Assembly (NCBI GenBank): GCA_905182565.1
Contig: CAJJCB010000026.1
Span: 372,001-436,000 of the forward strand
Reading direction: 5' to 3'
Source: Acidimicrobiaceae bacterium
GTDB lineage: Bacteria; Actinomycetota; Acidimicrobiia; Acidimicrobiales; Poriferisodalaceae
Length of the DNA: 64,000 bases
Shown: positions 1 to 64,000 of the stretch, one piece after another
Layout: each line of letters opens with the position of its first letter
How positions within the stretch are numbered: the stretch's first letter is position 1
Notes under the pieces: generated by a model
Told to the model about the DNA's origin: nothing
Database searches by the model: none
Seen by the model: the letters and a program-made list of their open reading frames with translations, nothing else
Position numbers and translations under genes: made by a program

Positions 1-30
1 TCCAATCTTCAGGAAAAGATCGCCGAGAGA

Positions 31-1923
31 CTAGACCTCTGGGCCTAAGGTGTCCAGGTCTGCATTTAGACTCTCTACTGAATTGGGCGAAGGCTCTGGA
101 ATCAACTTAGCGATATCGTTTCCATCGATCGTCTCTTTGTCGAGAAGAGCAGCTGCAATACGGTCAAGAGCGCTTCGATTTTCTACCAGAGTTTTTTTAG
201 CTCGATGCTCTTGCTCAACTAGGATTCTCTGGACCTCTTCATCGATGATGCGCGCAGTATCTTCGCTATATTCTCTTCCGCTCATTAGATCATCGCCAAG
301 AAAAATTTGAGCGTTCGAGCCCCAAGCTCTCGGTCCGACTCTTTCGCTCATGCCCCATTCTGTCACCATTTTTCGAGCCAACTCTGTGCCTTGCATCAGA
401 TCATTGGAAGCTCCAGTTGAGGTCACTCCGAATACGTTATCTTCAGCCATTCTTCCGCCGAATAGAACCGCCAACCTGTCCTCTATGTATTCCTTTGTGT
501 ATGCGTGGCGTTCCTCTGGGAGCTGCATAGTTACTCCTAAAGCTTGACCTGTCGGCAAAATAGTTACTTTGTGGACCGGGTCAGCATGGGGTAAAAGCGT
601 TGCTACCAGAGCATGACCTGCTTCGTGGTATGCAGTTGCGGTTTTCTCCTCATCGGACATAGCGACAGATTCTCTGCGTTGGCCAATTAAGACTCTGTCT
701 CGCGCCGCTTCAAGATCTTCTTGTTCGACTTGTTTCGAGTCTCTGCGAACGGCATGCAGTGCTGCTTCATTAACTAGATTTGCTAAATCTGCTCCGCTCA
801 TACCCGGCGTGCCTTTTGCCATTGCTTCAAAGTTGATAGCGGTATCAACTTTTTTGCTTTCTGCATGCACTTTCAGGATCGAGAGCCGCTCGCTGTATTC
901 AGGGAGAGGAACAATGACTTGACGATCGAATCTGCCTGGGCGAAGCAGAGCAGGGTCTAAAACATCTGGCCTGTTGGTGGCTGCCATCATGACGATGCCT
1001 TCTGTGGCCTCGAAACCATCCATTTCTGCGAGCATCTGGTTCAAGGTCTGCTCCCGTTCATCATTGCCGCCTCCTAGCCCTGCACCACGTTTCCTGCCGA
1101 TTGAGTCGATTTCATCAATAAAAATAATAGCACTGCCTAATTTTTTGGCAGTTTGGAATAAATCTCTGACCCTGCTCGCTCCTACTCCAACGAACATTTC
1201 CATGAAATCTGAACCAGTTACAGAAAGAAAAGGCACCCCAGCTTCGCCTGCCACAGCTCTTGCTATCAAGGTTTTGCCGGTGCCGGGCGGCCCAACCAGT
1301 AGAACACCCTTTGGTATCCGTGCACCAATTTCCGTGAAACGCTCAGGCTCTTTTAGGAAGTCAACAATCTCTGTTATCTCTTGTTTCACTCCTTCGTAGC
1401 CGGCAACATCGTTAAATCCGGTATCAGGTCGTTCGGTTGTGTAGGTCTTAGCCTTACTCTTGCCGATTGACATGATGCCAGACATCTGGCCCTGCGCTCG
1501 GCGTTGCATCCACCAGAAAAGACCGATTATTAAGGCAAATGGAAGAAATAGCGGTAGGAGGTTCAGTATTGGATTTGAGCTTTCAGTTTTGAATTGGACA
1601 TCAACGTTGCGGTCTCTAAGAAGTTCGAGATCGACCGCTGGTAGTTCGACCGGACCTTTCGTGGTGAAGAGATCGCCATCTAAGAGCTCACCCTCAATGG
1701 TTCCGGTTTCGTTGGTTACCTCTACCGAGTTAACGGTTCCTGCGCTGACTTCAGCAATAAACACGCTGTAGTCAAGACTCTTGCGGTCCTCGCGATTAAG
1801 TACCCCAGGGAGAAGGATTGAAGCGAGAATCAGTGAGAGTAAAATCCAAAGAGACCAACGGGGCCAACCTTCTCGGCCTTTACGGCGTTCACTGGTACCA
1901 GTTTCAGGGGCGTCGGAAGCCAT
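31..1923 (-). CDS. ftsH: ATP-dependent zinc metalloprotease FtsH
   Basis: Membrane-anchored hexameric AAA protease that extracts and degrades membrane proteins and unstable soluble proteins. The 630-residue product shows an N-terminal membrane segment (about 24-42), an extracytoplasmic domain, a second membrane segment (about 119-139), then the AAA module with Walker A GPPGTGKT (211-218), Walker B IIFIDE (266-271) and the arginine-finger region RPGRFDR (328-334). The peptidase domain has zinc motif HEAGH (433-437) and the likely third-ligand aspartate in ASND (near 508). Length and domain order are normal for the family. The ATG at 1923 faces a divergent gene; choosing the internal start of that neighbour leaves roughly 114 bases for two promoters. 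Identity is very secure. Confidence 0.97.
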
Positions 1924-2037
1924 TTGGATATGCTACGTCGGCATGAGCTTGAAACCGATGCCGAAAATGAGAAGGAAGCAGGAAAACAGGTCTTAGGGTC
2001 CCAGACAGGGGTGCAAAGTCTAGCTATCTTAGAGGTC

Positions 2038-2289
2038 GTGCCTAGTTTGGAAAGAATATGTAGCCGGCCTCTTTGTGGCAACGATGCGGAAGCGCTTTTG
2101 CTTTTTGCCTATGAAGATCGGCATGTGGTACTTCGATGGACTTCTGAGAAACACGACTCTAATCTCTTGGAGTTATGTGTTGAGCATGCAGATAAATTTC
2201 GCCCTCCCCATGGATGGTCATGCGAAGATCAAAGGCAACAGGTTACCAATTTGAGATTTATGGCGTCGGAGGCCTTCGTACCCCGATAA
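2038..2289 (+). CDS. DUF3499 family protein (small Cys-containing actinobacterial protein)
   Basis: Function unknown. The core reads CSRPLCG, then a hydrophobic strand, then LCVEHADKF and PPHGW, which matches the pattern I associate with DUF3499 of actinobacteria; the paired Cys and Cys/His residues suggest a small metal-binding fold (inference). The frame is open from an ATG at 1924, but that start abuts the ftsH start codon on the other strand and would add a charged, non-conserved leader. I prefer GTG 2038, or TTG 2047 which is better spaced from AGAGG at 2031-2035. In mycobacteria a DUF3499 gene sits close to manB and the Pgi/Pmi gene, as here, which supports the call. The stop is immediately followed by the ATG of the next gene, suggesting one operon. 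Confidence 0.7.
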   Translation: MPSLERICSRPLCGNDAEALLLFAYEDRHVVLRWTSEKHDSNLLELCVEHADKFRPPHGWSCEDQRQQVTNLRFMASEAFVPR

Positions 2290-3018
2290 ATGATAGATGC
2301 TTCTGAGATGACAGAAGAGAACAATGAATTCGCTCCCGCCCGCCGAGTTGGGCGCGTTCTTTTTGTCGCGTTGGGTTGCGGGTTTATTGGTTCGATTTTA
2401 GCTTTTGCCACATCTGGGTTAGATGTCAGTAGCCCTGCCGATTTGAAAGGGCATGAAACTGTGGTGCTTGCGCTGCCGTTCCTTATTGCTTTAATTGGCG
2501 GTGCATTTATTTCCGCTGGCTTAGATGGACGGTCGCCTCTCCGGGTTCTTCGACTGGATCATTGGAAGTTGCGTCTAGCGGTAATGGCATTTCTTATAGG
2601 AGTCGGTTGCCAAGCGATAGTTATAATGTTTGACTACCTGGTTCTGGGTTCGACCAGTGATTCAGACGGTTTAAGCAGTACACGTTTGTTCGTTGATTCC
2701 TTTTCCGGAACTAATCAAATATTTATTTTGATTATCTTCTCCTGTTGTCTGTTGCCACTGGCCGACGAGCTTTTATATCGCGGGGTTCTGCTGCCGCTAA
2801 CAATTCGTCGTTGGAGCGGTACCAAGTCGGTAGCGCTTATTTCATTGTTGTTTGCGTTAAGCCATTTTGATCTAGCTCAATTTCCAAGCTTGCTGTTTGT
2901 TGGCATAGTATTTGGGCTTCTAAGGTGGAAAAAAGATTCGACAACGCTGCCACTCATCGCCCATATTAGTTTTAATTTTTCGGGCTTAATGATTGTTATG
3001 AGTGGAGTCACCTTCTGA
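2290..3018 (+). CDS. CPBP (CAAX/abortive-infection) family intramembrane metalloprotease
   Basis: Predicted integral membrane protein of 242 residues with about six hydrophobic segments. The three CPBP motifs are visible in order: DELLYRG (near residues 158-164; the family usually has two glutamates, EExxxR, here Asp-Glu), a FALSH segment followed by a hydrophobic helix and FGLLRW, and HISFNF (HxxxN) near the C-terminus. Bacterial members are linked to bacteriocin processing or immunity and to prenyl-protein-type cleavage, but substrates are mostly unknown, so only the fold and likely protease activity are supported. The ATG touches the stop codon of the upstream DUF3499 gene, so translation may be coupled. 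Another ATG lies six codons on and cannot be excluded. Confidence 0.8.
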   Translation: MIDASEMTEENNEFAPARRVGRVLFVALGCGFIGSILAFATSGLDVSSPADLKGHETVVLALPFLIALIGGAFISAGLDGRSPLRVLRLDHWKLRLAVMAFLIGVGCQAIVIMFDYLVLGSTSDSDGLSSTRLFVDSFSGTNQIFILIIFSCCLLPLADELLYRGVLLPLTIRRWSGTKSVALISLLFALSHFDLAQFPSLLFVGIVFGLLRWKKDSTTLPLIAHISFNFSGLMIVMSGVTF

Positions 3019-3049
3019 TTTGCTTTTATAAATGCCAAGATGGGGCTAG

Positions 3050-5548
3050 ATGTTTAAGATCGGATGCGTTTCAAGTAACAGTCGAGACGACACAAGACGC
3101 TTGAGATCTCCACAGCTAGAGAAATGGTTGACGATCAGCATCGTTCTTATCGCTTGCTTATCGATTTTTTGGAGGCTCAGCCCTCAGAATATATTTTCCT
3201 CAACGACCCCAACCGGCGGCGATATGGGAGCGCATGTTTGGGGACCTGCTTTTTTGCGTGATGAGTTGCTTCCTAATTTCCAGTTACGCGGATGGAGCGG
3301 CGATTGGTACGCCGGTTTCCCAGCAATGCATTTTTATATGTTCTTGCCGTATCTGGCGATTGTTGCTGTAGATCTGCTCTTGCCTTACGGGGTAGCTTTT
3401 AAACTGGTTGCCGTCGCTGGGGTTGCTCTGATGCCGGCGGCTGCTTGGTTTCTGGCGCGTCTTAGTCGCTGGCCTTTTCCGCTTCCAGCGTTAAGCGCTG
3501 TTGCTGGTTTTCTGTTTGTCTTTGACTTTAATTTCACTATCTATGGTGGCAACATAGCTTCTACTTTGGCTGGCGAGTTTGCGTTTTCGATTGGGCTTGC
3601 CTGCACTCTCGTTTATTTGGGCTTGGTTTATAGGGCTATAGAGGTCAACGAATTAAGAACATTGGCGTCCGTTGCGTTAGCCGTGGTTGCGCTGTGTCAT
3701 TTAGTGACTTTAATCTTTGCGATTGCCGGCACCGTGTTAATGGTTTTAGCGGCTGGTATTCACCGAATTCCAAAACTACTCGGAGTGTCAAAGGCATGGT
3801 TGCTTTTTAGTAGCTTCGCAGTCGCTGAGATAGTGCTGTGGCGTTTACTTGATCAGCCTTTCGCGGCGCTGATGGTTGCTTTGTTTTTTGTTTTGAGTCT
3901 TCTCTGCCTTGAGTTTCGAGGAGCATTCAGGGCGTTAACCGTTGGGCTTCTTGGCGGTGCGCTGTCGGCTTTTTGGGTTCTGCCATTTTATTTACGTCGC
4001 GATTATCTGAACGACATGGGATGGGAAAAATTAACTGAGTTAAGAGAAAATTTATTTTTTCCGGCAGAGCTGAGTGGAGCTGGGTCTCGGATAAGTATTA
4101 CTTGGCTACTAGCTTTGGCCGGTTTCGGTGCGGTGGCGGGACTTTTCCGCTGGGAACGCTCAATTATTTTTTTGGTTGCGTTGAGTAGCTGTCTAGCAAT
4201 CGCTTTCGCACAATGGCCACAAGATCGGATTTGGAATGCCCGATTGCTGCCATTTTGGTACCTCAGCCTGTATTTGCTTGCTGGTTGGGGATTTTGGTAC
4301 CTGTTTCAAGCTGCTTGTAGCCAGCGTAGGGCGGGCCGTAGTGCAGTTCCAGGGACTCATAAAGGCCGCTTAGTTATCTATGCTGCGCCCATTGTTGCTC
4401 TTGGGATCGCATTAGCTGGAACCAGTCTCTACCTTGGCACATCCCCAGGTGGTAGCTATGACGCAGATAATGACTTTCAATGGGGTCCTCTTTCAGTTTC
4501 AGCCGAAGACCGAAATTTCGTTAGTGGTTGGGCAGAATGGAATTTTTCTGGATATGAGAATCGTGCTGCATCGGAAACATTTAACGACTTGATTCAGACA
4601 ATGAAAAAGGTAGGCAAAGACCATGGCTGTGGTCGAGCTCTCTGGGAATACGACAAGGATGAGCTTGGATCTTATGGAACACCTATGGCACCGATGCTTC
4701 TGCCATATTGGACAGAAGGCTGTATCGGGTCGATGGAAGGTCTCTATTTTGAGTCGTCTCAGACGGTTCCATTTCACTTTTTGATGCAGTCGGAGCTTTC
4801 GTCGAGCCCTTCTAGGCCGATGCGTGATCTCCCGTATTCGTCACTGAACATTCCGCAAGGAATTTCGCATATGAAAATGTCTGGAGTTAGGTACTACCTC
4901 GCCTATAGCGATGAAGCCGTCTCGGAGTCAAAAGTTTTTTCAGAAGACTTAAAAGTAATTGCTCAGTCCGGCCCATGGACAGTTTTTCTAGTGCAGGACA
5001 GCTCAATAGTGCAAGGACTGGCGTATGAGCCGTTAGTAAGCGAAGGATCTTTCTTAGGTAAGCGTTCGTGGATAGATCCGGCGGTGAATTGGTTTAATGA
5101 TCAGAGCAGATGGCTTATCCCAATAGCCGATGATGGGCCTGACGGTTGGTCCCGTGTTTCTGTAGAAGAAGTTGATGATCTTTCTTCGCCTCTGAGGTTT
5201 GGTAACCAATCTTCACGAAAACTTGAACGGCTGAAAATTACCGAAGTCAGTATCAGCAATGAAGTAATCTCCTTCAGAGTTGATGAAGTTGGTATACCGG
5301 TCGTCATCAAGACATCTTATTTTCCAAATTGGTCTGTGTCTGGCGCCGATGGACCCTTTCGTATTACTCCAAATTGGATGGTTGTGATTCCATCAGAGAG
5401 CAAAGTCGAGTTGAGATATGGCCGGACTTCCGTAGAGAATTTCGGGTTGATCGTGACAATATTGGGGACTCTTATATTGGTTGCCCTGAAACGACATGAA
5501 AAGCGAAGAAAAGTAGTTGTCTATTCGTCGAAAGACACGAAAGTATGA
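3050..5548 (+). CDS. Large polytopic membrane protein, GT-C-like / PTPS-related family
   Basis: An 832-residue protein with about 11-13 hydrophobic segments in the first 440 residues, a soluble extracytoplasmic region (about 470-790) and a final membrane helix (LIVTILGTLILVAL). The first loop after helix 1 carries GGDMGAH with an acidic residue, the placement expected for a GT-C-type lipid-phosphate-sugar-dependent transferase. Overall it resembles the actinobacterial membrane proteins labelled 6-pyruvoyl-tetrahydropterin-synthase-related. The label is historical and the enzymatic role is unproven. The next gene starts within the stop codon (ATGA overlap) and encodes a GtrA plus polyprenyl-phosphate glycosyltransferase-like protein, so a role in transferring a lipid-linked sugar across or at the membrane is a reasonable inference. 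Family assignment moderate, function low. Confidence 0.7.
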   Translation: MFKIGCVSSNSRDDTRRLRSPQLEKWLTISIVLIACLSIFWRLSPQNIFSSTTPTGGDMGAHVWGPAFLRDELLPNFQLRGWSGDWYAGFPAMHFYMFLPYLAIVAVDLLLPYGVAFKLVAVAGVALMPAAAWFLARLSRWPFPLPALSAVAGFLFVFDFNFTIYGGNIASTLAGEFAFSIGLACTLVYLGLVYRAIEVNELRTLASVALAVVALCHLVTLIFAIAGTVLMVLAAGIHRIPKLLGVSKAWLLFSSFAVAEIVLWRLLDQPFAALMVALFFVLSLLCLEFRGAFRALTVGLLGGALSAFWVLPFYLRRDYLNDMGWEKLTELRENLFFPAELSGAGSRISITWLLALAGFGAVAGLFRWERSIIFLVALSSCLAIAFAQWPQDRIWNARLLPFWYLSLYLLAGWGFWYLFQAACSQRRAGRSAVPGTHKGRLVIYAAPIVALGIALAGTSLYLGTSPGGSYDADNDFQWGPLSVSAEDRNFVSGWAEWNFSGYENRAASETFNDLIQTMKKVGKDHGCGRALWEYDKDELGSYGTPMAPMLLPYWTEGCIGSMEGLYFESSQTVPFHFLMQSELSSSPSRPMRDLPYSSLNIPQGISHMKMSGVRYYLAYSDEAVSESKVFSEDLKVIAQSGPWTVFLVQDSSIVQGLAYEPLVSEGSFLGKRSWIDPAVNWFNDQSRWLIPIADDGPDGWSRVSVEEVDDLSSPLRFGNQSSRKLERLKITEVSISNEVISFRVDEVGIPVVIKTSYFPNWSVSGADGPFRITPNWMVVIPSESKVELRYGRTSVENFGLIVTILGTLILVALKRHEKRRKVVVYSSKDTKV

Positions 5549-6705
5549 AACGCAGACTCCGAAGGTTTCTGTTAGTCGGAGCGCTTGTTACTGTCGCCGA
5601 TCTTAGTCTTTTGATTGGGCTTGGTATCTGGTGGCACAGAAACTGGTATCTGGCTTCTGTCGTGTCGCTTGTATTGGCAGCAGCGATGTCGTTCTTAATG
5701 CACAGACGTGTCACATTCAACGATGACGTTTACTCTCTCATCGATCATCAACCGATGGCTTTTATCAAGGCGGTGACCCCGGCGTTGGTTACGGATTTTA
5801 TGGTGTTCGCCGGGTTAGTAGTACTGGTGAGTCCAGGTGTTTTTGGCGTTGCAGCTATTAAAACCGGATCTGTTATAGCTGCTTCATTTGTGCGATTTGT
5901 TACGTATCGAAGAGTTTTGTTTGCCGCTGTAAGGCAGGAACAAATGCAGCTGTCGGTTCCGGAGGAAATCTTGCAGCACGAGAAAGAACTTTCAATCGTA
6001 ATTCCAGCGTTTCAGGCAGAGTCAGCGATCGGCGAGACGATTAAGAAAATACGTGAAGCTACAAGTAAATATGATGCTGAGATTATTGTCGTCGATGACG
6101 GATCAGATGATCTTACGTCTGTTGAAGCTCGCCAAGCCGGAGCAGATCTCATTATTACGTTGGATGGAAATCATGGGAAAGGGGCAGCGGTGAGAGCAGG
6201 AATGTTGGCCGCCGCCGGCCGCTTCTGTATCTTCACAGACGCAGATCTTGCTTATCCTGCTAAACAAATTTTAAACGTCGCTGAAGAACTGGAAAAAGGA
6301 TGGGACATCGTAGTCGGTAACAGAAGACATCCGGATAGCCATCAAATAGTGCAAGCTTCGAGTTTGAGAGAGGTAGGAAGTCTCTGCTTCAATGTTCTGA
6401 CTTGGTTTGTTCTGCTCGGTGGATACCGCGACACTCAATGTGGCTTAAAAGGGTTTTCATCGCTAGCTGCTGAAAAAATTTTCACGCGGTCAATCATTGA
6501 CGGTTTCGGGTTCGATGTAGAAATGTTTCATCTTGGCGAGCGGCTCCACCTCACGCTTAAAGAAATTCCCGTAGTAGTTGAAAATGGGCGAGACACAACA
6601 GTTCAGTTATTGTCGGATGCGATACGGATGCTTCGAGATGTGTTTATCGTGAGGAGATTATCTGCACTTGGTAGCTATCATTTGTCCAAAGTAGATGATG
6701 AGTAA
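5545..6705 (+). CDS. GtrA-like flippase domain fused to family 2 glycosyltransferase
   Basis: Two-domain protein of 386 residues. Residues about 1-130 form a four-helix GtrA-like membrane domain, thought to help flip polyprenyl-phosphate-linked sugars. Residues about 145-370 form a GT-A domain of the DPM1/ALG5 kind, with VIPAF, the nucleotide-binding VVDDGSDD, the metal-binding FTDADLAYP and the QCGLKGF segment typical of polyprenyl-phosphate glucosyl/mannosyl synthases. The order GtrA first, glycosyltransferase second is less familiar to me than the reverse. It overlaps the upstream gene by four bases and is followed 14 bases later by manB, which makes hexose-1-phosphate, consistent with a sugar-donor pathway for envelope glycosylation. 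The donor sugar cannot be read from the sequence. Confidence 0.85.
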   Translation: MKRRLRRFLLVGALVTVADLSLLIGLGIWWHRNWYLASVVSLVLAAAMSFLMHRRVTFNDDVYSLIDHQPMAFIKAVTPALVTDFMVFAGLVVLVSPGVFGVAAIKTGSVIAASFVRFVTYRRVLFAAVRQEQMQLSVPEEILQHEKELSIVIPAFQAESAIGETIKKIREATSKYDAEIIVVDDGSDDLTSVEARQAGADLIITLDGNHGKGAAVRAGMLAAAGRFCIFTDADLAYPAKQILNVAEELEKGWDIVVGNRRHPDSHQIVQASSLREVGSLCFNVLTWFVLLGGYRDTQCGLKGFSSLAAEKIFTRSIIDGFGFDVEMFHLGERLHLTLKEIPVVVENGRDTTVQLLSDAIRMLRDVFIVRRLSALGSYHLSKVDDE

Positions 6706-6719
6706 CCTCGGAAAGCGAA

Positions 6720-8081
6720 ATGAAAAAAACGATTACTCCAGCAAACTCAGAGCGTCTTAGCTCGATTATCAAGGCGTACGACATTCGCGGGTTGTATCCC
6801 GATGAAATTGACGCACCGACTTGCCGGAGCTTGGGAGCTGCTTTTGCTAGATATTGTGCCTCCGATCGTATAGTGACTGGTCGAGATATGAGAGAGTCAG
6901 GTATAGAGTTATCAGCGGCTTTTGCCGAAGGCGTTATGTCCCAGGGTGTTGATGTAGTGGACATAGATCTCGCATCAACTGATCTTTTATACTTTGCTTC
7001 CGGAGTATTGAACATACCGGGGGCCATGTTCACTGCATCGCATAACCCGGCTGGGTATAACGGTATTAAGTTATGTGGCCCTGGTGCTGCTCCGATCAGC
7101 CAAGAAAGTGGCCTCGAGCAGATTAAAGCGATTGCATCGGGTGAGATAAGGGTAGCTGAAAGGCCGGGTGCCCTATCTCGTGTGGATCTGATGGAAGAAT
7201 TCGTTTCACACGTTCTTTCATTCATTGATTTAACGAATTTGCGGCCGCTTAAAGTAGTTGTGGATACTGCTAATGGTATGGGTGGCTACGTAGTGCCGCC
7301 GGTGTTTAAGAATTTGCCATTTGAAATTGAGTTTTTGTACCCAGAATTAGATGGTACTTTCCCTAATCATCCTGCTGATCCACTCCAGCCAGAGAACTTA
7401 GTTGACCTCCAACGGCGAGTTTTGGAAGTTGGTGCAGACCTTGGACTGGCTTTCGACGGGGATGCTGATCGAGTCTTTTTAGTAGACGAACGCGCCGAAT
7501 TGGTGAGCGGCTCGATGACGACAGCGTTAGTAGCTGTTGGGGTTCTTCGTGCCGAGGGGCCGGGACCAATTTTGCACAATTTGATTTGCTCTAAATCCAC
7601 TCGTGAAGCAATTCTGGAAAGTGGCGGGGATCCGATCCGCACCAAAGTAGGACATAGCTATATTAAGTCGATTATGGCTGAGACAGGAGCAGCTTTTGGA
7701 GGAGAGCACAGTGGTCACTACTACTTTCGAAGAAACTATAGAGCTGATTCTGGCTTAATTGCAGCCTTGATGGTTCTTGAGCAATTGTGTATGTCTGGTT
7801 CGGCTCTGTCGGATTTACTTCGGCCCTTGGACCGTTACAGTTCCTCTGGCGAAATCAATACGAAAGTGGTTGATGTTAACCGGGTAATTGAACGGGTAGC
7901 AAAAGCTTACGCGTCCTATGAGCAAGATTTCCTAGACGGTCTTACTGTTGACTGTGGGGATTGGTGGTTCAACCTTCGGCCTTCGAACACGGAGCCATTG
8001 TTACGGCTAAACCTTGAAGCTAAAGATCAGGATCAAGTTGAAGCGCACATAAGAGAGTTGTTGCCCCTTTTCGACGGTTAG
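6720..8081 (+). CDS. manB: Phosphomannomutase / phosphoglucomutase
   Basis: Interconverts hexose-6-phosphate and hexose-1-phosphate, feeding GDP-mannose or UDP-glucose synthesis. The 453-residue protein has the four-domain alpha-D-phosphohexomutase layout: catalytic serine in TASHNP (Ser107), metal loop DGDAD (246-250), sugar-binding GEHSGHYYF (328-336) and phosphate-binding RPSNTEPLLR near the C-terminus. All key residues are present and length is normal. It is followed by a Trm112-like gene and a phosphoglucose/phosphomannose isomerase, the arrangement seen in actinobacteria, so the three probably act in mannose metabolism. Specificity for mannose versus glucose is inferred from neighbours only. 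Confidence 0.93.
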   Translation: MKKTITPANSERLSSIIKAYDIRGLYPDEIDAPTCRSLGAAFARYCASDRIVTGRDMRESGIELSAAFAEGVMSQGVDVVDIDLASTDLLYFASGVLNIPGAMFTASHNPAGYNGIKLCGPGAAPISQESGLEQIKAIASGEIRVAERPGALSRVDLMEEFVSHVLSFIDLTNLRPLKVVVDTANGMGGYVVPPVFKNLPFEIEFLYPELDGTFPNHPADPLQPENLVDLQRRVLEVGADLGLAFDGDADRVFLVDERAELVSGSMTTALVAVGVLRAEGPGPILHNLICSKSTREAILESGGDPIRTKVGHSYIKSIMAETGAAFGGEHSGHYYFRRNYRADSGLIAALMVLEQLCMSGSALSDLLRPLDRYSSSGEINTKVVDVNRVIERVAKAYASYEQDFLDGLTVDCGDWWFNLRPSNTEPLLRLNLEAKDQDQVEAHIRELLPLFDG

Positions 8082-8128
8082 CTGCCGTACCCTAAGAACC
8101 ATGAAGCAACGCTCAAAGGAGCACCTAA

Positions 8129-8374
8129 ATGTCTCTTGATCCAGGACTATTAGAGATTCTTGCTTGTCCTGAAGACAAGGGACCCCTCTATTACTTCCAA
8201 CAAGAAGAAATTTTGTACAACAACCGGCTCGGACGAACCTACTCAATTCGGGAAAACATTCCGGTGCTGATTATCGAAGAAGCTGCAACGCTAAGTGAAC
8301 AAGACAGAGAGCGGCTTGATCAAAAAATTAGCGAAGAAAAGTTGTCGCCGACTTTTGAGGCAGTGGATGGCTGA
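8129..8374 (+). CDS. Trm112-family small protein
   Basis: An 81-residue protein with the Trm112p pattern: LLEILACPEDKGPLYYF at the N-terminus, then a strand around GRTYSIRENIPVLIIEEA. In bacteria these proteins are short zinc-ribbon relatives of the eukaryotic methyltransferase activator, usually with fewer cysteines than the eukaryotic form; only one Cys (ACP) is seen here. Their bacterial function is poorly known. An AAAGGAGC stretch just upstream is a good ribosome-binding site. The last eight bases overlap the start of the next gene, indicating coupled translation with the sugar-phosphate isomerase, a conserved actinobacterial neighbourhood. Confidence 0.85.
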   Translation: MSLDPGLLEILACPEDKGPLYYFQQEEILYNNRLGRTYSIRENIPVLIIEEAATLSEQDRERLDQKISEEKLSPTFEAVDG

Positions 8375-9398
8375 GCCGCCAGATCATTTGGGCATGTGGA
8401 GTGCTGTGGCTTCATTAGCTGAACAACTAGAATTGGCCATGGAGAGCGGCTTGCTGCAACGGCCGCTTCCTCCAGCCAGCAGTATTGACAATATTGTGGC
8501 GATCGGAATGGGTGGCTCAGGAATTGCAGGTGACATATTGCAGGCCGTAGCGGCACCGCTGATGTCTGTTCCAGTAACTGTCGTTAAATCCTATACGGTC
8601 CCAGCATTTGTTGGAGACCGGACGTTAGCGATCGTTGTTTCTTTCAGCGGCGATACCGAAGAAACTTTAGAAGCGGCCTCTCAAGCGAAAGAAAAAGGTG
8701 CTCATCTGTTAGTCGTTACCTCAGGCGGAGCGCTGTTAGATCTTGCTTCTAAATGGGGTTGCCCGTGGTACCTAATTGATGAATCAATTCCGATGCCCAG
8801 GGCGGCGGTCGGGGCAGTATCAATTCCTCCTCTAATTGCTTTGAACCAAATGGGCCTCATTTCTGGGATTGAAGAAGAAATCGAACACACCATTAAGCAG
8901 CTAACTTTGCGAAGAAACAGTTTCACCCAAGAGCTTGACATAACTGAAGAACTAGCAGAAAAAATTAATGGCTCAGTTCCGCTCATTTATGGTGGTGGAG
9001 ATATCGGTCCCGTAGCGGCGTTGCGTTGGAAAAATCAGATTAATGAAAATGTGAAAGTTCCAGCTTTTTCTAATGCAATGCCTGAGCTCTGTCACAATGA
9101 AATTGCAGGGTGGAGCGGTATCGGTGGACCTCAGAACTCGAACATTTCTATTATTCATCTAAGACATGCTTATGAGCACCCTCAGATTAGTCGAAGGTTT
9201 GAGTTCAATCGGAAAGCCGCTGTGGGCGTCGAGGGTAAAATTTTTGATATCAAAGCGTCTGGTGAAGGAAAACTTGCGCAACTGTTTGACTTGATATTAC
9301 TGGGAGATCAAGTTTCATTGCGGATGGCTGCAATGCGTAGACAAGACCCGGGACCGATTGAAATTTTGATTCAGCTTAAAGAGTACTTGTCAACTTAA
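8367..9398 (+). CDS. Bifunctional phosphoglucose/phosphomannose isomerase (SIS domain)
   Basis: Predicted to interconvert fructose-6-phosphate with glucose-6-phosphate and mannose-6-phosphate. The protein has two SIS sugar-isomerase subdomains: the first begins IDNIVAIGMGGSGIAGD and continues with VVSFSGDTEETL; the C-terminal half has the conserved NAMPELCHNEIAGW segment with the catalytic glutamate/histidine region typical of archaeal-type Pgi/Pmi. The frame is open from 8295, but the ATG at 8367 is preferred because it gives the usual length (343 residues) and the usual short leader, and overlaps the Trm112 gene by eight bases. With manB upstream it completes the path from fructose-6-phosphate to mannose-1-phosphate. 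Confidence 0.88.
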   Translation: MAEPPDHLGMWSAVASLAEQLELAMESGLLQRPLPPASSIDNIVAIGMGGSGIAGDILQAVAAPLMSVPVTVVKSYTVPAFVGDRTLAIVVSFSGDTEETLEAASQAKEKGAHLLVVTSGGALLDLASKWGCPWYLIDESIPMPRAAVGAVSIPPLIALNQMGLISGIEEEIEHTIKQLTLRRNSFTQELDITEELAEKINGSVPLIYGGGDIGPVAALRWKNQINENVKVPAFSNAMPELCHNEIAGWSGIGGPQNSNISIIHLRHAYEHPQISRRFEFNRKAAVGVEGKIFDIKASGEGKLAQLFDLILLGDQVSLRMAAMRRQDPGPIEILIQLKEYLST

Positions 9399-9477
9399 AT
9401 TGACCTATAGGTGAATTAAGATGCTTCAAGTAGGCTAATCGTTTCTGCCCTTGTCCGGGTCCCATGTAGGAGTGCTT

Positions 9478-10932
9478 ATGCCTTTGTCGACGGCTAGTAA
9501 AAATGATTTCAAGGTAGCTGATCTAGGTCTGTCCGACGCTGGTCGAAAGCAAATAGAACTGGCTGAAGTGGAGATGCCAGGATTAATGACTTTGCGGGCC
9601 CGAGGGATCGATAGCCAACCACTAAAAGGTGCCCGGATAATGGGTTCGTTGCACATGACAGTGCAAACGGCTGTGTTAATCGAAACCCTTGCAGACCTAG
9701 GCGCTGATGTGCGTTGGGTTTCTTGCAATATTTTTTCAACTCAAGATGAAGCAGCAGCGGCCGTTGTTGTTGGCCGGATGGGTTCCCAAGATGAACCATC
9801 AGGAGTACCTGTGTATGCCTGGAAGGGGGAAACGCTTGAAGAGTATTGGTGGTGCACCGAACAGGCGTTGCGTTGGCCGGGTGAATCTGGCCCCAACTTG
9901 ATCTTAGACGATGGGGGAGATGCTACTCTTTTGGTGCACCTAGGAGCACGATACGAAGCAGCTGGCGAGATTCCAGCTATCGAATCAGCCGGATCTCCAG
10001 ACGAAGAAGGAATATTGCGGTTACTGCATAAAGTCGCTTTAACCGATGATGATATATGGACTAAAATGATCTCAGAGATTCGAGGAGTCTCAGAAGAGAC
10101 GACGACTGGGGTTCATCGTCTTTACGAGATGGTTCAATCAAAAGAATTGAGATTCCCGGCTTATAACGTTAATGATTCTGTCACTAAATCTAAGTTCGAT
10201 AATCTTTACGGGTGTCGGCACTCTCTAATAGATGGACTCAATAGGGCCACTGATGTGATGATGGGCGGCAAAGTAGCTTTTGTTGCCGGATACGGGGATG
10301 TTGGTAAGGGTTGTGCGCAATCGTTACGAGGGCAAGGCTGTCGGGTCATAGTTTCCGAGGTTGATCCGATTAATGCACTCCAGGCAGCTATGGAAGGCTT
10401 TGCCGTAGACCGCCTAGAAAATGTGCTTGGGGACATAGATATTTTTGTTACCACGACTGGCAATTTGGGTATCATTTCAGCCGAACATATGGGAGGGATG
10501 AAGCACAATGCAATTGTCTGCAACATCGGGCACTTCGATAACGAAATAGATGTCGCTGGGTTAGATGGAATGTCAGATGTCCAGCGCCGAAATATCAAAC
10601 CGCAAGTCGATGAGTACATATTCCCAAATGGCAATAGCGTGTTGCTGCTAGCTGAAGGACGCTTAGTTAATCTTGGATGCGCCACTGGTCACCCCAGTTT
10701 CGTTATGTCAATGAGTTTCACGAATCAGGTTCTTGCACAGATCGAGTTGCACGAGAATGCGCAGACCCTAAATAACGATGTGTATTTGTTGCCCAAACAT
10801 CTAGACGAAGAAGTTGCTCGGCTTCATTTGGACAAGCTTGGGGTGAAGTTGACCTCACTAACAGCAGAGCAGGCTGAGTACATAGGAGTGCCAGTAGAAG
10901 GACCGTACAAGCCAGCCCATTATCGCTACTAG
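9478..10932 (+). CDS. ahcY: Adenosylhomocysteinase (S-adenosylhomocysteine hydrolase)
   Basis: Hydrolyses S-adenosylhomocysteine to adenosine and homocysteine, removing the product inhibitor of methyltransferases. The 484-residue protein has the substrate-binding N-terminal half and the NAD domain with GYGDVGKG, preceded by the conserved [14 protein letters not shown] segment; the C-terminus ends in the usual KPAHYRY. ATG 9478 is chosen over the upstream in-frame ATG 9451 because AGGAG lies at 9468-9472 with five-base spacing and the alignable N-terminus starts here. I looked for an SAH or SAM riboswitch in the 79-base leader and saw none. Downstream, a small inverted repeat (ATTTGG 10943-10948, CCAAAT 10952-10957) is too weak to call a terminator. 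Confidence 0.96.
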
Positions 10933-11031
10933 TCACCAGAGTATTTGGTAACCAAATTTAGTTATGCAGCCGCCGGAATCCTATGACCGGGCTACCCCTA
11001 GGAAGCGCTCCCAAACGGTAAGGTTCTTGTA

Positions 11032-13707
11032 ATGGCCCTCTTTCAGAAAGTCCTACGCGCTGGCGAAGGAAAAAAAATTAGGGGGTTAGAGTCGATAGTC
11101 CCTGAGATTAATTCGGTTGAGCCTGACTACCTGTCGTTGTCAGATGATGCTTTGAGAAGCAAAACAGGAGATTTCAAAAGTCAGTTAGAGCGCGGCGCAG
11201 ATTTGAATGATATTTTGGTTGATGCTTTTGCGGTAGCTCGCGAAGCTGCAAAGAGAGTGATCGGTCAGCGGCACTACGACGTTCAGCTAATGGGAGGCGC
11301 TGCCCTGCACTTTGGTTGGGTTGCTGAAATGCGCACAGGTGAAGGCAAGACCTTGGTGTCGACGTTGCCAGTCTACCTAAACGCATTAGCAGGTTTAGGG
11401 GTCCACGTGGTAACAGTAAATGACTATCTCGCCACGCGTGACGCTGAATGGATGGGTCAAATTCACAAGTTCTTAGGACTTGAAGTTGGTCTTATAATCC
11501 CTGGTCAAACTGATCCAGATTATAAACGGCGACAATACGCAGCCGATATAACATATGGTACCAATAATGAATTCGGCTTTGATTACCTTCGCGACAACAT
11601 GTCCAACTCCAAAGCAGAACAGACACAACGCGACCACAACTATTGCATAGTTGATGAAGTTGACTCAATCCTGATTGATGAAGCAAGAACTCCATTAATC
11701 ATTAGTGGGCGATTAGCTGATGCGGCGAAGCTCTATAGCCAGTTTGCTCAGGTCGCACAATCAATGATTCGCGATGTCGACTACGAAGTCGAAGAGGACA
11801 AGCGGAACGTAGCGGTGTTAGAACCTGGAATCGAGAAAGTTGAAAAGACTTTAGGCATCGAAAATCTGTATGACCAGGTTAGCTCAAACTTAGTTCACCA
11901 GATGAGTGCCGCCTTGAAAGCTAAGGAGCTATATCGACGTGACCGTGATTATGTGGTCCAGAGCGGCGAAGTTCGGATAGTCGATGAATTCACTGGGAGA
12001 ATTCTGGAAGGCAGGAGATGGAGCGATGGGCTTCACCAAGCTGTTGAGGCCAAAGAGTCGGTAAATATTAAACAAGAGAATCAGACCCTTGCGACAATCA
12101 CTCTGCAAAATTACTATCGGCTCTACAAAAAATTAGCGGGAATGACTGGAACAGCAGCCACCGAAGCCGCTGAGTTAGGAAGCACTTATGGGCTTGACGT
12201 TGTTCCAATTCCTACTCACAGACCCCTGCAACGCAAAGACCAGGGTGACTTAATATACAAATCTGAGTCCTCTAAAATTAACGCTGTTGTAGACGATATC
12301 GAACAACGTAAGGAAACAGGCCAGCCGATTCTTGTGGGTACGGTTAGCGTGGAGAACAGCGAAAAGTTTGCGAACGCTCTTCGGATGAGAGGTATCGAAC
12401 ACAACGTTCTTAACGCTAAAGAACACACCCGAGAGGCAGAAATAATTACACAAGCAGGTCGCCTGGGTTCTGTAACTGTTGCAACAAATATGGCAGGACG
12501 TGGCGTCGATATTTTGCTTGGCGGAAACCCCGAGGGACTAGCCAGACAGGATTTGTACCGTGAAGGAGCAGATCCGGATGCCCTAAAAAATAAAGATAAG
12601 TTGGCGGAGCTAATTTCTTTTCACGAAGCGGAGTGTAAAGCTGAAGGTAAGAAGGTCCTAGAAGCCGGCGGTCTATACGTTTTGGGTACAGAACGCCACG
12701 AATCTCGAAGAATTGATAACCAGCTTCGAGGTCGAGCAGGACGTCAGGGAGACCCTGGGGAAAGTCGATTTTATCTCTCTTTAGAAGATGACCTTATGAG
12801 AATGTTTGCAACTGGTGCAATGTCATGGGTAATGGATAAGGCCCTGCCAGACGATAGCCCGATCGAAGCAAAAATGGTTACGAAAGCAATTGAGAGAGCC
12901 CAAACTACAGTCGAGCAAAAAAACGCTGAAGTTCGAAAAAATGTCCTGAAATACGATGAAGTAATGAACGAACAACGCAAGGTTATCTATGCGAGGCGAA
13001 CTCAAATCCTAAACGGAGAGGACCTGAGAGAAGACTCCATTGCATATTTGCAAGAGATCTCAAGAGAGATTGTCACTAGTTTCTGCGAGTCAGACCTCGA
13101 ATCAGAGTGGGATCTAGACGGCTTGTTATCGGAAACCAATACGTATTGGCCAAATGATATAGACGTATCAGATCTCAAAAAATTTAGTGATATTAGTGAA
13201 CTAGAAAATTTTATAGTTGACAGAGCTGTTGACTGCTATTCGCAGAGAGAAATTGCGCTTGGCCCCGAGAATATGAGGGAAGTAGAACGTCAAGTAATGC
13301 TTCGAATCCTCGATCAGCGCTGGCGGCAGCACCTGTATGAGATGGACTATCTGCGAGAAGGAATCCATCTGCGCGGTATCGGGCAAAAAGATCCAGTCTC
13401 TGAGTGGCAGAGAGAAGGTTTTGACATGTTCTCGGCCATGTTGGAATCAACTCATAGAGATTTTGTCAAATATGCTATGCATGCAGAGGTTGTGGTTCGT
13501 GACCAAAAGCCTGCTGACACATCGGCAGTGTCTTATTCCTCATCTGAGAATGATGCAATTTCGCCAAATTCTTCATCCGATACCGCTGGCGCAAAAACAA
13601 CGACCGATAAAATCCAACGTATAAAATCAGCTGAGGAAAAAATAGGGCGAAACGACCTCTGCCATTGTGGAACTAACAAAAAATTTAAACATTGCCACGG
13701 CCGTTAA
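11032..13707 (+). CDS. secA: Preprotein translocase ATPase SecA
   Basis: Motor ATPase that pushes unfolded preproteins through SecYEG. The 891-residue protein has Walker A MRTGEGKT (100-107), the DEVDSILIDEARTPL segment of NBD1, the preprotein-binding domain, NBD2 with TNMAGRGVDILLGGNP and the RGRAGRQGDPGESRFYLS segment, and the C-terminal zinc-binding SEC-C tail (CHCG...KFKHCHG) that contacts SecB or the ribosome in other bacteria. Length is normal for SecA1. The prfB gene begins 12 bases after the stop, a common actinobacterial order (secA, prfB, ftsE, ftsX). Identity is very secure. Confidence 0.97.
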   Translation: MALFQKVLRAGEGKKIRGLESIVPEINSVEPDYLSLSDDALRSKTGDFKSQLERGADLNDILVDAFAVAREAAKRVIGQRHYDVQLMGGAALHFGWVAEMRTGEGKTLVSTLPVYLNALAGLGVHVVTVNDYLATRDAEWMGQIHKFLGLEVGLIIPGQTDPDYKRRQYAADITYGTNNEFGFDYLRDNMSNSKAEQTQRDHNYCIVDEVDSILIDEARTPLIISGRLADAAKLYSQFAQVAQSMIRDVDYEVEEDKRNVAVLEPGIEKVEKTLGIENLYDQVSSNLVHQMSAALKAKELYRRDRDYVVQSGEVRIVDEFTGRILEGRRWSDGLHQAVEAKESVNIKQENQTLATITLQNYYRLYKKLAGMTGTAATEAAELGSTYGLDVVPIPTHRPLQRKDQGDLIYKSESSKINAVVDDIEQRKETGQPILVGTVSVENSEKFANALRMRGIEHNVLNAKEHTREAEIITQAGRLGSVTVATNMAGRGVDILLGGNPEGLARQDLYREGADPDALKNKDKLAELISFHEAECKAEGKKVLEAGGLYVLGTERHESRRIDNQLRGRAGRQGDPGESRFYLSLEDDLMRMFATGAMSWVMDKALPDDSPIEAKMVTKAIERAQTTVEQKNAEVRKNVLKYDEVMNEQRKVIYARRTQILNGEDLREDSIAYLQEISREIVTSFCESDLESEWDLDGLLSETNTYWPNDIDVSDLKKFSDISELENFIVDRAVDCYSQREIALGPENMREVERQVMLRILDQRWRQHLYEMDYLREGIHLRGIGQKDPVSEWQREGFDMFSAMLESTHRDFVKYAMHAEVVVRDQKPADTSAVSYSSSENDAISPNSSSDTAGAKTTTDKIQRIKSAEEKIGRNDLCHCGTNKKFKHCHGR

Positions 13708-13719
13708 GAAGAGAGTCAG

Positions 13720-14832
13720 ATGCAAGATTTCACTGATGTACTCGTAGAACTAGAGCGGCGCGTAGATGAGGCCGAATCATATTTACGTATAGGGCAGTCT
13801 CGAGAAGAAGCGACCCAACTTGAATCGAAAGCTTCAAGTCCGGGTTTGTGGGATAACCAAGAAGAGGCGAGAAAAGTTACGTCGCAGTTAGCCACCCTTA
13901 AAGATGACATAGAGCATTGGGAACGGGTTCGCAGAGAAGTAGATGATGCCAGCGCTCTTTTTGAATTGGCTAGGGAAGAAGATGACGATTCATTAGAGAG
14001 CGAAATCACTCTACTAATTGAATCAGTTGTAGGCCGCCTTGATGAGATCGAACTCTATGCGCTTTTTAGCGGGGAGCATGATGAAAATGATGCGGTGTGT
14101 GAGCTTCACTCAGGTGCTGGAGGAACAGACGCTTGCGATTGGGCAGAAATGCTTCTTCGAATGTACTTGCGCTGGGCGGAGGGTAAAGGATTTGATGTCG
14201 AGCTTCATGAAGCAACTGATGGCGGTGAAGCAGGAATTAGCTCTGCGACTTTTCTAGTAAAAGGAAGATTCGCTTTTGGTTTTCTACAAGCAGAAAGGGG
14301 CGTCCACCGGCTTGTCCGTATTTCGCCCTTTGATTCCAATGCGCGCAGGCATACGGCATTTGCTTCCCTATCAGTAGTTCCCTTTTTCGAAGACGTGTCG
14401 GATGAAGTTATTATCGATGATAAAGAATTACGCATAGATACTTACCGGTCATCTGGAGCCGGTGGCCAGCATGTCAACGTCACAGATTCAGCGGTGCGAA
14501 TAACGCACCTTCCGACTGGGGTTGTAGTCGCTTGCCAGAATGAACGTAGTCAACACCAGAACAAGGATCGGGCCATGCAAATGTTGGCCGCTAAATTAGC
14601 GCACCGTCAGCGGATAGAACGCAAAGAGGAAATGAATGCTTTGGCGGGTGAGCAACGAGAAGTTGCGTGGGGAAGTCAGATTCGTTCCTATGTTCTGCAT
14701 CCGTATCAGCAAGTTAAGGATCTCCGAAGTAATCTGGAACTTGGAAATCCTGAGAGTGTTCTAGACGGCAATTTAGACCCTCTTATGGAGGCATTTCTTC
14801 AATGGCAGCGTTCAAAAAAAGCAGATTCTTAA
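13720..14832 (+). CDS. prfB: Peptide chain release factor 2
   Basis: Class I release factor that recognises UGA and UAA and triggers peptide release. The 370-residue protein has the RF2 codon-recognition tripeptide SPF (202-204) and the catalytic GGQ (248-250) within SSGAGGQHVNVTDSAVRITH. The gene is one open frame with no internal TGA near codon 25, so the autoregulatory +1 frameshift found in many bacteria is absent, as in a number of actinobacteria. Because RF2 reads UGA, it would compete with any selenocysteine insertion at UGA codons in this organism. Start ATG follows GAAGAGAG at good spacing. Confidence 0.96.
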   Translation: MQDFTDVLVELERRVDEAESYLRIGQSREEATQLESKASSPGLWDNQEEARKVTSQLATLKDDIEHWERVRREVDDASALFELAREEDDDSLESEITLLIESVVGRLDEIELYALFSGEHDENDAVCELHSGAGGTDACDWAEMLLRMYLRWAEGKGFDVELHEATDGGEAGISSATFLVKGRFAFGFLQAERGVHRLVRISPFDSNARRHTAFASLSVVPFFEDVSDEVIIDDKELRIDTYRSSGAGGQHVNVTDSAVRITHLPTGVVVACQNERSQHQNKDRAMQMLAAKLAHRQRIERKEEMNALAGEQREVAWGSQIRSYVLHPYQQVKDLRSNLELGNPESVLDGNLDPLMEAFLQWQRSKKADS

Positions 14833-14935
14833 TAGGATTCTGCTCTAGTTAACTGCCTGACAGCAGATAAGCCCTGGACTGACCTACTCTGTGCATAAAA
14901 ATATGTTTCTCTAAAAACTCTCTTGCGAAGGCGCG

Positions 14936-15613
14936 ATGATTCGTTTCGAAAAAGTAACCAAGGTCTATAAAGAAGTTACTCATGCACTTGATGACGTGAC
15001 AATCAATATAGACAAAGGCGAATTTGTATTCCTTGTTGGCCAGTCTGGTTCAGGAAAATCGACGATTCTGAGACTTATAACTGCTGAAGAGGTCCCCACG
15101 GACGGACATGTTCACGTTGCTGGTAAAGACTTGACGCGTATTAGCTCGAGGCGAGTGCCTTACCTTCGTCGTAATATTGGGTCAGTGTTTCAAGATTTTA
15201 AGCTCCTACCTCAAAAGTCGGTGTATGAAAATGTGGCTTTTGCACTAGAAGTAATTGGGCGTCCTAAAAATATTATAAACACTCAGGTCCCAGCGATTCT
15301 AGAGCTTGTAGGTCTCGCAGATAAGCAACAAAATTTACCAAACGAGCTTTCCGGTGGAGAACAGCAGCGAGTCTGCATAGCGAGAGCATTTGTGAATCGT
15401 CCGCTTATTCTACTAGCGGATGAGCCAACTGGAAATCTTGATCCGATAACGGCTCAGGAGATAATGAGGCTATTAGATCGAATTAACCAAACAGGCACGA
15501 CGGTAGTGATGGCAACCCATGACCAGAAAATTGTTGATCAGATGAGACGACGTGTTGTGGCTCTGGCAAACGGAAAAATTGTTCGCGATCAGCAGCAGGG
15601 GGTTTACAGCTAG
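14936..15613 (+). CDS. ftsE: Cell division ATP-binding protein FtsE
   Basis: Cytoplasmic ATPase of the FtsEX complex, which controls peptidoglycan hydrolases at the division site rather than acting as a classical transporter. The 225-residue ABC protein has Walker [10 protein letters not shown] (35-43), Q-loop in [11 protein letters not shown], signature LSGGEQQR (138-145), Walker B LILLADEP (157-164) and the H-loop in MATHDQ. The downstream ftsX start overlaps its stop codon. A 103-base gap separates it from prfB, so it may have its own promoter. Length and motifs are normal. Confidence 0.95.
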
Positions 15614-16521
15614 TGATGGTTGTAATTTTCGATCGTTTGGGCTATTTCTTTCATGAAACTTGGATAAGCGTGCGCAGGAATTTGACGCTCACGTTTGCAG
15701 CGATATTAACAGTAGCGGTGGGAGCGATGTTAGTTGGGTTAGGGTTGATGGCCCGTTCTGCAAGTAGTAATGCTTTAGGGCGATGGCAAGGAGGTGTGCA
15801 ATTTGAAATATTTTTGCAGCCGACGGTCTCGGGTAACCAAATTGACGCCCTTGGGCTTGAGCTGCGCAACCATCCCGATATTGAACGTATTCAGTTTGTT
15901 ACCCAGAAAGAAGCTCATGAGCTTCTGCAGGAAATTCTCGTAGATGAGCCAGAGGTTTTGGAAGAAGTCGCCCCCGAGAGCCTTCCAGCGTCGTATCGAA
16001 TCGTTCCTCGGCGAACTGAAGGAGAACTTATTGAATCTTTGGCCGCTCAATTTCGACAACGCCCAGGGGTGTACTCTGTAGAAACAGGACGTCAACAAAT
16101 CGATGCAATTCGCGAGTGGTTTAATTCATTTCGTTGGATTGTTTTGTTGATGTCGATTGTGTTATCAGCGGCGAGTGTGTTGCTGATTTTTAATATGATT
16201 CGCGTTGGTATGTTCGCTCGACGTCGAGAGATTGAAGTGATGAAGCTAGTCGGCGCTACTAATTCATTCATCCGGACGCCTTTTATCTTGGAAGGCATGC
16301 TTCATGGCTTAGCTGGTGGAATCGTTGGAGCGATAGCTGCTGGCGCCTTGCGTAATCATGTAGAAGACTTATTTGGTAAGTCTGAAATTTTGGCGTTTTT
16401 TAGATCATTTACTGTGTCATCAAGCCAATTCAATACCGCGATTTTCATTACCGTAATATTGGGAGTAGTCGTTGGCGCAGTCGGCTCGGCTTTCGCAGCG
16501 AGCCGTTTTCTGGATGTCTAG
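15613..16521 (+). CDS. ftsX: Cell division membrane protein FtsX
   Basis: Integral membrane partner of FtsE that relays ATP hydrolysis to extracytoplasmic peptidoglycan hydrolases. The 302-residue protein has an N-terminal membrane helix (about 18-42), a large extracytoplasmic domain (about 48-165) and three C-terminal membrane helices in the FtsX/MacB fold, with the conserved RREIEVMKLVGATNSFIRTPFILEG segment (in part) between helices. The start may be GTG 15613 or ATG 15616; AGGGGG at 15597-15602 is nearer ideal spacing for GTG. In many actinobacteria smpB follows ftsX; here smpB is instead about 40 kb downstream. Confidence 0.94.
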   Translation: MMVVIFDRLGYFFHETWISVRRNLTLTFAAILTVAVGAMLVGLGLMARSASSNALGRWQGGVQFEIFLQPTVSGNQIDALGLELRNHPDIERIQFVTQKEAHELLQEILVDEPEVLEEVAPESLPASYRIVPRRTEGELIESLAAQFRQRPGVYSVETGRQQIDAIREWFNSFRWIVLLMSIVLSAASVLLIFNMIRVGMFARRREIEVMKLVGATNSFIRTPFILEGMLHGLAGGIVGAIAAGALRNHVEDLFGKSEILAFFRSFTVSSSQFNTAIFITVILGVVVGAVGSAFAASRFLDV

Positions 16522-16538
16522 CTAGGAAGTAGTTGCTG

Positions 16539-16898
16539 GTGGAAATATTTTGTTATGGAACGTTACTGCCTGGCGAAGAGAGATGGAAATATCTGAAGCC
16601 ATCGGTTGTCAGCTATCAAAGTGATTCGGTTGCGGGTCATCTATTCGATACCGGTAAAGGCTATCCGGGCGCTGTTTTTGGTTCGATTGGCTGTATCAGT
16701 GGTATCAGATTCAATATTTATGATCACTTACTGGAAAAAACTCTTGACCTGCTCGATGAGATAGAGGGTGCTGTTGATGGCGACTACAGAAGAGTTCAAG
16801 TGCTCACAGACAAAGGCTTTCAGGTGTTTGCCTATGAGTTTGGGCAGAGTTGTAAAGAATTGACTCAAATCCAAAGTGGTAACTGGTTAAACCGTTAG
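16539..16898 (+). CDS. Gamma-glutamylcyclotransferase-like (AIG2/GGCT) protein
   Basis: Small protein of about 119 residues with the GGCT fold signature: FCYGTLLPGEERW near the N-terminus, AGHLFDTGKGYPGAVF, and LLDEIEGAVDGDYRRVQV where the conserved glutamate would act as the catalytic acid/base. Family members cyclise gamma-glutamyl amines to 5-oxoproline, or have unknown substrates. The open frame begins at TTG 16533, but AGGAAG at 16524-16529 is better spaced for GTG 16539. It directly follows ftsX (17 bases) without obvious functional link. Substrate unknown. Confidence 0.78.
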   Translation: MEIFCYGTLLPGEERWKYLKPSVVSYQSDSVAGHLFDTGKGYPGAVFGSIGCISGIRFNIYDHLLEKTLDLLDEIEGAVDGDYRRVQVLTDKGFQVFAYEFGQSCKELTQIQSGNWLNR

Positions 16899-17020
16899 TT
16901 GTTCTTCGCTTCAGCTTGTGGGTGTACATTCGAAAAGGTGATGTCAGATTTGCACTTTGGCTTGCAGACATCTGATTGATACGCAACGCTTAAACTTTGA
17001 CTGATAAAGAGGAATTTTTT

Positions 17021-17923
17021 ATGCCAGACTTTCAAACGCTCCGATACGAAGTGGAAGATCAGATTCTAACTCTGACTATGAATAGGCCTGAGAGGCTTAA
17101 CGCCTTTAATAGCGCAATGCAACGTGAGTTTCTTAGCGCTCTAGATGAGGCTGACGCGGATGACGGAGTTCGCGTCGTAATTGTCACCGGAGAAGGAAGA
17201 GGATTTTGCGCTGGTGCGGATCTTTCGAAAGGTGCTGAAACTTTCGATTATGACAACCAAACAGAAGCAGACCAAGATGATAGGGCTGCCAACGAGGGCC
17301 GGCAGGGAAGTAGCAACGATTGGCTAAGAGATGGTGGCGGATTGCTTTCTCTTCGTATTTACGAATTTAATAAGCCGATTATTGCTGCTATCAATGGCGC
17401 AGCAGTTGGGGTAGGTGTGACAATGACCCTGCCTATGGACATTCGATTAGCGTCCACTAAGGCAAAAATCGGGTTTGTGTTCAGCCGGCGAGGCATAGTG
17501 CCTGAAGCTTGCTCATCATATTTTTTGCCGCGAGTCGTCGGCATTAGCAAAGCATTAGAATGGGCCTATAGCGGTGCAGTTTTTAACGCTGAAGAGGCTC
17601 TTAGTGGTGGGTTAGTGAGGAGTGTTCACGAGCCTGAGGATCTAATGCCGGAGGCCCGCAAAATTGCTCGAGAGATTGCTGACAACACTTCAGCTATATC
17701 AGTGACCATGATTAGACACATGATGTGGCGAATGCTTGGAGCTGACCATCCGATGGAAGCTCATAAGATCGACAGTAGGGGCATCTTTGAACTCGGAAGC
17801 GGAGCAGATGCTCACGAAGGCGTTAAATCATTTCTGGAAAAACGTTCGCCAGAATTTTCTATGACGCCCAGCGAAGATCTACCAGAATTTTTTCCATGGT
17901 GGGAAGAGCGTCATTTTGAGTAA
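17021..17923 (+). CDS. Enoyl-CoA hydratase/isomerase (crotonase) family protein
   Basis: Crotonase-superfamily enzyme of about 300 residues, probably acting on an acyl-CoA in beta-oxidation or a related pathway. Visible motifs are RPERLNAFNSAM, the oxyanion-hole GRGFCAGADLS and the second oxyanion element AAINGAAVGVGVTMTLPMDIR, followed by FSRRGIVPEACSSYFLPRVVG where the usual catalytic glutamate of hydratases lies (here E in VPEA). An insertion of about 30 acidic residues (DYDNQTEADQDD) follows the first oxyanion loop. The frame opens at TTG 16997, but ATG 17021 with AGAGGA at 17008-17013 is clearly better. The stop overlaps the start of the following methyltransferase gene. Confidence 0.9.
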   Translation: MPDFQTLRYEVEDQILTLTMNRPERLNAFNSAMQREFLSALDEADADDGVRVVIVTGEGRGFCAGADLSKGAETFDYDNQTEADQDDRAANEGRQGSSNDWLRDGGGLLSLRIYEFNKPIIAAINGAAVGVGVTMTLPMDIRLASTKAKIGFVFSRRGIVPEACSSYFLPRVVGISKALEWAYSGAVFNAEEALSGGLVRSVHEPEDLMPEARKIAREIADNTSAISVTMIRHMMWRMLGADHPMEAHKIDSRGIFELGSGADAHEGVKSFLEKRSPEFSMTPSEDLPEFFPWWEERHFE

Positions 17924-18771
17924 TGCAAAATAGTCGAGAAGTAGCGTTCGATTTCGGAGATCCGATCGGTTGTGCGGTTGTTGCATCAGATGATGCTAGT
18001 CGCTCAGATATCGAGGAATACCTTTCCTCCTGCGGTGCTGCGTGGTCCTGGATCTCCATTCGGCCAGGGCGTCTCGTGGCGTCTGCCGCTGTAGCCGATG
18101 AACTTACAGCTAGGGGGTTAGTAGCTTCACTGCGAGCTGCAAACTATTCCGCTGTTCTTGGACCACCAGATGAGGCGCATAACGTTGGATGGAGTAATCG
18201 AAACAGGCCAACTAAAATTACAGATGAGGTCAGTGTTTGCTTTCCGTGGGCCTTTTGCGATGCAGAAATCATTATAGAAATCGACCCAGGTAGCGGTTTC
18301 GGCGCAGGTGATCATCCGAGCACTCATTTGTTGCTAGAGGCGTTGACGCATCGCCTAGTTGTTGGCGAAGAAGTCTTAGATGTTGGTTGTGGCTCGGGAG
18401 TGTTGACAGTAGCCGCAGCATGTCTTGGAGCGTCTAATGCTGTTGGAATCGATATTAATAGAGCTGGATTAATATCGGCTGGTTTAAACGCTGCAATGAA
18501 TGGTGTCAGCGACCGGACTTCATTTTTGTCTGTTCCATTACTTGAGGTACCTGGGAATTTCGATGTTGTGCTAGCTAACATTCATGACTACACGTTGCGC
18601 AGCATGGCAAATAACCTAACCGATAAGTTGAAGACAGGTGGGTGGATTGGTCTCAGCGGAATATCGAGTGCTCAGGTGTCAAGAGTCAAAGCGTGTTTTC
18701 CTAAAGTGAAGTTCGAGCGACCTATAAATCGAGATGAATGGGTTGGGTTGGTCGGCAAAGTCATATCCTGA
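17923..18771 (+). CDS. prmA: PrmA-like class I SAM methyltransferase (ribosomal protein L11 type)
   Basis: Resembles PrmA, which trimethylates ribosomal protein L11. The 282-residue protein has the PrmA-specific segment DPGSGFGAGDHPSTHLLLEAL, the SAM-binding loop EEVLDVGCGSGVLTVAA, an acidic strand end GIDINRAG and VLANIHDYTL at the catalytic position where N6-methylases have NPPY. The N-terminal 100 residues are divergent, as usual for the substrate-binding part. The start codon overlaps the stop of the crotonase gene, so translation is probably coupled. Substrate assignment to L11 is inferred; it could modify another protein. Confidence 0.78.
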   Translation: MQNSREVAFDFGDPIGCAVVASDDASRSDIEEYLSSCGAAWSWISIRPGRLVASAAVADELTARGLVASLRAANYSAVLGPPDEAHNVGWSNRNRPTKITDEVSVCFPWAFCDAEIIIEIDPGSGFGAGDHPSTHLLLEALTHRLVVGEEVLDVGCGSGVLTVAAACLGASNAVGIDINRAGLISAGLNAAMNGVSDRTSFLSVPLLEVPGNFDVVLANIHDYTLRSMANNLTDKLKTGGWIGLSGISSAQVSRVKACFPKVKFERPINRDEWVGLVGKVIS

Positions 18772-18796
18772 TGATCTAGAGTATATCTAGATCATC
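18770..18796. repeat. Perfect 11-bp inverted repeat (hairpin or operator)
   Basis: GATGATCTAGA (18770-18780) and its exact complement TCTAGATCATC (18786-18796) flank a five-base GTATA spacer. It overlaps the prmA-like stop codon and lies 18 bases before the LLM oxidoreductase start. There is no T-run after it on either strand, so a dimeric repressor site or mRNA hairpin fits better than an intrinsic terminator. Function not determined. Confidence 0.6.
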
Positions 18797-18814
18797 AAAA
18801 TTCATGGGGGCAAA

Positions 18815-19912
18815 ATGCAGGTTGGCTTAAGCGTTATTTTCCAGAATCCTGACGAGACCATTCCGGACCAACAGGTATATCAGCAGGACCTTTCTCTTGC
18901 CCTTCAAGCAGAGGGTCTTGGATTTGATTCCGTTTGGAGTGTCGAGCATCACTTTACGGATTACACCATGTGCCCGGATGTCCTTCAATTTCTTACGTAT
19001 ATGGCAGGAGCGACCAAGAAGATTAAACTTGGTTCGATGGTCTGTGTTCTTCCTTGGCACGATCCTCTGCGTGTAGCTGAACAAATTTCCATGCTCGACA
19101 ATCTTTCGGGTGGCCGGTTTATTCTCGGGCTCGGTCGAGGTACAGGCAAAGTTGAGTTTGATGGCTTTAGAACTGAGATGGACACGGCCCGCCTTCGTTT
19201 CAAAGAATCAACAGAGATGGTTCTAAACGCCTTAGAAAATGGCTACGCCGAATATCATGGGGAACTTATCGAGCAGCCGAGGGTAGATATTAGGCCAAGA
19301 CCGCTTAAGTCGATGCGGGGTAGAGTCTATGCAGCTGCGGTATCTCCTGAATCCGCTAAAATTATGGCTGAACTTGGCGTAGGAATATTGATTGTTCCTC
19401 AGAAGCCATGGAAAGCAGTGCGTCAAGAGCTTCAAGATTACCGTGATGTTTATCGGCAGGCTAATGATGCTGAGCCTCCATCTCCATTAGTTGCTGGATG
19501 GACCTTCGTAGATGAAAACCCGGATAAAGCTGAGGAAAAAGCGCGTGAGTATATTGGTGGCTATTGGGACACAATAATTAAGCATTACGAGTTTGATAAA
19601 CCGCATTTGAAAGATACGAAAGGTTATGAGGCCCACGGCACTATGTACGATCGCCTAAAGGCTCCGGGTGGCATGGAGATGATGACTGACTTCTTTGTGA
19701 ATCTTCAAATTTGGGGAAGCCCACAGCAAGTGTTCGACAAAATTATGAAGCTTCAGGATGAAACCCACATGGACGGTTATATGGGAGTGTTCAGCTTCGC
19801 TGGCATGCCTATCTCCGAAGCAGATAAGAGCATGAAGCTGTTTGCTCGTGAAGTTATGCCAGAGCTGCAGAAGCTAGCGCCGGTGCAGGAACGACTTGGT
19901 ATTCCAGCCTAG
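18815..19912 (+). CDS. LLM-class (luciferase-like) flavin-dependent oxidoreductase
   Basis: TIM-barrel flavoenzyme of 365 residues in the bacterial-luciferase superfamily, of the alkanal-monooxygenase-alpha-like branch. Features include GLGFDSVWSVEHHF, the VLPWHDPLRVAEQISMLD segment and GGRFILGLGRG, all typical of the family, and a C-terminal GSPQQVFDKI segment. Members use FMN or F420 to oxidise varied substrates, so the substrate cannot be named. It stands alone behind a perfect palindrome that could control it. GGGGGC before the ATG is a plausible ribosome-binding site. Confidence 0.88.
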   Translation: MQVGLSVIFQNPDETIPDQQVYQQDLSLALQAEGLGFDSVWSVEHHFTDYTMCPDVLQFLTYMAGATKKIKLGSMVCVLPWHDPLRVAEQISMLDNLSGGRFILGLGRGTGKVEFDGFRTEMDTARLRFKESTEMVLNALENGYAEYHGELIEQPRVDIRPRPLKSMRGRVYAAAVSPESAKIMAELGVGILIVPQKPWKAVRQELQDYRDVYRQANDAEPPSPLVAGWTFVDENPDKAEEKAREYIGGYWDTIIKHYEFDKPHLKDTKGYEAHGTMYDRLKAPGGMEMMTDFFVNLQIWGSPQQVFDKIMKLQDETHMDGYMGVFSFAGMPISEADKSMKLFAREVMPELQKLAPVQERLGIPA

Positions 19913-20000
19913 CTGTGTAGCTTAATTATTCGAGGCTTTAGTGACGTCTCCAATATTAGTAGTCGTATGGCGAATTCCTGCTATGGGTTTACTATTTCAA

Positions 20001-20735
20001 TTATCCTTGGGCCCACGAAGTCTTGGGAACTGGAGGCCTTGAACTATTTATAGTTTCGGTGGTTATAACCCGTCGTGGTGACTCTGAGTCGGCGAAAGTA
20101 GCAACGTCTTTGTAGATCGTCTCGCGGTCGTTATCGTCACCGAAGAATCTTTCTTTCATGTCGATGAGGCTTTCAAAACTTACAAGAGCAAAGCCATCGA
20201 TGGGTGTCCCAGAAAATGTCTGAACGATGCTCAGTTGTGTGTAATCCCACATACCAGGATGATGCTTTAAAGCCAGCGGAGCGTGTATATCACGCCAGTG
20301 AGAATCAGCTTGCTCATGAGTGAAATCAGGATGATGGAGCAGTGGGAAAATAGCGGTGATTCCTGGAGAGGTTACTCCCGCCTCTGCAGATTGTGGTCTT
20401 TCTCGAATGCATCTTGAGAAGGCTAAGTAACTACCTACATCATTGATTCCGCTTAATTGGCTTGGATCATCTGTCATTACTCTGACTAATGTCCGAAAAG
20501 GAAGCTTTGTTGCATCAGGCTGATTATTTATGTATGAGATACCGTTTAGCTTTTTTGCAATTTCAAGAGCTGCGTCGACGTCATTTCCTACTGCTATAAG
20601 TTCATGCATACCAATATCTTGGCACGGCATGGATCTGCTATGTCGAGATAGAATAGAAACTGATGGTAAAATCAGCTGATTCTCATAATGAGATAGGCCG
20701 GGAATCTGAATCAGAGCTAAAAACTTTGAATCCAT
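20001..20735 (-). CDS. EthD-domain protein (dimeric alpha/beta barrel)
   Basis: About 244 residues. The second half carries the EthD pattern FTHEQADSHWRDIHAPLALKH followed by a strand with YTQL, the ferredoxin-like fold used by EthD and related small monooxygenase or accessory proteins; the first half looks like a second, more divergent copy of the fold. The function of most EthD proteins is unknown. The frame continues to 20798 but ATG 20735 begins the first predicted strand (KFLALIQIPG), so it is preferred. It is divergent from the MFS gene, and the two open frames overlap at their 5' ends, making both starts uncertain. Confidence 0.65.
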   Translation of the reverse strand: MDSKFLALIQIPGLSHYENQLILPSVSILSRHSRSMPCQDIGMHELIAVGNDVDAALEIAKKLNGISYINNQPDATKLPFRTLVRVMTDDPSQLSGINDVGSYLAFSRCIRERPQSAEAGVTSPGITAIFPLLHHPDFTHEQADSHWRDIHAPLALKHHPGMWDYTQLSIVQTFSGTPIDGFALVSFESLIDMKERFFGDDNDRETIYKDVATFADSESPRRVITTETINSSRPPVPKTSWAQG

Positions 20736-20737
20736 CT

Positions 20738-22132
20738 GTGTACCGAGTCCAGCCGACAAACGAGACTCAGCTAACTGCAACATCTGGGTTCTCGCCATGG
20801 ACTATTTTTTGGGTGGCGCTTCTTGGACTAGTGTCCGCCAATTTTATGGTTTCTGTCTTAGCGGCTGCAATAAATGAACTTGCACAAGAGTTTAGCGTTG
20901 ATCGCAGTCTTATGCGCTGGGTAGTTACGGGACCCAATCTAGGGTTCGCGGTCTTGGCAGTTACAGCCGGAAAACTAGCTGACTTGTATGGAAGAAGACA
21001 AGCTTTTCTGGTTTCACTGGTTGGCTCTGGGCTATTTGGCTTACTCTCAGCATTCGCTTGGTCAGCTGAATCGCTGATCGCGTTTCGTACTCTTAGCGCG
21101 ATCTTCGGCTCAGCAACAGGCCCGGCTGGGATAGCAATAATCTTTACTCAATTTGAAGCAGCTAAAAGGATAAGAGTTTTAGGTTGGTGGGGTTTGGTTA
21201 TGGCTGGCGGCCCAGTTGCAGGAATAGTGATCTGTGGTCCGTTGATAGATCTATATAGCTGGCGGTGGGTTTTTATTGCCCAGGTTCCTATTACCGCGTT
21301 AGCTTTCATTCTTGGCTATAAAGTGTTTCCAAGTACTTCACGAAAAACTGATATTAAATTTGATATTCCAGGAACTTTTCTGCTCGCTGCAGGTTTATCT
21401 GCGTTGCTAGCGGCGATAAACCGTGGCCCGATATGGGGTTGGGGTTCAACATCGATTTCTGTGTTGACAAGTATTTCGGTTGTGTTATTAGTTTTGTTTT
21501 TTTTCCAGGAGAAACGAGCAGTCGCTCCATTGATTCCGGTTGAGTACTTTCGGCGTAGAAATTTTGTTATCCCCATGCTGAGTCAGGTGTTCACAAATTT
21601 TGCGTATATGGGTGCTGGTTTTGTTCTTACACCGCTTTTTATAGCTGAGGTTTACGGTCACTCAGTTACCAGGACAAGCTATTTGATTACTTCACGACCA
21701 CTTTTTTTTGCATTAGCGGGGCCGTTAGTAGGTTTCGCTGGAGCGCGTTTAGGAGAACGCGTTTTGTCTGTGTCTGGCGCTTTTTTTGTAGCGGTTTCTG
21801 CTTGTCTCTTATCGTTAGCGAACGCTACTAGCGGCGACCTTTTCATATTCGTGGCATTGGGCGTGGCTGGTTTTGGTTTAGGAGTCATGCAACCCGCTAT
21901 GACTTCAGTAATAACTAATGCCGTGGAAGAAAAAGATGTAGCAACGGCTGGCGGAGCGCAGCAGATGATGTGGCAGTTAGGTACTGCTGGAGGCATAGAA
22001 ATTTTAGGATCAGTTCAAGAAAGCCGTGAGCCAATATCGGGGCTTGTTGGTAGCTATAACGAAGCTTTTATGATTGCAGCAGGATTCGCGTTTTTGGGTA
22101 TGCTTCTTGTGAGTTTCGTGAGGAGAGTTTAG
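20738..22132 (+). CDS. MFS transporter, DHA2 (EmrB/QacA-like) drug-exporter type
   Basis: Polytopic proton-coupled exporter with about 14 hydrophobic segments. The loop between helices 2 and 3 has GKLADLYGRRQAF, the standard MFS motif A, and helix 5 carries a motif-C-like GPVAGIVICGPLID. Substrates are usually hydrophobic drugs, but cannot be told here. The frame opens at ATG 20663, which would overlap the divergent EthD gene by 73 bases; GTG 20738 leaves about 18 residues before the first helix and avoids this overlap, but neither has a clear ribosome-binding site. It ends four bases before a convergent crotonase gene. Confidence 0.85.
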   Translation: MYRVQPTNETQLTATSGFSPWTIFWVALLGLVSANFMVSVLAAAINELAQEFSVDRSLMRWVVTGPNLGFAVLAVTAGKLADLYGRRQAFLVSLVGSGLFGLLSAFAWSAESLIAFRTLSAIFGSATGPAGIAIIFTQFEAAKRIRVLGWWGLVMAGGPVAGIVICGPLIDLYSWRWVFIAQVPITALAFILGYKVFPSTSRKTDIKFDIPGTFLLAAGLSALLAAINRGPIWGWGSTSISVLTSISVVLLVLFFFQEKRAVAPLIPVEYFRRRNFVIPMLSQVFTNFAYMGAGFVLTPLFIAEVYGHSVTRTSYLITSRPLFFALAGPLVGFAGARLGERVLSVSGAFFVAVSACLLSLANATSGDLFIFVALGVAGFGLGVMQPAMTSVITNAVEEKDVATAGGAQQMMWQLGTAGGIEILGSVQESREPISGLVGSYNEAFMIAAGFAFLGMLLVSFVRRV

Positions 22133-22135
22133 ATT

Positions 22136-22921
22136 TCACCGTCCTTTGAACTGGGGTTCTCTCTTCTCTAAAAATGCTGACACTGCTTCTTTAGTGTCCG
22201 ACGTGTAAAAGTTAATTGTTTGGGCCATGCCTTCGCCTTCTAACGCTGTTGAGAAGTCAGCCGTAGCATTTAGAGTTAGGAGGCGTTTGGTCATAGCTAA
22301 CGCAAGTGGCGGCCCGGATGCTAGCCGCTGACTCCATTGCGCAACGAAATGGTCTAACTCGTCATGGGGAATTACGTGGTTGACGAAACCAAATTCTTTA
22401 GCTTCATCGGCAGATATAACATCGGCGAAAAAAGCGAGTTCCTTTGCTTTGTGAAGACCAATTAGTCTCGGAAGAATCCAGGTACCGCCGAAATCGACGG
22501 AGAGACCACGTTTTGCAAAAATTTCGCTGAACCGAGCAGAGTCACTGGCGACAATTAGGTCACAGGCTAGAGCCATATTCATGCCGGCTCCTGCTGCAAC
22601 TCCGTTCACTTTTGCGATAACTGGAACCATGATTGAATAGAGGGCTTGGATAGTTTTATGAATTAGATTCATTGATTGCAGCTGATGCATTTTCGGTGCA
22701 TCGCCAGCAAGGTCCGCTCCGCTGCAAAATGCGTCTCCTGCGCCCGTCATAATCACAGCGCGGATATCAGGATCAACTGAGATTTCGTTCCAGGTTTCGC
22801 GAAGCTCTCCCCACATAGTGAAGTTTGCAGCGTTTTTTTTCTCTGGCCTGTTCATTGTTACAGTAGCTATTCCGTTATCTGCTACTTCAATAATTAATGT
22901 CTCAAGGGTCTTAGATTCCAT
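22136..22921 (-). CDS. Enoyl-CoA hydratase/isomerase family protein
   Basis: Crotonase-fold protein of about 261 residues. It has MNRPEKKNAANFTMW, the oxyanion loop AGDAFCSGADLAG, VNGVAAGAGMNMALACDLIVAS and an RGLSVDFGGTWILPRLIG segment in which the second catalytic glutamate of classical hydratases is replaced (VDFG), which suggests an isomerase or another crotonase reaction rather than simple hydration. ATG 22921 gives the usual N-terminus; the frame extends to 22957. It precedes, with the same orientation, an alpha/beta hydrolase and an acyl-CoA dehydrogenase, so a small acyl-CoA catabolic group (23-25 kb) is likely. Confidence 0.88.
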   Translation of the reverse strand: MESKTLETLIIEVADNGIATVTMNRPEKKNAANFTMWGELRETWNEISVDPDIRAVIMTGAGDAFCSGADLAGDAPKMHQLQSMNLIHKTIQALYSIMVPVIAKVNGVAAGAGMNMALACDLIVASDSARFSEIFAKRGLSVDFGGTWILPRLIGLHKAKELAFFADVISADEAKEFGFVNHVIPHDELDHFVAQWSQRLASGPPLALAMTKRLLTLNATADFSTALEGEGMAQTINFYTSDTKEAVSAFLEKREPQFKGR

Positions 22922-23039
22922 TCTCTTAGAATAGGCCTTATGGGTTAGCAGTTTCACGTCAGAATCTTGGAAGTTGCTAAAACTGATTGGTGTTAGGCCC
23001 AGGATTGATTGTTTGTCGCTTGGTTCGAAAAGCGAAACT

Positions 23040-23984
23040 TTATGTTTCTAAAAAGTTGGTTAATGCTTCGATGAAACCCAAAGTATTTTGACCGTGCACG
23101 TTGTGGCCTGAATCGCTGACGGTTGCGAGGGTTCCATTAGGAAGAGCTTCGCAGAAGCGATGGGCAGCGTCTTGAGTTAAAATATTAGAGTCAGCACCTC
23201 TGATTAAGAGAGTGCTGTTAGTCATTTTTTTTGCGTCGCTTAGTTGGAATCGGTCACTGTTGAGTCTTTGCTGTTCAGTTGATGCTAAGCGTTGGCCATG
23301 GTCTCGTTTGCTGACAAATTTTCCATCGGCTCGCTGTAGCAGATTGTATTTGACCGTTCGTTGAATGTGTTCTGCTGATCGGTATGGGTCATATTTTTGG
23401 ACTGATGTAACGAAATCTTGCAAATCGTCGAATTCACGGTTTTCTGTGACGAATTTTCGTATGGATTTTGCTCCTTCGGAGGACATCTCAGGAGCAATGT
23501 CAACTAGTACGAAACATAAGTTCAGATCTGGGAAATCGAGTGCAATGCGCATGGCATTCATTCCGCCCATGGAATGGCCGATGACAGTTGCTTCGCGAAT
23601 CGCTAGCTCATTTACTAGAGCATTGACATCTGCTGCCATCGCAGATGAGGAGTAATCGGCGTCGCGAGACCATTCGCTGTCACCGTGCCCACGCTGGTCT
23701 AGAGCGATAATGTGGTATCGGTCGGCGAGATGCAGGCTCACTAAGTCCCAGGAGTGCGCTGATTGATTGCCGCCGTGGAGTAGGACAAGAGTGGGATTTG
23801 TTGGTTGGCCCCATTCGAGGAAGTGAAAACGTTGATGTCTCAGAATTATGTTGCGTGATGAATAACGAATATTACTGCCGTGGACTATTCCTAAATCCTG
23901 GGCGCTAGCAAGCAAACTTTCGTATTCCTTAGACAGAGTCATGTCTAAAGGCTTGTCAGTGTCAGAAAATTCATTCAGATACAT
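23040..23984 (-). CDS. Alpha/beta hydrolase
   Basis: Alpha/beta-hydrolase fold protein of 314 residues. Oxyanion HGG follows strand 3 (LVLLHGGNQSAHSW), DQRGHGDS marks strand 4, the nucleophile elbow is GHSMGG, and the catalytic histidine is in DSGHNVHG near the C-terminus. The acid is probably in LIRGADSNIL. Substrate unknown; the nearby acyl-CoA enzymes suggest an ester or thioester intermediate. The start could be ATG 23984 or ATG 23942; neither has a strong ribosome-binding site. Confidence 0.87.
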   Translation of the reverse strand: MYLNEFSDTDKPLDMTLSKEYESLLASAQDLGIVHGSNIRYSSRNIILRHQRFHFLEWGQPTNPTLVLLHGGNQSAHSWDLVSLHLADRYHIIALDQRGHGDSEWSRDADYSSSAMAADVNALVNELAIREATVIGHSMGGMNAMRIALDFPDLNLCFVLVDIAPEMSSEGAKSIRKFVTENREFDDLQDFVTSVQKYDPYRSAEHIQRTVKYNLLQRADGKFVSKRDHGQRLASTEQQRLNSDRFQLSDAKKMTNSTLLIRGADSNILTQDAAHRFCEALPNGTLATVSDSGHNVHGQNTLGFIEALTNFLET

Positions 23985-24032
23985 TGGTGAAGAGTATTCC
24001 AGAGTTAGGTTCTGTGTGCTTCGTTAGGTGCA

Positions 24033-25151
24033 TTAAATGGTGCCTTTGTTGAGATCCAGGAAACCGCGAGCAACGTTAATTTTGAGGATGTCACTGGTTC
24101 CTTCAGCTAGTTGAAGTGCTTTAACTCTTGAAGAGATTTGGGTCAAAGGGTGGGTTTCAGTTAGAGCTTGTCCGCCGATGATTTGGATTGCTTCATCGAC
24201 AATCCGACTTAATGCCTCTGTTGCTAGAACTTTCACTGCGCTAGCTTCGTTAACGGCGTTTTCTCCAATGTCGATTAGACGGGCTGTTCGGTATAAGGCC
24301 GAACGGACGGCGAAGGCTTCGATTCGAAGTCCTCCGTAGCGCATTCTCGTCAAATCGTTGCTTCCGGCTAGAGACTTTTTTCCATCCGTTTCTTGTAAAT
24401 AAGCGGCTAGATGTTCTAGCACGAATGAACAAAGCCCGGTGCTAGTAGCAGCGATTGCCATCCGAACGTCACTCACTTGCTCTAACGCCCGTTTCATACC
24501 TGACCCTATAGGTCCGATAACATGTGTCGCCGGAACTCTGACGTTTGTGAATGTAAAGGCTGCGTGTTGGCTTCCATCGCTAGACGCAAACTTGCGGGTT
24601 AAATCAACTCCCGGTCTAGAGGTTTCGATGAGTAGCATCGTCTTCCCAGAGCGTGGAATATCTACAAGCACATTTATAAAATGTGCTTCCGCGCCGCCCG
24701 TCACATACGATTTTTGTCCGTTGATAATTAGTTCTTCGCCGTCTATCTCTGCCCAGGTATAGCGTTGTGCGTCTGCCGGCTCGGTGAAGCCGAAACCGCT
24801 GTTCATTTCTCCTGCTAGATAGGGCATAAGAAAGCTGTTCCTAAGAGGTTCCCTTACGTTTTCCAGTAATCCGGGTGTTGGGCCTAATAAACCTCTTTCA
24901 TGGGCGACGTTGAGAGAACCGAATGTTTCACGGGCAATAGTCAGATCTAGGGCGCTTCCTTCGCTGCCTCCACATGAGGCTGGTTGGGTTATGTCAAATA
25001 CTTCTAGCTGTTGCGAAAGGCCCCTGATTTGGCCTTCGCGACTATCGGTCGAAAAGAGTTCAGGGCCCAATGCGGCGACTTGATGAGCAAGCGTTGAGCA
25101 CCGATTCTGCAGGTCTGTTTCTTTTACTGTCAGGAAATCAGGCAACTTCAC
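24033..25151 (-). CDS. Acyl-CoA dehydrogenase family protein
   Basis: FAD-dependent enzyme of 372 residues, predicted to introduce a 2,3-double bond into an acyl-CoA. It shows GFGFTEPADAQRYTWAEIDG with INGQKSYVTGG in the middle domain, the FTNVRVPATHVIGPIGSGM segment, and C-terminal QIIGGQALTETHPL and LAEGTSDILKINVARGFL, matching the FAD and adenine-contact regions of the family. Divergent from the SDR gene across about 95 bases, which likely contains both promoters. The specific acyl chain cannot be read. Confidence 0.9.
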   Translation of the reverse strand: MKLPDFLTVKETDLQNRCSTLAHQVAALGPELFSTDSREGQIRGLSQQLEVFDITQPASCGGSEGSALDLTIARETFGSLNVAHERGLLGPTPGLLENVREPLRNSFLMPYLAGEMNSGFGFTEPADAQRYTWAEIDGEELIINGQKSYVTGGAEAHFINVLVDIPRSGKTMLLIETSRPGVDLTRKFASSDGSQHAAFTFTNVRVPATHVIGPIGSGMKRALEQVSDVRMAIAATSTGLCSFVLEHLAAYLQETDGKKSLAGSNDLTRMRYGGLRIEAFAVRSALYRTARLIDIGENAVNEASAVKVLATEALSRIVDEAIQIIGGQALTETHPLTQISSRVKALQLAEGTSDILKINVARGFLDLNKGTI

Positions 25152-25246
25152 TCCGAGTGCAATCTAAAAATATTAAATTAGATGATATTTTGTGTTTAAG
25201 CACATGTTCTCATGACTCGAGAGCTCTCAGGGTCTAGTTTGCGTTC

Positions 25247-26092
25247 ATGGATTCACTTATAGGAAAAACAGCAGTGGTTACTGGCGCTGCATCTGGAATG
25301 GGCCTGGCTATGAGTCGGCGGTTTGTAGAAGCTGGCATGAATGTAGTGCTCTCAGATATCGATGAGAATAAGTTGACTGAAGCGACTCGGTTGATCACTG
25401 CGAGCGGAGGTAGAGCAATAGGCGTACTGGCGGATGTAGCCCTAGAAAGTGACCATTCAATGCTCCTAGATCGGGCAATAGATGAATTCGGAATCGTGAA
25501 CGTTGTTTGTCTTAACGCCGGTGTGACTGGATCAGTCGGTCGATCATGGACTTTGGCCAAACAAGACTGGGACTGGACACTTGGAATACTTCTTGACGGA
25601 GTCATTAACGGTATTAGAACTTTTGTGCCTCATCTCATAGATCATGGAGATGGGCACGTAGTTACTACGGCGTCGATAGCTGGCCATGTTTCATCCCCAT
25701 ACGCAGGGCCATATAACGTTGGAAAGCATGGAGTTGTAACGCTGTCCGAAACTTTACATCATGAACTGAAAGCGGATGGATCTTCGGTTGGCGTGACTTG
25801 TTTATGTCCTGGGTTCGTGTCAACGAACATTGTTCAGGCGACGCGGGAACGAAATAGTGATGAGGCGGGATCAGGGAAGGATGAAAAAGGTGATCGGTGG
25901 CTTGAGATATCGGAACGAGTTCTTAGGTCAGGATTAGAGCCTGAGGTAGTGGCGCAACAAGTCCATGACGCGATATTGGCGAACCAATTTTGGCTTTTCA
26001 CGGATAATGATTGGGATACGCCCATAGCTCGTCGCAATAAAGAAATTGTGGAAAGAAACATGCCTTCAATCGGCTTGCCCGACTTGAAATAA
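25247..26092 (+). CDS. Short-chain dehydrogenase/reductase (SDR)
   Basis: Classical SDR of 281 residues. NAD(P)-binding TGAASGMGLAM (12-22), acidic residue in SDIDE after strand 2 suggesting NAD preference, NAG motif (90-92), catalytic Ser143 and Tyr156/Lys160 in the YNVGK segment, then CPGFVSTNI. Probably oxidises a secondary alcohol, possibly in the same acyl or steroid-like degradation group as its divergent acyl-CoA dehydrogenase neighbour. Substrate unknown. Followed by 235 bases in which I see no gene. Confidence 0.9.
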   Translation: MDSLIGKTAVVTGAASGMGLAMSRRFVEAGMNVVLSDIDENKLTEATRLITASGGRAIGVLADVALESDHSMLLDRAIDEFGIVNVVCLNAGVTGSVGRSWTLAKQDWDWTLGILLDGVINGIRTFVPHLIDHGDGHVVTTASIAGHVSSPYAGPYNVGKHGVVTLSETLHHELKADGSSVGVTCLCPGFVSTNIVQATRERNSDEAGSGKDEKGDRWLEISERVLRSGLEPEVVAQQVHDAILANQFWLFTDNDWDTPIARRNKEIVERNMPSIGLPDLK

Positions 26093-26327
26093 GTGTGGCT
26101 TCGGGGATCATAATAATATGAATCGGCGCCAGAACATTCAGGAAGGTAAACGTTTGGCTACGTTGGCGCCTCCTAACCTAAACAGCCTCAGCTATGCGGT
26201 ACATGCATAAAGAGCCGATACGCAGAAGAATATGGAAATGGGCAGATAGTCCACTGTTTTCGTATTCTTGCGCACAAATACGCCCTGATCCTCACTGCTG
26301 GATGCAACATGCTGTAAGACATAGATA

Positions 26328-27746
26328 ATGAGAGGTCGATGGGTTTTCGTGCTGCTTGCAGGGCTGGCCTTAGGTTGCAGTGCTGCTGAGCGGTCTACCC
26401 CAGCGGCTTCAGAGGAAACAGCAAGAGGAGCTGGGATTGACTCGGTGCAGCCAACGGTAACCACGATTGGGGCCCAGGTCGAGATTCCCTCCCTGAATTG
26501 GCAGAGGGGATCATCTGATTATCTCTACGATCAAGAGTCGCTACACACGTTTGAACTCACTATTTCTGATGAGGCCCTAGCTCAGATCAATAATGACCCC
26601 AGCGAAGAAGAATATGTGGAAGGAAGCCTTACCTTCGAAGGCGAAACTATTAGTCCCGTTGGTATCAGATACAAGGGGTCAGTCGGCGCTTGGGTCGGGT
26701 GTCTTGCTGGTGGAACCCTTTTCGAACCTGATGGTGCGAAGACCTGCACCAAGCTTTCGATGAAAGTCAAAATCAACTGGCAGGACAGAACGCAAACTTT
26801 CTGGGGAGTGAAAAAGCTTCAATTCCATTCCATGAACCTTGATCCGACTCAAATGCATGATCGACTCGGCTATTGGCTTTTCCGAAAAATGGGAGTTCCG
26901 GCACCGCGCTCAACTCATGCTCGCCTGCTAATCAACGGTAACTACTCTGGTCTTTACTCATTTGTTGAACAGATCGACGGAAGGTTTGTCGACCGGCAGT
27001 TTAATGATGGAGATGGGAATCTGTACAAGGAGGTCTGGCCTTTAAGTCGCGAAGGATCTGCTCGTAATGAATTTGAGTTCAGAGATGCCCTGAAGACCAA
27101 TGAAGGGGAGGGGTCGACAGTCGATCACATCCTAAAGTTCTCTAATGAATTGGCTGCAGCTGAGAAAAATCAATTGCCCCAGATAGTTTCGAAGTGGATG
27201 GACATTGATGAGATAATCCGGTGGGCTGTTGTCGATAGAGCTATCCGAAACGATGATGGTCCGCGACATTGGTACTGTTTCGAAAGTTGCTTGAACCACA
27301 ATTTCTATTGGTATGAGGAGCCCGCTACAGGTCGCCTCCATTTGATTCCCTGGGACCTCGATAGTGCGTTCGCGAATATCGTGTCGGACTCTAACCCCGT
27401 CACTCCGATAGCGGATAATTGGGGCCAAATCTCAAACAACTGTCAGCCGTTCCCATACGGGGAATGGCGTATTTCCCAATGGTCAGCCACGTGTGACCGT
27501 TTGACTGGTGCCTGGAGCACCTTCGTAGACGAAAGCGAAGAAGCTCGGGTTGCGTTTCTGGCCGGTCCTTTCTCGGCAGAAAGCACGGAAGCTATTCTTA
27601 AGCAATGGGCAGAACAGATTCACGAAGCCACCTTGGAAGCAGGCAGCACGCATCAAGATGCTTTGCGCTTAGAGGAGTGGAAGGCTGCTTTATCGAAGTT
27701 GAGTTCATCACTTGATTTTGCTCGGGCTAACAGCTGGTCTTCATAA
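26328..27746 (+). CDS. CotH-kinase family lipoprotein
   Basis: Exported protein of 472 residues with a lipoprotein signal (LLAGLALGC, lipid-modified Cys17). The mature part has the CotH layout: GIRYKGSVG, KLSMKVKIN, a FHSMNLDPT loop, PAPRSTHARLLINGNYSGLYSFVEQID, and near 320-350 the HNFYWYE...GRLHLIPWDLD segment carrying the putative metal/ATP-binding aspartates. CotH of Bacillus is a protein kinase of spore coat; bacterial non-spore homologues are uncharacterised. Two genes behind it encode DUF4956 and a VTC-type polyphosphate polymerase, a recurring association, so it likely works with polyphosphate at the cell surface (inference). Confidence 0.88.
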   Translation: MRGRWVFVLLAGLALGCSAAERSTPAASEETARGAGIDSVQPTVTTIGAQVEIPSLNWQRGSSDYLYDQESLHTFELTISDEALAQINNDPSEEEYVEGSLTFEGETISPVGIRYKGSVGAWVGCLAGGTLFEPDGAKTCTKLSMKVKINWQDRTQTFWGVKKLQFHSMNLDPTQMHDRLGYWLFRKMGVPAPRSTHARLLINGNYSGLYSFVEQIDGRFVDRQFNDGDGNLYKEVWPLSREGSARNEFEFRDALKTNEGEGSTVDHILKFSNELAAAEKNQLPQIVSKWMDIDEIIRWAVVDRAIRNDDGPRHWYCFESCLNHNFYWYEEPATGRLHLIPWDLDSAFANIVSDSNPVTPIADNWGQISNNCQPFPYGEWRISQWSATCDRLTGAWSTFVDESEEARVAFLAGPFSAESTEAILKQWAEQIHEATLEAGSTHQDALRLEEWKAALSKLSSSLDFARANSWSS

Positions 27747-27816
27747 CCATTAATCTGTGGGTCGGAGGGTTTAAGGTAGTTAAGGGTTCAACACCGTAGG
27801 TCAAGAGGTTTGTTCG

Positions 27817-28374
27817 ATGAGCCGAGTAGCGTTAGTTGGTGTAGATCTTGCGGCAGTGCTTGTATTGGTCTTCTGCCTATATTTTCCTCGTAATCGACGA
27901 CGAGACATGGTCGTGGCGCTTCTAGGTGTCAACGTCGGCGTGATGGCTATCGCAACTGCATTCACGCAAGTAGAAGCTAATCTTGGGCTTGGCTTAGGGC
28001 TCTTTGGAGTGCTATCGATTATTCGCCTGCGGTCCTCGGAATTAGGCCAACCAGAGATTGCCTATTACTTCTGCGCTCTTGCGTTAGGTCTCTTAGGCGG
28101 GGTTCAGTTTGAACCAGCTTATGTATCTCCTCTTCTAATGGCATCCGTTCTGGTCACGCTCTGGCTTGGTGACCATCAGGCATTACTTCGAGGATATTTA
28201 GAGCAAAACATGATTCTGGACAGGGCATATACGGACAACGCTGAGTTGATTCGAGTTCTTGAGGATTTGTTGGGTGGTAGTGGCCAAGTTTCAGTGCGTC
28301 GAGTCAAAGTCCGGCGCGTTAACCTGGTTAATGACAGCACAAATGTAGACGTCTATTACCGAATGCGGTCATGA
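27817..28374 (+). CDS. DUF4956 family membrane protein
   Basis: A 185-residue protein with about four N-terminal membrane helices and a soluble C-terminal part. The segment LGLFGVLSIIRLRSSELGQPEIAYYF corresponds to the diagnostic FSIxRFRT-type motif of DUF4956. The family has no established function but is usually next to VTC-domain and CotH genes; here the VTC gene starts inside its stop codon (ATGA), so the two are translationally coupled. A membrane partner or channel for polyphosphate synthesis is a reasonable guess, by analogy with eukaryotic VTC complexes whose catalytic domain is membrane-tethered. Confidence 0.82.
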   Translation: MSRVALVGVDLAAVLVLVFCLYFPRNRRRDMVVALLGVNVGVMAIATAFTQVEANLGLGLGLFGVLSIIRLRSSELGQPEIAYYFCALALGLLGGVQFEPAYVSPLLMASVLVTLWLGDHQALLRGYLEQNMILDRAYTDNAELIRVLEDLLGGSGQVSVRRVKVRRVNLVNDSTNVDVYYRMRS

Positions 28375-29123
28375 TATTTCGGCTTAATTCGCTAGTGGAA
28401 CGTTTTCCTGCGATCGGCATCGAAGGTATGGACAAGGTAGCTTCCCTCGAACAGCGTTTCGATCGCAAGTACATAGTTAGCGAAGACGAAGCAAAGATTT
28501 TTTTCGCCATGTTACCTGATTCCCTGACTGCTTTAGAAATAGCTGAGAAGAGGTCGTTCGGATATGAATCTTGGTATTTCGATACAGCGGATTTGGAATC
28601 ATTTCGTGCTACGGCTCACCGTCGCAGGAGGCGCTGGAAGGTACGGACTCGAACTTACTTGGATGCGCAGAAGTCTCTTGTAGAAGTAAAGCTTCGCGAC
28701 CATCGCGGGCGAAGCTTGAAAAGTCGACTCCCAGAAAATTTTTCGGTTGCGACGAGTTTGACCATCGAAGGTACAAAGTTTGTCGACAACATTTTGGGAA
28801 GAGACGGCTTGGCTGAAACGCTTCGAACAACTCTGCGGACGTCCTACGAGCGTATTTCAGTTGTGGATGTGGAAAACGGGGTGCGGTTAACTGCAGATTT
28901 AGGCGTTAAATGTCAAGCGATCGGAGGGAAAGAAGCGTCGATAAATGGTGTGGTAATTGAAACGAAATCTCCTTACGGCTCTGGATCTATTGACCGTCTT
29001 CTGTGGCGATGTGGCCATAGACCTGTTCGGCTCAGTAAATATGGAACAGGTTTGGCTGCAATTCATAACGAGCTGTCGCGAAGTAAGTGGCATCGAACTA
29101 TTAATCAACACTTCAGATGTTGA
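28371..29123 (+). CDS. VTC-domain polyphosphate polymerase-like protein
   Basis: A 250-residue soluble protein of the VTC/CYTH tunnel-fold group. Basic residues expected to line the tunnel are visible: RFDRKYIV (29-36), RRRRRWKVRTR (84-94), LVEVKLRD (103-110), TSYERIS (158-163), VIETKS (195-200) and RLSKYGTG (220-227). The glutamates in VEVK and IETK fit metal binding. Eukaryotic VTC4 polymerises ATP gamma-phosphates into polyphosphate; bacterial homologues are presumed to do likewise. It overlaps the DUF4956 gene by four bases and is part of the CotH/DUF4956/VTC cassette. Confidence 0.87.
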   Translation: MIFRLNSLVERFPAIGIEGMDKVASLEQRFDRKYIVSEDEAKIFFAMLPDSLTALEIAEKRSFGYESWYFDTADLESFRATAHRRRRRWKVRTRTYLDAQKSLVEVKLRDHRGRSLKSRLPENFSVATSLTIEGTKFVDNILGRDGLAETLRTTLRTSYERISVVDVENGVRLTADLGVKCQAIGGKEASINGVVIETKSPYGSGSIDRLLWRCGHRPVRLSKYGTGLAAIHNELSRSKWHRTINQHFRC

Positions 29124-29321
29124 GACTTGGCGGACTATTGCATAGTCACGTTGACGTTGTTTGCCTGAAGACTTATTTTGTGCTGGTCTGTGTACCTAAG
29201 AGTTGATGGCTGTCGGTACCCGAAAGAAGCAAGGCCAATTGTAGTTAAGAGCATTAAAAAATTAATTAGTGCGTGGCATTAAGACAACGCAGCGAATGAT
29301 TCTCTCAGTTAATGTGAGGCT

Positions 29322-30953
29322 ATGAGCCTGACTAATGGGGACCCAAGTGAAAAAAATCAATATGAGGTTGTAGTGATCGGCACTGGTGTGTCTGGGATCT
29401 ATCAGCTACATAAATTACGTGAGTTAGGCGTCTCTGTTCTTGCACTCGAAGCTGGTTCTGACGTAGGTGGAACTTGGTATTGGAATCGGTATCCCGGGGC
29501 GCGTTTTGATTCGGAAAGTTATTCCTATGGTTACTCATTTAGCGAAGACCTCCTCGCTGAGTGGGATTGGAAAGAACGATTTTCAGGGCAGCCTGAGAAT
29601 TTACGCTATTTACAACATGTCGCAGATCGTTTTGATCTACGAGAAGATATTCGGTTTGATACCAGAGTTCGTTCTTGCACATTTGATGATGCAACTAACA
29701 AGTGGGAAGTTGAGGCCGAAGACGGTTTTAGAGTTGAGTGCCAGATCTTGATAACAGCAATCGGGATATTGTCGAAACCCCTGATTCCTGATTATCCGGG
29801 AATGGGAGATTTTCATGGGCCGTCTTTCCATACAGCTCAATGGCCAGCCGAAGGCATTGATTTCGATGGGAAGCGTGTCGCCGTCATTGGTACTGGAGCG
29901 ACGGCCGTGCAGTTGATACAAGAAGTGGCAAAATCAGCGGAACATTTGACTATTTTTCAACGGAGCCCTAATTGGTGTGCTCCCTTGCACAATTCATCAA
30001 TAAGTGAAGAAGAAATGTCTTCAATAAAAGATCGATACAAGGATATTTTTGAAGCATGTAAGTCTTCATTCGCTGGATTCATCCACACAGCGGACTCCCG
30101 TAAAGCCTTAGACGTCACAGCTGCAGAACGAAACGACTTTTACGAAGAACTCTATGCTTCGCCAGGGTTTGGAATATGGATGGGAAATTTTCGGGACGTT
30201 TTGGTTGATGAAGAAGCAAATAAGACACTCAGTGAGTTTGTTGAAAGAAAAATTCGCGAACGCGTAAATAATCCAGAAATAGCAGAGAAACTCGTTCCTA
30301 AAGATCATGGATTCGGTACTAGACGTGTGCCGATGGAAACGAGGTACTACGAAGTTTATAACCAGGATAATGTGCTGCTCGTTGATCTAAATGAAACGCC
30401 AATTGAGGCTATAACGACTCAAGGAATTAAGACGACGCAACAAGATTACGATTTTGATCTGGTGATTTACGCAACAGGCTTTGATGCGGTTATGGGCCCC
30501 TTTAATTCTATCGATTTTGTTGGTTCGAATGGAAAACATCTGAGAGAGAAATGGTCCTCAGGACCGCGCACTTATTTAGGAATGAGCGTTTCTGGTTTCC
30601 CCAATATGTTCACCTTGGTAGGTCCACATAATGCATCGACCTTTTGTAATCAGCCCAGGTGCATCGAGCAAAATGTTGAGTGGGTATCAGACTTCGTCGC
30701 TTATTTTTTCAAAAATAAAATTGGTCGTGTCGAGGCATCTGAACTGGCAGAGAATTCTTGGACTGAACATGTGTATGAGTCGGTTTCTAGGTTGTTGATG
30801 AGTAAAACTGATTCGTGGTTTATGGGCGTGAACAAAAACATTGTGGGCCGTGAAGAAAAAAACTTCATGCTTTACGCGGGCGGTTTCCCTAGCTACACGC
30901 AACGTTGCAATGATATTGCTTCGAACGGATACGAGGGTTTCAGCTTATCTTAG
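29322..30953 (+). CDS. Flavin-containing (Baeyer-Villiger-type) monooxygenase
   Basis: FAD/NADPH monooxygenase of 543 residues resembling cyclohexanone monooxygenase. It has an N-terminal FAD Rossmann motif GTGVSG (about 22-27), the Baeyer-Villiger fingerprint FHGPSFHTAQWP (FxGxxxHxxxW), the NADPH Rossmann motif VIGTGATAVQ and the C-terminal YATGFD segment. It would insert oxygen next to a ketone carbonyl, giving an ester or lactone; an alpha/beta hydrolase is encoded about 6 kb away, though not in an operon. Substrate unknown. A 198-base gap upstream probably contains its promoter. Confidence 0.9.
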   Translation: MSLTNGDPSEKNQYEVVVIGTGVSGIYQLHKLRELGVSVLALEAGSDVGGTWYWNRYPGARFDSESYSYGYSFSEDLLAEWDWKERFSGQPENLRYLQHVADRFDLREDIRFDTRVRSCTFDDATNKWEVEAEDGFRVECQILITAIGILSKPLIPDYPGMGDFHGPSFHTAQWPAEGIDFDGKRVAVIGTGATAVQLIQEVAKSAEHLTIFQRSPNWCAPLHNSSISEEEMSSIKDRYKDIFEACKSSFAGFIHTADSRKALDVTAAERNDFYEELYASPGFGIWMGNFRDVLVDEEANKTLSEFVERKIRERVNNPEIAEKLVPKDHGFGTRRVPMETRYYEVYNQDNVLLVDLNETPIEAITTQGIKTTQQDYDFDLVIYATGFDAVMGPFNSIDFVGSNGKHLREKWSSGPRTYLGMSVSGFPNMFTLVGPHNASTFCNQPRCIEQNVEWVSDFVAYFFKNKIGRVEASELAENSWTEHVYESVSRLLMSKTDSWFMGVNKNIVGREEKNFMLYAGGFPSYTQRCNDIASNGYEGFSLS

Positions 30954-31010
30954 GGCTTTATCTCTGGGGTCGGAACGCTTGTTTCTATGTAGGCGGAGCC
31001 TAGCGATAGT

Positions 31011-32210
31011 TCAAAATGCGTATTGATTTGTTCGACATTGTGCTTGCGTTAGGGCCTTACCGCGTGTGATGGATGGGTCAAGCCAGAGATCTAATGCCGC
31101 AGGCTCGTAACCCCATTTAAGGTTGGTGCTCTTAGCCTTGATTTCTCGGGTCGTTTTCCAAACAGCATTGTCGTATTCGACGGGAAACCCCAACTGGTTA
31201 AGGTCGTAGCCATAGACCCTGCAGAGGCCTTCTGCCTCTATGAAGTCTCCGATATATGAAACCCATGGCACCTCGATTTTGAGTTGCGAGCGGATCGCAG
31301 CATGCAGAGATGCTACAAAATTTCCCTGGTCCCAGTCGGCAATAGCGGTTTCGGGAATTGCTTCACCGCCGGGCAGTATCAACTGGCGATAAGGATCGTT
31401 ATACAAAAGAATTTCAGTGTCTTCTCGCTTTCGTGTAAGAAGCAGACGCGTTGTTTTGATCTGCTTGTCGCTATGAACACCCAACAGAGATTTCGTTTCA
31501 GGTGATAGTGCATCATGAACGTCGTCATCGTATAGAAAGTATCCGGTAGCGGGAGGGGCATCTGAAGAGCAGTATTTGTTAAAAGCACCTACTCGGTGTG
31601 TTGCAGAAGAATTCCCAGATGCTTTGTGCCACAAGTGCATGTTCATTAGCAGAAGGTCGCCTCGTTTAAGAATTGGGTCTATATAAGAAGAAGGCGGGGG
31701 AGCGTTAGGAGGAGCGACGGCAAGCGGGCGTTCATGGTTGTTAGTAATACGTTGCAAGTGGTGTGAACCGGGAGCGACAAATAGAGGTCCTGTCTTGGAA
31801 TCGAAGTCAGTGAATGGAGTGATTGCGAAGAGCCAGTTCATGGAAGACCCAACCGGGCGCCAGCGTTTGTAATCGTTATGACCTGGGATACTGGACCCAC
31901 CTGGCGTTCGGTCGTAAATGACAAAAGCTGTCAGTCGGGGTTCCCCGCCGAGCAATTCAGTCACCGGTGGAATAATTGAACTGTGTTCGGCTAAAAAACT
32001 GAGATCTGGGTCCTTAAGACAGTTGTTTGCGAGGGTGTACCTGCCAGGTTCAGGGTAAGTCAGACTTGTGGCGTCATATAGAGTCCCATCCAACGGCGGA
32101 TTTCGTTCAAGGCCGCGTTCTAATCGCTGTATGTCGGCTTCGCATATTTGTTGGCGTAGGACTAGAAACCCGTCACGTTCGTAGTCGCTAATTTGATTTT
32201 TGCTCAACAT
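31011..32210 (-). CDS. PhyH-type 2-oxoglutarate/Fe(II) dioxygenase with degenerate Nudix-like C-terminal domain
   Basis: A 399-residue protein. Residues about 1-245 form a phytanoyl-CoA-dioxygenase-like jelly roll, with the iron facial triad HND (His111, Asp113) and His195 (WHK) and Arg206 for 2-oxoglutarate. Residues about 253-345 look like a Nudix fold: strand RLLLTRKREDTEILLY, then LILPGGEA and AAIRSQLKIEV where a Nudix helix would be, but the REUxEE glutamates are missing, so it is probably a binding, not hydrolytic, module. ATG 32210 has an excellent AAGGAGAG site five bases upstream, so the open frame to 32240 is not used. No obvious operon partner. The dioxygenase call is firm, the Nudix call tentative. 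Confidence 0.8.
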   Translation of the reverse strand: MLSKNQISDYERDGFLVLRQQICEADIQRLERGLERNPPLDGTLYDATSLTYPEPGRYTLANNCLKDPDLSFLAEHSSIIPPVTELLGGEPRLTAFVIYDRTPGGSSIPGHNDYKRWRPVGSSMNWLFAITPFTDFDSKTGPLFVAPGSHHLQRITNNHERPLAVAPPNAPPPSSYIDPILKRGDLLLMNMHLWHKASGNSSATHRVGAFNKYCSSDAPPATGYFLYDDDVHDALSPETKSLLGVHSDKQIKTTRLLLTRKREDTEILLYNDPYRQLILPGGEAIPETAIADWDQGNFVASLHAAIRSQLKIEVPWVSYIGDFIEAEGLCRVYGYDLNQLGFPVEYDNAVWKTTREIKAKSTNLKWGYEPAALDLWLDPSITRGKALTQAQCRTNQYAF

Positions 32211-32282
32211 TGTCTCTCCTTGGCATTTATAGTTTCGCATGTGTCAAAATGAATTGCTTGTGAATCTGATTTAGGAGTCGTT

Positions 32283-33194
32283 ATGCAAATAGGAATTTTT
32301 CGTGGCCCGGCTGGGAAATTATTTAATGTAGAAGAGCTGGTAGCTGATGCTAAATTGGCTCATGCAGATGGTTTTCACTCTTACTGGGTTCCGCAAATGC
32401 CAATGGGTGTTGACGCTCTGCTGGCACTGAGCCATGTCGGAATGGCTGTTCCTGAAATTGAACTTGGTACGGCTGTAATCCCGACGTACGTTCAACACCC
32501 CATTTCTATGGCTCAGCGAGCGGTTACTGTCACATCAATTATTGGGAACCGCTTAGCTCTTGGGATCGGCTTATCTCATAAGCCGGTAATCGAGAAGCAG
32601 TATGGATATTCGTTCGAACGTCCTGTTCGGCATCTTCAAGAATTTTTAGAAATATTGAACCCCCAATTGCGAAATGAAGCTGTCCGTTTCACTGGTGAGC
32701 TTATGTCAGGAAAAAATTCTACGATGCTGGATGGAGCGCCTGCCCCCCATGTTCTTGTAGCGGCCCTTGGACCTCAAATGCTTCGACTCACAGGCAAAAT
32801 GGCTGATGGAACGATTACCTGGATGACTGGTAACAAAACGTTAGCTGACCTTACTGTTCCAACGATAAGAGAAGCGGCCGATGAGGCAGGAAGGCAAAAG
32901 CCGCGTGTTGTCGTTGGGTTGCCAGTTCTTTGTACGGAAAATGTCGATGCTGGCCGTGAGCGAGCAGCTAAAGTTTTTCAGATCTATGGAAAACTACCAA
33001 GTTACCGGGCGATGCTTGATCGAGAGTCACTAAGCGGACCAGAAGATATTTGCATTATTGGTAATGAAGCAGAAATTCGAGATCAACTGCAAGCGACCTT
33101 TGATTCGGGAGCCGATGACGTTATAGCTGTGGAGTTTGGTTCTAACCGAGAAGACGAGACAAGAACTAGGGAAGCCCTAGCAGCACTTTTGTAA
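32283..33194 (+). CDS. LLM-class F420-dependent-type oxidoreductase
   Basis: A 303-residue TIM-barrel protein of the luciferase-like superfamily, resembling the short F420-dependent subfamily. Features include AHADGFHSYWVPQM, IELGTAVIPTYVQHP, GNRLALGIGLSHKPVIEKQYGYSFERP and a C-terminal GADDVIAVEFG. It is divergent from the PhyH gene with 72 bases between the starts, enough for overlapping promoters. F420 rather than FMN use is inferred from resemblance only. Confidence 0.87.
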   Translation: MQIGIFRGPAGKLFNVEELVADAKLAHADGFHSYWVPQMPMGVDALLALSHVGMAVPEIELGTAVIPTYVQHPISMAQRAVTVTSIIGNRLALGIGLSHKPVIEKQYGYSFERPVRHLQEFLEILNPQLRNEAVRFTGELMSGKNSTMLDGAPAPHVLVAALGPQMLRLTGKMADGTITWMTGNKTLADLTVPTIREAADEAGRQKPRVVVGLPVLCTENVDAGRERAAKVFQIYGKLPSYRAMLDRESLSGPEDICIIGNEAEIRDQLQATFDSGADDVIAVEFGSNREDETRTREALAALL

Positions 33195-33349
33195 ATAATT
33201 AAATCGCTGAGAGATTAGCAGCGTGCGAAAGTTTGAATGAGTTAAGGGCTCGTCATCAGTTCTATACAACCCAGATAACTAGCTAAATAGTAGATTTGTG
33301 AATTGTAGTTATTTCTAACGTGGGCGCGGTAAATCAGAAAATTAAGTAC

Positions 33350-33775
33350 TTAGTTACCAAGGATATTCGAATTCCAGTTACGGGGAGTGAGTGTGACCAA
33401 CGCTTCATCATGGTCAGGGAAAGTGTCGGCGTAGGATTTGCCGGCTTCGTTCCCAAGATATCTGGAGGCAATGTCTTTAATTGCTTCGTATCTTTCTACT
33501 TCGTTGAGTGTCTTTAGTTCAACGGGTCCTTCTGCAGTGACGTATCTGTATGGAAGTTTTTCATCTTGGACACATAACGTTGCGAAGCCGTGACGGCGCA
33601 GTAAAAGTGCTTTGGCTGATTCGTTTGCCATAGGTATTTGAAAACCCGAAGCGCTTGAATAGCGATACCAAACAGGAGCGCAAAGCGGTCCTTTTTGTTT
33701 CCTTTGGATAGCAAGTACTGCTATCCGAACATCGGTAACAAAAATATCGCGTTCAGTTTCGGACATTTCGCTCAT
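33350..33775 (-). CDS. PPOX-class (pyridoxamine-5-phosphate-oxidase-like) flavin/F420-binding protein
   Basis: About 141 residues with a split-barrel fold pattern: RIAVLAIQRKQKGPLCAPVWYRY, AKALLLRRHGFATLCVQDEKLPYRYVTAEGPVEL and a C-terminal LVTLTPRNW. This resembles actinobacterial PPOX-class proteins that bind FMN or F420 and reduce diverse substrates. The frame stays open to 33826 into the tRNA gene, but ATG 33775 gives the natural N-terminus. It lies just 26 bases downstream of the tRNA-Leu gene, on the same strand, so it may be transcribed from the tRNA promoter. Confidence 0.82.
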   Translation of the reverse strand: MSEMSETERDIFVTDVRIAVLAIQRKQKGPLCAPVWYRYSSASGFQIPMANESAKALLLRRHGFATLCVQDEKLPYRYVTAEGPVELKTLNEVERYEAIKDIASRYLGNEAGKSYADTFPDHDEALVTLTPRNWNSNILGN

Positions 33776-33801
33776 GTTAGTTCCAATCCCCAATTTATTT
33801 G

Positions 33802-33885
33802 TGCGCCGGGTGGGACTTGAACCCACACACCCTTTCGGACACAGGGACCTAAACCCTGCGCGTCTGCCAATTCCGCCACCGGCGC
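33802..33885 (-). tRNA. tRNA-Leu (anticodon UAG)
   Basis: An 84-base cloverleaf read on the minus strand. Acceptor stem GCGCCGG pairs with CCGGCGC, discriminator A at 33802, D-arm with AATTGGCAGAC, anticodon stem CAGGG/CCCTG with loop TTTAGGT giving UAG, a long variable arm (class II, as expected for leucine) and T-arm GTGGG-TTCAAGT-CCCAC. CCA is not encoded. Confidence 0.95.
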
Positions 33886-34051
33886 GTCTAGATCATAAGA
33901 TAGGGGCGGAGATGGTGTCTTAGACACTCAGAGCCGGAAAGATGCAAATACTTCTGATTTGGATAAGTGCATCTAGATTTAAGGACTAAATTTAGATAGC
34001 CCTGCCAAAATTAAACGTTCACAAAGTTTGGGTTAACTAGTTCTGCTCTAT

Positions 34052-34483
34052 ATGAGGAAGATCATGTCGCCAATCCTAAGTGTTGAAGAAGTCAATCAGT
34101 TCGTTGACAAAGTTTTTCCTGCGATGAGAGTCTCGTGCCTTGAGATTACCGAAACTCATGCGTTGGCCGAGCTTATCGTAGACCAAGACGCTCTCAGACC
34201 TGGAGGATTTATTTCAGGGCCAGATCAGTTTCGGTTAGCAGACGCAGTTCTTTGGTTCCTTACCTTCGGGGCAATTGGGAGAGTTGAAGAGATGAGCGTA
34301 ACCACTGAACTTTCCATTCGTTTTTTAAGGCCTGCTATTGGCCAAAGGCTCTATGCTCGAGCCGACTTAGAGGTAAAGAATCGTCGTAGCGTGGTTGGAT
34401 CAGTTTACTTGTGGTGTGACGACACGCCGAGAAGAAGAGTCTCCACTGGGCAAGGCACTTATGCGTTGCCGTTAACCAAATAA
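34052..34483 (+). CDS. Hotdog-fold thioesterase (PaaI-like)
   Basis: A 143-residue single hotdog-domain protein. The sequence GGFISGPDQFRLADAVLWF occupies the position of the long central helix of PaaI-type thioesterases with the conserved aspartate, followed by SVTTELSIRFLRPAIGQRLYARADL, a diagnostic hotdog strand. Likely hydrolyses an acyl-CoA, substrate unknown. The start is ATG 34052 or ATG 34064, with no way to choose firmly. It is convergent with egtD. Confidence 0.78.
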   Translation: MRKIMSPILSVEEVNQFVDKVFPAMRVSCLEITETHALAELIVDQDALRPGGFISGPDQFRLADAVLWFLTFGAIGRVEEMSVTTELSIRFLRPAIGQRLYARADLEVKNRRSVVGSVYLWCDDTPRRRVSTGQGTYALPLTK

Positions 34484-34527
34484 CGTCTTATGCAACTGTC
34501 AAACTTTGAGCTAAGTCGCGATGGTCA

Positions 34528-35514
34528 TTAAGCCAGAGTGGACAAAGTGACTGCGAAATCTCCAGCGCTATCAGTCCAAAAATTTCGGATTGTGAGTCCT
34601 GCGGAGGCCAGTTCTTGTTCGATGCCCTCTGGGCGAAACTTGGCGCTGATTTCAGTCCTCATTATCTCGTTCTTGAGAAAATTAACTTTTAAATCAAGCT
34701 TTTCAATATGAATTTGTTGATCGCTGCGGCTTCTTAAGCCGATATCTATCCATTCTCGGTCGGTATCGAATTGAGCGACGTGATCAAATTTTTCAGTGTC
34801 AAAGTTGGCGCCAAGATTTTTGTTAAGAACTGAAAGAATATTTTTGTTAAATGCTGCTGTAACACCGTCTGGATCGTTGTACGCAAGCTCCAGACGGGGA
34901 ATTTCTTTCACTAAGTCTGTTCCGAGCAAAAGAGAATCTCCACTCTTGAATTGGGCCGTAAGGCCAGATAAAAATCTTTGTCGAGCTTCTGGCTCGAAGT
35001 TGCCGATTGTCCCGCCCAAGAAGATGAATAAACGCTTCCCTGATTGTGGGACAGCATCTAAATGATGATCGAAATCACCAACTATGGCTCGAACCTTTAC
35101 GTTTGGGTACCGCTGTTTAATTTGTTTAGCGGAGCTTAGGAGAATTTCTTCGCTGACATCGAAGGCCGTAAAGGAGTTGAGTTGGCCCGCTGATGCAAAC
35201 GCGTCGAGGATAGATCTGGTTTTGTCTGAAGAACCCGATCCTAATTCGATTAAGTGATCTGCTTCAGAAATTTCGGCAATCTTGACTGCCTGAATATTTA
35301 AAATTTCTCGCTCTGCTTCGGTGGGGTAGTACTCGCTGAGTTGAGTTATTTTGTCAAAGAGTTCGCTGCCTGCCTCATCGTAGAACCATTTGGGAGGTAG
35401 CGACTTCTTAGCCTTGGTGATACCCATGCGTATGTCGGTAGCGAGTGAACGGCTAATCCATTCCTCGTCAAGGCGGAGATCTACGGTGAATCCCTCTTGT
35501 TCTTGGTCCATCAT
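34528..35514 (-). CDS. egtD: L-histidine N-alpha-methyltransferase EgtD
   Basis: First enzyme of ergothioneine synthesis, trimethylating histidine to hercynine using SAM. The 328-residue protein begins with the family pattern LATDIRMGITKAKKSLPPKWFYDEAGSELF (in part), has SAM-binding LIELGSGSSDKTRSIL, FLGGTIGNFEP and YNDPDGVTAAFNKN, and ends in FWTDSAGDFAV. It overlaps egtB by four bases, so both are one operon (egtB first). Ergothioneine is a thiol antioxidant found widely in actinobacteria. Identity very secure. Confidence 0.95.
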   Translation of the reverse strand: MMDQEQEGFTVDLRLDEEWISRSLATDIRMGITKAKKSLPPKWFYDEAGSELFDKITQLSEYYPTEAEREILNIQAVKIAEISEADHLIELGSGSSDKTRSILDAFASAGQLNSFTAFDVSEEILLSSAKQIKQRYPNVKVRAIVGDFDHHLDAVPQSGKRLFIFLGGTIGNFEPEARQRFLSGLTAQFKSGDSLLLGTDLVKEIPRLELAYNDPDGVTAAFNKNILSVLNKNLGANFDTEKFDHVAQFDTDREWIDIGLRSRSDQQIHIEKLDLKVNFLKNEIMRTEISAKFRPEGIEQELASAGLTIRNFWTDSAGDFAVTLSTLA

Positions 35515-36794
35515 GTTTCATCCTTGGCTAAACGTAAACCCGAAAACATCCAACGGGAGTGGGGAGGAAAGAAGTTTCTGTAGGTAAGCCTCATATGGTC
35601 CTGGGGGGTTGCGCACGAACCGCCTCGCAAAACCATTTGATTTACCATAAATTTTCCGTTGTATTCCCCGACTGCGCCAGGTGCTGCTGAGAAACCTGGG
35701 TAAGCAACGTAAGGGCTTGCGGTCCATTCCCAAAGGTCACCGAAAATCTGTTTCAGTTTAAGTGGGTCATCCTGAGCGGGTAAGGGGTCAAAAAACGAAT
35801 TGGTGCTGAAATTTCCTGTTAGTTCTAAGTTGCGAGCGGCATGCTCCCACTCAGTTTCTAAGGGAAGTCTTGCTCCATACCAGCGAGCGAAGGCATCGGC
35901 TTCGTAGTAAGAGATGTGGGCGACCGGCATGTCTGGATTTAATTTAGTTTGGCCAGATAGAGTGAAGATCTGCCAATTTTTGTTAGCGGTCTGTGACCAG
36001 TAAGCCGGGCTATCCCAGCCAGCGCTCTTAACGGTTTGCCATCCTTCGCTTAGCCATAGCTCAGACTTTTGGTAACCCCCACTTTCAATGAAACCTAGCC
36101 ACTCGCCACAGGTAATGAGACGATCAGCGATGTTGAACGATTGAATTAGAACTTCGTGGTTGGGTCCTTCGTTGTCGAAAGAAAAACTTTCTAGCCCATG
36201 TCCTATTCTCGTGAGTTCTCTTGGGTAGTGAACCCAATTAAGACCAGGTTCTGAGTGGGTTTGAGTGGCTACCTCGAAAGCAGAGGTGGTGAGGTAGGCC
36301 GGCGCGAGCGGATTCAAAGATAATGCGTGCTTAATATCCATGAGAATAAGCTCTTGATGCTGTTGCTCATGGTGTAATCCGAGCTCAATTAAGTTAAGAA
36401 TTTTTGTGTCAGTTGTTTCGCTGAGCGTATACAAAAATGACTCCATCGATTGGTCGATGGCTTGACGGTATTCAGAAATTTCTTCAATGGTGGGGCGTGA
36501 TAGTAGACCGCGATTAGATCGAGGATGTCGGTCTCCAACTGCTTCGTAGTAAGAATTGAAAAGGTAGTTGTACATTGGATGGTGAGATTTATAGTTATTC
36601 TGAAAAGCGCATAAGACAAAGGTTTCGAAGAACCAAGTTACATGTGCCCGGTGCCATTTAGTTGGCGAAGTATCAGGCATGGATTGAATAGTTTGGTCCT
36701 CGGCTCCTAGCGGAGTTGCTAGAGTTTCCGTAAATTTTCTTACTGCCCGGTACCGCTCTAGTAAGTCAGCTACCTGAGAATTAGACTGAGACAT
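35511..36794 (-). CDS. egtB: Ergothioneine synthase EgtB (hercynine sulfoxide synthase)
   Basis: Non-heme iron sulfoxide synthase joining hercynine to a cysteine-type thiol with oxygen. The 427-residue protein has an N-terminal DinB-like iron domain with the histidine in WHRAHVTWFFETF and the HxxxHxE-type motif HHEQQHQE, then a formylglycine-generating-enzyme-like sulfatase domain (about 205-427) with EWEHAARN and WEWTASPY and terminal LRGGSCATPQDHMRLTYRNFF. No egtA, egtC or egtE gene is visible beside it; this fits either distant genes or the cysteine-using type of pathway, which cannot be told from sequence alone. egtD follows, overlapping by four bases. Confidence 0.94.
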   Translation of the reverse strand: MSQSNSQVADLLERYRAVRKFTETLATPLGAEDQTIQSMPDTSPTKWHRAHVTWFFETFVLCAFQNNYKSHHPMYNYLFNSYYEAVGDRHPRSNRGLLSRPTIEEISEYRQAIDQSMESFLYTLSETTDTKILNLIELGLHHEQQHQELILMDIKHALSLNPLAPAYLTTSAFEVATQTHSEPGLNWVHYPRELTRIGHGLESFSFDNEGPNHEVLIQSFNIADRLITCGEWLGFIESGGYQKSELWLSEGWQTVKSAGWDSPAYWSQTANKNWQIFTLSGQTKLNPDMPVAHISYYEADAFARWYGARLPLETEWEHAARNLELTGNFSTNSFFDPLPAQDDPLKLKQIFGDLWEWTASPYVAYPGFSAAPGAVGEYNGKFMVNQMVLRGGSCATPQDHMRLTYRNFFPPHSRWMFSGLRLAKDET

Positions 36795-36932
36795 TTATAT
36801 AGTGACCCTACCTGCGTGAGAAAGTCTATTTGGCTGCTTTGGCGAGGCCAATAATAAGGCTAGCAATTTATTGATTCAGCGCAAATTTTTACTAGCTTTC
36901 TTGTTTGGTCTGCTTGGGAGAGGTCAAGGTTT

Positions 36933-37571
36933 CTAGTTTTCGTTCGACTCAATTTCTCGATAGTGAGCAAGGGCTTTCTTGTAGTGGTCTATTTCAACAG
37001 CGCCAGAAATTAGAAATTTATTGTCAATTACTACAGCGGGGACACCATTGACACCGCTGCTTAAAGCTTCGTTGTGTTCAGCGAATATTTGAGTCTCAAA
37101 TATTTCTTTGTTGGCTTTTAAAGTTTCTTCAAAAATGTGCTTGTCGATGTCGACTTCGTGAGCAAGATTTAGGAGGACGTCAGAATCTGAAATATCCCGA
37201 TTCTCGGTGAAGTAAGCTCGGAGCATCTGGTGGTGGTATCGGCGCCATGCGGCTTCCCCAAATGTGGCTGCGGTTTTGCCCGCTACTGCTGCTGGTAGCG
37301 AATGTGATGGTGGAGGGTTTTCGCCAGACCACGGGGTGCTGAATTTGGCGAGTGGTTCAAGAGATGCGGGCCTTTCCCAGCTTTTTGTATATTCAGCGAA
37401 TTCTGCCTTATCTCTCAGCTCAGATTGAGGCCGCAATAAAAATGACTTCCATTGGACGGTTATGTTGTCACCCTCTTGTCGAACTAATTCATCGAGACGC
37501 ACGGTCCCAACCCAACACCAAGGTCACAGGTAATCTGACCATACGGTTATCTGTACTGATTCTAGAGGCAT
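36933..37571 (-). CDS. FrnE/DsbA-like oxidoreductase with in-frame UGA at the first active-site Cys (probable selenoprotein, UPWC)
   Basis: Read from ATG 37569-37571, the frame gives ITVWSDYL, then TGA (37524-37526), then PWCWVGTVRLDELV, and runs to a stop at 36933. Skipping the TGA yields a 212-residue FrnE-type thioredoxin-fold protein, in which TGA (residue 16) occupies the first Cys of CxxC and Cys19 the second. Everything downstream is intact (HSLPAAVAGK, the insertion helix region, GVNGVPAVVIDNKFLISGA with the cis-Pro loop). Conventional annotation would start at GTG 37502 and lose the active site. Sec insertion is therefore more likely than pseudogene. An upstream in-frame stop (TAG) precedes ATG 37569, so this is the only start. 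A weak hairpin lies downstream. It follows egtB with 138 bases between. Confidence 0.8.
37496..37519 (-). promoter_or_regulatory. Weak candidate SECIS hairpin after the FrnE-like UGA
   Basis: Counting from the base after UGA, nt 5-9 can pair with 24-28 (with three wobble pairs) and GGU (12-14) pairs with ACC (19-21) around a UGGG loop, with a 2x2 internal loop. This has the length and offset of a bacterial SECIS but is thermodynamically weak. Offered only as a candidate. Confidence 0.3.
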
Positions 37572-37675
37572 GGTCTAGAGCGTAGATTACGGATGCGGTC
37601 AGAGGGTGTAAATCGCTAAGTCTGAACTGTGTTAGCTGCTGAGACGCTCTAGCGGTTCAGCACTAGACCAAATTG

Positions 37676-37972
37676 CTAGTCGAAGTGTTCGCTGCTGATT
37701 CTGATGTAGAGACGTTCTGCTCCAAGGTCTACAAAACGCCGTAGCCAATGTTCGGCGAGGTCGAGTGACCCTGTTGTTGAGGCTTGTTGTTTGGTGATTA
37801 TCTCATGGCACACGACATAGTGCAGCTGGGAATACTCCGCTGAACTTTTGGTTGCTTGAATGCGCTCAGCGATTGTTGTAACTGCATGTGCTAATTGTTT
37901 TGGTGGTGCGGAGCGATGGTAAGAAAATGGCGGTTCGAGGAGTAATTGTGGTTGTTTGGAAAGAAACTGCTG
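37676..37972 (-). pseudogene. Coding-like fragment without a start codon
   Basis: The 569 bases between the FrnE-like gene and the amidase (37572-38140) have no complete gene. On the minus strand a 98-codon open stretch ending at TAG 37676-37678 has a convincingly protein-like composition and includes YHRSAPPKQLAHAV, YSQLHYVVCHEII and WLRRFVDLGAERLYIRIS. It has no ATG, GTG or TTG in its first 60 codons and is closed upstream by TAG at 37973-37975. I do not recognise the family. It may be a gene truncated or frameshifted at its 5' end, or an unusual start. The opposite-strand ORFs in this interval look like shadows. Confidence 0.4.
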
Positions 37973-38140
37973 CTAACAGCGTCAGCGGTTCTGTTCTGGG
38001 TTGTGCCAGAAGTAGCCTCGGGGTCAAACAGAGTCGAAACTCAAATGTTGTGCATTGGCTGCGATTGGCTTACCGAAGTGATGTTTGTGAACTCGATGTT
38101 TAATGTGTTCGGATTATGTACCGGCAATTCGCCATTTGAG

Positions 38141-39244
38141 TTAGGGCGAAGTTAGCGCATCATCGCATGAGCCGGAGCCTAATCCGGACCCGGGGTTGTA
38201 GCGTCTAATTTTGTTTGCAGGGTCTGAAATGGTTTTGTCTGTCATGAGAAACGATTGAACACCAGCTGCTATGGCCTTTGAAATATTTTTAGCATAGGCA
38301 TCAGTTGCCATCAATTCAGCTTCAGAAGGATTTGATAGATAGCTAAGCTCTAAGAGAATAGAGGGTGTTGCAGGTCGTCTGATTATTCCGTAAGCGTCGC
38401 TGCCTTTTGAGTTGAGCACCTGAATAACTCCAGCATCGCTGCGCGAGACCCAGTTGATGTTTGTTATCGATGACAGGTAGGCGAAAGTTTTTTCGTAGAT
38501 TAATGCTCCCAGCCGTTGAGATCGATCGCTCTTTGACTGCACGTATACCTCGGTACCTGGCGTGCTGCTTGGATTGGCTGAAGGTGAGTTGTGATGTATA
38601 GATATGAGAGCATCGGCGTTTAACGCATCTGCTAACAGTGCCCGAATGGGCAGCAGCGACGCGTAGTTACCGGTTCGCGTTAAAACTGAACTTATGTTGA
38701 GTCTTTCTAGCTCTAGTTGCGTGGCCAAAGCAATCGAAAGATTTATGTCGCTTTCTTTAAGACCTGTTCTGCTTACCGCACCGGGATCTTTCCGGCCTCC
38801 ATGGCCTGGATCCAAAACGATTTGAGTTCTGGTGATTGGTTGTCCTTCTGGGACTAGTACCTGGTTACCACATGGGCTTCGAACTAGAAATCCTGCAGCC
38901 GACTGATCAAGTAGTTCTGCAGTAACCCCAGACTTTGTGATGATAATCCCTGATTTTGTGGCGGTGTCACGGATTGCTGAAGTCGTTGGAGTCGTTGGAG
39001 TCGTTGGAGTCGTTGGAGTCGTTGGAGTCGTTGAAGTCGTTGGAGTCGTTGGAGTCGTTGAAGTCGTTGAAGTCGTTGAAGTCGTTGAAGTCGCGACAGC
39101 GTTACGGATTGACGGCGACAAGGTGGTTGTTGACTCGCCGGACTGTCTAAACGTTTCGGCTGGTTTCGCTGTCTGTTCAAAGGAACTCGAACCGCAGCCG
39201 ATGGCAAGAGAGCACGCTAGGAGCAAACAAATGGTTTTTGACAC
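38141..39244 (-). CDS. N-acetylmuramoyl-L-alanine amidase (Amidase_3) lipoprotein with Thr-rich linker
   Basis: Zinc amidase that cleaves the amide bond between MurNAc and the peptide stem in peptidoglycan. The 367-residue protein starts with a lipoprotein signal (LLLACSLAIGC), then a low-complexity Thr/Ser/Pro linker (about 50-90), then the Amidase_3 domain (about 140-345): zinc ligand in DPGHGG, glutamate in TGLKESD, SIHHNS, and catalytic glutamate in LLELSYLSN. The linker is encoded by tandem 9-base repeats and is probably a flexible or glycosylated stalk through the cell wall, and its length is likely variable between strains. It may act downstream of FtsEX, encoded at 15-16 kb, but that is speculation. 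Confidence 0.9.
   Translation of the reverse strand: MSKTICLLLACSLAIGCGSSSFEQTAKPAETFRQSGESTTTLSPSIRNAVATSTTSTTSTTSTTPTTPTTSTTPTTPTTPTTPTTPTTSAIRDTATKSGIIITKSGVTAELLDQSAAGFLVRSPCGNQVLVPEGQPITRTQIVLDPGHGGRKDPGAVSRTGLKESDINLSIALATQLELERLNISSVLTRTGNYASLLPIRALLADALNADALISIHHNSPSANPSSTPGTEVYVQSKSDRSQRLGALIYEKTFAYLSSITNINWVSRSDAGVIQVLNSKGSDAYGIIRRPATPSILLELSYLSNPSEAELMATDAYAKNISKAIAAGVQSFLMTDKTISDPANKIRRYNPGSGLGSGSCDDALTSP
38979..39093 (-). repeat. Tandem 9-bp repeat encoding the Thr-Thr-Pro/Ser linker
   Basis: About 12-13 near-identical copies of a 9-base unit (plus strand gtcgttgga, with gtcgttgaa variants) fill this stretch in frame with the amidase gene. Each unit encodes Thr-Thr-Pro or Thr-Thr-Ser. 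Such perfect repeats are prone to slippage, and each gain or loss keeps the frame. Confidence 0.9.
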
Positions 39245-39380
39245 AGGTGGAAACTAGTACGAGCTGCTGTTAAAGGTTAATTTGTATCGGCTGTTTATTT
39301 AGGTTGAGCGAAATATGTTCGTTATTGGATAAACACAATTAACCGATCGAAGGGTAATAATCTGTTGGTGTAAACCTGAC

Positions 39381-40841
39381 TTACCTCAGAGGGGAAAGAA
39401 TCAGATCGGCATGTATCAGAGGCATCGCTACGGTCGCCTCATCGCCGATTACCTCAACGCTAGCGCTTTCGTTACCTGCTATCTGCCAACGGCCAGGCAT
39501 TAAACCGCTTACTTTAAATCTCGTTACGGCCCGTGGGTCGGGTTGATTTGGAGAAGTTCGAAGGTGCAGCTCACCGTCTACCCATTCTGCTCTGGTGAAA
39601 GCCATCGTCGGGAAATCTACTTCAGTGATTTGAGGGCAGACTTCTAATGGCTTCTCAGAGAGAGCAGTCCATAGACCCGGACCTGATGCTTCCGCAGCTG
39701 CGAGAAACGCGTTGAATTGCCCTCTGGGGTAGTCTTCGTTGAGTCCTAGTCCCCAAGTGAACTCACCGAGACCAGTGTCCCATGTTGGCTCATATGAGTA
39801 CTCGATAGCTTCGGCGAGTTTTTTTTCCAGGTCTTTCATTTCCCACTCGCGAGCCAGAACTAGCGAAGAACCGTATGCGCGACTGGGTTTGAGGGGAAGT
39901 CGAATGTTTGAATTTAGGCCTAAGGAATCACAACCAGCTTGAAACAAGCGCTTAGCGTCAATTGGCATTTGTGGAGCGGCGTAATAAGCAGTAGTTAGAG
40001 CCGCTGCCACTGGCAATCGATGGTGGATATCTAATTGAGGATCATAATAGAATGTGGTGGATGTTGGGGCATCAGGGCTAGCTAGATCCAGATACTGCTC
40101 CCGGGCGTATTGCCACCAGGGCTCAAAAGCCTGTTCGTGATAGTTGGTGTCATAACGATTATCGTGAAGTCTCAGACCGAGACCTGCTCCAGCCAGTCAG
40201 AATGGCCAAATTTTTGTATTCTCTCAGTGGCAACCTATGGGGGCTGCTAGCCATTGCTGACATAAGTGCTCTGCAATCTCGGAATGAGTCCAGGTGAATG
40301 AGTTGTCACTATCGCGAATCATTTGAAATGGCTGGTTCCACCTGTCATCGGGGTCAATCATAGAGCGGATTCCGAGCAGCACTAGAAAAAATCCCTTATA
40401 GAAAAGCATTCCGTCTGCTGCAACTGGGTCGATCTGCACTCCCCACGGGGCTGTGCCGTTGGCAGTCCATCCGGGAGCATCATAGTTCCCCCACAATTCA
40501 GGTGGTATGAACAACTTGTAGATATCTGGGTAGTCACCGCGATCAGGGTCATGTCCGAACTGAGTCAGCCAGTCAGAAGCAGACCACCAACACAGGTGAC
40601 GTTCAATTAACTGATCTAAAATTTTTACGTATTGCTCTGTCCAAGCAGGAGTTCGTTGCGCCATGAGGCCCATAGCGTAGGAAGAATCAACTAAATCAAA
40701 ACGGTGCCAGCTTGCCATTGGAGGATCGGATCTGTCGTCCCAATGAGGGTGCGGCTTACCGCTGCGACTCCAATCATCTTTGGTGTGAGCTTTGCGGTTG
40801 AGGTATCGCAACCATCCCAGTGATCGATCTGAAAGTTCCAC
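39381..40841 (-). CDS. Linalool dehydratase/isomerase-like protein with two in-frame UGA codons (probable double selenoprotein)
   Basis: Two same-frame open stretches join into one 486-codon gene, starting GTG 40841, if TGA at 40224-40226 (codon 206) and TGA at 40197-40199 (codon 215) are read through. The bridge reads IGCH-TGA-ENTKIWPF-TGA-LAGAGLGLRLHD. The N-terminal half shows the LDI pattern (RTPAWTEQY, GWTANGTAPWG, DPVAADGMLFYKGF), and the C-terminal part continues without break (AYGSSLVLAREW). The two TGAs are nine residues apart, the spacing I recall for active-site Cys171 and Cys180 of Castellaniella LDI. No other stop or frameshift is present in 1461 bases. A strong SECIS-like hairpin follows the second TGA. 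LDI interconverts monoterpene alcohols; the substrate here is unknown, and the KGH histidine is replaced by Phe. Confidence 0.8.
40167..40185 (-). promoter_or_regulatory. Strong bacterial-SECIS-like hairpin after the second UGA
   Basis: On the minus strand AGGUCUC (40185-40179) pairs with GAGACUU (40173-40167), 7 bp with one G-U, around the loop GGUCU (40178-40174). GGUCUG occupies nt 19-24 after UGA, the same offset and sequence as the apical loop of the E. coli fdhF SECIS as I recall it. This is the main structural support for selenocysteine insertion in the LDI-like gene. Confidence 0.75.
40191..40207 (-). promoter_or_regulatory. Second small hairpin after the first UGA, with the second UGA in its loop
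   Basis: GGCCA (40207-40203) pairs with UGGCU (40195-40191) around UUCUGAC, so UGA2 sits in the loop. It begins 17 bases after UGA1. It might help UGA1, but its loop lacks the guanine-uracil signature of the other hairpin, and it cannot coexist with a ribosome at UGA2. Role undetermined. Confidence 0.35.
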
Positions 40842-40993
40842 ATCTGAACATTATCCTGGTAACACATGGTTTGGTGTGAAACTGAAGCTAATTCGAGTAG
40901 GCGGATAATCTAAGTACTGAATCTCAAAATGTGAACTTGATATGTGTAATCATGCTGATTGATCGTCTGATGTTCTTTTAGAAGAGGTGGAAT

Positions 40994-41311
40994 ATGATTA
41001 CTGCAGTAACTAGGTGGACAGGAACTCCTGCTGGTTTAGCTCTTGTCGAAGCTGGCTCGCGAGCTGCTAAGAGTGAACATATTGCATGGGGCGCAAATAA
41101 TTGTCGTTTCATGAGGCCAATTGCCGGCCAGGGTGGCATGGGCATTGGCTTCTATATTTGTGAGTTCGACTCGATGAGCGCCTTTGGTGCCTTTCAGGAC
41201 TCTGTTTTGGCGAGTGACTGGTTCAAACAAATGCAAAAAGATGTTGCTGCTGGTCATCCTGAAATAATGATGGATGGCACCACGGTGATGTACGACGCTA
41301 TCGCAGATTGA
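40994..41311 (+). CDS. Hypothetical small alpha/beta (ferredoxin-like) protein
   Basis: A 105-residue protein with no motif I can assign. Alternating strands and helices (MITAVTRWTG, a helix EAGSRAAKSEHI, GFYICEFDSMSAFGAFQDSVL, a helix DWFKQMQKDVAAGHPE) resemble dimeric alpha/beta-barrel proteins such as EthD or ABM-type monooxygenases. GAAGAGGTGG upstream is a good ribosome-binding site. It is divergent from the LDI-like gene, with 152 bases between them that probably hold the promoters of both, so co-regulation is possible. Confidence 0.65.
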   Translation: MITAVTRWTGTPAGLALVEAGSRAAKSEHIAWGANNCRFMRPIAGQGGMGIGFYICEFDSMSAFGAFQDSVLASDWFKQMQKDVAAGHPEIMMDGTTVMYDAIAD

Positions 41312-41340
41312 ATCCCATCTCTGAGGGCAGGCTACGAGGG

Positions 41341-41361
41341 TCTCTCTGCTAGCCCGAGAGA
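41341..41361. repeat. Inverted repeat between convergent genes
   Basis: TCTCTC (41341-41346) and GAGAGA (41356-41361) flank a nine-base loop in the 93-base gap between two convergent genes. It is followed by A-rich rather than T-rich sequence on the plus strand, so a canonical intrinsic terminator is not supported. Confidence 0.3.
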
Positions 41362-41404
41362 AAAAAGGGAGATTGTTTTGTTGGCCCGGTGAGCTAGGGG
41401 TTAG

Positions 41405-42343
41405 CTAAAAAGTAATTACACAACGACCTCTGGTGCCGCCTGCTTCGAGTCGGCTATGAGCTTCGCTTGCTTGCTCTGCTGGGTACGTATCGGCGACTCT
41501 GAGGGTCACAGCGCCGCTCTCGGCGTGCTGTCTAAGCGAGTCGAGCTTTCCGTAATTGCCTTCGTATTTAGTAACGTAGGTAGCCGTGAAATTGATACCT
41601 CTGATGTCTGATGGTTGGTAGCCACGGATAGAGGTGAAAGCCCCGTGATCTTTAACTGCATCAATAACTAGTTGGTTGAGAACTGCGCCATCAGCAAGTC
41701 CATCAACTCCTCCTGGGAAGTGTTTGCGAACTTTAAGGGCATAGTCATCTCCTCGGGCCACGATGATGTCGGCACCTAGTTTTTTGACCAGAGCCGAATC
41801 TTCTTCGGACGCATCCGAGATTATGGTTAGTCCTGCCGCTTTCCCGAGCTCAATCATGTACCCGCCGTATGCGCCGGCCCCGCCTGTTACCGCCAGCGTT
41901 TGACCGGAGGTAAGTCCGAGCAACTCCAACGAGAGCATTGCCGTCAATCCATTCATCGGGAGAGTTGAGACTTCAGCGTGCGTGAACCCTTTTGGTGATG
42001 GAACCACCTGCTCAGCCTTCAGAACCAAAGATTCCCTATATGCTCCTCTGCTCCCTCTAGGGACGATCATGGCCATGGCGTTATCGCCTACTTTTATGCC
42101 GGTGGTAACATTGGTTCCGACTTGATCGACTATTCCAGCGGCGTCCATGCCAGGCACATATGGTGGTGGGTCTATCTTTTGTGCTTCTGCTCTCGACCCG
42201 TTACGGGCCAACGTATCAGTCGGGTTAACAGCTGCCGCACATATGCGCAGTCTTACTTCTCCAGGGCCAGCATCTTGGCTGGGGACATGCACTATTTCTA
42301 GTGCTTCTGGCCCACCGTAACTATTTACTCCAACAGCTCTCAT
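41405..42343 (-). CDS. Zinc-free quinone-oxidoreductase-type alcohol dehydrogenase (MDR)
   Basis: Medium-chain dehydrogenase/reductase of 312 residues. GroES-like N-terminus (VRLRICAAAVNPTDTLARNG, PPYVPGMDAAGIVDQVG) followed by a NADPH-binding Rossmann segment LAVTGGAGAYGGYMIELGK. The zinc-binding Cys and His residues of classical alcohol dehydrogenases are absent, so it belongs to the quinone oxidoreductase or enoyl reductase branch. It starts a run of minus-strand genes (peroxiredoxin, LLM, NicX-like, MlrC-like) that may be a catabolic operon. Substrate unknown. Confidence 0.88.
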   Translation of the reverse strand: MRAVGVNSYGGPEALEIVHVPSQDAGPGEVRLRICAAAVNPTDTLARNGSRAEAQKIDPPPYVPGMDAAGIVDQVGTNVTTGIKVGDNAMAMIVPRGSRGAYRESLVLKAEQVVPSPKGFTHAEVSTLPMNGLTAMLSLELLGLTSGQTLAVTGGAGAYGGYMIELGKAAGLTIISDASEEDSALVKKLGADIIVARGDDYALKVRKHFPGGVDGLADGAVLNQLVIDAVKDHGAFTSIRGYQPSDIRGINFTATYVTKYEGNYGKLDSLRQHAESGAVTLRVADTYPAEQASEAHSRLEAGGTRGRCVITF

Positions 42344-42346
42344 GAA

Positions 42347-42985
42347 CTAATTTATAGTCGGTTGCGAGGTGAACCGCAGATACGGTTTAACGGTTTTCCA
42401 GCCAAGCGGGAATTTATTTACTGCCTCTTCATCGCTGATTGAAGGTGAGATGATTACGTCATCGCCAGGTTTCCAGTCAGCGGGCGTTGCAACGGAATAT
42501 TGTGCACTCAGTTGCAACGAGTCGATCACCCGGAGAATCTCATCGAAGTTTCGCCCTGTGCTAGCGGGATAAGTGAGCGTGAGTTTAACTGTTTTGTCGG
42601 GTGCGATAATAAAAACTGAGCGCACAGTGAGTGTTGACGATGCATTGGGGTGAATCATCCCATAAGTTCCGGCAATTTTTCGGTTCTGGTCTGCGATGAG
42701 TGGAAAGTTGAGCGCTGTGCCTTGGGTTTCGGCGATATCGCGAGACCACGAATTGTGATCTGCGACTCCATCTACACTCAGCCCGACCACTTTTGTATTT
42801 CGACTGTCGAACTCTGGCTTAAGCGCGGCTACTCGTCCTAGCTCTGTTGTGCATACCGGGGTGAAGTCAGCAGGGTGGCTAAACAAAACACCCCAGGAAG
42901 AACCTAGGTATTCATAAAAATCAAGTAGCCCATCAGTTGAGTCAGCTTTAAAATTTGGGGCAATTTCTCCAAGTTGGAGCGTCAT
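42347..42985 (-). CDS. 1-Cys peroxiredoxin (Prx6-type)
   Basis: Thiol peroxidase of 213 residues, which reduces hydroperoxides. HPADFTPVCTTELG carries the peroxidatic Cys45 with the conserved Thr/Pro; no other Cys is present, so it is a 1-Cys type needing an external reductant. The C-terminal extension and LIADQNRKIAGTYGMIHP fit Prx6-type enzymes. ATG 42985 is chosen over the much longer open frame to 43216 because AAGGAG lies seven bases upstream and homology begins here. The MDR gene follows after three bases. Confidence 0.92.
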   Translation of the reverse strand: MTLQLGEIAPNFKADSTDGLLDFYEYLGSSWGVLFSHPADFTPVCTTELGRVAALKPEFDSRNTKVVGLSVDGVADHNSWSRDIAETQGTALNFPLIADQNRKIAGTYGMIHPNASSTLTVRSVFIIAPDKTVKLTLTYPASTGRNFDEILRVIDSLQLSAQYSVATPADWKPGDDVIISPSISDEEAVNKFPLGWKTVKPYLRFTSQPTIN

Positions 42986-43104
42986 GTTGGTCTCCTTGTC
43001 GAGCACCTTATGACTATATACGATAAAGTTGATCAAATTAGTCATGAATTTGATGTAAGTCGTATTTACATGAAATAATGGGGCCTGATTGAGCCGGTCG
43101 GGTT

Positions 43105-43938
43105 CTAGCTTGCTCGGGAAGATAGTTGGGCCACGTGCGAGAGGCCCTCTCTTAATTGTGCGAGGTCTGATGTTCCGACATTCACTATTAATTGGTCTGC
43201 TCCGGCATCTTGCCATTGCTTGACGCTATGAAGATCAGGCACGCTCTGGATCTCCACTCTGGGGGCGATTATCAGGTCAGCTCTATCTCTATTGTGGTTT
43301 TTTAGCGAAGCTTCCATTTTGGGAACCTTCTGGGTGAAGTCATTTAAAGTAGCTAGTGGGTGCCACCCGTTTCCAAATTTAGCAGCGCGTTCACGAGCAG
43401 GCTGCCCACCTCCGCCGATCCAGATCTTAATTGATTGCTCAACTGGCTTGGGTCCTGCAATGAGTTCGTTCATTTCAAAGTATTGCCCTTGATAGCTAGC
43501 CGCACCTTCTGACCAGAGAGTCTGCATCACTTCGATAAATTCATCTGACCAAGGACCTCGACCATCATAAATGGTTCCAAGCGCAGCATTCTCCTCAGGG
43601 AGGCCACCCACTCCGAGTCCGGCGATAAGTCTTTTTGGGGAGAGAGCATCCAGAGTTGCCAAAGATTTTGCGAGCACCATCGGATGGAGGTAGGGGAGGA
43701 CAAGAACTGAAGTGCCTAAGCTAATTTTCTCGGTTCTAGCGGCGACAAAATTTAATATTGTTAGAGCATCGTAGTAAGGCCGGTCATCTAGCCGTTCAGC
43801 AATGTATCCGATATTGAGTATGTGGTGGTTTACCCATACAGAGTCGATGCCGAGCTCTTCGGCTTCGCTAGCTAATGAAATTACGTCATTCGGGTCAGAG
43901 AGCCCCCAATTGTTTGGCAGTACAAATCCGAATTTCAT
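43105..43938 (-). CDS. LLM-class F420-dependent-type oxidoreductase
   Basis: TIM-barrel luciferase-like protein of 277 residues. It has KFGFVLPNNWGLSDPNDVI, ELGIDSVWVNHHI, ISLGTSVLVLPYLHPMVLAKSLATLDALS and RLIAGLGVGGLPEENAALG, matching F420-dependent members. ATG 43938 has GAGG five bases upstream and is preferred over the frame extending to 43953. It precedes the peroxiredoxin gene in the minus-strand run. Substrate unknown. Confidence 0.88.
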   Translation of the reverse strand: MKFGFVLPNNWGLSDPNDVISLASEAEELGIDSVWVNHHILNIGYIAERLDDRPYYDALTILNFVAARTEKISLGTSVLVLPYLHPMVLAKSLATLDALSPKRLIAGLGVGGLPEENAALGTIYDGRGPWSDEFIEVMQTLWSEGAASYQGQYFEMNELIAGPKPVEQSIKIWIGGGGQPARERAAKFGNGWHPLATLNDFTQKVPKMEASLKNHNRDRADLIIAPRVEIQSVPDLHSVKQWQDAGADQLIVNVGTSDLAQLREGLSHVAQLSSRAS

Positions 43939-43972
43939 AAGACCTCGGTTCAAGTAGCGTGACCGCTATTAA

Positions 43973-45022
43973 TCATTGATGGTTAGCAAGAGGAAGCAGG
44001 TTTCCTTTATCTACTACTTGTTGCCTATCAAGGAAAATATCACAGTTACGCATTGGCAGGTCAAAGTGACAGTTAGTAAACCGATTAGCGAATTCGTTAG
44101 CGCCGGTAGAAACTAAGAAACTTCCAGCAATTGCTCGCAACTCAGTTCCGTTTATGTCGGCTTTGTCGTACATCGTTAAAGCTTCCCACTTAGCTCCAGG
44201 GTTGACACCCCATCCGACGTGTGAAATTGCGTATGCATTTGGGTCATTCCAGCCTTCGTAATAGGAGCGCATCAGTTTAGCGTCGAGTCCTGAACCTTCG
44301 ATCTCAATGACCTGATCATTTTCAATATGTAGAACTACTTGGTCCTCGAAATATTTTTTGAAAGTTAAATTTACATCGCCAGTGTCAAGAACGACTCTGC
44401 CATTTACTGTTTGAGAAAGTGGGAAGCAGAGGCATAATCCGGCGGGCCAATACGCGATTTTGTCATTGGGTCCAAGAATGCCTCCGCCTCCTCTGCTTGG
44501 GGCTCCGACCGTATTAATTTTCAGGTCAGTGCCTGCCTCTGATTTGACCTCCATGAGACTAGAGTTATCTAAAAGTGAGAGTGATTCGAGCGCAAATTCA
44601 TGCAGTTCTCGCGTGGCCGAACAACGTTCGAGCACTTCAGGGTGCTCATTCGAAATCATTAGAACCCTGCCACCTGCGCTTAGGAGCTCTTGACGGGCTT
44701 TGCTGTGCAGCAGGCCTTCGACTGTGCAATCGACGACCAATGAACAACTACCTAAAGAGCCCATAATTTCTGGGTAAGCATCATAGGCATACGTGGCTCC
44801 AGTTGACCTTACAGGCATTGGATCTGCTAATCGTGGAGAGGGGACCGTGACACGTAGGGATCTAGCTCCAATCTGGTAGAGAGCATGGTCAGTCAGATCA
44901 AGAAGTATTTGTCTGCTTTGGCTTTCAGCTAGAACTCCGATTAGGTCTCCAGGTTTCACCCCGGAGAGCTCAAAAAAATCTCGAAAACATTTAACCCACT
45001 TAGGTTCGAGGGTTTCAATCAT
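43973..45022 (-). CDS. NicX-like (2,5-dihydroxypyridine 5,6-dioxygenase / M29-related) non-heme iron protein
   Basis: A 349-residue protein resembling 2,5-dihydroxypyridine dioxygenase NicX, which opens the pyridine ring in nicotinate degradation; the family is structurally related to M29 aminopeptidases. His268 (ISHVGWG) and His319/Asp321 (NCHFD) match the iron ligands I recall for NicX (about His265, His318, Asp320). Conserved glycine-rich PSRGGGGILGPNDKIAYWPAG occurs mid-protein. Actual substrate could be another N-heterocycle or aromatic ring. It lies 34 bases upstream of the LLM gene in the same run, supporting a catabolic role. Confidence 0.7.
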   Translation of the reverse strand: MIETLEPKWVKCFRDFFELSGVKPGDLIGVLAESQSRQILLDLTDHALYQIGARSLRVTVPSPRLADPMPVRSTGATYAYDAYPEIMGSLGSCSLVVDCTVEGLLHSKARQELLSAGGRVLMISNEHPEVLERCSATRELHEFALESLSLLDNSSLMEVKSEAGTDLKINTVGAPSRGGGGILGPNDKIAYWPAGLCLCFPLSQTVNGRVVLDTGDVNLTFKKYFEDQVVLHIENDQVIEIEGSGLDAKLMRSYYEGWNDPNAYAISHVGWGVNPGAKWEALTMYDKADINGTELRAIAGSFLVSTGANEFANRFTNCHFDLPMRNCDIFLDRQQVVDKGNLLPLANHQ

Positions 45023-45088
45023 ATTTTGCTTTCATTTTGAAGGGCTATTGCATACTTATCAGGCTTGCTAAGCTTGACTTCTAGTTGT

Positions 45089-46585
45089 TTAGATTTGGTC
45101 AAGGGGAAAAATTGGTCTTCGGACGTTCTTGAAATCAAACAGGCCATTGTCGCTGCTTGTTACTCCTACGCCACTTATAGGTATCTCGTGAGCTGCGATA
45201 GCACGAAATCCTGCTCGGTAATGTATGCGCGATTTTAGTAAGATAAATCGACATTGAGCGGGCTCGATGCCGAGACTTTGCAGGTGTCCGAGATCAAATG
45301 GTTCGGTATGTCTAGAAATAACGACAATCTTTATTGTCCCTAGGTCTAGAACCCCGCTGGGGCCCATTGCTGCCCAAGTTCCTTTGCCCATTTCAGCCGT
45401 TATTTGAAAACTTCCATCAGTTAGTGAATAAACTTTTCCGCTAAGGACAAGAGGTGCGCCGCTTTGGCCGATGCTAGGCATATCCGTTTTGCCACCTAGG
45501 GATATGGTGATCTCATTTCCTACGCCAGCAGCAATCATTTCTGTCACCGCAAGTGGGTCGCAAATGGCGAATACGGCAACGTCTTCTAGATTTGAGTTAA
45601 TGACCGCAGCGAGAGCTGCGGTGGTGTCCTGTGTGCCTCCGGAAGCTGAATTGTCGGCATGATCAAGTAGCAGTATTGGGCTTTCACTTAAACTTCTTAT
45701 TTCGTTAATAGTTTCCTCTATGGGCAGCGATTCAAAAATGAATTCATGTCGGTAATCCCATGCAGATTCCAGTAACGCATCGCGTACATCTTTAGCTTCT
45801 TGAATGTCGCCATCGGAAATAGTAACGGCGGACATTCCTGCTTCCGAAATGTCAGCTAGGGGGAATCCGCCAAAGATCGATGCAGCTAGCAGACCACCTT
45901 TTTCATAATTTTTGGCAGCATCAATAAGTGGTCCCATCGGAATGTCGCTATGCCCCATTCGGAGCGTTTGGGCGAGAAGCGGAATGTTGCCCCATGTCAT
46001 GACAGGGTCAATTTCGTTATTTAACATTCGAATCATTAATCGTCCGGAGTGTTCACCGGTCTGGTACATGTCGATATGTGGGTAAGTCTTGTAGCCGACC
46101 ATGATGTCGCAATTCTCGACCATGGCTTCAGTTAGGTTGGCGTGCAGATCGAGGCTTATCGCAATTGGTAAATCTGGGGCGATTGATCTGATCCTGCGGA
46201 GAAGTTCGCCTTCTCCATCTGTGAGAGACTCCGTAACCATCGCTCCATGTAGATCAAGGAAACAGACGTCGCACCCATTAGAGATTGCTTCGCAGATTGC
46301 GTCTGTCATCGCGTCATATGCATCACTCTGAACTGGCCCGCTTGGAGCAGCATTGCCCGCTATGGGAGTGATTAATTCCATGTCTGCTGATCGCGCGACA
46401 TCTACAAACGCGCCGAAGCCAGTCCCGGTTCCGTCGAAGCTTTTTAGCGCATCATTTCCACGTGGTACGTCTGTTCCGTTTGTTCCAAATCTCGCGAAAG
46501 GAGTTGGGACTGGAGAAAACGTATTTGTCTCATGCTGCATCATTGCGATAACGGCGCGCATTCCCGACGTAATTAACTTTGCCAT
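45089..46585 (-). CDS. M81 family metallopeptidase-like protein (MlrC family)
   Basis: A 498-residue protein like MlrC, which degrades linearised microcystin peptides; many homologues act on other substrates. Visible motifs are MQHETNTFSP at the N-terminus, FLDLHGAMVTE, SLDLHANLTEAM with metal-binding Asp/His, and VGYKTYPHIDMYQTG. The C-terminal part includes LLDHADNSASGGTQDTT, typical of the family. It may begin at ATG 46585 or ATG 46561. Same strand as the NicX-like gene 66 bases downstream, so part of a possible catabolic operon. Confidence 0.87.
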   Translation of the reverse strand: MAKLITSGMRAVIAMMQHETNTFSPVPTPFARFGTNGTDVPRGNDALKSFDGTGTGFGAFVDVARSADMELITPIAGNAAPSGPVQSDAYDAMTDAICEAISNGCDVCFLDLHGAMVTESLTDGEGELLRRIRSIAPDLPIAISLDLHANLTEAMVENCDIMVGYKTYPHIDMYQTGEHSGRLMIRMLNNEIDPVMTWGNIPLLAQTLRMGHSDIPMGPLIDAAKNYEKGGLLAASIFGGFPLADISEAGMSAVTISDGDIQEAKDVRDALLESAWDYRHEFIFESLPIEETINEIRSLSESPILLLDHADNSASGGTQDTTAALAAVINSNLEDVAVFAICDPLAVTEMIAAGVGNEITISLGGKTDMPSIGQSGAPLVLSGKVYSLTDGSFQITAEMGKGTWAAMGPSGVLDLGTIKIVVISRHTEPFDLGHLQSLGIEPAQCRFILLKSRIHYRAGFRAIAAHEIPISGVGVTSSDNGLFDFKNVRRPIFPLDQI

Positions 46586-46678
46586 TGTCCACTCATTAGT
46601 TCATTACCCCCTAGTAGATGCTATAGAAGAAACATAACTGCTTAAAGAAATGTTTGTTACTCGTAGTCTTCGCCAGTC

Positions 46679-46698
46679 CTAAATTTTGAAAAATTTAG
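46679..46698. repeat. AT-rich perfect inverted repeat
   Basis: CTAAATTTT (46679-46687) and its complement AAAATTTAG (46690-46698) flank GA. It lies in the 301-base gap between the MlrC-like gene and the 51-codon ORF (46586-46886). The rest of the gap shows no gene; an AAGGAG at about 46850 is followed by no reading frame. May be an operator or hairpin; no T-run follows. Confidence 0.5.
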
Positions 46699-46886
46699 TG
46701 CTTCGAACCTCTTCGTTGGTTCTTACTTTCTGCCGACCAGAAACCTTTAAGTAGGCCTTTCAAGGGCAGGTGGAACCAGCGATCGGAATCTTTTCTATCA
46801 TTGTTCAATATAAATGATGAGAGATCTGGACTTTACTTTCGTTTTGTAAGGAGAAAGGTGATATAGGTCGGTACCGTCTAAGGGTG

Positions 46887-47042
46887 ATGATAGAAACTTT
46901 TGATGCTGCGCAGCTTGCGACAGCTAAGTCCGGTACAGGGATTTTTTTCTCTGGATTAGTGAATGGCGGCTCGCGAGTTAGCTGCTATGGAACCTGTGCG
47001 CGCTTGGACTCTGGATACCTGTTGCTGGGACTTAACTTCTAA
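46887..47042 (+). CDS. Short ORF overlapping the DEAD-box helicase start
   Basis: A 51-codon frame from ATG 46887 to TAA 47040-47042, whose last base is the first base of the helicase ATG (TAATG). It begins MIETFDAAQLATAKSGTG and has two cysteines. AAGGG at 46880-46884 could serve as a ribosome site, with close spacing. Overlap of stop and start is typical of coupled translation, so it could be a regulatory leader peptide or just an untranslated 5' region. Not recognised. Confidence 0.35.
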   Translation: MIETFDAAQLATAKSGTGIFFSGLVNGGSRVSCYGTCARLDSGYLLLGLNF

Positions 47043-48754
47043 TGGCTGAAACTGACGAAGTTCTTAAGAAACCTGAAACCGATCGTTCCAAAAATGGCTT
47101 TGCTGACCTAGGTCTGAGAAAAGAGCTGTTAAATAATTTGGTGACTCTTGGATACAGCGACCCGACTCCAGTGCAAGCAGAGGCGATTCCCTATTTGCTA
47201 GCTGGCTCTGATCTGCTCGGCCAAGCGGCAACAGGTACCGGTAAGACAGCAGCTTTTGCTTTACCCATCTTGAATGGGATTGATTCTGAAGAACCTGTCA
47301 AGCTCGTCGCCTTAATCTTAGTTCCGACTCGCGAATTGGCGATGCAGGTGACTAAAGCGATTGCCGAATATGGAGCTAAGCAGGATGTAAAAGTCGTAGC
47401 TGTTTACGGCGGTCAGCCTATCCAACAGCAACTGTCTGTTCTTCGCAAAGGTGTTCATGTAGTTGTCGCTACTCCTGGTCGTGCCATCGATCATCTAAAG
47501 CGTAAATCACTGAAACTGGATGCACTAAAAACAGTTGTCCTTGACGAAGCAGATGAAATGCTCGACATGGGTTTCACTGAAGACATCGAAACTATTTTAG
47601 AGACAACGCCAGCAGATCGACAGACAGTTCTTTTCTCTGCGACACTGCCGCCGCGCATTAATTCAATAGCTAAGCGTTATCAAATTGATCCAGTAAGGGT
47701 GCAAATTGTTGCTACAGGAAACAAGGCATCTAAAAATTTAGTTCGTCAAAGCGCTTACCTAGTCCAGAGGAAACATAAACCTGCTGCATTGGGCAGAATT
47801 CTTGATATTGAGGCACCCAAGGCCACGATCGTATTTTGTAAAACCCGAACTGATGTGGACGAACTAACCGCCACTATGAATACTCGTGGGTACAGAGCCG
47901 AAGCGTTGCATGGAGGTATGGACCAGAACCAACGTGACCGAGTAATGGGTCGACTCCGCGAGGGGACTGCAGAGTTACTTGTGGCGACTGATGTTGCAGC
48001 CCGAGGTTTGGATGTTGACTCTCTTACCCATGTGGTGAATTTTGATGTGCCAGCGGCGCCTGAGAGCTATGTGCATCGAATCGGCCGTGTCGGAAGGGCT
48101 GGTCGTGAAGGTGTAGCGATAACGCTGGCAGAGCCTAAGAATAGAAGAGCGTTAGCCAATATTGAACATTTGACAAAACAGACTATTCAGATACAGAAAG
48201 TTCCGTCAGTTGATGATCTCCGACGTCGCCAGACTGAGTTAACAGTGTTGTCCGTAACCGAAGCATTGGCTTCTCCGGACTTAGAGGACTACAACCCTGT
48301 GCTTCATGCGCTGGCTGGTGCCGGTAGCGATCGGAGTATTGCGTTAGCCGCTCTAAAACTTCTTCATCTTGCAAACAACGCTGATATCCAAGAAATAGAA
48401 ATACCAGAAATTTCAGATAAGGGTAATTCTGAACGAAGAGGTGGTAGTCGGGGCGGTAAAGCTAAGGGTCGTGAGCAGGGTAAAGAGCGCGGCAGGAAAG
48501 GCCAAAAATATGATGGCGCTGTTGGATCGGTTTATATTGAACTAGGAAAGCGCTCCGGTATCCGTCCTGGTGACTTGGTCGGAGCAATAGCGGGTGAAAC
48601 GAATTTGACAGGCAGCCAGATTGGCCCGATACGAATATCGGACAACTTTGCAATAGTTGGTGTGCCTGAGAAATCAGTTGATTCGGTGGTGAAGGCTATT
48701 AAGGCCACGACTATTAAAGGGAAAAAGGCGAAAGCTCGCCGCTATGTGGAGTGA
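47042..48754 (+). CDS. DEAD-box ATP-dependent RNA helicase (DeaD/CsdA-like)
   Basis: RNA helicase of 570 residues that remodels RNA structures, often in ribosome assembly and cold adaptation. Q motif GYSDPTPVQAEAIP, Walker A AATGTGKT, PTRELA, DEAD (VLDEADEMLDMG), SAT (FSATLPP), then domain 2 with ATDVAARGLD and HRIGRVGRAGREG. After a basic Gly/Arg-Lys rich linker (about 450-475), a C-terminal DbpA-type RNA-binding domain (GSVYIELGKRSGIRPGDLVGAI in part) binds ribosomal or structured RNA. Its start codon overlaps the stop of a short ORF. Confidence 0.93.
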   Translation: MAETDEVLKKPETDRSKNGFADLGLRKELLNNLVTLGYSDPTPVQAEAIPYLLAGSDLLGQAATGTGKTAAFALPILNGIDSEEPVKLVALILVPTRELAMQVTKAIAEYGAKQDVKVVAVYGGQPIQQQLSVLRKGVHVVVATPGRAIDHLKRKSLKLDALKTVVLDEADEMLDMGFTEDIETILETTPADRQTVLFSATLPPRINSIAKRYQIDPVRVQIVATGNKASKNLVRQSAYLVQRKHKPAALGRILDIEAPKATIVFCKTRTDVDELTATMNTRGYRAEALHGGMDQNQRDRVMGRLREGTAELLVATDVAARGLDVDSLTHVVNFDVPAAPESYVHRIGRVGRAGREGVAITLAEPKNRRALANIEHLTKQTIQIQKVPSVDDLRRRQTELTVLSVTEALASPDLEDYNPVLHALAGAGSDRSIALAALKLLHLANNADIQEIEIPEISDKGNSERRGGSRGGKAKGREQGKERGRKGQKYDGAVGSVYIELGKRSGIRPGDLVGAIAGETNLTGSQIGPIRISDNFAIVGVPEKSVDSVVKAIKATTIKGKKAKARRYVE

Positions 48755-48959
48755 AGTCTAGATGGTTGTTAGCGGCGAGTTTGTAATCAGTAAATTTTGA
48801 TTCCTGACTCTTGGTGCACCAGTATTTCGCTAATCGGGTTATTGTTTGCTATCTCAGTTTCTCTGCATTTGAGATAGAGAGATAATTTCCACAGAAGTTT
48901 TTCTAGTGGTTCAAAGATGGAACAAGTAAGTATTGTGGTGCCAGAGATAAGGTATTGAT

Positions 48960-49667
48960 GTGGTAGAAAATATTTCGAAACAACCAAAAATTGATTTTGA
49001 AACTCTTGTGAAACAGCGTAGAAGTATCCGTGGTTACAAGCCGGATGCTGTTTCTAAAGAAATTATCGGTGAGATAATTGAAATCGCCAAGCGAGCGCCG
49101 TCCTCAATGAACACTCAACCTTGGCACTTCCATGTAATCACTGGAGACCCGCTGGAACAAATTCGAAAAGGAAACACAGAGCGAATGCTTGCTGGCGCAT
49201 CGGTAGATCGAGAAATAAAAATGGGTCACGGATATGAGGGGATACACCGAGATCGACAAGTGGAGATAGCGATCCAACTCTTCGCTGCTATGGAAATTGA
49301 ACGAGATGATAAAGAACGTCGACAAGACTGGGTCATGCGAGGTTTTCGTCAGTTTGATGCGCCAGTCTCTATCGTGGTTACTCTTGATAAAGCGCTGGAA
49401 CACGACACGGTTGGTCACTTTGATTTAGGAGCGGCAACATACGGCCTCGTGCTGGCAGCTTGGACTAAGGGATTGGGTTCAGTTATTAATGGCCAGGGAA
49501 TTATGCAATCTTCAGTAGTTCGCGAATTCGCGAATATCCCAGAAGACGAAGTAATTATGACTTGCGTGGCTATGGGTTACCCGGATGAAAGTTTTGTGGC
49601 TAATGACGTTCAGTCTCTCAGAGCCTCAAACGAGAGTGTCGTCTCTTACGTAGGGTTTGACGAATAG
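48960..49667 (+). CDS. Nitroreductase family protein
   Basis: FMN-dependent oxidoreductase fold protein of 235 residues. It has VKQRRSIRGYKPDAVSKEIIGEII, KRAPSSMNTQPWHFHVI and the FDLGAATYGLVLAAWTKGLGSVINGQG helix typical of nitroreductases, with ALEHDTV and VAMGYPDE near the end. Start GTG 48960 (VENISK) sits behind GAGATAAGG. Members reduce nitro groups, quinones or other electrophiles. It is convergent with the following LLM gene. Substrate unknown. Confidence 0.9.
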   Translation: MVENISKQPKIDFETLVKQRRSIRGYKPDAVSKEIIGEIIEIAKRAPSSMNTQPWHFHVITGDPLEQIRKGNTERMLAGASVDREIKMGHGYEGIHRDRQVEIAIQLFAAMEIERDDKERRQDWVMRGFRQFDAPVSIVVTLDKALEHDTVGHFDLGAATYGLVLAAWTKGLGSVINGQGIMQSSVVREFANIPEDEVIMTCVAMGYPDESFVANDVQSLRASNESVVSYVGFDE

Positions 49668-49698
49668 GCATTAAGTCGATTACTGCTCTGTTTATGGG

Positions 49699-50751
49699 TT
49701 AAGCATCTTCGATTAGTTGTCTAAGGGTTCCCATCGTGGCGACTGGGTCAGGTCCTACTGGCGTAATGTTGAGAACGTTTACGCCTGCTTCTTTCCAAGC
49801 TCCGAGGCGCTCTTTGACATATGAAGCTGGGCCTACAAGATTTGCTCGTTGTAAGAAATCTTCAGGAACAGCCGCAGCTGCGGCATCTTTTTGACCATCT
49901 AAGTAAAGATCCTGAATTTCGATTGCCTCTTCTTCGTACCCATATTTCTGAGCGATAGTATTGTAAAAATTCTTATCGCGAGCACCCATTCCGCCCCAGT
50001 AGAGAGCAGTGGTAGGGCGCTGTCGGTCTAAGACTCTGTCGGCGCCATCGTTTATGTATTCTTCTCCAATGGCGACAGTGGCTGATGCTGCAATCGAAAG
50101 CTTGCCTAGGTCTTGATTTCTTAAGGCAGTTCCGGCTTTTAGATCATCGCCCCAAACTTTTTGGAATTCATCAGGAACAAAAAATACTGGTAGCCAACCG
50201 TCGGCTGATCTAGCTGTCTCTTTTACCGATAAAGGCATTAGAGATGCCCACCAAATCGGAATTTCGCTTCGTACAGGATGGTTAATCAGCTTAAGTGGTT
50301 TGCCAAGACCGGTGCCCGTACCTTCGGGCAATGGGATTTGTACCGTTTTGCCGCTGTAGATAAGAGGTTCGCGTTTCAAAGCCATTCGGGTTATGTCTAT
50401 GTACTCGCTAATTCTTTTCATGGGCTTTTCGTAAGGAACCCCATGAAATCCTTCGATTACTTGTGGGCCGCTAGCTCCTAAACCGAGAATAAATCTTCCG
50501 TTGCTGACGTAATCACATCCGGCGGCAGTCTGGGCTATTGCCGCTGCGGTCCTGGAGTAAACGTTGAGGATGCCAGTTCCTATTTCGATTTTTTTAGTCT
50601 TGGCAGCTAGGAAGCCGACTTGGCTAACTGCATCGATGCTGTAGGCCTCTGCTACCCAAACAATATCCAGTCCTGCATTCTCATATTCAATTACTTTTTC
50701 TACAGAAGAGTGAAAATCGCCGACGTAGTTAATGCTCATGCCTAGTTTCAT
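49699..50751 (-). CDS. LLM-class F420-dependent-type oxidoreductase
   Basis: A 350-residue luciferase-like TIM-barrel protein, longer than the two other F420-like members and close in pattern to mycobacterial F420 LLM proteins: MKLGMSINYVGDF, YENAGLDIVWVAEAYS, KIEIGTGILNVYSRTAAAIAQTA, GRFILGLGASGPQVIEGFHG and a C-terminal GPASYVKERLGAW. Substrate unknown. About 270 bases separate its start from the small plus-strand gene upstream, which I see as noncoding. Confidence 0.88.
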   Translation of the reverse strand: MKLGMSINYVGDFHSSVEKVIEYENAGLDIVWVAEAYSIDAVSQVGFLAAKTKKIEIGTGILNVYSRTAAAIAQTAAGCDYVSNGRFILGLGASGPQVIEGFHGVPYEKPMKRISEYIDITRMALKREPLIYSGKTVQIPLPEGTGTGLGKPLKLINHPVRSEIPIWWASLMPLSVKETARSADGWLPVFFVPDEFQKVWGDDLKAGTALRNQDLGKLSIAASATVAIGEEYINDGADRVLDRQRPTTALYWGGMGARDKNFYNTIAQKYGYEEEAIEIQDLYLDGQKDAAAAAVPEDFLQRANLVGPASYVKERLGAWKEAGVNVLNITPVGPDPVATMGTLRQLIEDA

Positions 50752-51024
50752 GTGAAGAGCTTATATTCATGCTGAGCTATTTTGATGAATTAATTTGTAA
50801 GCCCGTAGCTGGTGATTTGGCTCTTGGAATTGAGATAGTGCGACGATAGTTTCAAAAATCTCGTCGATATCTGAAAAAAGAATTACAAAGGTTATTGCTG
50901 GAAACACTATGCCTCTGCCGGCTCCTCTAGATCAGAAGGTAATGGGTTCGTGAACCCACACGCTTTTAGATGGAGCTAGATTTGCTAGCCGCTTGCAGAA
51001 ATCATGGATTAATATGTCCGGCTA

Positions 51025-51276
51025 TTGTTCCAATTAGTTGAACAATGGTTAGCTAAACTTGTATCTGTGGCTGAGCAAGCTTGCACTGCGCTTGAAAACG
51101 AATGGGAAAACCCGCCGAACCCGTTGATGCATCCACCATGTCAGTGTCCAAAATGTAAAGTGATGCCTGAAGTCAATGAAGAAGGACCGGCTCGCCTGCG
51201 AATCAGTGGCAAAAGTCACCGTTCGGTGGTACTCGAAGTTGAGCTGAGTTCAAATGGTCATGAGCTACTAGGGTAG
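51025..51276 (+). CDS. Hypothetical small protein with a CxCPxC zinc-ribbon-like motif
   Basis: An 83-codon frame from TTG 51025. It consists of an amphipathic helix (QLVEQWLAKLVSVAEQACTALENEW), a proline-rich connector PPNPLMHPP, a CQCPKCKV motif and a short beta region RLRISGKSHRSVVLEVEL. The Cys cluster suggests binding of a single metal together with another ligand, or dimer formation. No family recognised. Composition looks coding, but the start is not certain. The 332 bases after it (51277-51608) have no gene, only an inverted repeat. Confidence 0.5.
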   Translation: MFQLVEQWLAKLVSVAEQACTALENEWENPPNPLMHPPCQCPKCKVMPEVNEEGPARLRISGKSHRSVVLEVELSSNGHELLG

Positions 51277-51292
51277 ACAGCGATAAAATTAG

Positions 51293-51358
51293 TCTGCAGG
51301 TATCTAGCCGACCAAATTTTCTCGCTTCGGACGGTGTAATCACCAGAGCACCTGCAGA
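51293..51358. repeat. Inverted repeat with 48-base spacer upstream of the ZIP gene
   Basis: TCTGCAGGT (51293-51301) is complemented exactly by ACCTGCAGA (51350-51358). It lies in the noncoding gap about 250 bases before the ZIP transporter start. It could be a pair of operator half-sites or a hairpin stem; no metal-responsive motif can be identified with certainty. Confidence 0.4.
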
Positions 51359-51608
51359 TTAGACGCCATTTTATGTTCGACGTTCCTTGTTGCCTCTTCT
51401 GGTTAAGAGCACGACTTTGCTAGAAAAACAAAGTGTTCATTAGACGATTTTGATGTTTGTTTTTGTCGAACTATCAAAGCAAGAAGTGAATCTAGTGTTG
51501 TGATTCTTAGAGACGATGGAGATGCTCAGCTTTATCGTTTGTTCAATTAACTTTACTAACATATGCGGTTTCTTCGCTAAAGGAGCGGGGTGAAAGATAG
51601 GTTTTGGT

Positions 51609-52568
51609 ATGTCTTTAATTGTCTTGTCCGCGGTGATATTTGCGATATCGCTCGGGTTGTCTCTGGGGGGAGCGAGAGCGGCGGTCTCTCTGTCGAGTGA
51701 TAACCTGCAGCGACTTACTTCGATCTCGTCGGGATTATTGTTGGTCTCAGCAATACTTGTGGTTCTACCCGAGGGATTCCACATGGTTGCTGCAGCAAGC
51801 AGTGGGTCCGATTCCTTTGCTTACCGGCCTTTGGTCCTGGGTGCGGTGATTCTCGCAGGGTTTCTGTTCATGCTAGTTTTGGAAGCACTGGGACTTGCGC
51901 ACGCTGTGCACGAAGAGCATCACGACCACTTAGCCGGGCACGGACACGGACATGTTCATCATCCCAAATCGGGACTTGTTATGTCTATTGGGCTTTCAGC
52001 GCATGCATTGGGTGATGGGCTCGCTATTGGCGCCGCAGTGGCATCAGGCGAAGCCGCTATCTCAGTGCTTGTTACCTTCGGAGTTATTGTCCATCGGATA
52101 CCGGCAGCGTTAAGTCTGGGCATATTTTCGGCTCATGAGTCAGATGGTAAGAAAAGTTTGAATGGAAATCTCCTAGTATTTGCTGCAGCCACGCCTGTTG
52201 CACTGGTGGTTTCGTATTTTGTGCTTAACGGGCTTAGCGAAGCAACCGTTGGTTTAGTTCTTCTGTTTTCGGCTGGGACATTCATATACATAACAACGGT
52301 CGACACACTTCCTGCTGTCCATAATCCCGAGACGGGACCAAAATCAGCACGCGCCGTGGTCATAAGTGCGGTTATTTTTTCGAGTTTCTTACTAGGGATG
52401 CAAGGCCTAGGTCTTTTAGAACATGAGCACGGGAACGGGAACGGGCACGGGCATGTTGAGCATGATGAGCATGATGAGCATGATGAGCATGATGAGCATG
52501 ATGAGCATGATGAGCATGATGAGCATGATGAGCATGATGAGCATGATGAGCATGAAGTCAACCCATAG
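51609..52568 (+). CDS. ZIP family metal transporter with repeated His-rich tail
   Basis: Divalent metal (zinc or iron) permease of 319 residues with about eight hydrophobic helices. HDHLAGHGHGHVHHPKS is a His-rich cytosolic loop, SAHALGDGLAIGAA and HRIPAALSLG are the metal-coordinating helix motifs (helices IV and V). After the last helix, HEHGNGNGHGHVE leads into a tail of EHD repeats (ten perfect plus one EHE), probably a zinc/metal buffer or sensor. The tail is encoded by a perfect 9-base tandem repeat. Length without the tail is typical of the ZIP family. Confidence 0.92.
   Translation: MSLIVLSAVIFAISLGLSLGGARAAVSLSSDNLQRLTSISSGLLLVSAILVVLPEGFHMVAAASSGSDSFAYRPLVLGAVILAGFLFMLVLEALGLAHAVHEEHHDHLAGHGHGHVHHPKSGLVMSIGLSAHALGDGLAIGAAVASGEAAISVLVTFGVIVHRIPAALSLGIFSAHESDGKKSLNGNLLVFAAATPVALVVSYFVLNGLSEATVGLVLLFSAGTFIYITTVDTLPAVHNPETGPKSARAVVISAVIFSSFLLGMQGLGLLEHEHGNGNGHGHVEHDEHDEHDEHDEHDEHDEHDEHDEHDEHDEHEVNP
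52458..52553 (+). repeat. Perfect 9-bp tandem repeat (gagcatgat) encoding the EHD tail
   Basis: Ten full copies plus a partial of gagcatgat, in frame at the 3' end of the ZIP gene; no base differs between full copies. Each copy encodes Glu-His-Asp. The perfect identity suggests recent expansion and likely length variation between strains without frame loss. Confidence 0.95.
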
Positions 52569-52663
52569 GTTTAAGATCTGTCTTGTGAGTCGTCTGGTTC
52601 TGTTTCGGTTTGTTCGTGCAGGGCAAGCGAGTAAGTCAAGCAAGTAAGAGCTAGCATTTGGGG

Positions 52664-54061
52664 ATGCCTCAAGCACCTGGCGTAGCGATCACCCGTAAAG
52701 CTTGGTTGTCGTTAGCGGCCGCCGGTTTAGCCATGTTTTTAGTGGGTGTGGATGGTTCCCTTATCAACGTTGCTTTTCCGAGTTTTCGAAAAGATTTCGA
52801 TGGAGTATCGAGCGCTCAGCTTTCATGGGTTCTAAATGCGTATGTCCTTGTCTACGCCGCCTTGTTAGTGGTTAGCGGACGGTTGGCTGATCGCCGAGGA
52901 AGGCTGCGGGTTCTATCGATTGGGTTAATTGTTTTTGTCGTGGCGTCTGTCGGCATTGCTGTTTCGCCTAGTGCTTTTTTCCTAGTAGCGATGAGAGGTT
53001 TCCAAGGGGTCGGAGCAGCGCTGATAACCCCAGCCTCCATGGGTCTAGTTATTGCTTCTTGGCCCTCTGAACGTCGTGCGACAGCGGTAACTCTTTGGGG
53101 AGCTTGCTTTGCATCGGCAAATGCTTTTGGGCCTGCAATTGGAGCAGGAATAATCGAGCTAGCAAATTGGCGATGGGCATTCATGATTAATTTGCCCATC
53201 GGCGCGATAGCGCTAATCCTGAGTAAACGAGTATTTGTTGAAACGCCAAAAAATGTATCAGGCGCTAAACCAGATCTACTGGGTGGAGGACTGATTTCTC
53301 TAGCGACTGGGTTGCTCGTGCTGGCAATCGTCCAAGGACGCGATTGGGGCTGGACGTCAGGCTGGATTCTGCTGCTGGTGCTTTCAGGAGTGGCCTGTTT
53401 CGGCGGTTTCCTCTACTGCAACAAGAGACACCCTGACCCGATTCTCCCTCGAGTTTTGTTAGCTATCCCATCTTTTCGTCGCGCCTCATTAGCGTTATTT
53501 ACGTTTGCTTTAGGCATGTATGCATTGATGCTGTCTTTGGTCTTATTTTTGACCGATGTATGGGAATACTCGATAGGAATAACTGGTTTATCTACTGCGC
53601 TTGCAGCCTTATGCGTAACGATTGGGGCCATGGTTGCTGGTCCTCTCGCCGACCGTTACGGCCATAGGCTAGTTGCAGGGCCCGGAACATTTATATGTGC
53701 TTTGGGGATGCTTTGGTGGATAACAATGTTAAACGAGCAGCCCAACTATTTAGTTGGGTATTTACCAGGAGCTATAATGAGCGCTGCTGGAATGGGCCTG
53801 ACATTGGGTGTTCTGGCAGCGGCTGGAGTGTCGGAAGTAAAGCCAGAGTTTTTTAGTCTCGCCGGTGGTGTTACACAGACTGCGCGCCAATTCGGAGGAG
53901 CGCTTGGCCTAGCAGCTATCTTTGCAATCTTAGGGGAACCTAGCGGACCAGCGGATGCGTACAGTGCGTACAAGTGGGGATTCGCTTTCATCATGATCAC
54001 TTCAATTGTTGCGTGTTTGTTGGCAAGCCAGGTTAAGCAATCTCAATCAGATCCTGTTTGA
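52664..54061 (+). CDS. MFS transporter, DHA2 type
   Basis: Multidrug-exporter-type major facilitator with about 14 hydrophobic helices, about 465 residues. First helix contains MFLVGVDGSLINVAFPSF, then SWVLNAYVLVYAALLV, motif A SGRLADRRGRLRVL, and motif C in helix 5 region (ACFASANAFGPAIGAGI). ATG 52664 is preferred to TTG 52658 though no strong ribosome-binding site is visible. The 3' end overlaps the convergent aminotransferase gene by 15 bases. Substrate unknown. Confidence 0.9.
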   Translation: MPQAPGVAITRKAWLSLAAAGLAMFLVGVDGSLINVAFPSFRKDFDGVSSAQLSWVLNAYVLVYAALLVVSGRLADRRGRLRVLSIGLIVFVVASVGIAVSPSAFFLVAMRGFQGVGAALITPASMGLVIASWPSERRATAVTLWGACFASANAFGPAIGAGIIELANWRWAFMINLPIGAIALILSKRVFVETPKNVSGAKPDLLGGGLISLATGLLVLAIVQGRDWGWTSGWILLLVLSGVACFGGFLYCNKRHPDPILPRVLLAIPSFRRASLALFTFALGMYALMLSLVLFLTDVWEYSIGITGLSTALAALCVTIGAMVAGPLADRYGHRLVAGPGTFICALGMLWWITMLNEQPNYLVGYLPGAIMSAAGMGLTLGVLAAAGVSEVKPEFFSLAGGVTQTARQFGGALGLAAIFAILGEPSGPADAYSAYKWGFAFIMITSIVACLLASQVKQSQSDPV

Positions 54062-55312
54062 TATTAGATCAATCGCTCTGCTTACGGTGGTAACCATCTG
54101 ATCAATGTGACTATCTGAAACTATAAACGGCGGCCCAAACAACAAGGCATCGTCGAAGACGCCCGAGCCTGCGGGGTACACCCATACACCATCATCAAAC
54201 GAAGCTGCGGATACCTGCTCTGCAAAGCCTGCAGACCGAGGAAAAGCCTCGCCAGAATCACGATCGGCTACGAGAGCGATCCCATGCATAAGTCCCGCAC
54301 CTCGGATGTCTGATACATGAGGGTGGTCTTGGAATTCGTCTAGCAATTTTGCTCGCAGCCGTGCACCCATCTCGAAGGCCCGATTTACTAAATTCTCTTC
54401 TCGCATAATCTGTAAAACCTTTTTAGAGACAGCGCAACCTAAATCATGACCCGCAAATGTGTAGAACATAAGCGCTAAGTCAGTTTCGGCGATTGGTGCT
54501 ACTACATCCGGCCTTGTGTAAACCCCGCCCATGGGAACGTAGCCACCACCAAGTCCTTTCCCAGAAACAATAATGTCTGGAGTAAATTCAAAGAGTTGGT
54601 GCCCCATTGGAGTGCCTAAGCGGCCAAAACCAGTCATCACTTCATCTGCGATCAATAGAATGCCGTGTCGCTGACAGATTTCACTTATGGTCCGCCAATA
54701 TCCTTCGGGAGCTACGTATGCGCCGGCCGCTGCGCCGATGACAGGCTCTCCGATAAATGCGCTGATGGTGTTCGGTCCCTCTATTTCGATTACTTTCTCG
54801 AGCTGGTCGGCGTCTTCGTAGCTTGTTTTTGGCATTACAGCTAGAGCAGACTCAAGGCCTTTGCGGCGCCTGTCGTGAGACCCTACAGCTAACGCTCCTA
54901 AAGTCGCTCCGTGGTATGAAACGTCTCGCCCTATGACTTTGTAACGTTCTGTCCTGCCACAGGCGACATGATGTAGCTGCGCTATTCTAATAGCAGCGTC
55001 TACTGACTCAGAACCGCCGCTATTGAAGACGCAACGCCAAGATGCGTCGGGAAGCCAGTTATCTGCTACCTCTTCGACTAGTTGGATTCGTGCCTCTGTA
55101 GCGAAAGTAGGAACTACGTAATCAAGTTTACGAAGTGCCGATGCGGCGACATCGGCGATTTCGTTCCTGCCGTGCCCGATGTTTGTGACTATGGCTCCAC
55201 CGCCAGCATCAAGAATCTTATTACTATCTGAGGTGTATAGCCAGACGCCCTCGCCGTGTGTGATCGTTGGAGGGATTCTTCCTGGGATAAGTGGAAATCT
55301 AGAGATGTCCAT
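54047..55312 (-). CDS. PLP-dependent class III aminotransferase
   Basis: Fold-type I PLP enzyme of 421 residues, of the omega-amino-acid or beta-alanine type. Substrate-binding GGGAIVTNIGHG near the start, NSGGSESVDAAIRIAQLHH, HGATLGALAVGSHD, the aspartate in LLIADEVMTGFGRLGT, and the PLP-lysine in VSGKGLGGGYVPMGG. Uses an omega-amino donor and a keto acid, but exact pair cannot be read. Convergent with the MFS gene. Confidence 0.92.
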   Translation of the reverse strand: MDISRFPLIPGRIPPTITHGEGVWLYTSDSNKILDAGGGAIVTNIGHGRNEIADVAASALRKLDYVVPTFATEARIQLVEEVADNWLPDASWRCVFNSGGSESVDAAIRIAQLHHVACGRTERYKVIGRDVSYHGATLGALAVGSHDRRRKGLESALAVMPKTSYEDADQLEKVIEIEGPNTISAFIGEPVIGAAAGAYVAPEGYWRTISEICQRHGILLIADEVMTGFGRLGTPMGHQLFEFTPDIIVSGKGLGGGYVPMGGVYTRPDVVAPIAETDLALMFYTFAGHDLGCAVSKKVLQIMREENLVNRAFEMGARLRAKLLDEFQDHPHVSDIRGAGLMHGIALVADRDSGEAFPRSAGFAEQVSAASFDDGVWVYPAGSGVFDDALLFGPPFIVSDSHIDQMVTTVSRAIDLISNRI

Positions 55313-55560
55313 AAAATCATCCTAGACCAGAAAGTAGTTTTGACAAATGAAACAGGTTTTTGAATCGGTATTGGCTTTTAGCGATTGTTGCTTAAGTGCT
55401 GTTCAGAGCCTTCGTCTGGTGTGATAAACAAAAGCTGCTAAATATTGAAGGTGCTCGGACTAGTTGTCAAAAGCCTTAAGTCTCATGTGAATTTTTGAGC
55501 TTCGGTGCTCAGATGCTCATTGTCTTATGATCTACTAGAGGTCGTGAGAGAGGGGAACAA

Positions 55561-56337
55561 ATGGACAGCGTTATCTACGAGATTCGCGACCGTGTCGCCT
55601 ATGTAACTATTAACAGGCCCCATGCCTACAACGCGTGCGACCAGCCGACGTATGACCGATTGGCCGAGGTATGGGCAGATTTTGCCCATAATGACGACGC
55701 ATGGGTCGCAATTCTAACGGGGGCAGGAGACAAAGCCTTCTGTGCTGGGAGTGACATAAAACTAAATTTCAACAACAGTCCAGCGCCTGCTGAAGCTTTT
55801 AATGCCTCTTCCCGTGGTGACCTGATGAGAGGCTTAGAAATCTGGAAGCCAATAATTGCCGCAGTCAATGGACACTGCAATGGGGGAGGGCTTGAGCAAG
55901 CCCTCAGTTGTGATTTTCGAATAGCATCCGAGAATGCTCAATTTGGGTTAGGCGAAGTTTTGTTGGGTCTGTTACCTGGCGGCGGCGGCACACAAAGACT
56001 TCCGCGCACGATCCCACTCGGGGAAGCTTTGTGGATGCTGTATACCGGTGATCGAATTGATGCGGCGGAGGCATATCGACTTGGGTTAGTTAACAAAGTT
56101 GTTCCTCTTGATGAACTCATGGCAACAGCGCAAGCCATGGCATCAAAACTTTTAGAAGCTGGTCCGCTAGCTGTCAGAGCTATAAAACAGGCAGCTATGC
56201 AGGGTCTCAGCATGCCGTTAGAAGAAGGTCTGAGGCTAGAAAATCATCTTTTTCAGTTATTGTCGCGCACTGAAGATAGCTCAGAAGGGACCCGAGCATT
56301 TGCAGAAAAAAGAAAGCCAGTATGGCAGGGCCGTTAA
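55561..56337 (+). CDS. Enoyl-CoA hydratase/isomerase family protein
   Basis: Crotonase-fold enzyme of 258 residues, with MNRPHAYNACDQPTYD-like start, oxyanion loop GDKAFCAGSDIKL, NGHCNGGGLEQALSCDFRIAS and GEVLLGLLPGGGGTQRLPR, where the two catalytic glutamates of hydratases would fall (E in GLEQ and possibly L/G in GLLPGG; the second is not obvious). GAGAGAGGGG precedes the ATG, a good ribosome-binding site. The third crotonase in this window; substrate unknown. Confidence 0.9.
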   Translation: MDSVIYEIRDRVAYVTINRPHAYNACDQPTYDRLAEVWADFAHNDDAWVAILTGAGDKAFCAGSDIKLNFNNSPAPAEAFNASSRGDLMRGLEIWKPIIAAVNGHCNGGGLEQALSCDFRIASENAQFGLGEVLLGLLPGGGGTQRLPRTIPLGEALWMLYTGDRIDAAEAYRLGLVNKVVPLDELMATAQAMASKLLEAGPLAVRAIKQAAMQGLSMPLEEGLRLENHLFQLLSRTEDSSEGTRAFAEKRKPVWQGR

Positions 56338-56383
56338 GGCTGCAAGAGGTAACAGGTACTAGTTTTTGGAAAGAGCGCGTTTG

Positions 56384-56745
56384 TGGAGGTGGCGGGAATC
56401 GAACCCGCGTCCTTCAGCGTTTCAATGAGTCTTCTCCGAGTGCAGTCACTGAGGGAATTGTCGGGGTAAAGACTGGCAGAGACACCAGATTCAATACCCG
56501 TACCTGACTAAGTGTCCTTGTCTCTACGCCAGTAATAGCGACAAGCAAGCCCTTCAAATGAGGGCCACCTCTACCTGAAGGGCTGAGGTAGTGGGGCCGT
56601 TACCCGTTGCCTTTATCAGGCAGCGAGTGCCATGTCATTGGTTTTGACGTTGGCGTTTGTGATTGTTCCGACTCTTTAACGTGGATCCGGAGACCACGAC
56701 TCGCTTCTCTCAAATCAACCGTCAAAGTCGAAGCCGATCACCCCC
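56384..56745 (-). ncRNA. ssrA: Transfer-messenger RNA (tmRNA)
   Basis: Rescue RNA of trans-translation, acting with SmpB. The tRNA-like ends pair over seven bases (5' GGGGGUG at 56745-56739 with 3' CACCUCC at 56391-56385), discriminator A at 56384 and the T-arm GGGUUCGAUUCCC near the 3' end. The internal tag frame reads ANVKTNDMALAA followed by TGA, ending in the LAA degradation signal. CCA is not encoded. The smpB gene is 77 bases upstream on the same strand. Confidence 0.95.
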
Positions 56746-56822
56746 GTGATCTGCCAAGCGCAGGGTCTTGGCAATAATGCTCAAGACTACCGCTCAATGA
56801 ACGGCGATTGGTTTTTGAAGCG

Positions 56823-57299
56823 TTAACGGTTTCGGTAACTCATGGCGCGTCGCGCTTCTAGGTCTGATTCGCGTTTTCGAATTGCGTGCCGTTTGTCGTA
56901 CGTTCTCCGGCCTTTTGCAAGCGCTAACTCTAATTTCGCTCGTCCTTCTCGAAAATAAATTGAGAGTGGAATCATCTGAAGAGGTTCTTGCTCAGTGCGT
57001 ATTCGTAATTTGTTGATTTCTGTTCGATGGAGCAAAAGTTTTCGAGGTCGGTCGACTACATGGCCGTTTTGTGCTGAAGCATGGCCCCATGGAGAGATAC
57101 TCATTCCCATGATCCATATCTCATTACTTCTAACTCGAGCGAATGCATCGTTGATCTGAACGGAGCCCTCTCGGAGTGATTTCACTTCGCTTCCCTTAAG
57201 AACTAAGCCGCATTCGTAAGCATCGAGAATATCGTAATCGGCCCGGGCGCGGCGGTTGGAAGCTACTGTCGTTCTATCTGAGGGGCCTTTTTGCACCAT
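56823..57299 (-). CDS. smpB: SsrA-binding protein SmpB
   Basis: Binds tmRNA and delivers it to stalled ribosomes. The 158-residue protein has ASNRRARADYDILDAYECGLVLKGSEVKSLREG, SWGHAS-like segment (ISPWGHASAQNGH), RKLLLHRTEI and the basic tail with RKRESDLEARRAM. The open frame runs to 57551, but ATG 57299 gives the proper length; the upstream extension overlaps cysO on the other strand and is not conserved-looking. tmRNA follows directly on the same strand. Identity very secure. Confidence 0.96.
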   Translation of the reverse strand: MVQKGPSDRTTVASNRRARADYDILDAYECGLVLKGSEVKSLREGSVQINDAFARVRSNEIWIMGMSISPWGHASAQNGHVVDRPRKLLLHRTEINKLRIRTEQEPLQMIPLSIYFREGRAKLELALAKGRRTYDKRHAIRKRESDLEARRAMSYRNR

Positions 57300-57417
57300 A
57301 TTGGCAATGATACTGGTTCCGAAGGTTGTGGGAACAAGAGCGCTCCTGGGTGGGGTATTAGTTATTTGTCCCGTAGAATCTTGACTAGATAAGTCGGGTT
57401 TTGAAATTGGAGATTTG

Positions 57418-57693
57418 ATGTCTATCAGCGTTCGTTTACCTACTGTTTTGCGACCCCACGCGAATGGTGAGGCTCGTCTCGATGTAGATGGGGGAACAGT
57501 AGGAGAAATAATTGATGGGATCGTGCGTAAATTTCCCGGAATGGCAACCAATCTGTTGGACCAAGACGGTTCTTTGCATCGTTTCGTAAACGTTTATGTA
57601 AACGATGAAGACGTGCGCTATCTAGAGAAAATGGAAACAGCCGTCGTAGATGGCGATGAATTGTCGATTCTACCTGCGGTAGCCGGAGGCTAA
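57418..57693 (+). CDS. cysO: CysO-like sulfur-carrier protein (MoaD/ThiS family)
   Basis: Small ubiquitin-fold protein of 91 residues ending in GG, the C-terminal glycine that becomes a thiocarboxylate. VRLPTVLRPHANGEARLDVDGGTV and VNVYVNDEDVRYL follow the MoaD pattern. In Mycobacterium CysO gives sulfur to CysM, encoded next as here (five bases apart), forming a cysteine synthesis route independent of sulfide and useful under oxidative stress. GGAGA at 57409-57413 supports ATG 57418. The partner protease Mec+ is not in the window. Confidence 0.9.
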   Translation: MSISVRLPTVLRPHANGEARLDVDGGTVGEIIDGIVRKFPGMATNLLDQDGSLHRFVNVYVNDEDVRYLEKMETAVVDGDELSILPAVAGG

Positions 57694-57698
57694 ATGTT

Positions 57699-58649
57699 TT
57701 GACCGTCTATAGAGGAATAGATGAATTAATCGGTGAAACGCCAATCCTTGATGTTAGCCAGCTGAGTCCTAATCCGAACGTTCAAATTTTGGCAAAGCTC
57801 GAAGGTAATAATCCCGCTGGCTCAGTAAAGGATCGAATTGCTAAAGCAATGATTGATGATGCTGAAAAGAAGGGACTATTGACGCCAGGTCAAACGATTA
57901 TTGAGCCTTCCTCAGGAAATACGGGAATAGCAATGGCCATGATTGCGAGCCAGCGAGGGTACCCTATTATCGTCGTTGTCCCGGAAAGTGTTTCTGTTGA
58001 ACGACGCCAGTTGTTGGAAATTTTTGGTGCCGAAATAATTTTTACTCCAGGTGAACAAGGTTCTAATGGATCAGTGCGCGTTGCTCAACAGATGGCTGCT
58101 GAACATCCAGAATGGGCCTTTCTCTATCAGTATGGAAATGATTCCAATCCACGTGCTCACTACGAAACCACGGGGCCAGAAATACTAAGGGACGTACCCG
58201 ACATATCGCATTTTGTCGCTGGGCTAGGAACAAGCGGAACCCTGATGGGCGTGGGTAGTTATCTAAAAGAGATAAAAAAGAGTATTCAAATTTGGGCCGT
58301 TGAGCCTCCGGCCGGTGAAAACGTAGAGGGGCTTAGAAGTCTTGAGGATGGGTTTGTGCCTCCAGTTTTTGAGCGTTGGGGAGGACAAGACTTACTCGAT
58401 CGCAAAATGATTGTGCGTCCTCGAGAGTCAATCGAATGTACCCGAATGTTGGTAAAGGAAGCTGGGCTTTTTGCTGGTATCAGTTCTGGAGCTGCGCTAG
58501 CTGGCTGCCGCAAAGCTGCGGCGCAAATAGAAAGTGGCGTAATCGTTTTTGTGGTTTGTGATTATGGTTGGAAGTATCTTTCAACTGGAGCATGGACGAG
58601 TGATCTTGACTCGGCTACTGCAAGTACTGAAAAAATTATCTATTTTTAA
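57699..58649 (+). CDS. cysM: O-phosphoserine/O-acetylserine sulfhydrylase, CysM type
   Basis: PLP enzyme of 316 residues making cysteine. PLP-lysine is Lys44 in NPAGSVKDR; SSGNTGIAMAM binds the substrate carboxylate; GTSGTLMGVG is the phosphate loop. Located right after cysO, so it probably uses CysO-thiocarboxylate with O-phosphoserine, as in M. tuberculosis. No arginine is confirmed to make this distinction here. Start is TTG 57699, the only close start. The last 30 residues differ from the average length. Confidence 0.92.
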   Translation: MTVYRGIDELIGETPILDVSQLSPNPNVQILAKLEGNNPAGSVKDRIAKAMIDDAEKKGLLTPGQTIIEPSSGNTGIAMAMIASQRGYPIIVVVPESVSVERRQLLEIFGAEIIFTPGEQGSNGSVRVAQQMAAEHPEWAFLYQYGNDSNPRAHYETTGPEILRDVPDISHFVAGLGTSGTLMGVGSYLKEIKKSIQIWAVEPPAGENVEGLRSLEDGFVPPVFERWGGQDLLDRKMIVRPRESIECTRMLVKEAGLFAGISSGAALAGCRKAAAQIESGVIVFVVCDYGWKYLSTGAWTSDLDSATASTEKIIYF

Positions 58650-58754
58650 TCTTGATACTGCAATCACTTTAGATCTTCGCAGAAAGCTTACGATTATGTT
58701 AGTGAATAACTTTTTTGGCTACTGGACTTGGAGTCCGGACGGAGGTAGCTGGAA

Positions 58755-59498
58755 ATGAGCGCGTTGTCTGTAACAGTGTTGGGTTGTTCTGGTACCTATG
58801 CAGCGGCTGGCGAAGCATGTAGTGGCTATCTCGTTCAAAGCGCCACAACTAGCTTGTGGGTCGATTGTGGCCCCGGGACGTTAGCGAATTTGCAAGAGCA
58901 TATCGGTATAGAGAATCTTGATGCGCTTGTAGTTTCGCATCATCATCCAGATCATTGCGCAGAACTACCTGTTGTGTATAACGCCGTTAAGTATTTTACT
59001 CAGCGTGCCAAGCTCAGAGTTTTAACAACAGCCGGAGTGCGACGGGTGACTGATGCATTTCACCCTGATGGTAATAGTTCAGATTTGTTTGAATGGGAAA
59101 TAGTCGAAGACCGATCGGCATCTGTGGTCGGCGATATCATGATTCGTTTTTCTAGGACAGACCACCCTGTTGAGACTCTTGCTATGAGCTTCACCTCGGG
59201 CGACAAATCAATTTTCTATACGGCTGACACAGGTCCTGATTGGCCATTAAGCAATCTTGGTCTAAAGCCTTCGCTGGTATTGGGAGAAGGAACTCTTACA
59301 GAAACAACGAAGGATCTCAGAATACCTCACATATGTTGTCGCCACCTGGCATCTGAAGCCTCTAAAGTTGAAGCTGAGCGTCTGGTAGTGACACACATAC
59401 CGCCCAACTCTGATAAGTCTGTTCACCTGGCTGAAGCAAAGATGGCCTTTAGCGGGATTGTTGAGCTAGCGGCTACGGGATCTACCTTTACAGTCTGA
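58755..59498 (+). CDS. MBL-fold metallo-hydrolase (Rv1339-like)
   Basis: Metallo-beta-lactamase fold protein of 247 residues. HxHxDH zinc motif (His62, His64, Asp66, His67), a downstream HPVETLAMSF and YTADTGPDWP with the bridging Asp, and a C-terminal LVVTHIPP histidine. Gene order MBL, rph, rdgB matches Rv1339-Rv1341 in M. tuberculosis, where Rv1339 has been linked to cyclic-nucleotide phosphodiesterase activity; that activity is an inference here. The murI and rhomboid genes found between in Mycobacterium are absent. Confidence 0.85.
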   Translation: MSALSVTVLGCSGTYAAAGEACSGYLVQSATTSLWVDCGPGTLANLQEHIGIENLDALVVSHHHPDHCAELPVVYNAVKYFTQRAKLRVLTTAGVRRVTDAFHPDGNSSDLFEWEIVEDRSASVVGDIMIRFSRTDHPVETLAMSFTSGDKSIFYTADTGPDWPLSNLGLKPSLVLGEGTLTETTKDLRIPHICCRHLASEASKVEAERLVVTHIPPNSDKSVHLAEAKMAFSGIVELAATGSTFTV

Positions 59499-59523
59499 TG
59501 TGAATTAACAAGAAAGATTACTA

Positions 59524-60246
59524 ATGCGTCCTGATGGAAGAAATAATGACGAACTAAGGCCGATCAATTTTCAGCGCGGTTTCACAGAGCAAACTCCTGG
59601 ATCAGTTTTAGTCAGTTTTGGTCGAACTAAAGTGCTCTGCACCGTTTCGATCGATGATGATGTCCCTCGTTGGATGCGCGGTAAGGGCGAGGGCTGGGTT
59701 ACAGCAGAATATTCGATGCTCCCAGGTTCGAGCCATGAACGCGTTAACCGTGAAGCAAAAAAAGGTAAGCAAAAAGGTAGAACATTAGAGATTGAGAGAT
59801 TAATAGGTCGTTCTCTACGAGCTATATGCGATATGAAGTTGCTGGGCGAACGAGAAGTGACGGTTGACTGCGACGTTTTGCAAGCCGATGGCGGGACGCG
59901 AACAGCATCAATATGCGGCGGTTTTGTAGCTTTGCATGATGCTTGTACCTCGCTAATGGAGCGTGGTCTGATTGAAGTGCACCCCTTGACTGATTTTTGT
60001 GCAGCAATTTCGGTAGGAATTGTAGATGGAACTCCAAAACTAGATCTACCTTATGTCGAAGACTCGACGGCCTCTGTTGATATGAATGTGGTTATGACAG
60101 GTAGCGGGCGGTTTGTGGAAGTCCAAGGAACAGCCGAGGGAGATCCATTTGATCGGAGCGAGCTTGATGCCTTGACTAGCCTTGCGGAAAAAGGAATTAC
60201 AGAGATCATAGCGATGCAAAAAGAAATCTTAGGGACACGTAGTTGA
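59524..60246 (+). CDS. rph: Ribonuclease PH
   Basis: Phosphorolytic 3'-5' exoribonuclease that trims tRNA 3' ends. The 240-residue protein has [13 protein letters not shown] at the start, [71 protein letters not shown] and [18 protein letters not shown], all hallmark segments. It is ten bases upstream of rdgB, an arrangement common in actinobacteria. Identity very secure. Confidence 0.96.
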
Positions 60247-60256
60247 GAGGCTGTAC

Positions 60257-60838
60257 ATGCGATTAGTCATGGCTTCGGCTAATCCGCACAAGGTTGAAGA
60301 AATCTCCAATATTTTGGTTGGCTACAAAATAGATCAGCGACCTAAAGGCCTTGCCGATATCGAGGAGAACGCTGAAACTCTTGAGGGGAACGCCCATTTA
60401 AAGGCTACTGCCGTATGTAACTTCGCCAAGGACGCTGCAGTTGCTGATGATACGGGGCTAGAGGTTGATTACCTAGACGGACTTCCCGGGGTTCGTAGCG
60501 CCCGCTTCGCTGGCGAAGGTGCTACTGACATCGACAATTTGATGAAATTACTCAAAGCGTTGGAGGGCGTACCAGAAGATCAGCGGAAAGCTCGTTTTCG
60601 GACTGTTGCGATGGTTGTCTTTCCAGATAAATCCGTGTTAAGAGCGCAAGGAGTGGCAGAAGGTTTTATATCAAAATCACCTCGGGGCGAAAAAGGTTTT
60701 GGATATGACTCGATCTTTGTCCCGGTAGAAGGAGATGGAAGATCTTTCGCTGAAATGGCTCCCGGAGAAAAACAATTAATTAGCCACCGCGGTAGGGCAT
60801 TTCGTCAGTTAGCACTATCGCTTTCAGCTAAATCCTAG
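60257..60838 (+). CDS. rdgB: XTP/dITP diphosphatase (RdgB/HAM1)
   Basis: House-cleaning pyrophosphatase that removes non-canonical nucleotides such as XTP and dITP. The 193-residue protein has SANPHKVEEI, DDTGLEVDYLDGLPGVRSARFAG, RGEKGFGYDSIFVP and SHRGRAFRQL. Length is typical. Starts ten bases after rph with GAGAGGC before the ATG. It ends one base before the convergent PLP gene. Confidence 0.95.
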   Translation: MRLVMASANPHKVEEISNILVGYKIDQRPKGLADIEENAETLEGNAHLKATAVCNFAKDAAVADDTGLEVDYLDGLPGVRSARFAGEGATDIDNLMKLLKALEGVPEDQRKARFRTVAMVVFPDKSVLRAQGVAEGFISKSPRGEKGFGYDSIFVPVEGDGRSFAEMAPGEKQLISHRGRAFRQLALSLSAKS

Positions 60839-61831
60839 CTACCAATGTCGGAGATCAATATTCCACTGGTCGACGATTTTCCCACCCCTAACTAAATTAA
60901 GAATTTCATGTTTAGCCATAGTTGGGTCAACATGAGCTGGAACAAGAGAGATTTGATCACCTACTTTTAATGGCGTATTGGGGATAATGTTTGTGTGTTC
61001 ATCAGAACAAAACATGATTTCCCCATCTAGGTAGGTTGGGTTCCCATGGTCCATGCCTTGAGCTTTAAGACCAGCATCACAAACAACGAAATCTTTTGAT
61101 TTTGAGATAACAGTTGAACGTAAAAAAAGTGCTTGCTTGAAAGGTTGGTCTAGCTGCGAGGTGTAAGCGCTATCCATTAGCACATAGGAACCTGCTTGAA
61201 CTTCGTTGACCCAAGTATTGATTAGGTGAGTGCCTGTCCCTGCACCTGTGATTAGATCGCCACCAACTAGTTCATGGGCGCTTAGGAGACGTTCCATGGC
61301 TCTATGAGTTAGATCTCGTCGTTTCTCTAAGTCCACTACACCCATTGCGTGTCCTTCGTAACCCATGACGCCGCGCACGTTCATCCCTTTGGACCTTGCT
61401 AGGTCGGCTAAAAATCCAGCATCTTCGACCTCGCAACCGCATCGAAACCCAACGCGTATATCAATGACGCATTCGTCTATTCCAGCCTTATGTGCAGCGA
61501 GAATGGTTTCTTCGCTATCAACTGCGATTGTTATCCGAGCGTCGCAGTGAGCCATAGCAGCTAGTCGCAGAGGATCTAATAACTCGTTGGCTAAAAGAAG
61601 ATCGGTACCGAGTCCTGCTGCTGCCAAACCAAGGATCTCTCGCGCCGTTGCACACGTGAATCCCGTGTGGCCCAGCGCATGTTGGCGAGCTGCTAACTGA
61701 GTCATTTTGTGCGCTTTGACGTGCGGTCTTAGCCGTGTTCCGGGAACCCGCTCACTCATAGTCTGGAGATTCCATTCTAAATTATCGAGATCTGCGCAGA
61801 GCGCCGGCGTTGAAACTTCTTCGATGTCCAT
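60839..61831 (-). CDS. D-threonine aldolase / D-serine dehydratase-type PLP enzyme (alanine racemase fold)
   Basis: Fold-type III PLP enzyme of 330 residues. The start [16 protein letters not shown], the PLP-lysine region RPHVKAHK (Lys39), [17 protein letters not shown] and GAGTGTHL match the family of D-threonine aldolase and D-serine dehydratase, which also includes bacterial proteins of unknown substrate. The C-terminal metal segment reads [12 protein letters not shown], where an H-x-C-D pattern is usual, so the Cys/His ligand set may differ from classical enzymes. Convergent with rdgB. Confidence 0.83.
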
Positions 61832-61888
61832 GTAATAGAGCTTAGAACGACATCGGTCCTAACGCCGCAAGCGGATAACCTCAAAAGC

Positions 61889-62485
61889 ATGTCTCTGATA
61901 CATACCGAACCAGCATTGTCCACCGGCGCTCCTGCCGGACCAGGAGAAATCTACAACCGACTTCTCAACGATCGTATTGTTTTCCTCGGAACAGAGGTTG
62001 ATGATGATATAGCGAATATTCTGTGCGCTCAGATGCTGTACCTAGAAGGTCAAGATCGCGAGAAAGATATCTGGCTTTATATCAATAGTCCAGGTGGGTC
62101 TGTTACGGCGGGCATGGCTATTTATGACACCATGCAGTTCCTTAGTTGTGATGTAGCTACCGTTTGTATGGGCTTGGGCGCATCAATGGGTCAGTTCCTT
62201 CTAACAGCGGGAGCTGCAGGGAAGCGATACTGCCTGCCTCACGCACGAGTAATGATGCACCAACCCTCAGGCGGAGTTAGAGGGCAAGCCTCTGATATAG
62301 CAATTCAAGCTGAACAAATGTCTTACATTAAAAAGTTGATGGCTGAGATAATTGGGATGCATAGTGGTCAAGAAGTGGATCAGGTTACAGCGGACAGTGA
62401 AAGAGATCGATGGTTCACAGCCGAACAAGCCAAAAATTATGGCCTCTGTGACCACGTCATAGTGAAGCGCGGAGAAATTAATTAA
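61889..62485 (+). CDS. clpP: ATP-dependent Clp protease proteolytic subunit
   Basis: Barrel-forming serine protease of 198 residues. Catalytic Ser99 in GLGASMGQF, His124 in MMHQPSGG and the Asp near 173-178 (DRWF region) form the triad. [16 protein letters not shown] is the typical substrate-strand. Only one clpP is in the window; no clpX or clpC is adjacent, although actinobacteria often have a clpP1-clpP2 pair. No strong ribosome-binding site before the ATG. Confidence 0.95.
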
Positions 62486-62496
62486 GTGGACGTGAG

Positions 62497-62928
62497 CTAG
62501 GCTCTCGGGCCTGGTGAGCAGGCGCGAGCCGTAAAGGCGTTGAATTTGTCTACAGCAGGGTAGAGAGACGCTGCAAAAGCCTGCTGTACTGCACTCAGGG
62601 CAGCAGCTCTTTCAAGTGGGCTGTCGAAGTCGCTGTTTGACACAGCATCTGCGAGAGAATTAATAAAAGCTGAAATAATAGCAGCGTCTTTCTGATTCTT
62701 GTTTGGTGTTTCTTCCAAGACTTTGGTCATCAGATTAGCCGTTTGTCGAATAGCAAGGCGAACTTTGGCGTCGTCATTTATCGATATGTTGAGGCTTAAA
62801 GCATCGTTTAGCTGTAATTCTGAGATAGAGCGGCAGAAAGACTGTGTGCTAGGAGAATCATTTTTTCCGCAGCCGAAAGAGCTAAGGACCAATAGAAAAA
62901 TCAATAGTAGAAGCGAGGGTGCTCTCAA
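62497..62928 (-). CDS. Hypothetical lipoprotein
   Basis: A 143-residue protein with a lipoprotein signal (SLLLLIFLLVLSSFGC; lipidated Cys about residue 20). The mature part is mostly helical (about 50-130) with no recognised domain; a C-terminal Cys in TARACSPG could pair with Cys32. It overlaps rpe by four bases at the 5' end, so it is transcribed with it. No specific function can be suggested. Confidence 0.75.
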   Translation of the reverse strand: MRAPSLLLLIFLLVLSSFGCGKNDSPSTQSFCRSISELQLNDALSLNISINDDAKVRLAIRQTANLMTKVLEETPNKNQKDAAIISAFINSLADAVSNSDFDSPLERAAALSAVQQAFAASLYPAVDKFNAFTARACSPGPRA

Positions 62929-63605
62929 TCGACTTGGGCTTCTAGCGCTAGTTGTCGAAGGCTTTGAACTCCGAATTTCAGTCCTTGCTCATATTTGTAC
63001 AGAGCACTTCCAGAAACAAGAACATTTGCACCTGCAGCTGATGCGCCCGAAATAGTTGAGGATGAAATTCCTCCGTCAACTTCTATGTCGACATCGTGTC
63101 CACTAGCTGTAATCATCTGACGCAAAGCGCGAACTTTTGGCTCCATAGACTTTATGTATGCTTGTCCACCAAATCCGGGGTTGACAGTCATAACAAGAAC
63201 CATATCTAAAAGGTCTAAGACATGCGCCACAGCATTTAGTGGCGTCGCAGGATTAAGTGCAGCTGCTGGTCTGCAACCAAGCTCCCGGATAGCACCTAAC
63301 GTTCTGTGGAGATGTGGCGTTGTCTCGACATGCACTATGATCATCTGACACCCGGCATCCACATATGTGTGTAACAACTCGTCTGGGTTTGCCACCATAA
63401 GGTGGGCTTCAAACGTTACATCAACATGAGGTCGGCAAGCGGCTATGACATCAGGTCCGAAGGTCAAATTTGGAACGAAAACTCCATCCATAACATCCCA
63501 CTGGATGCGGTCTACCCCGGCTTTTTCGAGGGCAATACATTCTTCTCCCAACCGAGAAAAATCGGCAGGAAGTACAGATGGAACGATTTCTATAGAGCGT
63601 GGCAT
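62925..63605 (-). CDS. rpe: Ribulose-phosphate 3-epimerase
   Basis: Pentose-phosphate enzyme of about 226 residues that interconverts ribulose-5-phosphate and xylulose-5-phosphate. IVPSVLPADFSRLGEE, IQWDVMDGVFVPNLTFG (metal Asp), FEAHLMVANP, MTVNPGFGGQAYI and IEVDGGISSSTI are diagnostic. The frame opens at 63653, but that would overlap a divergent gene start at 63636; ATG 63605 is the family start. Followed four bases (overlap) by the lipoprotein gene. Confidence 0.94.
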   Translation of the reverse strand: MPRSIEIVPSVLPADFSRLGEECIALEKAGVDRIQWDVMDGVFVPNLTFGPDVIAACRPHVDVTFEAHLMVANPDELLHTYVDAGCQMIIVHVETTPHLHRTLGAIRELGCRPAAALNPATPLNAVAHVLDLLDMVLVMTVNPGFGGQAYIKSMEPKVRALRQMITASGHDVDIEVDGGISSSTISGASAAGANVLVSGSALYKYEQGLKFGVQSLRQLALEAQVD

Positions 63606-63635
63606 GTTGTTGACCGTAGCCTGGTCAGAGTGCAT

Positions 63636-64000
63636 ATGAGAGTCAACATTCATGATCTTGCAATCGGTGGTGATGGAGTCGGCCGTCTTACTGATGGCCG
63701 AATCGTATTCGTGCCGGGTTCAGCGCTCAACGATGAGTTAGAAATAGAACTTACTGAACAGAAAGACAAATTCGCTAGAGGCATCATTAAGAACATTTTA
63801 CACCCTGGCGATGGTAGAAGAGAGCCTCCGTGTGAGAACATTCGGCGTGGTTGCGGTGGATGTGACTGGCAGCACCTGGATGAGGATGCTCAAGCTGACG
63901 CAAAGGTCGCTGTTGTTGAGTCAGCTTTGCGAAAGCTCAAACAAGAAGAAATTCCCGAGGTTGGCTACGTCTCAGGGCCAAATTCTGTTGGGTATAGAAC
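63636..64000 (+). CDS. TRAM-domain RNA (uracil-5-)-methyltransferase, RlmD/TrmA family (5' part, runs off the end)
   Basis: The frame from ATG 63636 stays open to the window edge (121 codons seen), so the gene is truncated by the window only. It begins VNIHDLAIGGDGVGRLTDGRIVFVPG, the TRAM domain start of RumA/RlmD-like proteins, and contains ENIRRGCGGCDWQHL with CxxC plus an upstream Cys (PPCE), the 4Fe-4S-binding pattern. Predicted to methylate a uridine of rRNA or tRNA with SAM. Catalytic domain is beyond the window. Divergent from rpe. Confidence 0.85.
   Translation, partial: MRVNIHDLAIGGDGVGRLTDGRIVFVPGSALNDELEIELTEQKDKFARGIIKNILHPGDGRREPPCENIRRGCGGCDWQHLDEDAQADAKVAVVESALRKLKQEEIPEVGYVSGPNSVGYR

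Follow-up and report, generated by a model that had tools for sequence, protein, structure and literature searches.

Our results favor the interpretation that a gene for a DsbA/FrnE-like protein in the window (the whole stretch of 64,000 nucleotides analyzed here) is a genuine selenoprotein gene, in which an in-frame UGA is read as selenocysteine (Sec) at a DsbA/FrnE-type active site. From the sequence comparisons presented below, we place the probability of this reading at about 96%. The gene would belong to a known class of selenoproteins, since DsbA-like forms with a UxxC motif have been reported since 2005. Standard gene calling truncates the FrnE-like selenoprotein insofar as the catalytic motif is lost and the start is put inside the loop of the SECIS-like hairpin. 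The clade appears to keep Sec over many genera, and one family holds fairly close pairs of UGA and Cys forms. Such pairs offer a natural comparison of the gain and loss of the SECIS element in step with the codon, and this comparison should help to annotate selenoproteins in actinobacterial genomes from metagenomes. The features discussed are collected in Table 1.

Table 1. Features of the window and related loci elsewhere in the host genome (G000).
Feature	Position	Strand	Details
DsbA/FrnE-like CDS, predicted selenoprotein	36933..37571	minus	212 aa, ATG start, TAG stop, predicted Sec at residue 16 (UPWC)
UGA, predicted Sec codon	37524..37526	minus	At the first Cys of CxxC; 24/24 family orthologues have TGA
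GTG that pipelines would pick as start	37500..37502	minus	Inside the apical loop of the SECIS-like hairpin; unconserved
SECIS-like hairpin	37491..37511	minus	8-bp stem GUUGGGAC/GUCUCGAU, loop CGUGC, 20 nt between UGA and loop
EgtB (ergothioneine biosynthesis), downstream neighbor	35511..36794	minus	Assigned by curated profile score
EgtD, L-histidine N(alpha)-methyltransferase	34528..35514	minus	Overlaps 3' end of egtB
Ldi-family ORF (PF18566, linalool dehydratase/isomerase)	39381-40841	minus	Two UGAs, codons 206 and 215
selD, predicted selenoprotein	L019 (G000:C12:21547-22488)		HGAG-U-ACK; hairpin loop CGUGU 32 nt after UGA
Second, distant DsbA/FrnE-like paralogue, same genome	L095 (G000:C17:74858-75415)		UPWC; SECIS-like hairpin, loop CGUGC 24 nt after UGA

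The reading frame and the conservation of its UGA

The frame that runs from 37571 to 36933 on the minus strand reads MPLESVQITVWSDYL-U-PWCWVGTVRLDEL... and contains a single in-frame TGA, at codon 16, in the context VWSDYL-U-PWC. The preliminary description had followed this frame upstream from the GTG that a pipeline would choose, through one TGA to an ATG, and had placed the UGA exactly at the first Cys of a CxxC motif. Both claims are borne out, and in the alignment to FrnE homologues that it had proposed as a check, UPWC falls on the CPWC of FrnE. A TAG is found two codons 5' of the ATG (TAG ACC ATG), and ATG, GTG and TTG are all absent between the ATG at 37571-37569 and the TGA. Consequently, this ATG is the sole conventional start before the UGA.

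As had been anticipated for an annotation pipeline, the list of open reading frames under the standard code contains only a 189-aa frame beginning at GTG 37502, and from this it could be hypothesized that the gene really starts there and that the TGA belongs to upstream sequence that is untranslated or has decayed. We give this hypothesis almost no weight. A product starting at the GTG would be devoid of the catalytic motif and of the first beta strand. Moreover, the GTG is located inside the hairpin loop, and the codon at its position is GTA, GTC or GTT in 9 of the 24 orthologues, so that it is unconserved as a start. The residues before the TGA (S-D-Y/F-L) are kept among the family orthologues while their codons vary synonymously, which indicates that translation is already in this frame 5' of the TGA. 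Finally, all 24 host-family orthologues with a complete active site (47-100% identity) carry TGA at the active-site codon, with no spectrum of stop codons, and this comparison refutes a start at GTG 37502.

The orthologues bearing the TGA cover nearly all genera of the host family that have an orthologue. Elsewhere in the class the TGA is kept in families f7, f22 and f40; f36 is mixed, with TGA as well as Cys forms. Four changes between U and C labels were needed on a 53-row tree, which contained two well-supported U/C sister pairs within f36, the U rows of which include a paralogue clade. Homologues from Myxococcota and Armatimonadota, and some from the same class, have Cys at the UGA position, as would be expected if a Cys codon (TGC or TGT) had been misread as TGA or if the gene were a decaying pseudogene. 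The probability of either is practically nil: the same TGA recurs in more than 30 genomes, which are independent assemblies of many species, and this recurrence refutes both explanations, while the amino-acid sequence and the downstream frame are intact in the orthologues. Most genomes of the host family also contain paralogues with a single TGA, such as the distant one listed in Table 1. A search of plasmids returned distant homologues only, at less than 60% identity.

Selenocysteine machinery and the SECIS-like hairpin

Two further lines of evidence support Sec insertion. First, the host genome (2.65 Mb, 95.6% complete) encodes the machinery. The test for selABCD suggested in the preliminary description recovered selA (392 bits, cut-off 268) with selB directly after it (271 bits, cut-off 242), selD (348 bits, cut-off 125), and a tRNA-Sec (65.5 bits, gathering threshold 47) whose anticodon, TCA, reads UGA. 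The selD gene has an in-frame TGA in its own active site. Sec use looks common in the actinobacterial class of the host, given that selA was found in 201 of 296 sampled genomes, and for the same reason the co-occurrence of orthologue and selA across the class says little. One genome with the UGA form (G226, 79% complete) had no selA or selB above cut-off.

Altered genetic codes and UGA-reading tRNAs exist in other bacteria, and on this general ground the UGA could have been recoded to an ordinary amino acid (Trp or Gly, as in codes 4 and 25) or could be subject to simple readthrough. We regard this as highly improbable, since the host genome has a UGA-reading tRNA-Sec together with the full Sec pathway, ordinary open reading frames of the window require no sense reading of TGA, and the position is occupied by Cys, not by Trp or Gly, in all non-UGA homologues seen.

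Secondly, the UGA is followed by a hairpin. Bacterial SECIS elements were defined here as hairpins just downstream of the UGA whose small apical loop contains a guanosine (PMC1088965), and a search after position 37524, likewise suggested earlier, found such a structure at 37511-37491. It is conserved across the UGA forms, with 7-8 bp and a 5-nt NGUNC loop 20 nt after the UGA. For 23 sequences of the family RNAalifold predicted this stem as well, with 97.5% of the stem cells paired, compared with 31-58% for slid versions. The family set of 23 sequences, taken alone, contained no double compensatory changes and showed covariation not above that of shuffles. In a wider set of 21 UGA sequences we found 9 double-change cells and a covariation of 0.286, values that none of 500 shuffles reached in a test that is inflated by relatedness. 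The pairs changed on both sides in this set went from G-C to C-G and from G-C to A-U, and the loop positions G25-U26 were invariant. In three Cys homologues of the host class only 52% of the stem cells were paired; judged by this predicted pairing, the closest Cys forms have a degraded hairpin.

Codon usage around the stem points in the same direction. Gly18 is encoded by GGG in 24 of 24 orthologues, whereas GGG accounts for 23% of the gene's other Gly codons; Arg21 is always CGY and Leu22 always CTY. These three positions, at which the stem requires particular bases, show a restricted synonymous choice. A stem mismatch was present in five more distant UGA forms (L097, L098, L100, L103 and L108), and the 41-nt region had a minimum-energy z-score of only -0.26. 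An Rfam scan of the UGA region gave no SECIS family over threshold and one chance match only.

Hairpins with a 5-nt NGUNN loop also follow the UGA of selD, that of the DsbA paralogue and, with the loop GGUCU, the second UGA of a nearby gene of the Ldi family. Only 3 of the 2373 TGAs on both strands of the window were followed by a hairpin whose stem had at least 7 bp and whose NGUNN loop lay at 15-36 nt; two of the three were the UGA of the FrnE-like gene and the Ldi gene's second UGA. The search pattern was chosen once the candidates were known, and the scan is thus supportive rather than a formal test.

Protein family and likely activity

The proposed FrnE/DsbA-like identity of the protein was supported by family profiles. 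With Cys substituted for Sec, residues 7-202 matched the Pfam DSBA family PF01323 with 93.7 bits (cut-off 25.6) and an E-value of 1.6e-26. The best solved relatives are FrnE structures (E-values of 2.4e-15 by sequence and 1.4e-24 by profile), and the profile match to 5cp1/5cnw covers positions 2-187 of the 187 in the profile. When a small set of homologues was aligned, D-Y-L-C-P-W-C-W and the V-P of GVP were among the invariant columns, the latter presumably corresponding to the cis-Pro site typical of DsbA-fold proteins. The Rcas_1661 family of (seleno)lipoproteins (NF041057, DsbG-like) was considered and rejected, as it scored 27.7 bits against a curated cut-off of 190.

FrnE of Deinococcus radiodurans (5cnw, 5cp1) and SCO1869 of Streptomyces (3gl5), the closest relatives of known structure, share with the window protein the DsbA-type Trx fold (by profile), a CPWC in the equivalent position of the WSD..CPWC segment, and a conserved G-V-P in the C-terminal part. 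Both of these proteins have Cys where the window protein would have Sec. Apart from U16, C19 is the sole Cys of the window protein, and inspection of the sequence found no C-terminal CX4C motif. In D. radiodurans FrnE this motif serves regeneration, whereas the window protein is without it, like the FrnE of S. roseofulvus (PMC8945050). Some FrnE proteins, including this founding member and that of D. maricopensis, do not contain CX4C (PMC8945050), and the motif is therefore not strictly defining for FrnE. FrnE proteins are predicted to be cytoplasmic (PMC8945050). Inspection of MPLESVQITVWSDYL revealed no N-terminal signal peptide: there is no hydrophobic leader, and 15 residues precede the Sec.

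DsbA of E. coli belongs to the same superfamily and follows the same catalytic logic, and is a periplasmic, disulfide-forming protein with a CPHC motif; the window protein differs from it in having UPWC and, by inspection, no signal peptide. Taken together, we consider it likely that the FrnE-like protein works as a cytoplasmic thiol-disulfide oxidoreductase. Reduction or isomerization of cytoplasmic disulfides is likelier than periplasmic disulfide formation, given that no hydrophobic leader is found at the N-terminus, and regeneration is probably achieved by an external reductant since CX4C is missing. Mechanistically, SelB carrying Sec-tRNA would bind the hairpin and insert Sec at the UGA, where it would replace the N-terminal nucleophilic Cys of CPWC. 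The Sec16 selenolate would then attack substrate disulfides, or be oxidized by them, and Cys19 would resolve the mixed selenide-sulfide, such that the enzyme could cycle between an oxidized U-C bond and a reduced UH/CH pair. Compared with a Cys counterpart, the Sec enzyme may perhaps be faster or more resistant to oxidation.

That UxxC forms of DsbA-like proteins were already known from marine bacteria, as the preliminary description stated, agrees with the literature. Nine sequences of COG2761 were reported from the Sargasso Sea in 2005 (PMC1088965), 63 sequences of 'DsbA 1' and other DsbA forms were reported from GOS (PMC2398784), and a 'DsbA-like protein form 1' (PF01323) is listed in a 2026 inventory (PMC13188914). 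Going by the descriptions available in these sources, form 1 and the window protein have in common PF01323, Sec as first residue of CxxC, a hairpin directly downstream, and an origin in environmental, often marine, bacteria. The known UxxC forms come mainly from metagenomic reads, whereas the present one is found in a near-complete actinobacterial genome, with Sec machinery, a clade of orthologues and a covarying hairpin. A literature search combining 'FrnE' and 'selenoprotein' returned no relevant paper, the name used in the literature being DsbA-like.

Gene neighborhood and a second UGA gene

Directly downstream of the FrnE-like gene, on the same strand, lie egtB and egtD, an adjacency seen in the host genus only. 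The first of these neighbors was also compared with SenA (selenoneine synthase); it scored 338 against the SenA cut-off of 420 and 562 against the EgtB cut-off of 360, which assigns the enzyme to ergothioneine and not to selenoneine. This arrangement, together with an Ldi-family gene 1.8 kb upstream, could suggest that the FrnE-like protein serves ergothioneine metabolism or the nearby putative Ldi-family selenoprotein as a dedicated partner and is not a general thiol-disulfide enzyme. We assign such a role a very low probability, because the neighbors differ in 18 other genomes of the family, where egtBD and Ldi are both absent within 20 kb or less of the orthologue, and because many genomes with an orthologue have no Ldi match. 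A broader proposal is that the clade is a separate FrnE subfamily of Acidimicrobiia-type actinobacteria that depends stably on selenium and acts on a specialized small-molecule or protein substrate (linked, perhaps, to ergothioneine redox chemistry through egtB-egtD in the host genus), and not a general disulfide reductase; this we consider doubtful. With egtB-egtD adjacent only in the host genus and other neighbors elsewhere, the surroundings leave the substrate of the FrnE-like protein unfixed.

The Ldi-family gene was the only other conserved gene interrupted by UGA found nearby. The preliminary description had spoken of a second UGA-containing redox gene within about 3 kb. A second UGA gene is indeed present at 1.8 kb, but its family is that of the Ldi hydratase/isomerase and not a redox family. 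A profile alignment, with a weak E-value of 0.02, aligns both UGAs with the segment CEPDNYFVQC in linalool dehydratase/isomerase, whose catalytic Cys residues are 170 and 179 (PMC6600392); the spacing of the two UGAs equals that of these residues. Relatives display U-x8-U in 5 genomes, C-x8-U at 9 loci (∼50% identity) and C-x8-C in one paralogue. An Ldi-type selenoprotein family was not found in the accessible part of the 2026 inventory (PMC13188914), term search included, and a literature search joining both terms gave no match. The gene is a candidate for a new selenoprotein family, with two putative catalytic Sec residues in a non-redox enzyme, and it is more novel than the gene of the FrnE-like selenoprotein.

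In an Amidase_3 gene of the window, positions 38937-39207 encode a repeat-rich Thr/Pro linker (TTP/TTS), and long spurious open reading frames occur there in other frames.
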